Part shown: in pieces, positions 1-35,860 of the stretch
Layout: every line of letters starts with the position of its first letter
Numbering within the stretch: position 1 is the stretch's first letter
Assembly (NCBI GenBank): GCA_002709695.1
Contig: PAQF01000027.1
Span: forward strand, 1-35,860
Direction: 5' to 3'
Source of the DNA: Candidatus Poribacteria bacterium
Lineage (GTDB): Bacteria > Poribacteria > WGA-4E > UBA9662
DNA: 35,860 nt
Program-made: the position numbers and the translations under genes
The notes under the pieces: model-generated
Databases searched by the model: none
What the model was told of the DNA's origin: nothing
Seen by the model: only the letters and a program-made list of their open reading frames with translations

Positions 1-534
1 AGGAGGTTGCAGTGCCACCCAGTTACTGGTATCTCAAGTAGATCAGGGAAACCATCTTTAGTGTGCCAATAAGGTTGGGTAAACAAAGCGATGACCTTGC
101 TCACTTAGAATCCTAAGTTGTCTAAGTTGTTCTGGGTATCCTCTCAAGCCTTTAAAAAACCCACCAGGGGCACAGAAACCAAGTGGTTCTTTATCGAAAT
201 GTTTTCGGATGAGTTTAGATGTTTTTATCAGCTCATTTTAAAATTTATTCTGTGTCTTGGTATGAACACTTAAGATTTCCATATGGCTGTAAGTGTGAGA
301 ACCAATGTCAAATAGAAAACTATCATCCAGTAAGTTTGAAAGATCCTGACCCGCTCTTTCAATCACTTTACCTACAATAAAGAAAGTTGCCGGAACTTCA
401 TGCTTTTTAAGAAGCTGAGTTATTTGTGTAACACTCGCTAGTGTTTCTTCCAACCAAGTGTTCCAGTTCGTATCGGATTCCAAGTTTGGGTTAAGTGCAT
501 AAGCACTTTCGACGTCAAACGTAAGAATAAACAT
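1..534 (-). pseudogene. Polysaccharide deacetylase (NodB-like), broken, 3' end outside window
   Basis: The reading frame starts at ATG 534-532 and gives a NodB-type N-terminus: MFILTFDVES, then ATFFIVGK, then IGSHTYSH, which matches the metal-binding H-T-x-x-S-H motif of carbohydrate esterase family 4. It is stopped by TAA at 240-238. The same frame continues directly with homologous-looking sequence (KTSKLIRKHF, then FCAPGGFFKGLRGYPEQ, the R/C-x-P-G-G deacetylase motif) to another TAA at 60-58. From about position 95 downward a different frame carries the expected next block (YWHTKDGFPDLLEIPVTGW). One premature stop, possibly CAA to TAA, plus one frameshift are therefore needed to restore the gene. 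An intact family member would deacetylate a polysaccharide, but this copy looks inactive. A sequencing error could explain one lesion, less easily both. Confidence 0.8.
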
Positions 535-829
535 TCGTCTTCTTTCATGTATTTGTGTCTTAAATTTATGGAAGTTTTTGGGGCATTATAAAGATATATG
601 GTAAAAATCGCAAATCATAATATTAACCCTAGCATTGAAAACGAAATAGCAGAAAAAGGGGCGTTTCATATTTATGATGTTGCAGGTTTAGACTCGCCGA
701 GGTAAAGAGGTTCTAATGGAGAGGACACAGGTGTTATAATATTTTCAGTCAATATGAACAACCATTAAGAATGTACTTAGTAGTCGATAGTCCGAAGATT
801 ACTTTAGTTTGTTATTCAGGAGGGAGTAA
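535..829. other. Intergenic stretch between broken deacetylase and dehydrogenase
   Basis: These 295 bases separate two divergent genes and should hold the promoters of both. The only open frame of note is 35 codons on + (598-705, beginning MVKIANHNIN). It lacks a convincing ribosome site and I do not recognise it. It may be a gene remnant, since the frame continues past its stop for about 20 more codons. No clear hairpin or promoter was found. Confidence 0.4.
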
Positions 830-1852
830 ATGGAATCCCAAGCATTAATTTGTGATAATAATCAGCGATTTACAATGGAAACAGTTCACCTTAACAGGGT
901 AGAACCTGATCAGATTGGGATTAGGACCCATTATACTGGAGTTAGTATTGGTACTGAGTTTGCACTAATTCGCGGAAAGATACAATGGTCGCCAGAATCT
1001 CTGGGGGCATATCCTTTGTGTACTGGGTATATGGGAAGTGGCATTGTGGAATCTGTTGGTACTGAGATTGATAATTTTAAAATTGGGGATCAAGTGTATT
1101 TTCGTGGTAACACATATATGCAGATGAAGGATGGGACACATGTTAGTTGTGTTTCTGGCGCCCATTGTTCCCATATTGTACTAAATCCTAATACTACTCA
1201 TGGGGCAGCACACTTGCCTGACGGAGCATCTATGGAAACAACATCGATGTTTGTCATGCCAGCTGTTGCTCTGTATGGTGTGGATATGGCAAATCCAAGA
1301 ATGGGACAAACGGTGGTAGTGCATGGGACAGGGTTGATTGGTTTAGGTGTTGTGGCTGCATGCTCAAATCGCGGTTGTACAGTTGTTGCTGTTGATCTTT
1401 CACCTAAACGTTTAGAGGTCGCTCGGAAAATGGGGGCTGACTATTTGATTTGTGCTGAGGACCAGGATGTGGAAACCGAAGTTATGAACATTATTCCTGG
1501 TGGGGCCGATTGTGTGTTTGAGTGTACTGGTTCACCTGATTGCATCGATTCGTCTATCAGGCTTTGCCGGCAATTTGGTAGTTTTGTATGGCAAGGTCAT
1601 TACGGAAGTAAACCAATTGAGATGGACTTTTCTTCGCCACATGGTCGAAGGTTACAAATGTTTTTTCCTTGTGATGATGGTTGGCAACCATGCCGGCGTG
1701 CAGTGGTTAAGAACATTGCTATGGGGACACTTCAGTGGGAACACTGTATCAGTCATCGGATATCTTGGAAGGATAGTCCAGATATGTTTGATGAAATTAA
1801 CCGTAATGCTAATACCGACCTTGTTGGAGTGGTAATTGACTGGACAAACTAA
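830..1852 (+). CDS. Medium-chain dehydrogenase/reductase (zinc-type alcohol dehydrogenase-like)
   Basis: This 340-residue cytosolic protein has the two-domain MDR layout. The N-terminal GroES-like fold covers residues 1-150, with GVSIGTEFALIRG at 37-49. The Rossmann domain follows, with the dinucleotide loop HGTGLIGLG at 165-173 and D189 at the end of strand 2, which favours NAD over NADP. The four-cysteine structural-zinc lobe of classical alcohol dehydrogenases is absent. The layout resembles the bacteriochlorophyllide dehydrogenase/sorbitol dehydrogenase-like branch, and the exact substrate cannot be read. The start is firm: AGGAGGG at 818-824 lies five bases before the ATG. The epimerase gene begins 27 bases downstream, so the two probably form one transcript acting on a sugar or polyol. 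Confidence 0.85.
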   Translation: MESQALICDNNQRFTMETVHLNRVEPDQIGIRTHYTGVSIGTEFALIRGKIQWSPESLGAYPLCTGYMGSGIVESVGTEIDNFKIGDQVYFRGNTYMQMKDGTHVSCVSGAHCSHIVLNPNTTHGAAHLPDGASMETTSMFVMPAVALYGVDMANPRMGQTVVVHGTGLIGLGVVAACSNRGCTVVAVDLSPKRLEVARKMGADYLICAEDQDVETEVMNIIPGGADCVFECTGSPDCIDSSIRLCRQFGSFVWQGHYGSKPIEMDFSSPHGRRLQMFFPCDDGWQPCRRAVVKNIAMGTLQWEHCISHRISWKDSPDMFDEINRNANTDLVGVVIDWTN

Positions 1853-1867
1853 TGGGTAATATCGTTT

Positions 1868-1873
1868 AGGAGG
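1868..1873 (+). promoter_or_regulatory. Shine-Dalgarno site that fixes a TTG start
   Basis: A perfect AGGAGG lies six bases before TTG at 1880. The nearby ATG at 1875 runs into TGA after two codons and cannot start the gene. TTG is also the only start that keeps the complete N-terminal dinucleotide-binding motif. Confidence 0.75.
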
Positions 1874-1879
1874 TATGTT

Positions 1880-2722
1880 TTGAGTAGGATATTGATCACG
1901 GGGGCAAGTGGGTTTATTGGAAAAAGTCTAAGTCAGAGTTTGGCTGAAGACCATCAAGTTATATGTATGAGCAGAAAAGATCCTGGGTTAAACCTGCCTT
2001 GGATAAAGGGAACTTTTGCTTCGTTTGAGGACTTAACCCAGGTTGACGATTACCAGATTGATATCCTTGTTCATTTGGGGGCTGTAACTGGTGGAGTAAC
2101 AGAACGTGAATGCATTTTGGTTAACGTTGAAGGAACCCGATGTTTGTTACGGTATCTAATCAACCGAGGTTGTAAGAAATATGTTTTAGCTAGTTCCATT
2201 GCCGCTGTTGGATTTCAAGATAGAAAGTTCCGACCTGTCAATTTACCCATTGCTGATGACCATCCTTGTTTGGATCGAAGCGGTTATGGTATCTCCAAGT
2301 ATTTTATGGAAGAAATTAGTAAATACTGTTATCGACAGAGCGAAGACATTGATATTATTAATTTGCGACTATCGAGTGTGTGTGTTGATAACAATATACC
2401 ACCGTTGAAAGATATCAGTCCTTTAACCGAATGGAGTCTTGGTAGTATTACGATAATGAACTTAACTGACGCTATTCGGGCATTCACTATGTCAGTAGAG
2501 AACCCTTATAAACCAGGGGTTAGAATAATGAATGCGACTGGTCCTAAAGCTTGGACTTCTGTACCTGTGGCAGAAATTTTAAGAAATTGGTGGGGAGATG
2601 ATGTTGATTTGTCTTATTTCGAGCAATCAGGAAATGAGTATGATTCAGTTTATGACGTGAGTCGCATTCAACAGGAAATTGGATTTATTGCTCTACATAC
2701 ACCCAAGATAACATCTTCATGA
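1880..2722 (+). CDS. NAD-dependent epimerase/dehydratase (extended SDR)
   Basis: The protein has 280 residues. It opens with the Rossmann motif TGASGFIG at 7-14, has a serine-containing ASSIAAVG strand at 104-111, and the catalytic Y136-x-x-x-K140 (YGISK). These are the hallmarks of extended short-chain dehydrogenases that epimerise, dehydrate or oxidise nucleotide sugars or free sugars. It is slightly short for a nucleotide-sugar epimerase (usually 300-340 residues), so the C-terminal substrate lobe is compact and the substrate is unclear. It starts with TTG behind a strong ribosome site and probably shares a transcript with the dehydrogenase upstream. Its last six bases overlap the 3' end of the convergent RND gene, leaving no room for an intergenic terminator. 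Confidence 0.82.
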   Translation: MSRILITGASGFIGKSLSQSLAEDHQVICMSRKDPGLNLPWIKGTFASFEDLTQVDDYQIDILVHLGAVTGGVTERECILVNVEGTRCLLRYLINRGCKKYVLASSIAAVGFQDRKFRPVNLPIADDHPCLDRSGYGISKYFMEEISKYCYRQSEDIDIINLRLSSVCVDNNIPPLKDISPLTEWSLGSITIMNLTDAIRAFTMSVENPYKPGVRIMNATGPKAWTSVPVAEILRNWWGDDVDLSYFEQSGNEYDSVYDVSRIQQEIGFIALHTPKITSS

Positions 2723-5700
2723 GTTTTCAGGTTTTCGCTGAAACGTATTAATGATATCAACATACACCATATATGAGCATGGGACTAAAAAAAGAATTAA
2801 TGGTGTTGCAAAGACCAACCCGTAGCCTAGCGAAAGAGCCATCGGTGCCATAAACGGATCGGTACCTCCTAGGCCATAAACAGTAGGAGTTACACCTGCT
2901 ACTGTTGTCAGCGTCGTCATTATAATAGCTCTAAACCTATTAGCACTTCCTTTTGCAACTAACTTAATTAGGTCTGCCTGAGGTGCAGCAAGTCTCAATT
3001 CGTTTAAATGGTCAACCATTACTAGGGAATCATTGACAACCACACCTGCCAGCCCAATTACTCCCAACATACCAGTGAAACTGAGAGGTGTTCCATGTAG
3101 TAGATAGGCAATGATTACTCCTAGAATGCTGAATGGGATTGCACTGATTACCAAGAATGGTTGGAGAAACGATCTGAAAAGAAGAATTAATAAAAAGTAA
3201 ATGCCTACAACAGCAATAATCATGGTAATAGCTAAACTCTGGAGTGATTGGTTCGTTTCCTCTGCTTCTCCGCCAATGAGAAGTTGCATTCCTGGCCAGT
3301 TTGATTTAATGTCAAACTGATTTATAATCTTATTGGTAGCTTCCACTGGGGTGACAGTGTTTAAGTCTACATCAGCAGTTATAATTACAGCTCGATTTCC
3401 ATTGTAATGATAGTAATCTGGTGTTCCTTTCGTTGTGATGAATTCAACAACCGTTCCAAGTTTGATCAACTCACCACGAGCATTAGGGATTAACAGATTG
3501 CGGACGGTATCCAAATTCTCAATTGCTTTGCCTTCGCAAATCACTCTGAAATCTACTTCTTCATCCTCATATCTGACTTTTGTGACAATCTCACCAGTGT
3601 AAGCTGTTCTTAAATTTAAGGCGACATCAGTTGCACTTAAGCCCAACCGGGCCAGCGCTTGGTGGTCGATGACAGCTCGAACCTGTTTTTTCTCCGATAA
3701 ATCATTTCGTTCAATGTCTCTAACACCTTTGATTTGTTCTAAATAAGCAACAATAGCATTTGAAAGCGACATCCGCATTGTGTCATTCGTTCCCACAATA
3801 CGAAGTGTTATTGGTCTTCCAACATCGGGACCTCCGGATTCAATCTTGTAACTTATTTTTTTAATTCCTGATATTAGTTTTGTTTGATTCCGAAGTTGCT
3901 CAACAATCTCAGATGCACTTCTGAGTTGCTTAGAATAAATTGGAAGATTAACTCGAATAAACGCTTGGTCCTTACCAAATGTTGGAACTAAATTATCATA
4001 TGTACCTCCAATCCTAGTCGTAAATGACTCAATCTCTCTAGGTTCTAAATCCAAAATCATTTTTTCCACTTTCTTTGTCATTTCAGTTGTTCTTTCAAGG
4101 TTACTCCCGTCAGGAAGTTCTATAATGACAAAGAATTGTTTTGCCATTTCACTTGGAAATAGAATTACATCAAGATTGTTTCTCCCCATTTGGAAAACTC
4201 CATAGAATGTAAACATAAAAAGTAGAATTAACACATATCTCCATCGGAGCAAATGAGTTAGCAAGTGTTGGTAATATTTCCTTAAGCTTTCAAACCAGAG
4301 ACTTGAAGGTGATAAAGTCTGAGAAGTTCTTTTTAAACTTGAAGATAAGTGAGATGGCAATACAACAAGAGCTTCAATTATTGAAACGATCAAAGCTAAT
4401 GAGACGGTCAAGGGGATCACATAGATAAATTTTCCCATGGTTCCTGAAACAAAAAACATAGGGGCAAAAGCACAAAGTGTGGTAGCGATAGTTGTAAGAA
4501 CGGGACGCCACACTTGGTATGTGCCTTCAATTGCAGCCTGTTCTGGGGATTTCCCATCTTGCCAGCGAGCGTAGATGCTATCTGATACGATAATGGCATC
4601 ATCCACAATGATTCCCAGAACGATGATCATGGATGTTAATGTAATTGTATCTAGAAATGAATCAAAAAAAGGTAACAGGGATATAGCTCCCATGAAAGTA
4701 AATGGGATTCCCATTGCAACCCAGATTGATAGAGTTAAATTCATGAACAAACGCAGGATTAAAATTACAAGTCCAAATCCTATGATTCCATTCCAAAGCA
4801 CAATGCTAAAACTGTTTTTGACTGTGGTTGATTCATCGTTAGCGAATAATATTTCAACGTTTTCAGGTAAAGTTTTATTGATCTCAGCGATTTTTTCCTT
4901 GATCCTATTACATACTCTTATATTATCAGCTTCTTCAGATTTTCTGATTGATAGGGCAATTGTTGGTTTGCCATTCAAGTGCGGGGTGATTTGGTTTTTC
5001 TCAAAGCCGTCTTTAATTTGAGCAATATCTTTAATTCGGGTGGCAATTCCTCCCGGAGAAGACCGGATAATTACATCAGATACTGTCATTGGAGTTTCAA
5101 ACTCCGAATGGGTAATAAGGCTGGTTTCAAACGACCCAGATTTTATGTTTCCCGCGGTTAACCGAAGGTTACGAAGCTTAATGGCATTAATTGCGTCTCG
5201 TAACGAAATGTTATATTTGTTAATAGAATTGGGATCTATTTCTACCAGAATTTCTCGGTTGAGATATCCAACACGGTCAATTTTAGCTACGCCGGGTACT
5301 TGCTCTAGATCCTTTTCTAACTGGGTTGAAATTCTTCTCAGTTCTTTATAAGGCATGTCTCCTGTTACGCCAACTTCGATGACGGGTAGGATTGATGCTT
5401 CGATTTCCGTGATTAAGGGACGTTGGGGGATTTCAGTGGGAAGGTCCGTGACACGGCCAACGGCATCTCGAATGTTTTGTTTGACCTTATCAGGTTTCTT
5501 GACATTTGGGTCGAGTGTAACACTGATGCTGGAGACATTGTCCATTGAAAGAGAAGTAATGTAATCTATTCCAGTTAGTGTCTTTAGCTCTTTTTCCAGT
5601 TTATTGGTAATACTAAGTTCTACATCTTCAGCGGAAGCGCCAGGATATTGGGTAAGAACTGTTAGTACGCCTAGATCAAATGACGGAAAAGTATCACGTT

Positions 5701-5800
5701 TTATGGTGAATACAGTGCTTACTCCAATAAGAAGAAACATGAATGTGGTGAGGTAAGCAAAAGTATGGTTTCTAGAAAAATATTCTATAAGAGTTCGCAT
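2717..5800 (-). CDS. RND-family efflux permease (AcrB/HAE-like)
   Basis: At 1027 residues this is full length for an inner-membrane resistance-nodulation-division pump. A first membrane helix lies at about 13-33, followed by a large periplasmic loop, a helix bundle from about 335 to 490, a second periplasmic loop, and a final bundle (about 840 to 1015). The proton-relay aspartate pair is visible as D400-D401 in LGIIVDDAIIV. The equivalent late helix reads VVVNDSLVMVDHLNEL, with Asn where AcrB has its relay Lys, as in some HAE subgroups. Such pumps use the proton gradient to export drugs, lipids or metals. No HlyD-type adaptor or TolC-type channel gene is present here, so partners must be encoded elsewhere or just outside the unit. 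No strong ribosome site precedes the ATG. Confidence 0.92.
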   Translation of the reverse strand: MRTLIEYFSRNHTFAYLTTFMFLLIGVSTVFTIKRDTFPSFDLGVLTVLTQYPGASAEDVELSITNKLEKELKTLTGIDYITSLSMDNVSSISVTLDPNVKKPDKVKQNIRDAVGRVTDLPTEIPQRPLITEIEASILPVIEVGVTGDMPYKELRRISTQLEKDLEQVPGVAKIDRVGYLNREILVEIDPNSINKYNISLRDAINAIKLRNLRLTAGNIKSGSFETSLITHSEFETPMTVSDVIIRSSPGGIATRIKDIAQIKDGFEKNQITPHLNGKPTIALSIRKSEEADNIRVCNRIKEKIAEINKTLPENVEILFANDESTTVKNSFSIVLWNGIIGFGLVILILRLFMNLTLSIWVAMGIPFTFMGAISLLPFFDSFLDTITLTSMIIVLGIIVDDAIIVSDSIYARWQDGKSPEQAAIEGTYQVWRPVLTTIATTLCAFAPMFFVSGTMGKFIYVIPLTVSLALIVSIIEALVVLPSHLSSSLKRTSQTLSPSSLWFESLRKYYQHLLTHLLRWRYVLILLFMFTFYGVFQMGRNNLDVILFPSEMAKQFFVIIELPDGSNLERTTEMTKKVEKMILDLEPREIESFTTRIGGTYDNLVPTFGKDQAFIRVNLPIYSKQLRSASEIVEQLRNQTKLISGIKKISYKIESGGPDVGRPITLRIVGTNDTMRMSLSNAIVAYLEQIKGVRDIERNDLSEKKQVRAVIDHQALARLGLSATDVALNLRTAYTGEIVTKVRYEDEEVDFRVICEGKAIENLDTVRNLLIPNARGELIKLGTVVEFITTKGTPDYYHYNGNRAVIITADVDLNTVTPVEATNKIINQFDIKSNWPGMQLLIGGEAEETNQSLQSLAITMIIAVVGIYFLLILLFRSFLQPFLVISAIPFSILGVIIAYLLHGTPLSFTGMLGVIGLAGVVVNDSLVMVDHLNELRLAAPQADLIKLVAKGSANRFRAIIMTTLTTVAGVTPTVYGLGGTDPFMAPMALSLGYGLVFATPLILFLVPCSYMVYVDIINTFQRKPENS

Positions 5801-5838
5801 TAAAAGGTTAATTTAGGTTAATAGAACTACAGCTTATA

Positions 5839-6018
5839 CTATGCATAGAATTGAGTGGATGTTAAGTATTGGGATTCAGTATGCGTTAAAACCACAGCAG
5901 AATTTTCTTCAATTTCTGACCTGCTTAATGATAAGAATATGTCTTGTATTGCCATTAGTACAAACATCAATGCCACAAAAATAACCACCAGTAGATGGTA
6001 GGGGAGATCATCGTTCAT
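5839..6018 (-). CDS. Small single-helix membrane protein, unknown
   Basis: This is a 59-residue frame with one clear hydrophobic helix near the N-terminus (LLVVIFVALMFVLMAI) and a polar C-terminal tail. It ends 38 bases before the RND start on the same strand and may be co-transcribed with it. The frame extends upstream to a TTG at 6051. ATG at 6018 was preferred because neither start has a good ribosome site and the TTG extension adds only a polar stretch. I do not recognise the family. It could be a small accessory subunit of the pump, by analogy with small helix proteins that bind AcrB, or a chance frame. Confidence 0.4.
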   Translation of the reverse strand: MNDDLPYHLLVVIFVALMFVLMAIQDIFLSLSRSEIEENSAVVLTHTESQYLTSTQFYA

Positions 6019-6291
6019 TTTTATATCTAACTCATTGTACTTTCCAAACAAAAAAAACTAATAATACAATACTAAGATGAAAGAATCAATTATTTTCATT
6101 TTGAGATGGGTAGAGAATTAATGAACAAATTATTGTTTTCTTTTTAAAATTATGTGTCTTAATTTTTACAATGCCATTGCTAGTTGGAAAACCGAATAGT
6201 CAAAGTGAACTTGCAACAAAATGACTGAAAGGTATTGGAATTAGCTCTTGAAGGGGATTTAGGTGGGAATGCTAAGAGATATTATACCTTG

Positions 6292-7308
6292 TTAGAAGAT
6301 TTTGGTTATTTCGTCAGTTTCAAAGATTGGTAATGGTTGATTATGGCCACCTCTTTTTTTAAATTGGATCCCATCGGCGGGGTTAAGCAGTTGACCAATG
6401 ATGGTAGATGGGATTTTTTGTTCTGCTAAGGCTGAAATGATTTGGTTGCTTTTGTTATGGTCAGCTGCAATCAGCAATGCGCCGGATGAAATTGCACCGA
6501 GTGGGTTTATACCGAATTCTTGACATAAATCCTCAGTTATGTCCGATATAAGAAGTTTTTCTTCCCAAATTATGGCGCCAACATTAGCTGCGTATGCTAA
6601 CTCGTGAATAGCTGTGGATACACCACCTTCTGTTGGGTCATGCATAGCATGAACGCCTCCCGTATTTATTGCAATGGATGCATCTTTCAATACTGAAATT
6701 CCAGGATTTGTTAAGTATGTTTTTGCCTGAGATATCCTATCGGAAGAAAAGTTTTTTAGTAAATCCAGCTCACGTTCACGAGCAATAATTGAGGTGGCTT
6801 CAATTCCCAATCCTTTCGTTAGGATTAAGTCATCGCCTTCTTGAGCGGATGAGGAAGTTATAAGTTTGTCTTTGGATACTTCTCCCAACATATTCCCAAC
6901 TACAATCGGTCGGTCCAATCCATGAGTGACTTCAGTGTGTCCTCCGCATAGTGAGATATTGAAATGCTGGCAAGCGGTAGTGATTTGGTTCATAATATCA
7001 CGCACAAGATCCTCAGTAGTTCTGTTTTCGGGGAGAAGTATTGTGACCTGCAACCATTTTGGTGTTGCTCCCATTGTTGCCAGATCGTTACTGTTGACGC
7101 AAACAACATACCAACCTATCTCATCAGTTGCAAAAGTAATAGGGTCTGTTTTGATAACAAGATAAGTTGAACCCAAATCAACTACTGTAGCGTCTTCACC
7201 TATTTTTGGGCCAACAACCACTGAGGGGGAGAGGCTAGATGGTTCAGGCAGGATTTGCTCTAAGAGATCGAGCCTGAGTTTTCCTAAAGGAAGTGGTGGG
7301 TTGTTCAT
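6292..7308 (-). CDS. AIR synthase-related (PurM-fold, HypE-like) protein
   Basis: This is a 338-residue protein of the PurM/SelD/HypE/ThiL superfamily of ATP-dependent enzymes. The N-terminal domain carries IGEDATVV at 36-43, the strand with NDLATMGA at 74-81, and CGGHTEVT at 121-128. The C-terminal domain has HDPTEGGVSTAIHELA, the phosphate-binding region shared with HypE. HypE proteins end in a cyanylated Cys within PRIC, whereas this one ends EITKIF with no terminal Cys, so it is not a functional HypE. It also lacks an obvious Sec/Cys N-terminal motif of SelD. The substrate is unknown. It lies 76 bases downstream of a phytanoyl dioxygenase gene and may be co-transcribed. Confidence 0.78.
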   Translation of the reverse strand: MNNPPLPLGKLRLDLLEQILPEPSSLSPSVVVGPKIGEDATVVDLGSTYLVIKTDPITFATDEIGWYVVCVNSNDLATMGATPKWLQVTILLPENRTTEDLVRDIMNQITTACQHFNISLCGGHTEVTHGLDRPIVVGNMLGEVSKDKLITSSSAQEGDDLILTKGLGIEATSIIARERELDLLKNFSSDRISQAKTYLTNPGISVLKDASIAINTGGVHAMHDPTEGGVSTAIHELAYAANVGAIIWEEKLLISDITEDLCQEFGINPLGAISSGALLIAADHNKSNQIISALAEQKIPSTIIGQLLNPADGIQFKKRGGHNQPLPIFETDEITKIF

Positions 7309-7384
7309 TGCAACGAACTTACTTTACGATTGTTTAACATATGCCAAATACAAGGGTAGTTGCAGTGATATTTTTGTTGAAAGT

Positions 7385-8206
7385 TTAGACTTGGGGAGTT
7401 CTGGGGATGAGCTTTTGAGGCCATACGATCTGACGACGTTCCGGTGTTAATCTATCCAGCAGTTCAGGCGAAGGTTGATAACCATGTCGGAAATTCCCCC
7501 AAGATGGTCCATATCGATAAACCACAGTTCGTCGTTCGCCGTCGTTGACCCTATTGGCTGAACCATGAGTACAACAATCAACGAAAAGTAGTGCGTCACC
7601 AGCTTTCATATGTATTTCGATGGCTCCTGTCATATCAGATGGGCATTTTCCTCTTGCTCCCATACTAAATTGACCAAATTCAGGATTATCAAAATTACTT
7701 TTGTGACTGCCGGGAACAATCACCGTTCCTCCATCGCCTGGTCCAATATTTGTCAAGGCAATCAAAATATTTATTTGGTTGCAGTGGAATTTTCCATTAA
7801 GGTAGCGAAATTGGCAGCGGCTGATTCCATGTCTTCCACCGTTATGCAATCCAATTCCTTCTCCAGAGTTTCGGAAATTGAGCAAATTCTCATCAATGAA
7901 CATTGGTCCATGTGTTTCATCGAATGAACCTTCTCCACCAATGAACAATCTAACTCGGTCGAACCAGGAAGGATGATCAATTAGTTCCTCAAAGGGTTCT
8001 CCGGCTTCGTAAATCTGCTGGTAGTTTAACCCATCGTTGTCTCCATAGGCATGACCATGGACGTAACCATACCACTGGCCAGGATTCAAGGGGGGGATGT
8101 TGTCCGCACAAGTGTTGAGCCTTTCCACTTCTTTTTGAGTTAGTGCTCCCTCAAGATGTATGAATCCTTGTAGGTCAAACAGATAGACGTCCATATCATT
8201 TATCAT
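7385..8206 (-). CDS. Phytanoyl-CoA dioxygenase family protein (H-x-G variant)
   Basis: This 273-residue protein looks like a member of the PhyH branch of Fe(II)/2-oxoglutarate oxygenases. The core double-stranded helix is recognised by IGPGDGGTVIVPGSHKSNF at 154-172 and the distal HGSANR at 214-219, with R225/R226 or R231 as possible 2-oxoglutarate anchors. At the usual first iron-ligand site the sequence is H121-N122-G123 rather than H-x-D, so the carboxylate ligand is missing. H126 lies close by. The product could hydroxylate a small metabolite, but the missing Asp leaves the chemistry open. AGGAAG lies 12 bases before ATG 8206, and a second ATG (M5) is possible. The start is 21 bases after the glycosidase-like gene, in the same direction. 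Confidence 0.85.
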   Translation of the reverse strand: MINDMDVYLFDLQGFIHLEGALTQKEVERLNTCADNIPPLNPGQWYGYVHGHAYGDNDGLNYQQIYEAGEPFEELIDHPSWFDRVRLFIGGEGSFDETHGPMFIDENLLNFRNSGEGIGLHNGGRHGISRCQFRYLNGKFHCNQINILIALTNIGPGDGGTVIVPGSHKSNFDNPEFGQFSMGARGKCPSDMTGAIEIHMKAGDALLFVDCCTHGSANRVNDGERRTVVYRYGPSWGNFRHGYQPSPELLDRLTPERRQIVWPQKLIPRTPQV

Positions 8207-8227
8207 AAGTTTTTGTGTCTTCCTTTA

Positions 8228-9616
8228 TCAATTAAGTAGGTTGATAGTTTCCCCACCTTCAGTTTCCCAATTGATTAGCTGTTGAATTGGGATTCGGCGC
8301 AATCCAATTGATGGTGGAATATTTCCTGATGCAGTATAGAAAATGTATCCAATTTCGTCCTTAATAACCATCCTTGGCCAACCTACCCAGTTTTGGTCGA
8401 ATTGCCCTGATGTTCCGAGGCCTGGGAGTGCTGGATTCCTCGGATAGTAATCCCATTCAATTAGATCTTTTGAACGGGCTAATCCAACTGTATCAAACCA
8501 ATAAGACTCATTGTGTCCCGGAGGTGTCCAATGATTACATCCTTCATACCATAGATACCACGTATTATTAATATAGTTTAATGATCGAGGGCGCACATGA
8601 ATCGCATCCCAGTTTCTCAAGGTCTCGGGGGAAAATACGGGGTTGCATGTGTCCGGTTTCCAATCGATCAAGTTATCACTGTAAAACAAATACCCTCTGT
8701 CTCCGGCAGTTCCACGGGCAGGATTAGGGGTGAAGCCAGCAAAAAATAGTAGGTATTGTTCGTTGTTAATGTGTACCAAATCGAATTCGTGAGCGTGGCT
8801 AAAATGTTTATAGACTGGGTTATTTGTATAATGGGTAAAGGGGCCTAGAGGCTGGTCTGCTATTGCTAAACCAAACCCGGTCCAATCAGGGAATTTTTGT
8901 GTTGCGTACATGACAGCAACTTTTCCTTCGGGAGTAATAACTGCTCCTCCAGGATATATATTATCATGAGAGTAATTTATGTCTCCTAGTTTAATAATTG
9001 GTTCTGGTTGGACTTCCCAATCGATTAAGTCTTGGCTGATTGCGACGCCAACAGACCGTTTAGCAGAACCTTCTTGGTCTCCTTGCATGCCAGCCATAAA
9101 GTACATAAAATATTCGTTATTGAACTTAAGGATTGCTCCAGGTATGGCTTGTTGTTCATAAAAACTGCCATCCGGACCATGTTGAATAACTGGTTTATTA
9201 TGTTCTGATAACCAAGGCAAGGACGTAACATTAAAATATTCGATTTTTGTATTCTCAGGAACTTCAAGGCCAATGAAAGATTCCCAAGGTTCATGATAGT
9301 TTTCCCATTCGCCTAAAGGTCCTCGAATGGCTCCAGTTTCTTGATTAACCCAAAGACGAAAGTAATTTCCTTTTCTGAGTATTTTAATTTTCCAAGGAAA
9401 GTTTCCATCAAAACTGTATTCTTTCCAAACTGACACTTGTTTCCCTAATTTCCGGGAAATGATAAACTGATTTTCTTTAATTTCAAGATAAGCCAATTTA
9501 GAAAGATCTTGGTTGGCCGAAAATAGCACCTTGTGAGAACACTTTGAATTCGATGATTCAATCTCTAAATTGATTTCATAATTACCGACGATTTTGTGAT
9601 TTTTGGTGAGTTTCAT
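8228..9616 (-). CDS. Five-bladed beta-propeller glycoside hydrolase-like protein (GH43/32/130 type)
   Basis: The protein has 462 residues. An N-terminal beta-rich domain (about 1-135) resembles a small jelly-roll. A propeller (about 140-455) follows, with repeated blade motifs such as ISQDLIDWE, YSDNLIDWKPD and ARSKDLIEWDYYPRNP, the 'S-x-D-L-x-x-W' strands typical of GH43/GH32/GH130-like folds. Candidate acidic residues are in HAHEFDLV and WDAIHVRPRS, but I cannot assign the catalytic pair. No signal peptide is seen, so it probably acts in the cytosol on short glycosides. It sits between two phytanoyl-type oxygenases (67 and 21 bases apart), suggesting one catabolic operon. No ribosome site is obvious before ATG 9616. 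Confidence 0.75.
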   Translation of the reverse strand: MKLTKNHKIVGNYEINLEIESSNSKCSHKVLFSANQDLSKLAYLEIKENQFIISRKLGKQVSVWKEYSFDGNFPWKIKILRKGNYFRLWVNQETGAIRGPLGEWENYHEPWESFIGLEVPENTKIEYFNVTSLPWLSEHNKPVIQHGPDGSFYEQQAIPGAILKFNNEYFMYFMAGMQGDQEGSAKRSVGVAISQDLIDWEVQPEPIIKLGDINYSHDNIYPGGAVITPEGKVAVMYATQKFPDWTGFGLAIADQPLGPFTHYTNNPVYKHFSHAHEFDLVHINNEQYLLFFAGFTPNPARGTAGDRGYLFYSDNLIDWKPDTCNPVFSPETLRNWDAIHVRPRSLNYINNTWYLWYEGCNHWTPPGHNESYWFDTVGLARSKDLIEWDYYPRNPALPGLGTSGQFDQNWVGWPRMVIKDEIGYIFYTASGNIPPSIGLRRIPIQQLINWETEGGETINLLN

Positions 9617-9683
9617 ATATTTATAATTAAATTAATAAAAACAATTTTTTATCTAGTAAGTAGAATTAAAACCTAAGGATGCA

Positions 9684-10535
9684 TTAATAATCAACTGGAA
9701 TCTTTCCGTACGTGCCTGCGCGGAGTTTTTGTACTAGCATACAATCTGGCTGATCTTCGGGTAAATCTTTATTGGGTCTTAGATCAATGTAGAAATCGGT
9801 ATCCATCGCTTCGCCGCGCACTAAAAAGAATGGGATTTGCCATTTCTCTGAGGTAAATCTTGTAGTGTCAGCATCCGCATAACGCATAGTATATATCTTG
9901 CGAAAATCTTGACTACGATTTGAATCGCTCCCATGAATTACGTAAGCATCATGTAAGGAGAATTCACCCGGATGAAGTTCGATATCAACAGCAGTGTCGG
10001 CGAGTTCTTTATCGACATCGACTTCCAAGGTTGTAATTGTGCTACCGTCATCTTCTTTCACGTTTACATCGAGTAGCTTGGGCTGATTAGTTCCGGGTAG
10101 GATACGCATACAACCATTCTGGCGATTCGTTTCATTAAAGGCTAACCATGCTGTGCAAAGATTATCACCCTCCACACCGTGTAACCAGTACCGTTGGTCT
10201 TGGTGCCAACCGACATGCATGCTATCCTCAGTTCCTTTGATGATAAAGTGGCTGAGGATAAGCACTAAATTGGAACCCAAGACAGACTCTACAGCATCCA
10301 GTATTTTTGGATGACGTGCTAAGCTTAACCAAGTTCTCCAATGTTGGCTACCAACGTGTGGCTCAAACATGAATTGAGGCTTTTCTCCTGGTCTCAAGCA
10401 ATCTAGCATGTTGTCCAATGTTTGTTGATATAATTCCATTTCTTTGTTGGTAAATTGTTGGCGAAAGATGCAATAGCCTTCTTGGACATACTTTGATGGA
10501 TTATCATTTGGTGTTAATTTTGTAGATGGTCTCAC
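9684..10535 (-). CDS. Phytanoyl-CoA dioxygenase family protein (canonical)
   Basis: This 283-residue Fe(II)/2-oxoglutarate oxygenase has the full facial triad: H111-x-D113 in VGWHQDQRYW and distal H201 in HDAYVIHGSDSNRS, with R206 as candidate 2-oxoglutarate anchor. The LNGCMRILPGTNQ-like segment at about 138-150 is the PhyH equivalent of the P-G-S/T-x-x strand. Homologues hydroxylate aliphatic or amine substrates, and the substrate here is not readable. The start is GTG at 10535, preceded by AGAG seven bases upstream. It is the first gene of a run of four in the same direction (oxygenase, propeller, oxygenase, AIR-synthase-like). Confidence 0.88.
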   Translation of the reverse strand: MRPSTKLTPNDNPSKYVQEGYCIFRQQFTNKEMELYQQTLDNMLDCLRPGEKPQFMFEPHVGSQHWRTWLSLARHPKILDAVESVLGSNLVLILSHFIIKGTEDSMHVGWHQDQRYWLHGVEGDNLCTAWLAFNETNRQNGCMRILPGTNQPKLLDVNVKEDDGSTITTLEVDVDKELADTAVDIELHPGEFSLHDAYVIHGSDSNRSQDFRKIYTMRYADADTTRFTSEKWQIPFFLVRGEAMDTDFYIDLRPNKDLPEDQPDCMLVQKLRAGTYGKIPVDY

Positions 10536-10971
10536 TTTTTAGCTCTTATTCATTTGATATAGAAAAGTATATGCAAGCAAGTAAAATTAAACAACGGAAA
10601 AAAGATTATTTTAGATTAGATCCTAGGTTAGGATGTCGTTATTATGAAATTAAAATGATAAGTGTTTTTTTTTCAGGTATAGCTGGTACACACATTGAGT
10701 AACCAAAGGATTGGAACCTCAACATTGTTTTGAAAGGAAAATTTTCAGAAGTTTAAATTAGGATTATGCTAGCAATTTTTCGTCTACTGGAAAGCTCTCT
10801 GGGAATCAAGCCTTCACGAATTCAGATCTTTGTGATAGAAGCATATAAAAGGGACTTGATCTTGGCAGAAAAAGGTCTCCTGTCTGTTTTTGAATCCTGC
10901 GGTTCTATTGATTAAGAAATTCGGCAACTTTAGTTCTCCCTACCTCAATTTCTTTGCGATCTACACTTATA
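10536..10971. other. Intergenic stretch, possible 49-codon ORF
   Basis: These 436 bases lie upstream of the four-gene oxygenase run and downstream of the giant LamG-HEAT gene, both on the minus strand. The best frame on + runs 10766-10915 (49 codons, beginning MLAIFRLLESSLGIKPSR), with a weak AGGAT three bases before ATG. It has no recognisable domain and may be chance. A promoter for the oxygenase run should lie here but I could not identify it with confidence. Confidence 0.35.
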
Positions 10972-13900
10972 TTAAACAAACTGAGTGTTTTCCCAATCTA
11001 CCATAGTGACGTCAATTGGGGTTTCAGAGTTATTGTTTTTGGCCTCAATATCAGCTCCATTTTCAATTAGAAGTTTCACTACTTCAAGTCGACCAAGAAA
11101 GGCTGCTGCATGTAAGGCTGTACCTCCATCCCCTCCTTTGGAATTGACACTGGCACCTTTTTGGATCAATAGCTCAGCAACTTCATATTGACCCAGCAAA
11201 GCTGCCCAACCCAAGGGGGTTCCTCCATTATCGGATATAATGTTAACATTCACACCATTCGCTAAGTGTTGATTGACAGCTTCAATATCGCCACCTCTAA
11301 TTGCCATCCAAATACCTCCGCCACGGTTATTGTTGCCAAGAGAACGGGCAAGCCTGGTATTTATGTTTTGCAAGGCTTCTGTCGCAGCAGCACGAACCCA
11401 TGAATCTTGATCTTGTAATGCCATTGTTAGTGAAGTTACTGCATCTGCTGATCCTGTTTGTCCCAGGGCTTCTGCGGCATCAGCACGGACTTCCGGGGAT
11501 GAATTCTGCAAGGCTTGGATTAGAGATCCTTGATATTCTTTGACTGATTTAAGCGCTTCAGATGTTCCTATTTTTCTTAACGTCTCTACCACAGAAATGC
11601 GGACGAATCCAGCTTTGTCTTGCAAGGCTTGCGTTAGCGCAGGAACCGCTTGCTCTGATTTAATTTGTCCCAGGGTTTCTACTGCTGCATGACGAACGTG
11701 TGAATCTGGATCCTTCAAAGTTTGAGTCAATGCCGGGACCGCTTGCTCTGATTTAATCTGCCCTAAGGCTTCTGCGGCTGCATGACGAACGTGTGAATCT
11801 GGATCCTCCAAGGTTTCAATCAACGCAGGTACCGCGTCTTCGGATCCTTCACCTATAGAACCTAGGGCCCCTGCTGCACTACCACGAACATTTGCATCTG
11901 GGTTCTGTAAGGCTTGGATTAACGCTGGCACTGCATCCGTCCCTATATTCTCTAATGCCCAAGCTGCGGCAGCACGAACAGATTTATCCTCATCTTGTAA
12001 TGCTTGCGTTAGGGAGGGAATGGAATCTACGATATTCATTAGGTCTTCAAGGCTTAACTCAAATAATGAATCCCCTCTGGTTCCTTCCTTTATGTTTCCT
12101 AGTACTGCTGCTACGCTACTGCGAATGTTTGCATCCGGATCTTGGAGAAGAAGAATTAGAGCGGGTGTTGCATCTTTGCCTACGTTTTCTAGAGCCATAG
12201 CTGCATGACCGCGAACCCATGCATCTGGATCTTTTAAGGTTTGGATCAATGCTGGTACCACATCTTCGGATCCTCCCCCTACAGCACCTAAGGCTTCTGC
12301 GGCACTGCCACGAACATTGCTAACGTTGTCCTCCAATCTCAGGATCAGTGCAGGTACTGCGTCTTTGGCATCTTTGCCGATGTCTCTTAACGCCTTTGCT
12401 GAGGAAGCACGAACGCCTTTAACTTTGTCACCCAATGCCACGATCAGTGCTGATATGGCATCTTTGGTATCTATGGATCCGATGGTACCTAGCGCCCTTG
12501 ATGCGGCAACACGCACACCTCCAACGTTGTCCTCCAATGCCACGATCAGTGCAGGTACTGCGTCTTTAGCATCTTTGCCGATGTGACCTAAGGTCTCTGC
12601 CGCAGAAACACGCACATAAAAATGTGATTCCTGCAATTTTGGTATCAGATCGGGGACCACATCTTTTCCCATATTCCCTAATGCTTCTATCGCAGCACTT
12701 CGAACAGACTGATTTTGATCTTGTAACACTTCGACTAGGGCAGATATGGCACCTTTTGATCCCATTTGTCCTAATGTTTCTACGGTAGAAATGCGAGTGT
12801 TTGGATCTGGATCCTGTAGCATTGGGATCAGAGATTCTTGGTGTTCATTGAATGCTTTCAGTGCTTCAGGCGTACCTATACTTTCTAATGCGCCCGCTGC
12901 AGAATCACGAACATCTGGATTTTCATCCTTTAATATTTTGATGAGTTCTGGAACGGCATCTTCTCCAATGTTAATTAATGCTTCTACCACGAGACCACGG
13001 ATGTGGAAATCTTGGCCTTGAAGCAATTGTATGAGAGAAGGAATCGTGTCTTTTAATATTTTGATTACTTCAGGTGTTTTGATTTGTGATAATTCTCCCA
13101 CTGCGGAGATACGAGCATATGGATCTCTACCCTGTAAGGCTTTCATCAGAGATTTTTGGTGTTCTTCAACTGCCTTAATTGCTGCGGGGGTACCTATATT
13201 TTTTAAGGCGCTTGTTGCAGAATGATGATAACCAGCGGGAACATTAGTATTTTGTTGTATTTCTACTAGGCCTGGTATGGCGTCTTCCATTGCCTTGATT
13301 GCTTCAGGTGTGCCAATACTTTTTAGGGTTGCTACCGCAGCAACACGGACATCGTAATTCTGATCCTGAAATGCTTTGGTCAGAGCTGGAATAGCAGCTT
13401 CCGCTACTTTACCTATTCGTCCTAATGCTTCTACTGAGGAAAGACGAACATTTCCATCCGGATTCTGCAATAATTGGATAAATTTGGAGATCTCCTCAGG
13501 GTTTTCGAAATCGATTTTGGTCGGATCGAAAAATTTATAGTTACCGATCTCAATAATTGCCAAAGGTGCTTCAACGATGCTAGTATTTCCTTCAAAATCT
13601 CCATCGCTTCTATTAGTTGTAAGATCCTTCGCTGTTCCGTCATCAAAATTCCAGTAGCCAACTAACCCTTTTTCATTTCCTGTCAGGGTGGAGTTCATTG
13701 CAGCTTGGATTTCTGCTTTAGTTCTTGCTACATTCCAAATACGAACTTCGTCGATTATGCCATCAAAAGAAGCAACCGGAAAAGCTGAGTTTGCCCATCC
13801 TATACGGAAATTATCATATCCTGATACTGGAGTACCTATAGCAAGTTCTCCTACAAGACTTCCGTTAAGATAAGCACTTAATTTGTTGTTAGCTGTCACC

Positions 13901-14265
13901 GTCAAAGTCAGGAAGTACCATTTATCTAAATCAATAGAATTTGGAGGAGAATTGATTTTTTTGTCGGAAATCCCATCAGATGCTGTATAGTGAGCATAAC
14001 CTTCCTGATTTAGCCACATAGAATAGTTTCTAGCAAGAGGAAATCCACCACTATTAGTTACGATCGCAATCCACATTCCTGAGAAACTGTTCACTTTTAT
14101 TCTTGTTGAAACAGTCAAGTCTCCGGTTATATTGAGAGTTGGGGAGCTTGAACTAACATGCCCTATATCTCCTGCTAATTTCAAAGCTTTGTTTTGTGAA
14201 GAAACGATAGTTGGGCATATGAGACCAATAAGCAAAACAAAAAAGATTAGGCGTTTCATAATCAA
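10972..14265 (-). CDS. Secreted LamG - HEAT repeat - ankyrin repeat protein
   Basis: This is a 1097-residue protein. A signal peptide (residues 1-23, KRLIFFVLLIGLICPTIV core, cut near VSS/QN) directs export. A LamG/concanavalin-like domain follows at about 27-235, with the typical FDGIIDEVRIWNVARTKAEI strand. HEAT (PBS-lyase-like) repeats of about 31 residues run from about 260 to 970, with signatures like DPDAWVRGHAAMALENVG. Three ankyrin repeats close the protein (about 985-1090: GGTPLGWAALLGQYEVAELL, GGTALHAAAFLGRLEVVKLL). All parts are binding folds, with no enzyme domain. It probably binds surface glycans or host proteins. AGGAGT at 14275-14280 sits nine bases before TTG 14265, better spacing than for the ATG at 14259. 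The repeat DNA is similar enough to risk assembly errors. Confidence 0.85.
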   Translation of the reverse strand: MIMKRLIFFVLLIGLICPTIVSSQNKALKLAGDIGHVSSSSPTLNITGDLTVSTRIKVNSFSGMWIAIVTNSGGFPLARNYSMWLNQEGYAHYTASDGISDKKINSPPNSIDLDKWYFLTLTVTANNKLSAYLNGSLVGELAIGTPVSGYDNFRIGWANSAFPVASFDGIIDEVRIWNVARTKAEIQAAMNSTLTGNEKGLVGYWNFDDGTAKDLTTNRSDGDFEGNTSIVEAPLAIIEIGNYKFFDPTKIDFENPEEISKFIQLLQNPDGNVRLSSVEALGRIGKVAEAAIPALTKAFQDQNYDVRVAAVATLKSIGTPEAIKAMEDAIPGLVEIQQNTNVPAGYHHSATSALKNIGTPAAIKAVEEHQKSLMKALQGRDPYARISAVGELSQIKTPEVIKILKDTIPSLIQLLQGQDFHIRGLVVEALINIGEDAVPELIKILKDENPDVRDSAAGALESIGTPEALKAFNEHQESLIPMLQDPDPNTRISTVETLGQMGSKGAISALVEVLQDQNQSVRSAAIEALGNMGKDVVPDLIPKLQESHFYVRVSAAETLGHIGKDAKDAVPALIVALEDNVGGVRVAASRALGTIGSIDTKDAISALIVALGDKVKGVRASSAKALRDIGKDAKDAVPALILRLEDNVSNVRGSAAEALGAVGGGSEDVVPALIQTLKDPDAWVRGHAAMALENVGKDATPALILLLQDPDANIRSSVAAVLGNIKEGTRGDSLFELSLEDLMNIVDSIPSLTQALQDEDKSVRAAAAWALENIGTDAVPALIQALQNPDANVRGSAAGALGSIGEGSEDAVPALIETLEDPDSHVRHAAAEALGQIKSEQAVPALTQTLKDPDSHVRHAAVETLGQIKSEQAVPALTQALQDKAGFVRISVVETLRKIGTSEALKSVKEYQGSLIQALQNSSPEVRADAAEALGQTGSADAVTSLTMALQDQDSWVRAAATEALQNINTRLARSLGNNNRGGGIWMAIRGGDIEAVNQHLANGVNVNIISDNGGTPLGWAALLGQYEVAELLIQKGASVNSKGGDGGTALHAAAFLGRLEVVKLLIENGADIEAKNNNSETPIDVTMVDWENTQFV

Positions 14266-14274
14266 GATTTTTTT

Positions 14275-14280
14275 ACTCCT
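14275..14280 (-). promoter_or_regulatory. Ribosome binding site favouring a TTG start
   Basis: On the minus strand AGGAGT is nine bases before TTG at 14265 and fifteen before ATG at 14259. Spacing favours TTG, although both encode an intact signal peptide. Confidence 0.5.
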
Positions 14281-14519
14281 TTGGTGTAGTTTAATCTATA
14301 ACTCGATTTTTAATAGGATTAACGTGTACTTTGTACATTATATGCAAAATAAGAATAATTACAAGTATAACTGGTAATTCTAAGGGAATTTTGTTTATAG
14401 GTTCCAGTATAATAGCCTTATTAGTAGGGGATCATGATTAATATTTAAAAATCCTAAATGGGGATAGTATATAGTGAACTAGGTATTCTATTCACTCTGG
14501 TTGGAGATAAGAATCAAAT

Positions 14520-16448
14520 ATGTCAGCTCATAAAAGTAGTATCTCATCAAGAGCCGTATTTATTGGTTTGATCTGTGCTGCACTAGAGTGTTTAATTGCT
14601 CCCTATAATGACTTTGTGATTCGAAACGTATTTTTGGCTGGGGGGCATTTTCCTGTTGGGCCTTTTTTTGTTTTGGCGATTTTGATTCTGATCGGAAATT
14701 CAATCCTAAAAAAGATCCATCCGTCAGCTGTTATGACAACGTCGGAATTAGTTACCATTTGGTGCATTATGGCAGCAGCATCTGGTATTCCTTCAACTGG
14801 CATGATGCGGCATGCACTTCGCCCATTGGTAGCGTACCAATACTTCGCTACTCCGGAAAATGACTGGTTAGCACTCTTTCATCAATACATTCCAGATTGG
14901 CGGGTTGTTCGCGATGTCGGTGCAATCAAATCTTTTTATGAGGGGATTTCGGAAGGAGAGCCGGTTCCTTGGAGGGCATGGGGTATTCCGCTTGGTATAT
15001 GGACAGTTTATGTCTTGGTGCTATATTTCGTAGTGATATGCCTGTCAGCACTTTTGCGGAAACAATGGGTTGAAATCGAGCGCTGTACTTTTCCACTAAT
15101 CCAATTGCCGGTTGAAATAGCATCCCATCCATTTGGCGACCCAAAATCACTTTTTAAAAATAAAGTTCTGTGGATTGGGTTCAGTATTCCCGTTCTTATT
15201 CATACGTTAAATGGACTGCACGCTTTTTTTCCCTATTTTCCGAAATTCCCTGTCAGATACTGGCTTGACCCTCATCTGATTGGTCGTCCTTGGAGTGCAC
15301 TCAAACCGTTTCAAATCACGATTTTTTTGTCAATGGTAGGGTTCAGTTATTTGTTGGCCCTTGAGGTTTCTTTCAGCTTGTGGTTTTTCTTTTTATTTTA
15401 TAAAGCCCAATGTTTGATTGGATCGATGCTCGGTTTTCACATTGAAAAGGGGCCGGGAGTTCAATGGACAGCTTATTCTTTCAGTGCCTCTCAAGAGATT
15501 GGCGCTTGTGCAACTTTTATCATATACACTTTATGGAAATCCAAACATCACTTCAAAAGTATACTTCAAAGTTTAATGAGGACAGATTCAAACATGGATG
15601 ATGAATCTGCATCTCTCCGGTGGGGAGCTTGTGGTTTACTGGGAGGTGTATTAACCCTCGTTTTTCTTAATCATATAATGGGTATGTCTCTTGGGTTTTC
15701 CTTCATATTTGTTTTTGTTTTGTTAGGGATTTATATTGGGTTGACGTGGCAAGTAATTCATGGCGGAATTCCTTTCGTTAATCCATCGTATTCAGCCCAC
15801 TATGTGCTTTTTACTACTATGGGGTCAAAAAGAATCACTCCTTCGACTATGACATCTCTCTTTATGCACCCAGTTTCTTTAACACGTGATCTACGTGAAA
15901 TTATGATGCCCTATGTAATGAATGGACTTAAAGCGGCGGACGAAGTCAAAGTTAAACGGCGAGGGATGTTACTTGGCATGGGAAGTGCTATGGTGATTGG
16001 CCTGATTGTATCTTGCTACTCAACCTTGAAAATTAGTTATCAGTATCGAGCACCCTACACGGGAGGGGCTGGTGACATGCGGTGGTTGACCTCCATATTA
16101 GTTGGAACCGACAGTGGTACAGACTGGATTAATACCGGTTTTATGATATTTGGTAGTATATTTATGGGGGGGTTGATGTTGTTACGGCGCTTCTTTATTT
16201 GGTGGCCTATACATCCGATTGGTTACACTATGTTGAGTTCTTGGGCTTCTTTCAAGCTTTGGTTCTCAATTTTCTTGGGTTGGATGGTGAAGTATGGTCT
16301 TGTTAAATATGGAGGCTTGCGTGCGTATCGTCAAGCGCGACCTATATTTCTTGGGTTGGTTTTGGGTGAAATGATCTGTGCTGGAATTTGGGCTATCATT
16401 GGGATGGCTACTGGTGTTAGTACTGGGTATAGGATTCTCTTGGACTAA
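14520..16448 (+). CDS. DUF6785/DUF6784-type polytopic membrane protein (copy A)
   Basis: This 642-residue integral membrane protein has about 12-14 hydrophobic helices spread along its length. Marker segments shared with the copy at 26989-28908 are FATPENDWLALFHQYIPDW (about 109-127), LRKQWVEIERCTFPLIQLP (about 179-197), WWPIHPIGYTMLSSW near 560, and a final glycine-rich helix (FLGLVLGEMICAGIW). These match what I know as the DUF6785/DUF6784 family of uncharacterised proteins, loosely OPT-transporter-like. Transport of a small solute or peptide is a guess. It is alone on its strand, divergent from the LamG-HEAT gene across a 254-bp spacer. GGAG at 14503-14506 is 13 bases before ATG. Confidence 0.75.
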   Translation: MSAHKSSISSRAVFIGLICAALECLIAPYNDFVIRNVFLAGGHFPVGPFFVLAILILIGNSILKKIHPSAVMTTSELVTIWCIMAAASGIPSTGMMRHALRPLVAYQYFATPENDWLALFHQYIPDWRVVRDVGAIKSFYEGISEGEPVPWRAWGIPLGIWTVYVLVLYFVVICLSALLRKQWVEIERCTFPLIQLPVEIASHPFGDPKSLFKNKVLWIGFSIPVLIHTLNGLHAFFPYFPKFPVRYWLDPHLIGRPWSALKPFQITIFLSMVGFSYLLALEVSFSLWFFFLFYKAQCLIGSMLGFHIEKGPGVQWTAYSFSASQEIGACATFIIYTLWKSKHHFKSILQSLMRTDSNMDDESASLRWGACGLLGGVLTLVFLNHIMGMSLGFSFIFVFVLLGIYIGLTWQVIHGGIPFVNPSYSAHYVLFTTMGSKRITPSTMTSLFMHPVSLTRDLREIMMPYVMNGLKAADEVKVKRRGMLLGMGSAMVIGLIVSCYSTLKISYQYRAPYTGGAGDMRWLTSILVGTDSGTDWINTGFMIFGSIFMGGLMLLRRFFIWWPIHPIGYTMLSSWASFKLWFSIFLGWMVKYGLVKYGGLRAYRQARPIFLGLVLGEMICAGIWAIIGMATGVSTGYRILLD

Positions 16449-16452
16449 GTTG

Positions 16453-16475
16453 TGGCAGGTGGTTGCCAGAGTTTT
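16453..16475 (+). terminator. Weak hairpin after membrane protein A
   Basis: TGGCA at 16453-16457 pairs with TGCCA at 16464-16468 over a six-base loop, followed by GAGTTTT. The five-pair stem and short T run make it only a possible terminator, five bases after the stop codon. Confidence 0.3.
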
Positions 16476-16628
16476 ACCTCATCTGCTGAATAGATCAGAT
16501 TAGAAACTAATAACGCTGATCTAGTTTCAGGTGTCAGCCAAATCTAAAGTAGGGATTCCTTAAGACTTCATCCCATCGATAGATGGAGAAGTTCATCAGT
16601 GCATCTACCAGAGGGTAACAGGCTATAT

Positions 16629-17396
16629 TTATGAATCTCGGCGATGTTCTTCTGCGGCATCTTTGGGTTGATAGCCAACAACTGTTTTGGAATGAGATAT
16701 GTCTCGATAACTCCATTTGTTGTCTGAGACAACAAAGAAAGTGTCGAATTGAAGGTCATCGGGTGCCTCAATGCATTTCTCAACCATTTGAGCAATATCG
16801 TCTTGGCTGCACCAGACAGAGAAATGTCGTGGGGAAGTTGGTTGGTTTTCCTGATTTACTGCCCCAATACGCAAGCAGATAACGGAGATATCATATGTGT
16901 CGGAAAAATGTCGCGCTAATGCTTCACCCCAGACCTTCGTGCATCCATAGAGGCCACTAGGTCTAGTAACGGATTCGTGGGTTAATTTTGTCCAGTTATC
17001 AGGTACTTGTTTGTAATCACCTCCAGCAATTTCACCATAAGGAGACTCACGTTCCCAGTCGCTAATTGTTGCTCCACTACTAGCATAGATGATACGCTTT
17101 ACACCAGCACGTCGAGCAGCTTCAAATACATTGTAGGTGCCAATAACATTAGGACCCAATAGGTCATCCCATGACGCACCACCATCAACCGCCGCCGCTA
17201 GGTGGACAACTACATCCTGATCGTTAAAGGCAGGTTGAATCTCTTCCAGATTAACAATGTCAGCTTGATAACATTCTAGTCCTGAGATGTGACGGCGATT
17301 CAACGCGCGCAGGGTATATTTACTTTCTAATCTGTTACGAACAGCATTTCCTATCAAACCACTCATGCCAGTAACCAATATGTTTCTTGTTGACAT
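16629..17396 (-). CDS. NAD-dependent epimerase/dehydratase, uronate dehydrogenase-like
   Basis: The protein has 255 residues. It begins with the Rossmann motif TGMSGLIG at 9-16, has the serine strand IYASSGATISD at 103-113, and the catalytic Y150-x-x-x-K154 (YGCTKVWGEAL). The C-terminus WSYRDISHSKTVVGYQPKD is the ending typical of short SDR proteins annotated as uronate dehydrogenases or NAD(P)-dependent oxidoreductases. It probably oxidises or epimerises a sugar acid in the cytosol. The start is firm: AGGAG lies about eleven bases before ATG. It converges with the DUF6785-type gene and diverges from the creatininase-family gene across 263 bp. Confidence 0.83.
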   Translation of the reverse strand: MSTRNILVTGMSGLIGNAVRNRLESKYTLRALNRRHISGLECYQADIVNLEEIQPAFNDQDVVVHLAAAVDGGASWDDLLGPNVIGTYNVFEAARRAGVKRIIYASSGATISDWERESPYGEIAGGDYKQVPDNWTKLTHESVTRPSGLYGCTKVWGEALARHFSDTYDISVICLRIGAVNQENQPTSPRHFSVWCSQDDIAQMVEKCIEAPDDLQFDTFFVVSDNKWSYRDISHSKTVVGYQPKDAAEEHRRDS

Positions 17397-17659
17397 AATA
17401 TTTTAATCTCCTTGCAAAAAAGCCCATATGCTTTGGTGTCATCTCGAATAATAAACGGAAAAATTTAAAATAGAAGGCATTTACCATTTATGATAACAGA
17501 CTTTCAGTCTTACACTGTCTCTCTTTTTAAACTTGGTATTCTTCCTAAGGTAGATAACACAAAAACTGGGTTTTTATTGACCAAAATTTGAAGAAATTGG
17601 TAGGATGATATTATCCAATGAATAGAATTATCCATAAAAATTCAACATAGGGAGGAATG

Positions 17660-18337
17660 ATGCCGGAAAAAAACGTGTTTTTGGGAGAATTAACTCGTAA
17701 AGAGTTAGAAGAAAGTATTTCCAATGGAACAGTTGAAGGTGCAATTGTTCCTACTGGTGCCTTGGAACAGCATCAGGATCACTTAGCTATGATCCATGAT
17801 ACTGCTAGTGTTACTGAGATAGCTGAGCGAACTGCAAGGCAATTTTACCCGCATGTGTTAGTAACACCAACTGTTTCCATGTCTGTTTCTGAGCACCATA
17901 TGGCACATGGAGGGGCATTGACTATTCGACCCGAGATCTTCTTGGAGTATGTTTATGATGTGTGTCACAGCCTAAAACGTCTGGGCGTACCCAAAGTTAT
18001 GGTACTTAACGGACATGGTGGGAATATGCGGCAGAGTCTAGAACCAAAGGCTCCTGACCAAATTAAGAAGCTAGATGATCTTGGTGTGATCTACATTACT
18101 TATTGGAAAACCTGTCCGGAATCCTTTTATGAGCAGAACCTAGAGTTGGAACGGAGTGCCGGTCATGCAGGAGAATTTGAAACTTCTTTTGCTATGGTGG
18201 CTTTTCCTCATCGAATTCGGCAGGATCAAATCAACTACGAGAACGCAAAACTCGCTAGCATTCCTAAAGGAGGATATATTCTCAATGCTGTTCTCGATGG
18301 GGTCGCAGAACAAGTTTGCCAGATGTTAGGGCGATAA
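17660..18337 (+). CDS. Creatininase family amidohydrolase
   Basis: This 225-residue cytosolic protein has the creatininase metal-site motifs (numbering from the first ATG at 17657): G-A-L-E37-Q-H39 then D48 in GALEQHQDHLAMIHD, LNGHGGN with H120, and GHAGEFETS with E173/E175. The family hydrolyses cyclic amides or formamides (creatinine, formamidopyrimidines, peptides of redox cofactors). The usual GPHLP after the EQH motif is replaced by QDHLA, and the C-terminus is a little short, so the substrate is open. Two ATGs stand side by side at 17657 and 17660. GGAGGA at 17651-17656 abuts the first, so the second is the better start. Confidence 0.82.
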   Translation: MPEKNVFLGELTRKELEESISNGTVEGAIVPTGALEQHQDHLAMIHDTASVTEIAERTARQFYPHVLVTPTVSMSVSEHHMAHGGALTIRPEIFLEYVYDVCHSLKRLGVPKVMVLNGHGGNMRQSLEPKAPDQIKKLDDLGVIYITYWKTCPESFYEQNLELERSAGHAGEFETSFAMVAFPHRIRQDQINYENAKLASIPKGGYILNAVLDGVAEQVCQMLGR

Positions 18338-18393
18338 ATTGATCTATAAGAGATGTGAAGGATCAAGCACGTTTCGTTTAACTTTATTATTGG

Positions 18394-19584
18394 CTATTCA
18401 GCGATATCTGTATCCAAATTATCTTTTATTTCATTTTCGGTTATCTCAATTCGTTTGGTTTTTTGTCCAACCAAAATTCCGATTCGTTGGGTGGCATCAC
18501 CATATTCAGTTTTGTTGCCAATCCGATTATTGATAATACTTATATCGTTTGTTTCTCCATCAATTGTAATCCCATTTCCATTCCCTTGTGTACCATTGTT
18601 GTAAATTGCATTAGCCTCCAATCGGTTTCTATGTCCTCCTGTATATTCAGGTTCGTTGCGGAAGTAAATTCCATGACTCGCATTACTAAGTACCAAGTTA
18701 TCTCTTAACAAATTGTCAGAATCTTTGTGACCGATTGAAATGCCATATTGGCCGTTATTTCGTAGTTCGTTGCCTTCAAAGATACCATGTCTAACACGCC
18801 AACACAGAAATAGCCCATCTCCTTCGTTTTCATAAGCTGTGTTATTTCGAATCACTAGTCTTTGTGATCCACTGCCAGGATGAAAGCCCAAGTTGGAATT
18901 GTGGTATGATTGGCAATTTTCGATTACAACGTCGTTGCTCTGCTGAAAACTGTAACCATCTCCATTATAATCGTGAACTATACAATTGTGTATTCGTGAA
19001 TTATTTACACGATAAAAGAATATCCCTGCCCCTCGGCAACCATTCAAAGGTTGGTTAACAGCTCTATTTCCGTCGATTGTTAGTCCTTCAATTTCAACAT
19101 TTTCCGTATGGTAGGCACTAATAACCGGAAATGCATTTTTTGCGCTGGCGTTCTTGGCAACCATATAGTCTGCTTGTAACGGTTTGTTAATAGCAAAAGT
19201 GTTTTTGTCTAATTGGGCAATGATGGTGGCTGTGGTTGTGTGAAATCCACCAGATGCATCATCTCGAACGCTAATTCCGCTGCCAACTTCAAAACCTGTT
19301 GGATCTATTAAGGAAACCTGTTCTTCACCATAATCACCATCTGTTGATAATGGTGAGATGGAACCGTGTCCTTTTCGGAAGATAGTTTGTTCGGAATTTC
19401 CTATTAGCTTAATATTCGATCTAAGGTGAAGTGAATCTTCCATCCGATATGTGCCTGATTGGACTTGGATTGTTCCTCCACCCAATGCTGCGACATAATC
19501 TACGGCAGCTTGTAGTGCTCTGTGATCTGCCCCGGTAATCGCAGCGTCTTCAACCCCAACGGAAATATGAATCTCATTTTTCAT
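18394..19584 (-). CDS. Right-handed parallel beta-helix repeat protein (pectate-lyase-like fold)
   Basis: This is a 396-residue protein. The N-terminus (ALQAAVDYVAALGGGTIQVQ, then SGTYRMEDSLHLRSNIKLIG) is the start of the pectate-lyase superfamily fold. From about 165 to 390 it has regular coil repeats with N-x-I/V-x-x-N ladders, such as NSRIHNCIVHDYNGDGYSFQ, RLVIRNNTAYENEGDG and NISIINNRIGNKT-like turns, as in NosD/PbH1 proteins. Members are polysaccharide lyases, epimerases or glycan-binding proteins. I cannot identify catalytic residues. There is no signal peptide, which is unusual for a polymer-acting beta-helix. AGAGT lies a few bases before ATG. It is divergent from the OSGIN-like flavoprotein gene. 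Confidence 0.8.
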   Translation of the reverse strand: MKNEIHISVGVEDAAITGADHRALQAAVDYVAALGGGTIQVQSGTYRMEDSLHLRSNIKLIGNSEQTIFRKGHGSISPLSTDGDYGEEQVSLIDPTGFEVGSGISVRDDASGGFHTTTATIIAQLDKNTFAINKPLQADYMVAKNASAKNAFPVISAYHTENVEIEGLTIDGNRAVNQPLNGCRGAGIFFYRVNNSRIHNCIVHDYNGDGYSFQQSNDVVIENCQSYHNSNLGFHPGSGSQRLVIRNNTAYENEGDGLFLCWRVRHGIFEGNELRNNGQYGISIGHKDSDNLLRDNLVLSNASHGIYFRNEPEYTGGHRNRLEANAIYNNGTQGNGNGITIDGETNDISIINNRIGNKTEYGDATQRIGILVGQKTKRIEITENEIKDNLDTDIAE

Positions 19585-19704
19585 TACGAAACTCTTTTGA
19601 TTTAAACTGAACTAGTAATTGCAAGTTAGAAGAGATATAATCGTAATCGAATTCCCGATTATTTTTTGAGTATAAGCTTTATCCAGATTTCGGTCAATTT
19701 TATC

Positions 19705-21042
19705 ATGGATCAAATAAACAAGACGCATAAAATTGAACATCACACTGTCATTATTGTAGGTGGAGGACCAGCTGGACTTCCTATCGCTGCAGTTCTTGGA
19801 GGATGGCATCCCTACTATCGGGAAAGCGCTATTTTTAGCCAGCGTTATCCCGAACTTGCTGCTTATTTGAGTCCATACAGATCAACTTTGCTAGGGCTAG
19901 ATTTCGCCAAACTGGGGGATAATGGTATTCCACCAATTGATCTATTCCATCTACTACACCATCCCAGAAGGATTTTCCAAGAATTATCTCAGATCGCATT
20001 AGAATTTAGACAAGAAGATCCTATAGATTACCTTCTTATTACTCAGGAAGAGGTTGGTGGTCTTTGGAACAACGCTCCGGAAAATTTATTAACTTTATCG
20101 CCGGGACAGTGGATGGAATTTGCATTTTTTCCATTAGCCCAATACATCCAAGAACAATCTGTCAATCTTAGTGTCAACGATTTGATCTGTAAAAGAGATT
20201 TGATCCGTTACTATCATCAAATACCTGGGCGATTTGACCTAGTTAATCATATTCATACACACGAGAAAATTGTACGGATAGAACCACATGAACGGGGATT
20301 TCATTTAACAAGTCGAGATGTTGGTACCCAGACAATGCATCAGTATACTTGCAAATACCTGGTTTATGCTGTTGGCCAACGCTGTATTCTGAGAAAGCTC
20401 GATGTACCTGGTGAGGACTTACCATTTGTCGTGAACCGTTATGATCGGCCAGAGAGTTTTGACGGTGATCGCATTGTTGTTGTTGGAGGTGGCCGATCAG
20501 CGGATTGGGCAGCAACGGAACTTTACGATGCTCAGAAAGAAGTTTACTACGTCATGCGCCAATCGTTTGAGCGTCATTGGCGGCTTATCAACGATAGTCG
20601 TGATGGCTTGCCTTACTATGCACGTATTGCTGAAATCATTGAAAGCCGGGATCCACGATTTCAAACGCTTTATAATAGCCATATTCAAAAGATTGAAGAC
20701 AAACCAAAGAATGGTTTAGTGACGGTGAATAACAATGGTCATCAAAAATTGATAGATGTCGATCATGTGGTGATAGAAATTGGAGGAACCGCTGATTATT
20801 CTCTGTTCAATGGGTTTCCTGCTTTAAGATTTAAAGAAAAATATGATAGCTACCGTTTTCAAGTGCACCAAGTCGAAACGAAACCTTATAGTTCCGAAGT
20901 TACCAACATTCCGAATCTCTATATGGGCGGTTACTTAGCAGAAGGCCTTGGATTGGTGGTTATTGCCATGCATCCAACAACTTATACAATTGCGGCTGAT
21001 ATTTTGCAAAAAGAAGGAATCTATAACAGACAAAACCCCTGA
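19705..21042 (+). CDS. OSGIN-like FAD/NAD(P)-binding oxidoreductase
   Basis: The protein has 445 residues from ATG 19705. An upstream TTG at 19666 would add 13 residues, and neither start has a clear ribosome site. The FAD-binding motif VIIVGGGPAGLPIAA sits near the N-terminus, and a second Rossmann motif VVVGGGRSADWAATE near residue 260 binds NAD(P)H. The segments GGWHPYY, LSPGQWMEF and LICKRDLIRYYH resemble the vertebrate OSGIN (oxidative-stress-induced growth inhibitor) family of flavin monooxygenase-like proteins. A monooxygenase or reductase acting on a small hydrophobic substrate is likely. The secreted HEAT/TPR gene starts 40 bases after its stop, so they may share a transcript. Confidence 0.78.
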   Translation: MDQINKTHKIEHHTVIIVGGGPAGLPIAAVLGGWHPYYRESAIFSQRYPELAAYLSPYRSTLLGLDFAKLGDNGIPPIDLFHLLHHPRRIFQELSQIALEFRQEDPIDYLLITQEEVGGLWNNAPENLLTLSPGQWMEFAFFPLAQYIQEQSVNLSVNDLICKRDLIRYYHQIPGRFDLVNHIHTHEKIVRIEPHERGFHLTSRDVGTQTMHQYTCKYLVYAVGQRCILRKLDVPGEDLPFVVNRYDRPESFDGDRIVVVGGGRSADWAATELYDAQKEVYYVMRQSFERHWRLINDSRDGLPYYARIAEIIESRDPRFQTLYNSHIQKIEDKPKNGLVTVNNNGHQKLIDVDHVVIEIGGTADYSLFNGFPALRFKEKYDSYRFQVHQVETKPYSSEVTNIPNLYMGGYLAEGLGLVVIAMHPTTYTIAADILQKEGIYNRQNP

Positions 21043-21082
21043 ATACTATAGAATAAAGTTATTTATCATCAACGGAAAGAAA

Positions 21083-23554
21083 ATGCAGATAAAAATGCAG
21101 ATTGCCATCTTTACCTTTATTGCAATGCTAGGGTATTCTAGCGTTACAACTGCACAGGAACAAATTGACCAAACTTCTGACCTGAATAGCATTCTAAAAT
21201 TAGCTGAAATAGGGGATAAACGTGCTGTTCAACTATTAATCGCTATCATCAAAGATAAAGATAAAAATGGTTATGTTCGAAAGCAAGCTGCTACTGCTTT
21301 GACAAAGCTAGGCTCTCCTGCTATTGACTCGTTGATTAATACTCTCAACACGGACGATCCTATCATACGTCGTCTGGCGGTTGAAGCTCTGGGAAACATG
21401 CAGAACAAACGGATTGTTGATCCGTTAATTAAAGTTTTAGTGGATCAGGATATCCGTATTCGCCGCTTGGCAGTTGATGCCTTGGCTGCATCTGGTGACA
21501 CACGTGTCCTAAAACCGTTGATCAATATCTTGCATAACAAGGAAGAGAAAAGCTCACTTCGTCGAAGAGTAGTTACTGCACTGGTACAGTTGGATAACAA
21601 ACGGGCAATTAAACCTTTAATTATGGTTTTGGTTGATGATGATGCCCAGGTCCGCAATATAGCAATAGACATGCTGGGACAATCAGGTGATGAGCGGGCA
21701 GTTACCCCATTAATTGCTACTTTAGAAAGCCAAAACCATCTCACGCGATCCTATGCGGTAAAAGCTTTAGCACAACTTGGTGATGTACGGGCAATTAAAC
21801 CGATCATAGATAGGATAACTGATGAAAATGATCTTGTGCGTTCAAATGCCGCGAAAGCTATGATGCAATTCGGTGATGTACGTGGGGTAGAGCCGCTAAT
21901 AGTTGCGCTTAAGGATAGGAACAGCTTGGTTCAATCTCATGCAGCTTTAGCCTTGGGATACTTGGGTGATCATCGCGCTGTCGAACCGTTGATTGAGGCT
22001 TTTGATCAAGGAGAGAACAATGTTCAGTCTAATATCATTCGATCTTTAGTACAACTTGGTGATATTCGTGCAATTGATTCATTGATCAAAATACTCGAAG
22101 ATGAGTCAATAGATGCTTATGTTCGGGGACTTACAGCCGGAGCATTGGCTCAATTCGATGATAGCCGAGTGACGGAACCGCTGATTGAGGCGTTACATAA
22201 CCAGAATCATCTTGTCCGATCCGACGCAGCTAAAGCTCTAGGACAGCTTGGTGTTCAAGTTGCTCTTAAACCGTTGATTGCTGCACTTGAAGATGCCGAG
22301 GGGATTGTCCGATCCAATGCTGCAACTGCACTAGCTCAATTTGGTCAATCGGCTGTCGAGCCATTGCTGGCCATAATCCAAAACAGGAATAAGGATAGTT
22401 TTACTCGTGGTTTAGCAGCTAATACATTAGGCGAACTGGGTGATAGAAAAGCAACCAATTCACTGATTGTTGCCTTAACGGATGAGGAGCCGAATGTTCG
22501 TTATGAAGCTGCCCTTGCTTTAAGGTTACTTGGTGATGACCGAGCTTTGTCTGCGTTGGTGACAACCCTTTCTGATGACGAAAAGCAAGTTCACTATGCA
22601 GCTGCTTTTGCTTTAGGTCGTCTGGGTGATGTGCGAGCAATCGAGCCACTAATTGAGGCTCTTTCGGATCAGGATGAGAGACTGCGTCGATTGGCGGCTG
22701 GTGCGTTAGCAGAACTTGGTGACAAAAAGGCGATCGAGCCACTAATTGAGGCTCTTTCGGACCCGGATGAAGGTCTCCGCCGATTGGTGGTTAGTGCCTT
22801 GGGGCAACTTGGTGACAAAAAAGCGATCGAGCCATTGTTTGCCGCCTTGTCAGATGAAGATGCTGGTGTTCGCCTTTACGCAGCGTTAGCTTTGGGGCAG
22901 CTGGGTGACAAACGTATGGTGGAACCGTTATTGGTTGCATTGATGGATAAAGATGAGCGTGTCCGACGATTAGCTGCTTTTGCTCTAGGTAGATTTGGAG
23001 ATGATAACAAGGTATTGGAGTCGCTAATCTCAGCATTGAGAGACAAAGATTGGAAGGTGCGGGGTGTAGTAGCGTTTGTCTTAGGACAAATTGGTGATGT
23101 CCGGTCAATTGCTGAACTGGAACGTGTGGTCAATGAGGAACAGAACGAGAATGTGCAAAATACGGCAACTGTCAGCTTAAACCATGTTAAAGCTAAGAAT
23201 TTTGCCAGCTTAGGGATGAAATTAGCTGAAGCAGAACTGTTGGCAGAGGACATAGTCAGACGCGAACCGGATAATGTTGTTTTCTATGATACGCTGGGTT
23301 GGGTACGTTACAAACAAAGAAAGTATATAGATGCTGTTACTGTCTTGGAAGAAGCAACCAAACTGCAAAAAGGGGTTGCCGCTGTACACTATCATTTGGG
23401 CCTGGCTTATCTTCAAACACAACAAATAGAAAAGGGATTGGCACAACTTGAAATGGCTTTCTCTTTGGAAGGCAGGTTTCGGGAAGCAGCAAAATCGGAA
23501 GACTTAGGAAGTATACGAAAAATCCCGGAATTTCAGCAATTGGTGAACAGATAG
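21083..23554 (+). CDS. Secreted HEAT repeat protein with C-terminal TPRs
   Basis: This is an 823-residue protein from ATG 21083, with GGAAAG at 21074-21079 just upstream. The same frame is open back to 20948 inside the flavoprotein gene, but ATG 21083 gives a clean signal peptide (MQIAIFTFIAMLGYSS, cut near TTAQ). About 20 HEAT/PBS-lyase repeats of 31-33 residues follow (pattern RAVEPLIEAL..D...VR..AA.ALG.LGD) to about residue 700. Two or three TPR-like helices close it (VFYDTLGWVRYKQRKYIDAV; AAVHYHLGLAYLQTQQIEKG). It is a periplasmic or surface scaffold with no catalytic domain. Some repeat units are nearly identical in DNA (about 22640-22675 versus 22730-22765). Confidence 0.83.
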   Translation: MQIKMQIAIFTFIAMLGYSSVTTAQEQIDQTSDLNSILKLAEIGDKRAVQLLIAIIKDKDKNGYVRKQAATALTKLGSPAIDSLINTLNTDDPIIRRLAVEALGNMQNKRIVDPLIKVLVDQDIRIRRLAVDALAASGDTRVLKPLINILHNKEEKSSLRRRVVTALVQLDNKRAIKPLIMVLVDDDAQVRNIAIDMLGQSGDERAVTPLIATLESQNHLTRSYAVKALAQLGDVRAIKPIIDRITDENDLVRSNAAKAMMQFGDVRGVEPLIVALKDRNSLVQSHAALALGYLGDHRAVEPLIEAFDQGENNVQSNIIRSLVQLGDIRAIDSLIKILEDESIDAYVRGLTAGALAQFDDSRVTEPLIEALHNQNHLVRSDAAKALGQLGVQVALKPLIAALEDAEGIVRSNAATALAQFGQSAVEPLLAIIQNRNKDSFTRGLAANTLGELGDRKATNSLIVALTDEEPNVRYEAALALRLLGDDRALSALVTTLSDDEKQVHYAAAFALGRLGDVRAIEPLIEALSDQDERLRRLAAGALAELGDKKAIEPLIEALSDPDEGLRRLVVSALGQLGDKKAIEPLFAALSDEDAGVRLYAALALGQLGDKRMVEPLLVALMDKDERVRRLAAFALGRFGDDNKVLESLISALRDKDWKVRGVVAFVLGQIGDVRSIAELERVVNEEQNENVQNTATVSLNHVKAKNFASLGMKLAEAELLAEDIVRREPDNVVFYDTLGWVRYKQRKYIDAVTVLEEATKLQKGVAAVHYHLGLAYLQTQQIEKGLAQLEMAFSLEGRFREAAKSEDLGSIRKIPEFQQLVNR

Positions 23555-23594
23555 ATAAGTGACAACACCATATTTTAAGGAATTGCCACTTATC
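23554..23594. terminator. Inverted repeat between convergent genes, possible two-way terminator
   Basis: GATAAGTG at 23554-23561 is perfectly complementary to CACTTATC at 23587-23594. The stem continues through one mismatch with CAA/TTG. It lies exactly between the HEAT/TPR gene (+) and the LamG gene (-). There is no T tract on either side, so intrinsic termination is uncertain. Confidence 0.4.
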
Positions 23595-23609
23595 ATAGAA
23601 CTTTGGTTG

Positions 23610-24395
23610 CTAATACTCTGTTTTGACAGTTCCCCAAGTTATCGCTAGCTTCTTTTTGGGATCAACAGCCATGATGACGCCCTTATTCATTATATCTTTG
23701 AGTTCATCGGACTGTAATTCACGATTGACGACAAAAACTTCATCGATAACACCACTTTCCATGGCCCATGTTCCTGGCTTTTCCCCAGTCCCAACCATCA
23801 AAAGCCCTGGCTCAGTCGGTAGATCAATGTCTTCAGTGGACTCATCGACCTTTTTTCCATCTACGTAAATAAATGCATTCTTGCCATCATAGGTCATGGC
23901 ATAATGATACCATTTCTTTAACTCAAACTGGAAGGTACCAGTGTGGTCCTTATGTTGTCCCATGTTCCAAAAAGTCCTTGGTTTTGGATCTTGATTCAAC
24001 ATCAGACGGTATTCACAACAGTCACCACCCGGAATTTCAATAGAAACAATTCCATCCCACTGGTTGTGTTCTACCACATTAAACCAAGCACCAATGGTAA
24101 TTTCATTGGTACTTTTTACCGGTTTAAGGTCGAACTCCTCTACCGTGGCTACAGAACTTCCACCAACCATTTCTGCGCCTGATCCATAATTTGGGGCTCC
24201 TTTCTTAGAAAACTTGGCCCCGTTCAGAAGCTCGGCTTTATATCCGTTTCCAGACAAATCTTTAGAGGTATTTCCTTTCCCTTCATCAAAAGAGAGGTAA
24301 AGCATCAATCCTTTAGGTGCTTTTTGAGCCAATGCGCTCATATTCAACCCGAACGCAAGGCTGCAAACAATTACAATTAAAACAGCGTTTTTCAT
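23610..24395 (-). CDS. Secreted LamG-domain protein, paralogue 1
   Basis: This is a 261-residue protein. A signal peptide (AVLIVIVCSLAFGLNMSALA, cut before QKAP) precedes one concanavalin/LamG-like fold at about 30-230. The fold is marked by LMLYLSFDEGKGNTSKDLSG, ITIGAWFNVV, WYHYAMTYDGKNAFIYVDG and GVIDEVFVVNREL. A CCEYRLMLNQD segment contains adjacent cysteines. Such domains bind carbohydrates and no catalytic residues are visible. AGGAGA lies close to ATG. Its paralogue starts upstream at 25215 and ends 43 bases before this gene, so the pair is a tandem duplication, probably co-transcribed. Confidence 0.83.
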   Translation of the reverse strand: MKNAVLIVIVCSLAFGLNMSALAQKAPKGLMLYLSFDEGKGNTSKDLSGNGYKAELLNGAKFSKKGAPNYGSGAEMVGGSSVATVEEFDLKPVKSTNEITIGAWFNVVEHNQWDGIVSIEIPGGDCCEYRLMLNQDPKPRTFWNMGQHKDHTGTFQFELKKWYHYAMTYDGKNAFIYVDGKKVDESTEDIDLPTEPGLLMVGTGEKPGTWAMESGVIDEVFVVNRELQSDELKDIMNKGVIMAVDPKKKLAITWGTVKTEY

Positions 24396-24438
24396 GATTT
24401 TCTCCTAATTTATGATTTGCAATCATTTTAAGAAATGA

Positions 24439-25215
24439 TTAACGGTGACGTTTCATATCACTCCACATGGCGGTCAATTTACCCTTGGGAGCTACAGCCG
24501 TCGTTATTAGACCTTCTTTCATGACCTTTGCAATTTCAGTGGTTTTCAGTTGTCGATTAGAAACAAAGACTTCATCGATAATACCGCTTTCCATGGCCCA
24601 TGTTCCTGGCTTTTCCCCAGCCCCAACCATAAGCAGGCCCTTTCCTGTCGGTAACTTCACATTTTCATCTGAACTTTCTGTTTCTTTGCCATCAACATAG
24701 ATACGGGCTTTTTTACCGTCATAAGTCATAGCGTAATGATACCAACGGTTCATGGTAAACACAAATTTGCCGGTTCGATCCTTATGATGGCCCATATTCC
24801 AAAAGGGCTTAGGCGGATTGTCTTGGTTTAGCATGAGGCGAAATTCGCAACAGCCCGCTACATCAGCTTCGATAGAAACCACTCCATCCCATTGGTTGTG
24901 TTTGATGACTTTAAACCAAGCACCAATAGTAATTTGATTGGTTCCCTTTAATGGTGCCAAGTTGAAATCCTCTACCGTGACAACAGATTTACCACCTACC
25001 ATTTCAACAGCATTATTAACTTTCCCACCTACAAACTTAGCGCCATCTTTTAGTTTACCTACATATTTACTGTTCGACAGGTCTTTGGCTGTTGTCCCAC
25101 TTTTTTCGTCAAAAGGAAGATAAATCATTAAATCCTTAGGTACATCAGCCGAAACCATCGTTATGGTACCAAAAACAAACACTGCTACTAGGTAAAAAGT
25201 AATATGCCTTGCCAT
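24439..25215 (-). CDS. Secreted LamG-domain protein, paralogue 2
   Basis: This 258-residue protein has the same plan as its neighbour: a signal peptide (residues 1-23, FYLVAVFVFGTITMVSA), then LMIYLPFDEKSGTTAKDLS, ITIGAWFKVIKHNQWDG, WYHYAMTYDGKKARIYVDG and EKPGTWAMESGIIDEVFV. The adjacent cysteines (GCCEFRLMLNQD) are conserved between the two copies, while the first 25 and last 20 residues differ. It is likely periplasmic or surface-exposed and carbohydrate-binding. AAAGGAG lies just before ATG. It is first in the pair and divergent from the FG-GAP gene across a 117-bp spacer. Confidence 0.83.
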   Translation of the reverse strand: MARHITFYLVAVFVFGTITMVSADVPKDLMIYLPFDEKSGTTAKDLSNSKYVGKLKDGAKFVGGKVNNAVEMVGGKSVVTVEDFNLAPLKGTNQITIGAWFKVIKHNQWDGVVSIEADVAGCCEFRLMLNQDNPPKPFWNMGHHKDRTGKFVFTMNRWYHYAMTYDGKKARIYVDGKETESSDENVKLPTGKGLLMVGAGEKPGTWAMESGIIDEVFVSNRQLKTTEIAKVMKEGLITTAVAPKGKLTAMWSDMKRHR

Positions 25216-25332
25216 AATTACTCCTTTAAATGCTTTATATTAGTCATTGCAATGATAGAATATGGTTGTTCTTAAAATGGTTCAACGAAAACACAATTAT
25301 ATCATGTATAAATTAGAGTATGCATCGATTTT

Positions 25333-26982
25333 ATGTACCTAAAGAATGAATTTTTATCTAATATTCTGGTTTTTCTGCTGTTTCACTTGATTTTTTGCTC
25401 GCGAGGTGATCCTGCTCCATTCATTAATGTGACAGAGGAATCAAATATTGACTTTAAACACACGTCGGGTGCCAGTGACAGAAAGTATTATCTCGAAACA
25501 ATGGGAGCGGGAGCGGTGTTTTTCGATTATGACAACGATGGGGATATCGATATTTACGTCGTTAATACTGGATATATGCCGGGAACCTCACAAGAGAAAT
25601 CGCCTTCAAACGTACTTTACCGAAACAACAATGATGGTACTTTCATCGATGTGACGGAAGTCGCGGGTGTTGGCCATACGGGATTTGGTATGGGGACTGC
25701 TGCTGCCGATTATGATAATGATGGGGATCAAGATCTGTATTTGGTCAATTTTGGTCCTAATGTTTTGTATGCTAACAATGGTGACGGCACTTTTTCAGAT
25801 GTTACAGATCAATCGGGTGTTGGAAATAATCTGTGGGGTGTTTCCTGTGCATTTTTAGACTTTGATAATGACCGAGATTTAGATATTATTGTTATCAATT
25901 ACCTCGAATACGATTTTTCTGATGTTCCTTCGACCTATGATGGTTTGATAGGCTACTCTACGCCTCGCCTTTTCAAAGGGACTACAGAGATACTCTATCG
26001 GAACAATAACGATGGCACATTTACTGATATTACGGGAAAAGCAGGACTCTCTAATCCCCAAGAAGGTAAGGGAATGGGAGGTGTCGTAGCAGATTTTGAC
26101 AACGATAGTTTCCCCGATATCTATATTGCCAATGATACATGCCGTGATTTTTTGTATCATAACAACGGGGATGGAACTTTTGTTGATGTGGCTGTACTGG
26201 CAGGTGCGGCTTATGATGAAAATGGAATGGCAAAAAGTTCAATGGGAGTTGATTGTGGGGATTATAATAACGATGGGTGGTTGGACCTTTTTATTGCATG
26301 TACGGAAATTAACACACTTTACCAAAATAATGGAGATGGGACTTTCACTGATGAAACTGTAGCTGCGGGGCTTGGAGAACCCACTCACCTTTTAGTTGGG
26401 TTCAGCCCGTCTTTTTTGGATTACGATAACGATGGGGATTTGGATATATTCATTGCTAATGGCCATTTCCAGGATATTATTGAATCGCTGGAAGTTACCA
26501 AAACATACGCGCAGAGCGATCAATTATATCGAAACAACGGAAACGGTACGTTTACAGATATCTCATCATTATTTACCGATAGTTACTTCTCAGAAAGGTA
26601 TGTTGGACGTGCAACAGCGACTGGTGATTATGATAATGATGGAGATGTTGATATTTTTGTAGTTAACTCCAACCAAAAAGCGATTTTGCTCCGCAATGAA
26701 GAAGGAAATCACAACAATTGGATTCAGATCAAACTAGTAGGTACACAAAGTAACCGGGACGGGATTCAAGCTCGTGTTAAGATATCATGTGATGGTGTAA
26801 AGCAAATTAGAGAAGTCAAGAGTGGTTCCTGCTACGCATCAGGAAGCGATAAAAGGCTTCTGTTCGGTTTGGGACAGAAAGACAGAGTCGATTTTGTTCA
26901 AATTAATTGGCCCAGCGGGATTATTCAAACTTTGGAAAATGTCGTGGCGAATCAAATTATGACAATCACTGAGTCGAAATAA
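25333..26982 (+). CDS. Secreted FG-GAP/VCBS seven-repeat propeller with ASPIC/UnbV domain
   Basis: The protein has 549 residues. An N-terminal hydrophobic segment (LSNILVFLLFHLIFC) ends in a Cys that could be an imperfect lipobox. Seven Ca-binding D-x-D/N-x-D-G-type blades follow, for example DYDNDGDIDIYVVN, DYDNDGDQDLYLVN, DYNNDGWLDLFIAC and DYDNDGDVDIFVVN. They are interleaved with NNxDGTFxDVT strands, consistent with an integrin-like seven-bladed propeller. The last 80 residues (RDGIQARVKISCDG, then KRLLFGLGQ and VQINWPSG) are the UnbV/ASPIC domain seen in CRTAC1-like proteins. A role in adhesion or matrix binding is expected. The stop is six bases from the convergent DUF6785-type gene. 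Confidence 0.88.
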   Translation: MYLKNEFLSNILVFLLFHLIFCSRGDPAPFINVTEESNIDFKHTSGASDRKYYLETMGAGAVFFDYDNDGDIDIYVVNTGYMPGTSQEKSPSNVLYRNNNDGTFIDVTEVAGVGHTGFGMGTAAADYDNDGDQDLYLVNFGPNVLYANNGDGTFSDVTDQSGVGNNLWGVSCAFLDFDNDRDLDIIVINYLEYDFSDVPSTYDGLIGYSTPRLFKGTTEILYRNNNDGTFTDITGKAGLSNPQEGKGMGGVVADFDNDSFPDIYIANDTCRDFLYHNNGDGTFVDVAVLAGAAYDENGMAKSSMGVDCGDYNNDGWLDLFIACTEINTLYQNNGDGTFTDETVAAGLGEPTHLLVGFSPSFLDYDNDGDLDIFIANGHFQDIIESLEVTKTYAQSDQLYRNNGNGTFTDISSLFTDSYFSERYVGRATATGDYDNDGDVDIFVVNSNQKAILLRNEEGNHNNWIQIKLVGTQSNRDGIQARVKISCDGVKQIREVKSGSCYASGSDKRLLFGLGQKDRVDFVQINWPSGIIQTLENVVANQIMTITESK

Positions 26983-26988
26983 ATTCGG

Positions 26989-28908
26989 TTAGAACAAGAA
27001 ACGATACATCGGTTGCGCTGAAATTATACCCAGTAGACTCCAAAATGTGCCGATGATGAATTCGCCTAGCACTATGCCCAAGAAAAAAGGGATGGATCCG
27101 CGGTGCCATCTTCGGCCACCGTATTTGAGAATAACCCATTTGAGAAACCAACCAACAAAGATTGATCCGATCATTGGGTTAATAGCCCAGCTTCCAGAAA
27201 TAGCATAACCCACAGGATGCAAATTCCACCAGAGAAAGTTCATTCTCATAGCTGATAGCAATATAGTAATCCAGAAACCAATTCCAACAAAAACCATTGC
27301 TGGAATCTCTGGTAGTGTGACAAAGCTTAACCAGCGTTCCAACCGACCAAATGACTCGTTAGCAAATACTGGTCTGCCGCCTTCTGAGTAGCTTATGGCT
27401 AGAAAAGCCCAGAACGATGAGAATGCTCCTAAAGCGGAAGCGAAAATCATCAGCCAGAAAAATCGTGCCAAGGGGATATTTGCCACGTTGGCAAGTTTGA
27501 AACCCTCCAGTTGATGTGGCATTGCGTGCGACCGATGCGCTCGATTCAAAAAATAAAGGTAAGTAAAACCAGTTAAATTTGCTGCTCCAACGCGGCGTAC
27601 GCCAAACATGCGTGGCAGAATTTCATCTGGTCCAATAAAGTGGAGATCGTGAACTGGCGATCCAAGTTCAGCACGCAGGCGAGTGATGGCGATAGAAATG
27701 GCAAGCCAAATGGCAAAGAACAGAATAATTACCCATGACGACATTCCAATCTTGAGACAGAAAAACATCATAAAAGTTAAACCAATGATGATACCAAGAA
27801 AGGCAGTACGATAAGAAATTGTATTTGCCTGATTATCTTGTGGAGGTCGAAACAGGCAGTTTACGGCATATCTTAAGTGCCTACGACTCATCCAAAGTGC
27901 AAAAATACAAAGCCCTAGATATGCTCCATGTGATTGTTCGGCTTCGTATGGAAATCTTGCTAATGCGCGCCATCCCATAACTGAGCCTATTAATCTTTCT
28001 AGTCGCCAAATTAACCAAAAAGCCCAGCAGGAAAAGGAAAGATCAAGCGGAATGAAAAATGACAGGCCAACCCCAAAAGGGAAGATAGCCATTGGACTCC
28101 AGCCAATGGCGTTCCAAGGAGGATCAGTAAAAATACGACGTAGATCGTATAGTTTACCACCCAGACTTGGGACGGAGGGAAAAAGAAAGTTTAATCCGTT
28201 AACAATATCTATAGAAGCTCCAATTATCAATCCAATCCACATCCATGGTGATTTAAAGAATCTTCCCTTAGGGTATGTCATCTCAAGCGGAAGTTGGATG
28301 ATAGGATAACTGAGGCGTTCAGACTCAACCCACTGCTTTCTGAGGATGACACTGATACACAGCATAACGAGATGTAATGCTAGTATGAAAGCACACCACC
28401 AAAAAACAATGGGAACCCAAACGCTAAAATTGATAGGATGGTAAATTGATGAAAATCCCTGATAATAGCCTTCCATTACCCGTTTGTCACTAACTGTAAG
28501 CCAATCAGGAATATAACGGTGAAACAGCCCTAGCCAGTCGTTTTCTGGGGTTGCAAACCAATGTGCATGCCCAATTAAAGGGGTAAGCACCAAGATCCGA
28601 TCGACACCTGCAATCCCCGACCCAATCGATACACAAGTGTAAATCGTCAGCAATTCAACGCGATTTAATACCATGTATTTACCAATTTGATTCTTTGCTT
28701 TGTGCAGGATGGCGTTAAGAATCAATAAAATAAGAATGGTGGAGATAGCGTTGAAAAACAAGGAAATTTGTGTCGGGCTGGCGTTCCGGCGCAATATTGA
28801 AACTACTACCCACCAGCAATTAAGTGGTACTAGCGCCATGATGAGGAATACTGTGCGTGGTCTGATAGGGTTACTATGACGGTGAGAGAAATTAGATCGC
28901 AGGATCAT
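26989..28908 (-). CDS. DUF6785/DUF6784-type polytopic membrane protein (copy B)
   Basis: This 639-residue paralogue of the protein at 14520 has many hydrophobic helices throughout. It shares FATPENDWLGLFHRYIPDW (about 137-155), LRKQWVESERLSYPIIQLPL, WWNLHPVGYAISGSW and FFLGIVLGEFIIGTFW. Divergence between the copies is substantial, so this is not a recent duplication. Both may be transporters, but no substrate is known. There is no good ribosome site before ATG 28908. It lies downstream of the radical SAM gene but beyond that gene's terminator, so it is probably transcribed separately. Confidence 0.75.
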   Translation of the reverse strand: MILRSNFSHRHSNPIRPRTVFLIMALVPLNCWWVVVSILRRNASPTQISLFFNAISTILILLILNAILHKAKNQIGKYMVLNRVELLTIYTCVSIGSGIAGVDRILVLTPLIGHAHWFATPENDWLGLFHRYIPDWLTVSDKRVMEGYYQGFSSIYHPINFSVWVPIVFWWCAFILALHLVMLCISVILRKQWVESERLSYPIIQLPLEMTYPKGRFFKSPWMWIGLIIGASIDIVNGLNFLFPSVPSLGGKLYDLRRIFTDPPWNAIGWSPMAIFPFGVGLSFFIPLDLSFSCWAFWLIWRLERLIGSVMGWRALARFPYEAEQSHGAYLGLCIFALWMSRRHLRYAVNCLFRPPQDNQANTISYRTAFLGIIIGLTFMMFFCLKIGMSSWVIILFFAIWLAISIAITRLRAELGSPVHDLHFIGPDEILPRMFGVRRVGAANLTGFTYLYFLNRAHRSHAMPHQLEGFKLANVANIPLARFFWLMIFASALGAFSSFWAFLAISYSEGGRPVFANESFGRLERWLSFVTLPEIPAMVFVGIGFWITILLSAMRMNFLWWNLHPVGYAISGSWAINPMIGSIFVGWFLKWVILKYGGRRWHRGSIPFFLGIVLGEFIIGTFWSLLGIISAQPMYRFLF

Positions 28909-28980
28909 TTAACTTGTGTCATATCATGCTCGCGGAAATAAATTTTAATCGGATATTTCAGGATCAATTTATTTTCAAAT

Positions 28981-29016
28981 AAAAAAGCCCTCATCGGTTG
29001 ATACGAGAAGGCTTTT
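28981..29016 (-). terminator. Intrinsic terminator after the radical SAM gene
   Basis: Read on the minus strand, AAAAGCC (29016-29010) pairs with GGCTTTT (28989-28983). The stem continues through a two-base bulge as CTC/GAG around a 12-base loop, and T residues follow. It lies 30 bases after the radical SAM stop and should end the ferredoxin-to-maturase transcript. Confidence 0.7.
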
Positions 29017-29046
29017 AGAAATAGATTATAGTTAAAGGTTAGGATT

Positions 29047-30270
29047 CTATATCGATCTGCCCTTTCTGCGTTTCGGTCGGGATCTGGTATTCCTTGTTTT
29101 CTGTTTTTGCATGATGGGTATAATTGAATCTGCAGTTTGTCCATTCTCGAGAGCCACTGCCATTAGCTTCATTGGGGCGTCAATGTGATTAAAAAACATT
29201 TTGTACCCTTCACAGAGGTAATTCAAACCAGGATCCCCATTAGGTGTATCGATAAATCGATTTTTGGGACACCCTCCATTGCAGACAAAACGTACCTCAC
29301 AGTCAAGACAGTAAGGAGGTAGAGTATCTTTCTTATCCTCACCAAATTTACGTTGGAATGGTAAATTGATGATATCGGCAATTGGTGTTTCCCCAATGTT
29401 CCCAACTAGGTATTCTGGCGTGACATAATGGTCGCATGCATATACGTCCCCATTATGTTCCATTGCCATTGCATCCCCGCATGTTTCATTGAATATGCAT
29501 AAGCTTGGTTTGAATCCGAGCCAAGCTTCCAAAGAGACATCAAAGATCTGGATGAAGATCTTGCCAATATCTTCTTTGACCCATTCATCAAATACTGCGC
29601 ATAAAAAGCGACCATATTGTTTTGGGTTGATAGATCTCGGGGAGACTTCTGAACCGTCGCCGAAATGTTCGACGATCGGAATAAATTGCATGAACTGGGC
29701 ACCAAGATCTTTAAAGTAATTGTAAATTTGAACAGGATAATCGCCATTGTAGTTGTTTACAACACAGAGAATATTGTAATCGACCTCATGTTTTTGAAAC
29801 AGTCTTAAGCCCCTAATGACATCGGCAGAAGAGGGGTCGCCTTTTTTATCAAAACGATAATGATCGTGCAGTTTTGGTGGGCCATCAATGCTAATTCCGA
29901 TTAAAAAATTATTCTCTTTAAAAAAGATTGCCCATTCATCATTAATGATTGTAGCGTTTGTTTGAAGTGAATTTCGGATGGTCATTCCCGAACGCCGATA
30001 TTTGTCCTGTAGTTCGACAGCCTTGCGGAAGAAATCTATGCCCATCAAAGTTGGTTCCCCGCCTTGCCAAGCGAAAGTTATTTCTGATAGTGTTGATTGT
30101 GTTTCAATATACTGACGAATATAATTTTCTAACGTCGAGTCTTCCATCCGAAACGACTTCGTTTCAGGATAAAGTTCTTCTTTTTCCAAGTAATAACAGT
30201 ACTCGCAATCTAGGTTACATATTGCTCCAATTGGCTTCGTCATTACATGAAATGGTTTTTGCTGTTTCAT
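29047..30270 (-). CDS. Radical SAM/SPASM anaerobic sulfatase maturase-type enzyme
   Basis: This is a 407-residue protein. The radical SAM cluster motif is C18-x3-C22-x2-C25 (CNLDCEYCYY), followed by WQGGEPTL at 68-75 for SAM binding. A C-terminal SPASM region has CGDAMAMEHNGDVYACDHYV, then CLDCEVRFVCNGGCPK, giving ligands for auxiliary [4Fe-4S] clusters. This is the layout of anSME enzymes that turn a Ser or Cys of sulfatases into formylglycine. No sulfatase is encoded in the window, so the substrate is elsewhere or is another peptide. The last 20 residues are very basic (TRSRPKRRKGRS). GGAAG lies six bases before ATG. It ends a putative operon with ferredoxin and small membrane proteins. Confidence 0.87.
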   Translation of the reverse strand: MKQQKPFHVMTKPIGAICNLDCEYCYYLEKEELYPETKSFRMEDSTLENYIRQYIETQSTLSEITFAWQGGEPTLMGIDFFRKAVELQDKYRRSGMTIRNSLQTNATIINDEWAIFFKENNFLIGISIDGPPKLHDHYRFDKKGDPSSADVIRGLRLFQKHEVDYNILCVVNNYNGDYPVQIYNYFKDLGAQFMQFIPIVEHFGDGSEVSPRSINPKQYGRFLCAVFDEWVKEDIGKIFIQIFDVSLEAWLGFKPSLCIFNETCGDAMAMEHNGDVYACDHYVTPEYLVGNIGETPIADIINLPFQRKFGEDKKDTLPPYCLDCEVRFVCNGGCPKNRFIDTPNGDPGLNYLCEGYKMFFNHIDAPMKLMAVALENGQTADSIIPIMQKQKTRNTRSRPKRRKGRSI

Positions 30271-30317
30271 TTCGAACTTCCGTTATCTAGCTGATGAAAT
30301 AGGAGTTTTGCATTAAC

Positions 30318-30443
30318 TTATTTAAATAATCCCCATAAGAAATAGATGCCAAAGATAATCATAATTACTGCTCCGATGACAAGAGTATATGCCGCACGCT
30401 CGAATCCTTTTTTGCCTGAATCAAATTTTAAGATTTTTCTCAT
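30318..30443 (-). CDS. 41-residue single-helix membrane protein
   Basis: This small frame begins MRKILKFDSGKKGFERAAYT and is followed by one strong helix (LVIGAVIMIIFGIYFLWGLF) ending at the C-terminal Lys. Its ATG overlaps the stop of the 54-codon frame as ATGA, which is strong evidence for translational coupling. It ends 47 bases before the radical SAM gene. The positive N-terminus and membrane C-terminus predict an inner-membrane anchor with a cytosolic N-terminus. I do not recognise the family. It resembles small subunits that complete membrane redox complexes. Confidence 0.65.
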   Translation of the reverse strand: MRKILKFDSGKKGFERAAYTLVIGAVIMIIFGIYFLWGLFK

Positions 30444-30604
30444 GATCTAGCCAAGAAACGCTCTGTTATCCAACCCATCAGAAAAATGAGCAACCCGATT
30501 CCACCAAGTCTTGGGTCCATTAATTTAGGGAATTCTGTTACAAAACCAATTGCTACCGCAACGAGTCCCATTGCTTGAATTACTTTCGCCAAATAGAACA
30601 ACAT
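30440..30604 (-). CDS. 54-residue two-helix membrane protein
   Basis: The frame starts at ATG 30604, six bases after the stop of the 160-residue membrane protein, and ends in TGA overlapping the next ATG. It encodes two hydrophobic stretches (LFYLAKVIQAMGLVAVAIGF and GIGLLIFLMGWITERFL) joined by a short FPKLMDPRLG loop. CGGA serves as a weak ribosome site. Tight packing in a four-gene run, composition and coupling argue that it is real despite its size. The function is unknown, and it is probably an accessory subunit of the neighbouring membrane protein. Confidence 0.65.
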   Translation of the reverse strand: MLFYLAKVIQAMGLVAVAIGFVTEFPKLMDPRLGGIGLLIFLMGWITERFLARS

Positions 30605-30610
30605 TCCGAA

Positions 30611-31093
30611 TTATTTATTCAGGTCGAGTTTGCTAAGCTCGATAAAAATCATTGTGCTTTCTTTAAAGGAGCGGTGTTGAATTGCAATCGTTTTAGCAAA
30701 GTGAATAATTGTAACTAGAAATAGTCCCCCATGGAACCAAGGATGAATCATACGAGTGTGTACACCACCACCGATAACAAAAACAATCATTAATAGTAAA
30801 ATATTTAGAAGTGTGGGGGGATAAATTACTCGCTTAATACTGATAGATCTCTGATGGTATTCTGGATCGAGATGATGCATTTGCGAGAATTCCTTAATGC
30901 TACTACCAGTTCCAACAAAGAAAAAGATGATTAAAGTTTCGGTAAATAGGTACACTATGGCGGCAACAAGTGCGAACGTGTGGTGTGCTACACCCAAAAT
31001 GCTGAAATTCCAGTAACCTTGAATACCTGTTAGTCCTACCAGACAAAAAGAAATGCCCGTTAAAAGATAACAGGCATACATAAACCACCACAT
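30611..31093 (-). CDS. Four-helix, histidine-rich membrane protein (cytochrome-b-like candidate)
   Basis: This is a 160-residue protein with predicted helices at about 4-24, 33-60, 92-110 and 119-138. It holds ten histidines: H37-H38 in helix 2 (GVAHHTFALVAA), H73-H74 and H80 in the loop, H112, H117 and H121 around the helix 3-4 turn (HTRMIHPWFHGG), and H131 and H140 in or after helix 4. H37/38, H121 and H131 lie within or at the ends of helices and could bind heme. A conserved-looking FVGTGSSIKEF follows helix 2. It sits 25 bases after the ferredoxin gene, so a membrane electron-transfer subunit is plausible. The family is not recognised and heme binding is inferred. Confidence 0.65.
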   Translation of the reverse strand: MWWFMYACYLLTGISFCLVGLTGIQGYWNFSILGVAHHTFALVAAIVYLFTETLIIFFFVGTGSSIKEFSQMHHLDPEYHQRSISIKRVIYPPTLLNILLLMIVFVIGGGVHTRMIHPWFHGGLFLVTIIHFAKTIAIQHRSFKESTMIFIELSKLDLNK

Positions 31094-31118
31094 TATTTAA
31101 ATTCCGCAAAAGAAAAGA

Positions 31119-31556
31119 CTAATCTGCCGCCTCTTGAACCTCAGGAGCAAATGTATTCGTTATCTCAACTTCGGGGAATCTTTCCTCAAATTCATCTAGG
31201 GGGACCATTCGAATAGCATCCCACGTTAACTTGGTACACACACGTGCACAAATCGAACAGCCGATACACTCATTATATCGAACCTGTACTGGTGGTATGG
31301 CTATATTATATTTTTCGTGTGGTACTGACTCAATACAATCAACAGGACAAAATGGCACACATACTTGACAGCCGGTACAATTATCTTCATCAACAATCGC
31401 CATCACTTTTGGCTTTCTTTTTTTATGAACAATTTCATCTGGAAATTCAGCAATTGATCTGTAGTGTTCATATGGCTTAGCCTTGGTCTTCTTCTTTGGC
31501 TTAGAAGATGAATTTTCGGTGTCGTTATTTTTTGAGAAGAGATTCTTTAACCACAT
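31119..31556 (-). CDS. 2[4Fe-4S] ferredoxin-like protein with N- and C-terminal extensions
   Basis: This is a 145-residue protein. The first cluster motif C60-x2-C63-x2-C66-x3-C70-P and the second C97-x2-C100-x2-C103-x3-C107 give two [4Fe-4S] sites, with an additional C74 (PVDC). Pro after the fourth Cys is kept in the first motif but is Thr in the second (VCTKLTWDAI). A 50-residue lysine-rich leader (SKPKKKTKAKP) and an acidic 35-residue tail are unusual for a plain ferredoxin and suggest docking to a partner. AAGGA lies eight bases before ATG. As first gene of the run, it probably feeds electrons to or from the membrane protein that follows. Confidence 0.85.
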   Translation of the reverse strand: MWLKNLFSKNNDTENSSSKPKKKTKAKPYEHYRSIAEFPDEIVHKKRKPKVMAIVDEDNCTGCQVCVPFCPVDCIESVPHEKYNIAIPPVQVRYNECIGCSICARVCTKLTWDAIRMVPLDEFEERFPEVEITNTFAPEVQEAAD

Positions 31557-32078
31557 TCTAGCAATCCTTAATTAAAACAGCAAAGACTTGATAAGTCCTG
31601 CAAAAGAATAACAAAAAGTCAAAATACATTGCAAATAAATTGCTTCTTTCTAATAATTAATTAGTCTGATTGCAACGCAAGAAACTATCATCGTATAGTT
31701 TGATCTTCGCTTTTTCATCATAGCAAGACATATTACAACTGTCAATTTTTAAATGAATATGAATTCAGATCACTTTCTGATAGAATTTAAAAATAGTGTC
31801 TAGTATTGTCCTAATTACTATAGATGTCTTTAGGCTAGGCTTATTGCTTCGTGTTTTTTTCACAATTGATCTTTTCTATTTCATATCAATGTCTCGTAAG
31901 GCAGGCTTTACCTCCTAATTTGGTTTGAACGTTTTTCTGGGATTCACTTGGCTTTTTGTGAGCACGTTTAATCATAATGTTCCCATCAATTTGAGACCTA
32001 GGATTGTCTGTTTCATCGCTGTTGTTTTTGCAATTCACTAGATTGGAATGGGAAATTGAATCTTATCTGTACTTTCGC
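31557..32078. other. Intergenic region between divergent ferredoxin operon and TPR-glycosyltransferase genes
   Basis: These 522 AT-rich bases have no supportable gene. The region must carry the promoter of the ferredoxin operon (leftward) and probably that of the TPR array (rightward). It contains the palindrome described separately at 31682-31701. A TTG-initiated extension of the TPR frame (from 32004) lies in its right end and is judged non-coding. Confidence 0.5.
31682..31701. promoter_or_regulatory. Short palindrome, possible operator
   Basis: AAACTAT and ATAGTTT form a perfect 7+7 inverted repeat around six bases (CATCGT), 126 bases upstream of the ferredoxin start. Spacing is right for a dimeric regulator, but a chance match in AT-rich DNA is quite possible. 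Confidence 0.25.
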
Positions 32079-33836
32079 ATGAAGATAGAAGAAAGCATCT
32101 CTATTATGTTGAAACAAGCGCTCGAGCAGCACCAAGCTGGTTGTTTCGATCAAGCTGAGCTTGCCTATAAAGAGGTCTTAAGACTTTCACCAGAAAACCC
32201 AGACGCATTACACTTTTTGGGTCTTATCGCCTACCAAAACCAAGACTATGATACAGCCGCCGACCTTATTGTGAAAGCTATCAGTGTAGTCCCTAACAAT
32301 CCAATATTTTTCCGGCACTTAGGGCAAACTTTTCAAAAACAAAACAAATTGGATCAAGCCGCGGATTCTTATCGAAAAGCAATCGAAATTAATCCAGAAT
32401 ATGTCGAAGCATATAATAATCTTGGAGGACTTTTTCATCTCAGGAAAAAATTGGATCAAGCTATAAATCTGTTTCAAAAATCGATTTCTCTTGATTCGAA
32501 TATGGCCGACACACATTATGTACTAGGGCAGCTATTTGAAGAAAAAGGGATGCCTCCTCGAGCACTTAAGGCGTATCAAAAAGCAATTGCCTTAAATCCA
32601 AAACATGCTGAGGCACAATGTAAAATTGGAGACATTTTTCAAGAACAAGGGAATTTAGATCAAGCAATCAACTCATATCGTGTGGCATTAGATTCTTGTC
32701 CTGGTTTCGCTGAGGGATATAATAACTTAGGTAGTGTTCTAAAAAAGAAGAACCAGTTGGATGCTGCAATTGTTGCATTTGAGAAAGCTATTGAAACTAA
32801 TCCGAAATACGTTAGGGCATACAGCAACTTGGGTGCAGCGCTAGTTGAAAAAAATGAAATAGAAGAAGCTACTCAACATTTTGAAAGAGCTTTATTTATG
32901 AACCCAGATTTTGCTGAGGCACATTTTAATCAGGCTATTATATTTCTGTTGCAGGGAAGGTTGGAAGAGGGATGGGAAAAGTATGAGTGGCGGTGGAATT
33001 CAACTCAAAAATCCCAGAAACGTGACTTTAAACAATTACTGTGGAATGGAACTACTTTAAACGGTAAAACGATCTTGGTGCATACTGAGCAGGGTTTTGG
33101 AGACGCTATCCAATTTGTTCGTTATGTTGATTTGTTGTGTGATTTGGATACAACTGTAATTTTCGAGTGTGAAGCTGAATTAAAAACGCTTTTCAAAAGT
33201 ATAGATTGTATTGATAAATTGGTAGCCAAAGGAGAAAAAATACCCGATTTTGATGTTCATGTACCTCTGCTTAGTTTGCCACGGATTTTTGGAACAACTC
33301 TCAAGAATATTCCTGCTGAGATACCATATCTCTATCCAGATGTAGAAGTTAATCCTATTTTTCTGTCAGATAGTAGTCGTAAGTTCAAAATCGGTATTGC
33401 TTGGGCTGGTAATCCAGAACACGTTAATGATCATAATAGATCTATAGATCTTAAACGATTTGAGTGCCTATTGAGTCTAGAGGAGTATGAGTTTTTTAGC
33501 CTACAAATTGGGGAACACCGCGAAGATATAAAACAGTATGGATACGATTATATGATCAAAGATTTGGGAAAACAATTTGCTGATTTTCACTGTACGGCAT
33601 CAGCTATACTTCAACTGGATTTGATTATCAGTGTTGATACTGCAGTAGCTCACTTGGCTGGAGCGCTCGGTAAACCTGTTTGGATATTATTACCTTTTAT
33701 GCCTGATTGGCGGTGGATGCTTAATCGTTTGGATTCGCCATGGTATCCTTCTATGAGACTATTTCGTCAAAATGAAATTGGAAATTGGATGTCTGTGTTT
33801 GAACAGCTAAAATTGTCACTGAAACAATGTGTATAG
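32079..33836 (+). CDS. TPR protein with C-terminal glycosyltransferase (GT9/41-like) domain, copy 1
   Basis: The protein has 585 residues from ATG 32079. The open frame reaches TTG 32004, but its paralogues start at the position equivalent to MKIEESISIMLKQALEQHQ. Eight or nine TPRs of 34 residues fill about 10-305 (pattern YVEAYNNLGGLFHLRKKLDQ). The C-terminal domain (about 320-585) has HTEQGFGDAIQFVRYVDL, FKIGIAWAGNPEH and LIISVDTAVAHLAGALGKP. These resemble the nucleotide-sugar site of heptosyltransferase-like GT-B enzymes attached to TPRs in many bacteria. It probably glycosylates a protein or surface glycan in the cytosol, with the TPRs selecting the acceptor. It is first in a tandem paralogue array. 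Confidence 0.82.
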   Translation: MKIEESISIMLKQALEQHQAGCFDQAELAYKEVLRLSPENPDALHFLGLIAYQNQDYDTAADLIVKAISVVPNNPIFFRHLGQTFQKQNKLDQAADSYRKAIEINPEYVEAYNNLGGLFHLRKKLDQAINLFQKSISLDSNMADTHYVLGQLFEEKGMPPRALKAYQKAIALNPKHAEAQCKIGDIFQEQGNLDQAINSYRVALDSCPGFAEGYNNLGSVLKKKNQLDAAIVAFEKAIETNPKYVRAYSNLGAALVEKNEIEEATQHFERALFMNPDFAEAHFNQAIIFLLQGRLEEGWEKYEWRWNSTQKSQKRDFKQLLWNGTTLNGKTILVHTEQGFGDAIQFVRYVDLLCDLDTTVIFECEAELKTLFKSIDCIDKLVAKGEKIPDFDVHVPLLSLPRIFGTTLKNIPAEIPYLYPDVEVNPIFLSDSSRKFKIGIAWAGNPEHVNDHNRSIDLKRFECLLSLEEYEFFSLQIGEHREDIKQYGYDYMIKDLGKQFADFHCTASAILQLDLIISVDTAVAHLAGALGKPVWILLPFMPDWRWMLNRLDSPWYPSMRLFRQNEIGNWMSVFEQLKLSLKQCV

Positions 33837-33918
33837 GAACTGGTATTTTGTATCACAATTCTTAATTATAGAATTCCCATTGTAGAATGCATCTCAAAGG
33901 AATTAACAGTTAGTAATA

Positions 33919-35475
33919 ATGAATCCTGACCAAAATATAATTCCCATCCTGAAATTGGCGCTTAGGTATCATCGTGAAGGTAATCTTGATTACGCTAAAT
34001 ATGTGTATCAACATGTGTTAGGCATTGATTCCCGAAATGCTGATGCCATGCATCTTCTTGGTGTGAGCGTATATCAGTCGGAACAGTACGATATCGCTGT
34101 TAGCTTAATTACGGAAGCTATACAGATAGATCCAACTAAACCTTTATTCTTCACGAATTTGGGGAACGCTTTTCAGAAGCAAGGAGAGTTAGAGAAATCG
34201 ACTCAAGCGTATCAGAAAGCTATTCAGCTACAGCCTAGCTATGTTGACGCCCATTATAATCTGGGGAATGTTTTTCAGAAGCAAGGAGAGTTAGAGAAAT
34301 CGACTCAAGCGTATCAGAAAGCTATTCAGCTACAACCTGACTATGCCGACGCATATTTCAATTTGGGGAACTCGCTGCGAGAACAAGGGAAATTAGAGGA
34401 ATCAACCCGCGCTTTACAGAAAGCTATTCAGCTACAACCTGACTATGCCGACGCATATTTCAACTTGGGGAACTCGCTGCGAGAACAAGGGAAATTAGAG
34501 GAATCAACCCACGCTTTACGGAAAGCTATCCAGCTACAACCTGACTATGCCGATGCCCACTTCAATCTAGCGGTGTTGCTATTGTTGCAAGGTGATTTTG
34601 TCGAAGGATGGGAAAAATATGAATGGCGTTGGAATTCGAGTTTGAAGTCCCAAAAACGAGATTTCAAACGACCGTTATGGGATGGATCTGCTTTAGATGG
34701 TAAGTCAATATTAATCTATGCAGAACAGGGGTTTGGAGATAGCATCCAGTTTGTTCGTTATATTGATCTGTTTCCTGATGCAGATTCATCTATTATTGTT
34801 GCTTGTGAACCCGAACTGAAATCGCTTTTTAAGGGTATAGATCGTATTGATACGTTAGTAACTAAAGGGGAAGACATACCCAATTTTGATTTCCATGTTC
34901 CTATTGTTAGTTTACCTTATATATTTAATACTACTCTTGATACTATTCCTGCTCGAATACCGTACCTTTATCCGAAACCAACAGCAGATTCTGTGTTCCA
35001 TTTAGGTGGTAGCGATGATCTTAAAGTTGGAATTGTCTGGGCGGGTAGTCCTACACATATTAATGATAGTAATAGATCTGTTAGTCTTAAAGATTTTAAA
35101 TGTCTATTGGATGTAGAAGGATGTCAGTTTTTCAGTTTACAAGTCGGACAACGCAGTGTCGACATAAGACAGCATGGATATAATTACATGATCAAAGATT
35201 TGGGAAAACAGCTTACTGATTTTCACCATACAGCGTTAGCCATACTTCAACTAGATTTGGTCATCAGTGTTGATACTGCGGTGGCTCACTTAGCTGGATC
35301 ACTTGGTAAACCTGTTTGGACATTATTACCTTTTATACCTGATTGGCGGTGGATGCTTAGTCGTTCTGATACGCCATGGTATCCTTCTATGACCCTTTTT
35401 CGCCAAAAGGAAAGAGGAGACTGGTACAGCGTTTTTCAAGAAATTCGACTTGCACTTACACTGTATTCTGGGTGA
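33919..35475 (+). CDS. TPR protein with C-terminal glycosyltransferase (GT9/41-like) domain, copy 2
   Basis: This 518-residue paralogue of the preceding gene has about six TPRs (about 10-240). The central four are near-identical 102-bp units. The glycosyltransferase domain follows with YAEQGFGDSIQFVRYIDL, LKVGIVWAGSPTHIND and LVISVDTAVAHLAGSLGKP, ending PWYPSMTLFRQ as in copy 1. The catalytic halves are much more alike than the repeat halves, suggesting gene duplication followed by repeat gain or loss. No good ribosome site is close to ATG 33919 (AAGGA lies 18 bases upstream). The next paralogue begins five bases after its stop, so at least these two are co-transcribed. Confidence 0.84.
   Translation: MNPDQNIIPILKLALRYHREGNLDYAKYVYQHVLGIDSRNADAMHLLGVSVYQSEQYDIAVSLITEAIQIDPTKPLFFTNLGNAFQKQGELEKSTQAYQKAIQLQPSYVDAHYNLGNVFQKQGELEKSTQAYQKAIQLQPDYADAYFNLGNSLREQGKLEESTRALQKAIQLQPDYADAYFNLGNSLREQGKLEESTHALRKAIQLQPDYADAHFNLAVLLLLQGDFVEGWEKYEWRWNSSLKSQKRDFKRPLWDGSALDGKSILIYAEQGFGDSIQFVRYIDLFPDADSSIIVACEPELKSLFKGIDRIDTLVTKGEDIPNFDFHVPIVSLPYIFNTTLDTIPARIPYLYPKPTADSVFHLGGSDDLKVGIVWAGSPTHINDSNRSVSLKDFKCLLDVEGCQFFSLQVGQRSVDIRQHGYNYMIKDLGKQLTDFHHTALAILQLDLVISVDTAVAHLAGSLGKPVWTLLPFIPDWRWMLSRSDTPWYPSMTLFRQKERGDWYSVFQEIRLALTLYSG
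34159..34566 (+). repeat. Four tandem 102-bp TPR-coding repeats
   Basis: Units begin at 34159, 34261, 34363 and 34465, each 34 codons. Units 1-2 are nearly identical over most of their length (AAGCAAGGAGAGTTAGAGAA shared). Units 3-4 are nearly identical to each other (GAACAAGGGAAATTAGAGGA shared). All four share the AAAGCTAT(T/C)CAGCTACA(A/G)CCT core. The pairing pattern points to recent, stepwise duplication in frame. Confidence 0.9.
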
Positions 35476-35480
35476 TAAAT

Positions 35481-35860
35481 ATGACTTCAGGTAATAATTT
35501 GACAAATTCTCAATTTGACATTAGCAGGTTATTTGAACAGGCAATTCAATATCATCAAGCTGGGCAACTTGAACAGGCGAAGAGAATCTATGAAGAAATC
35601 CTGGCCATGGACCCACAGCACGCAGATTCATCACATCTGCTTGGATTGGTTGAGTACCAACATGGCAACTATGTCCAGGCAATTGCTCATATCCAACAAG
35701 CGGTTCTTGTTGTTCCAGAGCAGCCCGTTTTTTTAAATAACTTGGGGAATGTGTTGAGGGAGATGGGGCAACTGGACAAATCCCTACAGGCTTACCAAAA
35801 AGCACTTGAGATTAATCCTGATGACGCTGAGATACACAGCAATCTTGGTGTGACACTGAG
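35481..35860 (+). CDS. TPR protein, third paralogue, 3' end outside window
   Basis: ATG at 35481 lies five bases after the stop of copy 2, and the frame stays open to the window end (126 complete codons). It begins MTSGNNLTNSQFDISRLFEQ and continues AIQYHQAGQLEQAKRIYEEI, then NNLGNVLREMGQLDKSLQAY. This is the same TPR start as copies 1 and 2 and predicts another TPR-glycosyltransferase. The C-terminal domain itself is not visible. GGTGATAA upstream overlaps the previous stop, so translation is probably coupled. Confidence 0.8.
   Translation, partial: MTSGNNLTNSQFDISRLFEQAIQYHQAGQLEQAKRIYEEILAMDPQHADSSHLLGLVEYQHGNYVQAIAHIQQAVLVVPEQPVFLNNLGNVLREMGQLDKSLQAYQKALEINPDDAEIHSNLGVTL

What the first reader, a model, noticed from the sequence alone, without database searches (positions are those of the whole stretch)
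10972..14265. Giant exported LamG-HEAT-ankyrin fusion
A signal peptide, glycan-binding-type LamG domain, more than 20 HEAT repeats and C-terminal ankyrins occur in one chain. Exported ankyrin proteins are typical of symbionts that act on eukaryotic hosts, and the combination with LamG and HEAT is unusual.
Basis: partly seen in the sequence, partly recalled or inferred. Interest (0 to 1): 0.55.

Follow-up and report, generated by a model that had tools for sequence, protein, structure and literature searches.

The report
Exported LamG-HEAT-ankyrin chimera in a Poribacterium
A bacterium of the candidate phylum Poribacteria carries a probably secreted binding protein stitched together from three common building blocks; the exact combination looks unusual, but each block is ordinary material in this phylum and nothing found here points to an action on an animal host.

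Summary
One minus-strand ORF (10972-14265, about 1,095 residues) has a Sec-type signal peptide by sequence, a Laminin_G_3 domain, 20 regular HEAT units and three ankyrin repeats.

The window is a whole contig of a Poribacteria genome. The C-terminal ankyrin segment is a copy of a module that matches 81 of 84 Poribacteria genomes (70 at E<=1e-20, own included). In the 29 other genomes whose best locus was returned, it follows a CotH-kinase-type domain in the same frame; none has HEAT. Among 183 loci held, LamG+HEAT+Ank occurs only in the window; LamG+HEAT without Ank occurs elsewhere in this genome and its sister.

In the sister genome the flanking genes are collinear (79-87% DNA identity), but the interval holding this gene carries other material. 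The module's tail is cut short by a small frame-shifting deletion.

Best reading: a lineage-specific, non-enzymatic exported scaffold or adhesin made by module shuffling. A host-directed effector is not excluded but has no specific support: no VirB4- or VipB-type hit, and two of three FlhA-type matches lie in flagellar clusters. Modest interest.

The parts
10972..14265 (-). LamG-HEAT-Ank ORF, 1097 codons from TTG (1095 from ATG at 14259)
14194..14259 (-). predicted Sec signal peptide, about 22 residues; cleavage site and lack of a lipobox judged by eye
   Evidence: hydropathy; helix 2-19 in model; similar N-termini in LamG relatives L082, L083
13705..14163 (-). Laminin_G_3 (ConA-like beta-sandwich), residues 35-187
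   Evidence: strands in model; weak sequence matches to solved chains 4dqa and 3flp
11356..13497 (-). HEAT array, 20 regular units of 30 residues plus diverged ones, residues 257-970
   Evidence: closest solved sequences are mostly alphaRep-type artificial repeats
11032..11310 (-). three ankyrin repeats, residues 986-1078
   Evidence: 33 of 41 conserved columns of the module shared, 4 of the other 8 being gaps in the lost tail
10908..10967 (-). out-of-frame remnant of the module's conserved tail, beyond the stop
10614..14501 (.). block without DNA match to the collinear interval of the sister genome G001 (C119)
9684..10535 (-). PhyH gene, conserved left neighbour (79% DNA identity)
14520..16448 (+). 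DUF6785/DUF6784 gene, conserved right neighbour (87% DNA identity)

Best explanation
A lineage-specific exported scaffold or adhesin without any detected enzymatic domain, made by recombination of modules that are abundant in Poribacteria. Inferred working: Sec export to the periplasm or cell surface; LamG binds a glycan or protein ligand; the HEAT solenoid is a long spacer and protein-binding surface; the ankyrin repeats, shared with exported CotH-kinase-type proteins, bind a protein partner. Shown: domain content, the relatives of the C-terminal module, presence of the gene in a block absent from the sister genome's collinear interval, truncated tail. Inferred: export, ligand binding, scaffold role, direction of the module's transfer.
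For: Domains over Pfam cut-offs and a fold model that agrees. Ank module: the 29 non-window loci returned (best locus of 29 other genomes) all carry CotH upstream in one frame (28 directly; L127 through the same gene in L085; Pfam on 5 such ORFs), HEAT in 0 of 29. LamG top loci (29 non-window): HEAT 0, CotH 1; of 8 scanned with Pfam, 6 have TPR. LamG+HEAT without Ank in G000 C53 and G001 C182. G002 has LamG-CotH-Ank (L082), so both ends of the chimera occur together there around a different middle. Flanks collinear with G001 at 79-87% while the block differs. GC3 is even across the gene (LamG 0.292, HEAT 0.324, whole 0.320).
Against: Only one example exists, so selection cannot be measured. 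The frame-shifted tail may mean decay. Export was judged from sequence alone. Ligands are unknown. Not every copy of the module is linked to CotH: in the own genome (C6, L075) and in G002 C90 (L086, cut by the contig end) Ank frames without CotH were seen, so the donor need not have been a CotH-Ank gene. LamG identity to the CotH-linked LamG domains is only 35-40%. GC3 of the gene is somewhat lower than in the neighbours measured (0.36-0.41), which may mean a foreign origin.
Confidence: 0.62

Rival explanations
1. Host-directed symbiosis factor: the exported ankyrins act on a eukaryotic (e.g. sponge) host, for instance against phagocytosis, with LamG binding host glycans.
For: [quoted passage not shown]
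Against: The module is shared with CotH-Ank proteins found across the phylum; no VirB4 or VipB hit and two of three FlhA-type matches flagellar; habitat of this genome unknown; PMC3909097 itself says that some such proteins may work inside the cell.
Confidence: 0.13
2. A chimera on its way to decay: a recombination product with no selected function.
For: Seen in one genome only, variable block, frame-shifted 3' end; the same interval in the sister genome holds a stop-interrupted LamG-like frame (read by eye) and a 27-residue DUF6785 remnant.
Against: 1,095 codons open, an AGGAG upstream, signal peptide kept, and 33 of 41 conserved columns of the module shared.
Confidence: 0.17
3. Assembly artefact joining two or three genes.
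For: It is a draft genome (87 contigs, 2.91% contamination) with many similar HEAT and Ank genes.
Against: Both joins are in frame on one strand; the tandem HEAT units found by TRF are only 72-83% alike in DNA, so collapse is unlikely; both flanks fit the sister genome. No read data were available.
Confidence: 0.06

Closest known systems
Poribacterial CotH-Ank proteins (e.g. L087, L132, L141)
   Same: Same Ank module (58-60% identity to those of G002 C443 and G001 C278); signal-peptide-like N-terminus in L087
   Different: Window protein has no CotH domain, one module instead of several, and a truncated tail
LamG-CotH-Ank protein of G002 (L082, 1028 residues)
   Same: Signal-peptide-like start, LamG at N-terminus, Ank at C-terminus
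   Different: The middle is a CotH region there (a Cohesin match is below its cut-off) and a HEAT array here
LamG-HEAT proteins G000 C53 (593 aa) and G001 C182 (620 aa)
   Same: LamG followed by HEAT units
   Different: No Ank, shorter array, another locus
HEAT lipoprotein-like genes G002 C497 and G000 C69
   Same: Best-scoring HEAT arrays outside the window (48% and 47% identity in the top stretches)
   Different: Cys after the hydrophobic N-terminus (read by eye); no LamG, no Ank
alphaRep artificial HEAT-like repeats (PDB)
   Same: Most of the closest solved sequences to the HEAT array
   Different: Designed proteins

Membership tests
Poribacterial CotH-Ank family | CotH kinase domain (PF08757) | tested here: not met
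   17 PF08757 matches in the own genome, none on contig C27
Poribacterial CotH-Ank family | Three-repeat Ank module with conserved tail | tested here: inconclusive
   Repeats kept, tail lost by frame shift
LamG-HEAT exported proteins of this genus | Signal peptide, LamG, HEAT array | tested here: met
   export by sequence only
LamG-HEAT exported proteins of this genus | Shared locus / orthology | tested here: not met
   The C53 and C182 genes share one gene neighbourhood (pyrimidine-synthesis and oxidoreductase type, names recalled); the window gene lies between PhyH and DUF6785 genes
Ankyrin effectors delivered into eukaryotic cells | Dedicated T3SS, T4SS or T6SS | tested here: inconclusive
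   No VirB4-type or VipB hit, one of 14 control genomes ringing in each; of three FHIPEP matches two sit in clusters with FlhF and FliA/WhiG-type genes (the second scores just under the FlhA cut-off, 764.8 against 772.1, but above SctV), the third, broken one was not classified; one marker per system in a 96%-complete genome
Ankyrin effectors delivered into eukaryotic cells | Action in a host cell | not testable with these tools
   -
PBS/phycobilin lyase-type HEAT enzymes | NCBIfam equivalog score | tested here: not met
   CpcE 183.8 against cut-off 330; NblB 150.7 against 300. The only NCBIfam model over its cut-off there is the HEAT-type domain DVU0298_fam (130.4 against 75)

The most novel reading that the evidence does not exclude
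The chimera is an adaptor or decoy for the exported CotH-Ank protein of the phylum: carrying the same ankyrin module on a LamG-HEAT scaffold, it would hold or compete for the same partner at the cell surface, so that module sharing rewires an extracellular phosphorylation pathway in one lineage.
Probability: 0.1. Interest if true: 0.6.

Novelty: new variant of a known kind. Interest (0 to 1): 0.3.

Why it matters
It is a clear example of how large exported repeat proteins can arise in Poribacteria: a module otherwise seen mostly on CotH-type proteins sits on a LamG-HEAT chain at a variable locus. It also warns against reading 'exported ankyrin' as 'host effector': here the ankyrin belongs to a general protein toolkit of the phylum.

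Tried and rejected
My first architecture script scanned only one strand; its controls, the window's own loci, failed, so it was discarded and redone on both strands, where the window locus L001 is recovered with 19 HEAT units, LamG and Ank. Repeats at the block's ends: longest exact match 9 bases, E 0.68. In one search the Ank stretch was cut out of frame, so its codon-position line is not used. Promoter/terminator scan: fewer sites than the shuffle means (7 against 10.0; 2 against 3.7). Phage relatives: 14 of 50,697 phage records match, in none does one place cover 80% of the query. Foldseek on the whole model gives solenoids such as karyopherins, CAND1, SF3B and PP2A, with TM by query length 0.39 at most in the 50 rows shown. 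Literature (listings seen): the four papers listed hold no more than two of the words ankyrin, 'HEAT repeat' and LamG; one search lists one paper, without LamG. PMC3909097 mentions neither LamG nor HEAT in its main text. Podell et al. on free-living Poribacteria (recalled) is not held. Isolate names were searched: one paper, for KW1-S08; the habitats of G000, G001 and G002 remain unknown. CotH kinase with ankyrin was searched (three of four terms, 2,450 papers, 12 listed): none of the 12 holds 'CotH kinase'.

Full report
What is there. The window is the whole of contig C27 of a 5.2-Mb, 87-contig genome, 96.15% complete. The ORF runs from 14265 to 10972 on the minus strand. Pfam finds Laminin_G_3, HEAT families and ankyrin families well over their cut-offs. 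Twenty regular 30-residue HEAT units are seen, with invariant Arg at position 18 and Leu at position 25. The N-terminus looks like a Sec signal peptide and no other membrane-like stretch exists. The fold model agrees: helix, beta strands, solenoid, ankyrin helices (124 of 1095 residues have pLDDT under 50, many in the LamG domain).

Which organism. Of the 37 loci, nine (six isolates) are from records titled Candidatus Poribacteria, including the best E-value; the others come from Verrucomicrobia, Planctomycetes, Bacteroidetes and further groups. G001 is collinear with long stretches of the window at 79-87% DNA identity, so the contig belongs to this lineage.

Where the modules come from. A 127-residue query of the C-terminus matches 81 of 84 Poribacteria genomes at E<=1e-3; by the table's best E-values 70 of 84, own genome included, reach 1e-20, while G060, G061 and G069 have none. 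Weak matches may be ordinary ankyrins. One search returned 30 loci, the best of 30 genomes: one is the window, and in the 29 others the module lies in a frame with a CotH domain (28 directly; L127 is the same gene as L085, whose CotH part is cut off in L127) and none has HEAT. CotH linkage was not checked in the remaining genomes. Pfam confirms CotH plus Ank in the five such ORFs scanned (L082, L085, L087, L132, L141). Against a strict link: in the own genome four copies of the module form an Ank gene without CotH (C6, L075), next to a CotH gene, and the G002 C90 frame (L086) shows no CotH but is cut by the contig end. The LamG query matches 83 of 84 genomes; of 29 non-window loci examined none has HEAT in the frame seen and one has CotH; loci carry 1,500 bases of flank at most, so long frames were seen only in part. 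Of eight of these scanned with Pfam at 1e-5, six carry TPR repeats, one a propeller repeat and carboxypeptidase-regulatory-type domains, one nothing else. LamG plus HEAT without Ank exists in C53 of this genome and C182 of G001. Among 183 loci (1,638 frames of 100 or more residues) the triple occurs only in the window. In one search no listed Ank-side match other than the window itself begins before residue 953, so no listed relative continues into HEAT; that list was cut by the tool.

The locus. Window 6294-10613 and 14502-16452 align to G001 contig C119 at 79-87%, but the 3.9 kb between, which contains the fusion gene, does not, and the fusion protein has no tblastn match there at E<=1. In G001 that interval holds another PhyH-type gene (23.6% identity to the window's PhyH), a stop-interrupted LamG-like frame (read by eye) and a 27-residue DUF6785 remnant. 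A second HEAT gene of the window (20948-23554), by contrast, lies in a stretch collinear with G001 at 83%. No flanking repeats stood out. GC3 is even within the gene and somewhat below that of the neighbours measured.

The 3' end. DNA alignment with two CotH-Ank genes shows homology continuing past the window gene's stop, with a short deletion just before it that shifts the frame; the conserved last segment of the module is out of frame in the window. Against 30 relatives, 41 columns are at least 80% conserved; the window shares 33, has gaps in 4 (the lost tail) and differs in 4. So a module of the kind found on CotH-Ank proteins sits here and was then clipped.

How it may work. No catalytic domain is seen. 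The HEAT array resembles alphaRep-type binding repeats; LamG and Ank are binding modules (established knowledge). I therefore read it as an exported scaffold or adhesin with unknown ligands. That it is exported and binds anything is inference. PMC3909097 (passages) reports that repeat proteins are abundant in Poribacteria, that many carry signal peptides or membrane helices, and that some may act inside the cell.

Host question. Poribacteria include free-living members (PMC8546597, passages; PMC10367259, passages). G019, by inferred link the deep-sea sediment MAG KW1-S08_28, matches the Ank module only weakly (best 2.5e-7), so a tie between the module and host life is neither shown nor excluded by it. 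No T4SS (VirB4) or T6SS (VipB) marker was found; one of 14 control genomes rang in each search. FHIPEP gave three matches; two lie in clusters with FlhF and FliA/WhiG-type genes, the third, with a stop inside, was not classified. The host-effector reading stays possible but unsupported.

Verdict. Real, exported by sequence, an unusual permutation of common modules seen in one genome; a new variant of a known kind, modest interest.

Noticed in passing
L027 and L126-L153 (29 loci), e.g. L132:463-3171: A CotH-kinase-type protein with C-terminal ankyrin modules was found in each of the 29 other genomes whose best locus was returned; a kinase-like protein with ankyrins this widespread in the phylum may deserve its own study.
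   Followed up: partly
L082:2065-5148; L083:1924-4349: LamG-CotH-Ank protein in G002; in G001 the LamG-cohesin part and the CotH part are two adjacent ORFs in different frames.
   Followed up: partly
window 34156-34553: 102-base tandem repeat in a TPR gene, last copies 97% alike: probably a recent expansion.
   Followed up: no
L184 and L185 (G000 C73, C26): Two separate flagellar export gene clusters (FlhA, FlhF and FliA/WhiG types) in one Poribacteria genome, plus a broken third FHIPEP match on C34.
   Followed up: partly
L156, L157, L163, L169, L174, L180: LamG domain embedded in TPR arrays in relatives; L156 belongs to an open frame of 3,196 residues.
   Followed up: partly
L104:144-1143 (G000 C49): Broken CotH gene at a contig end, similar by eye to the N-terminal part of the G001 CotH-Ank gene.
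   Followed up: no
L106:1836-2162 (G001 C393): LamG fragment followed by what looks like the start of a WD40 repeat (read by eye), another LamG permutation.
   Followed up: no
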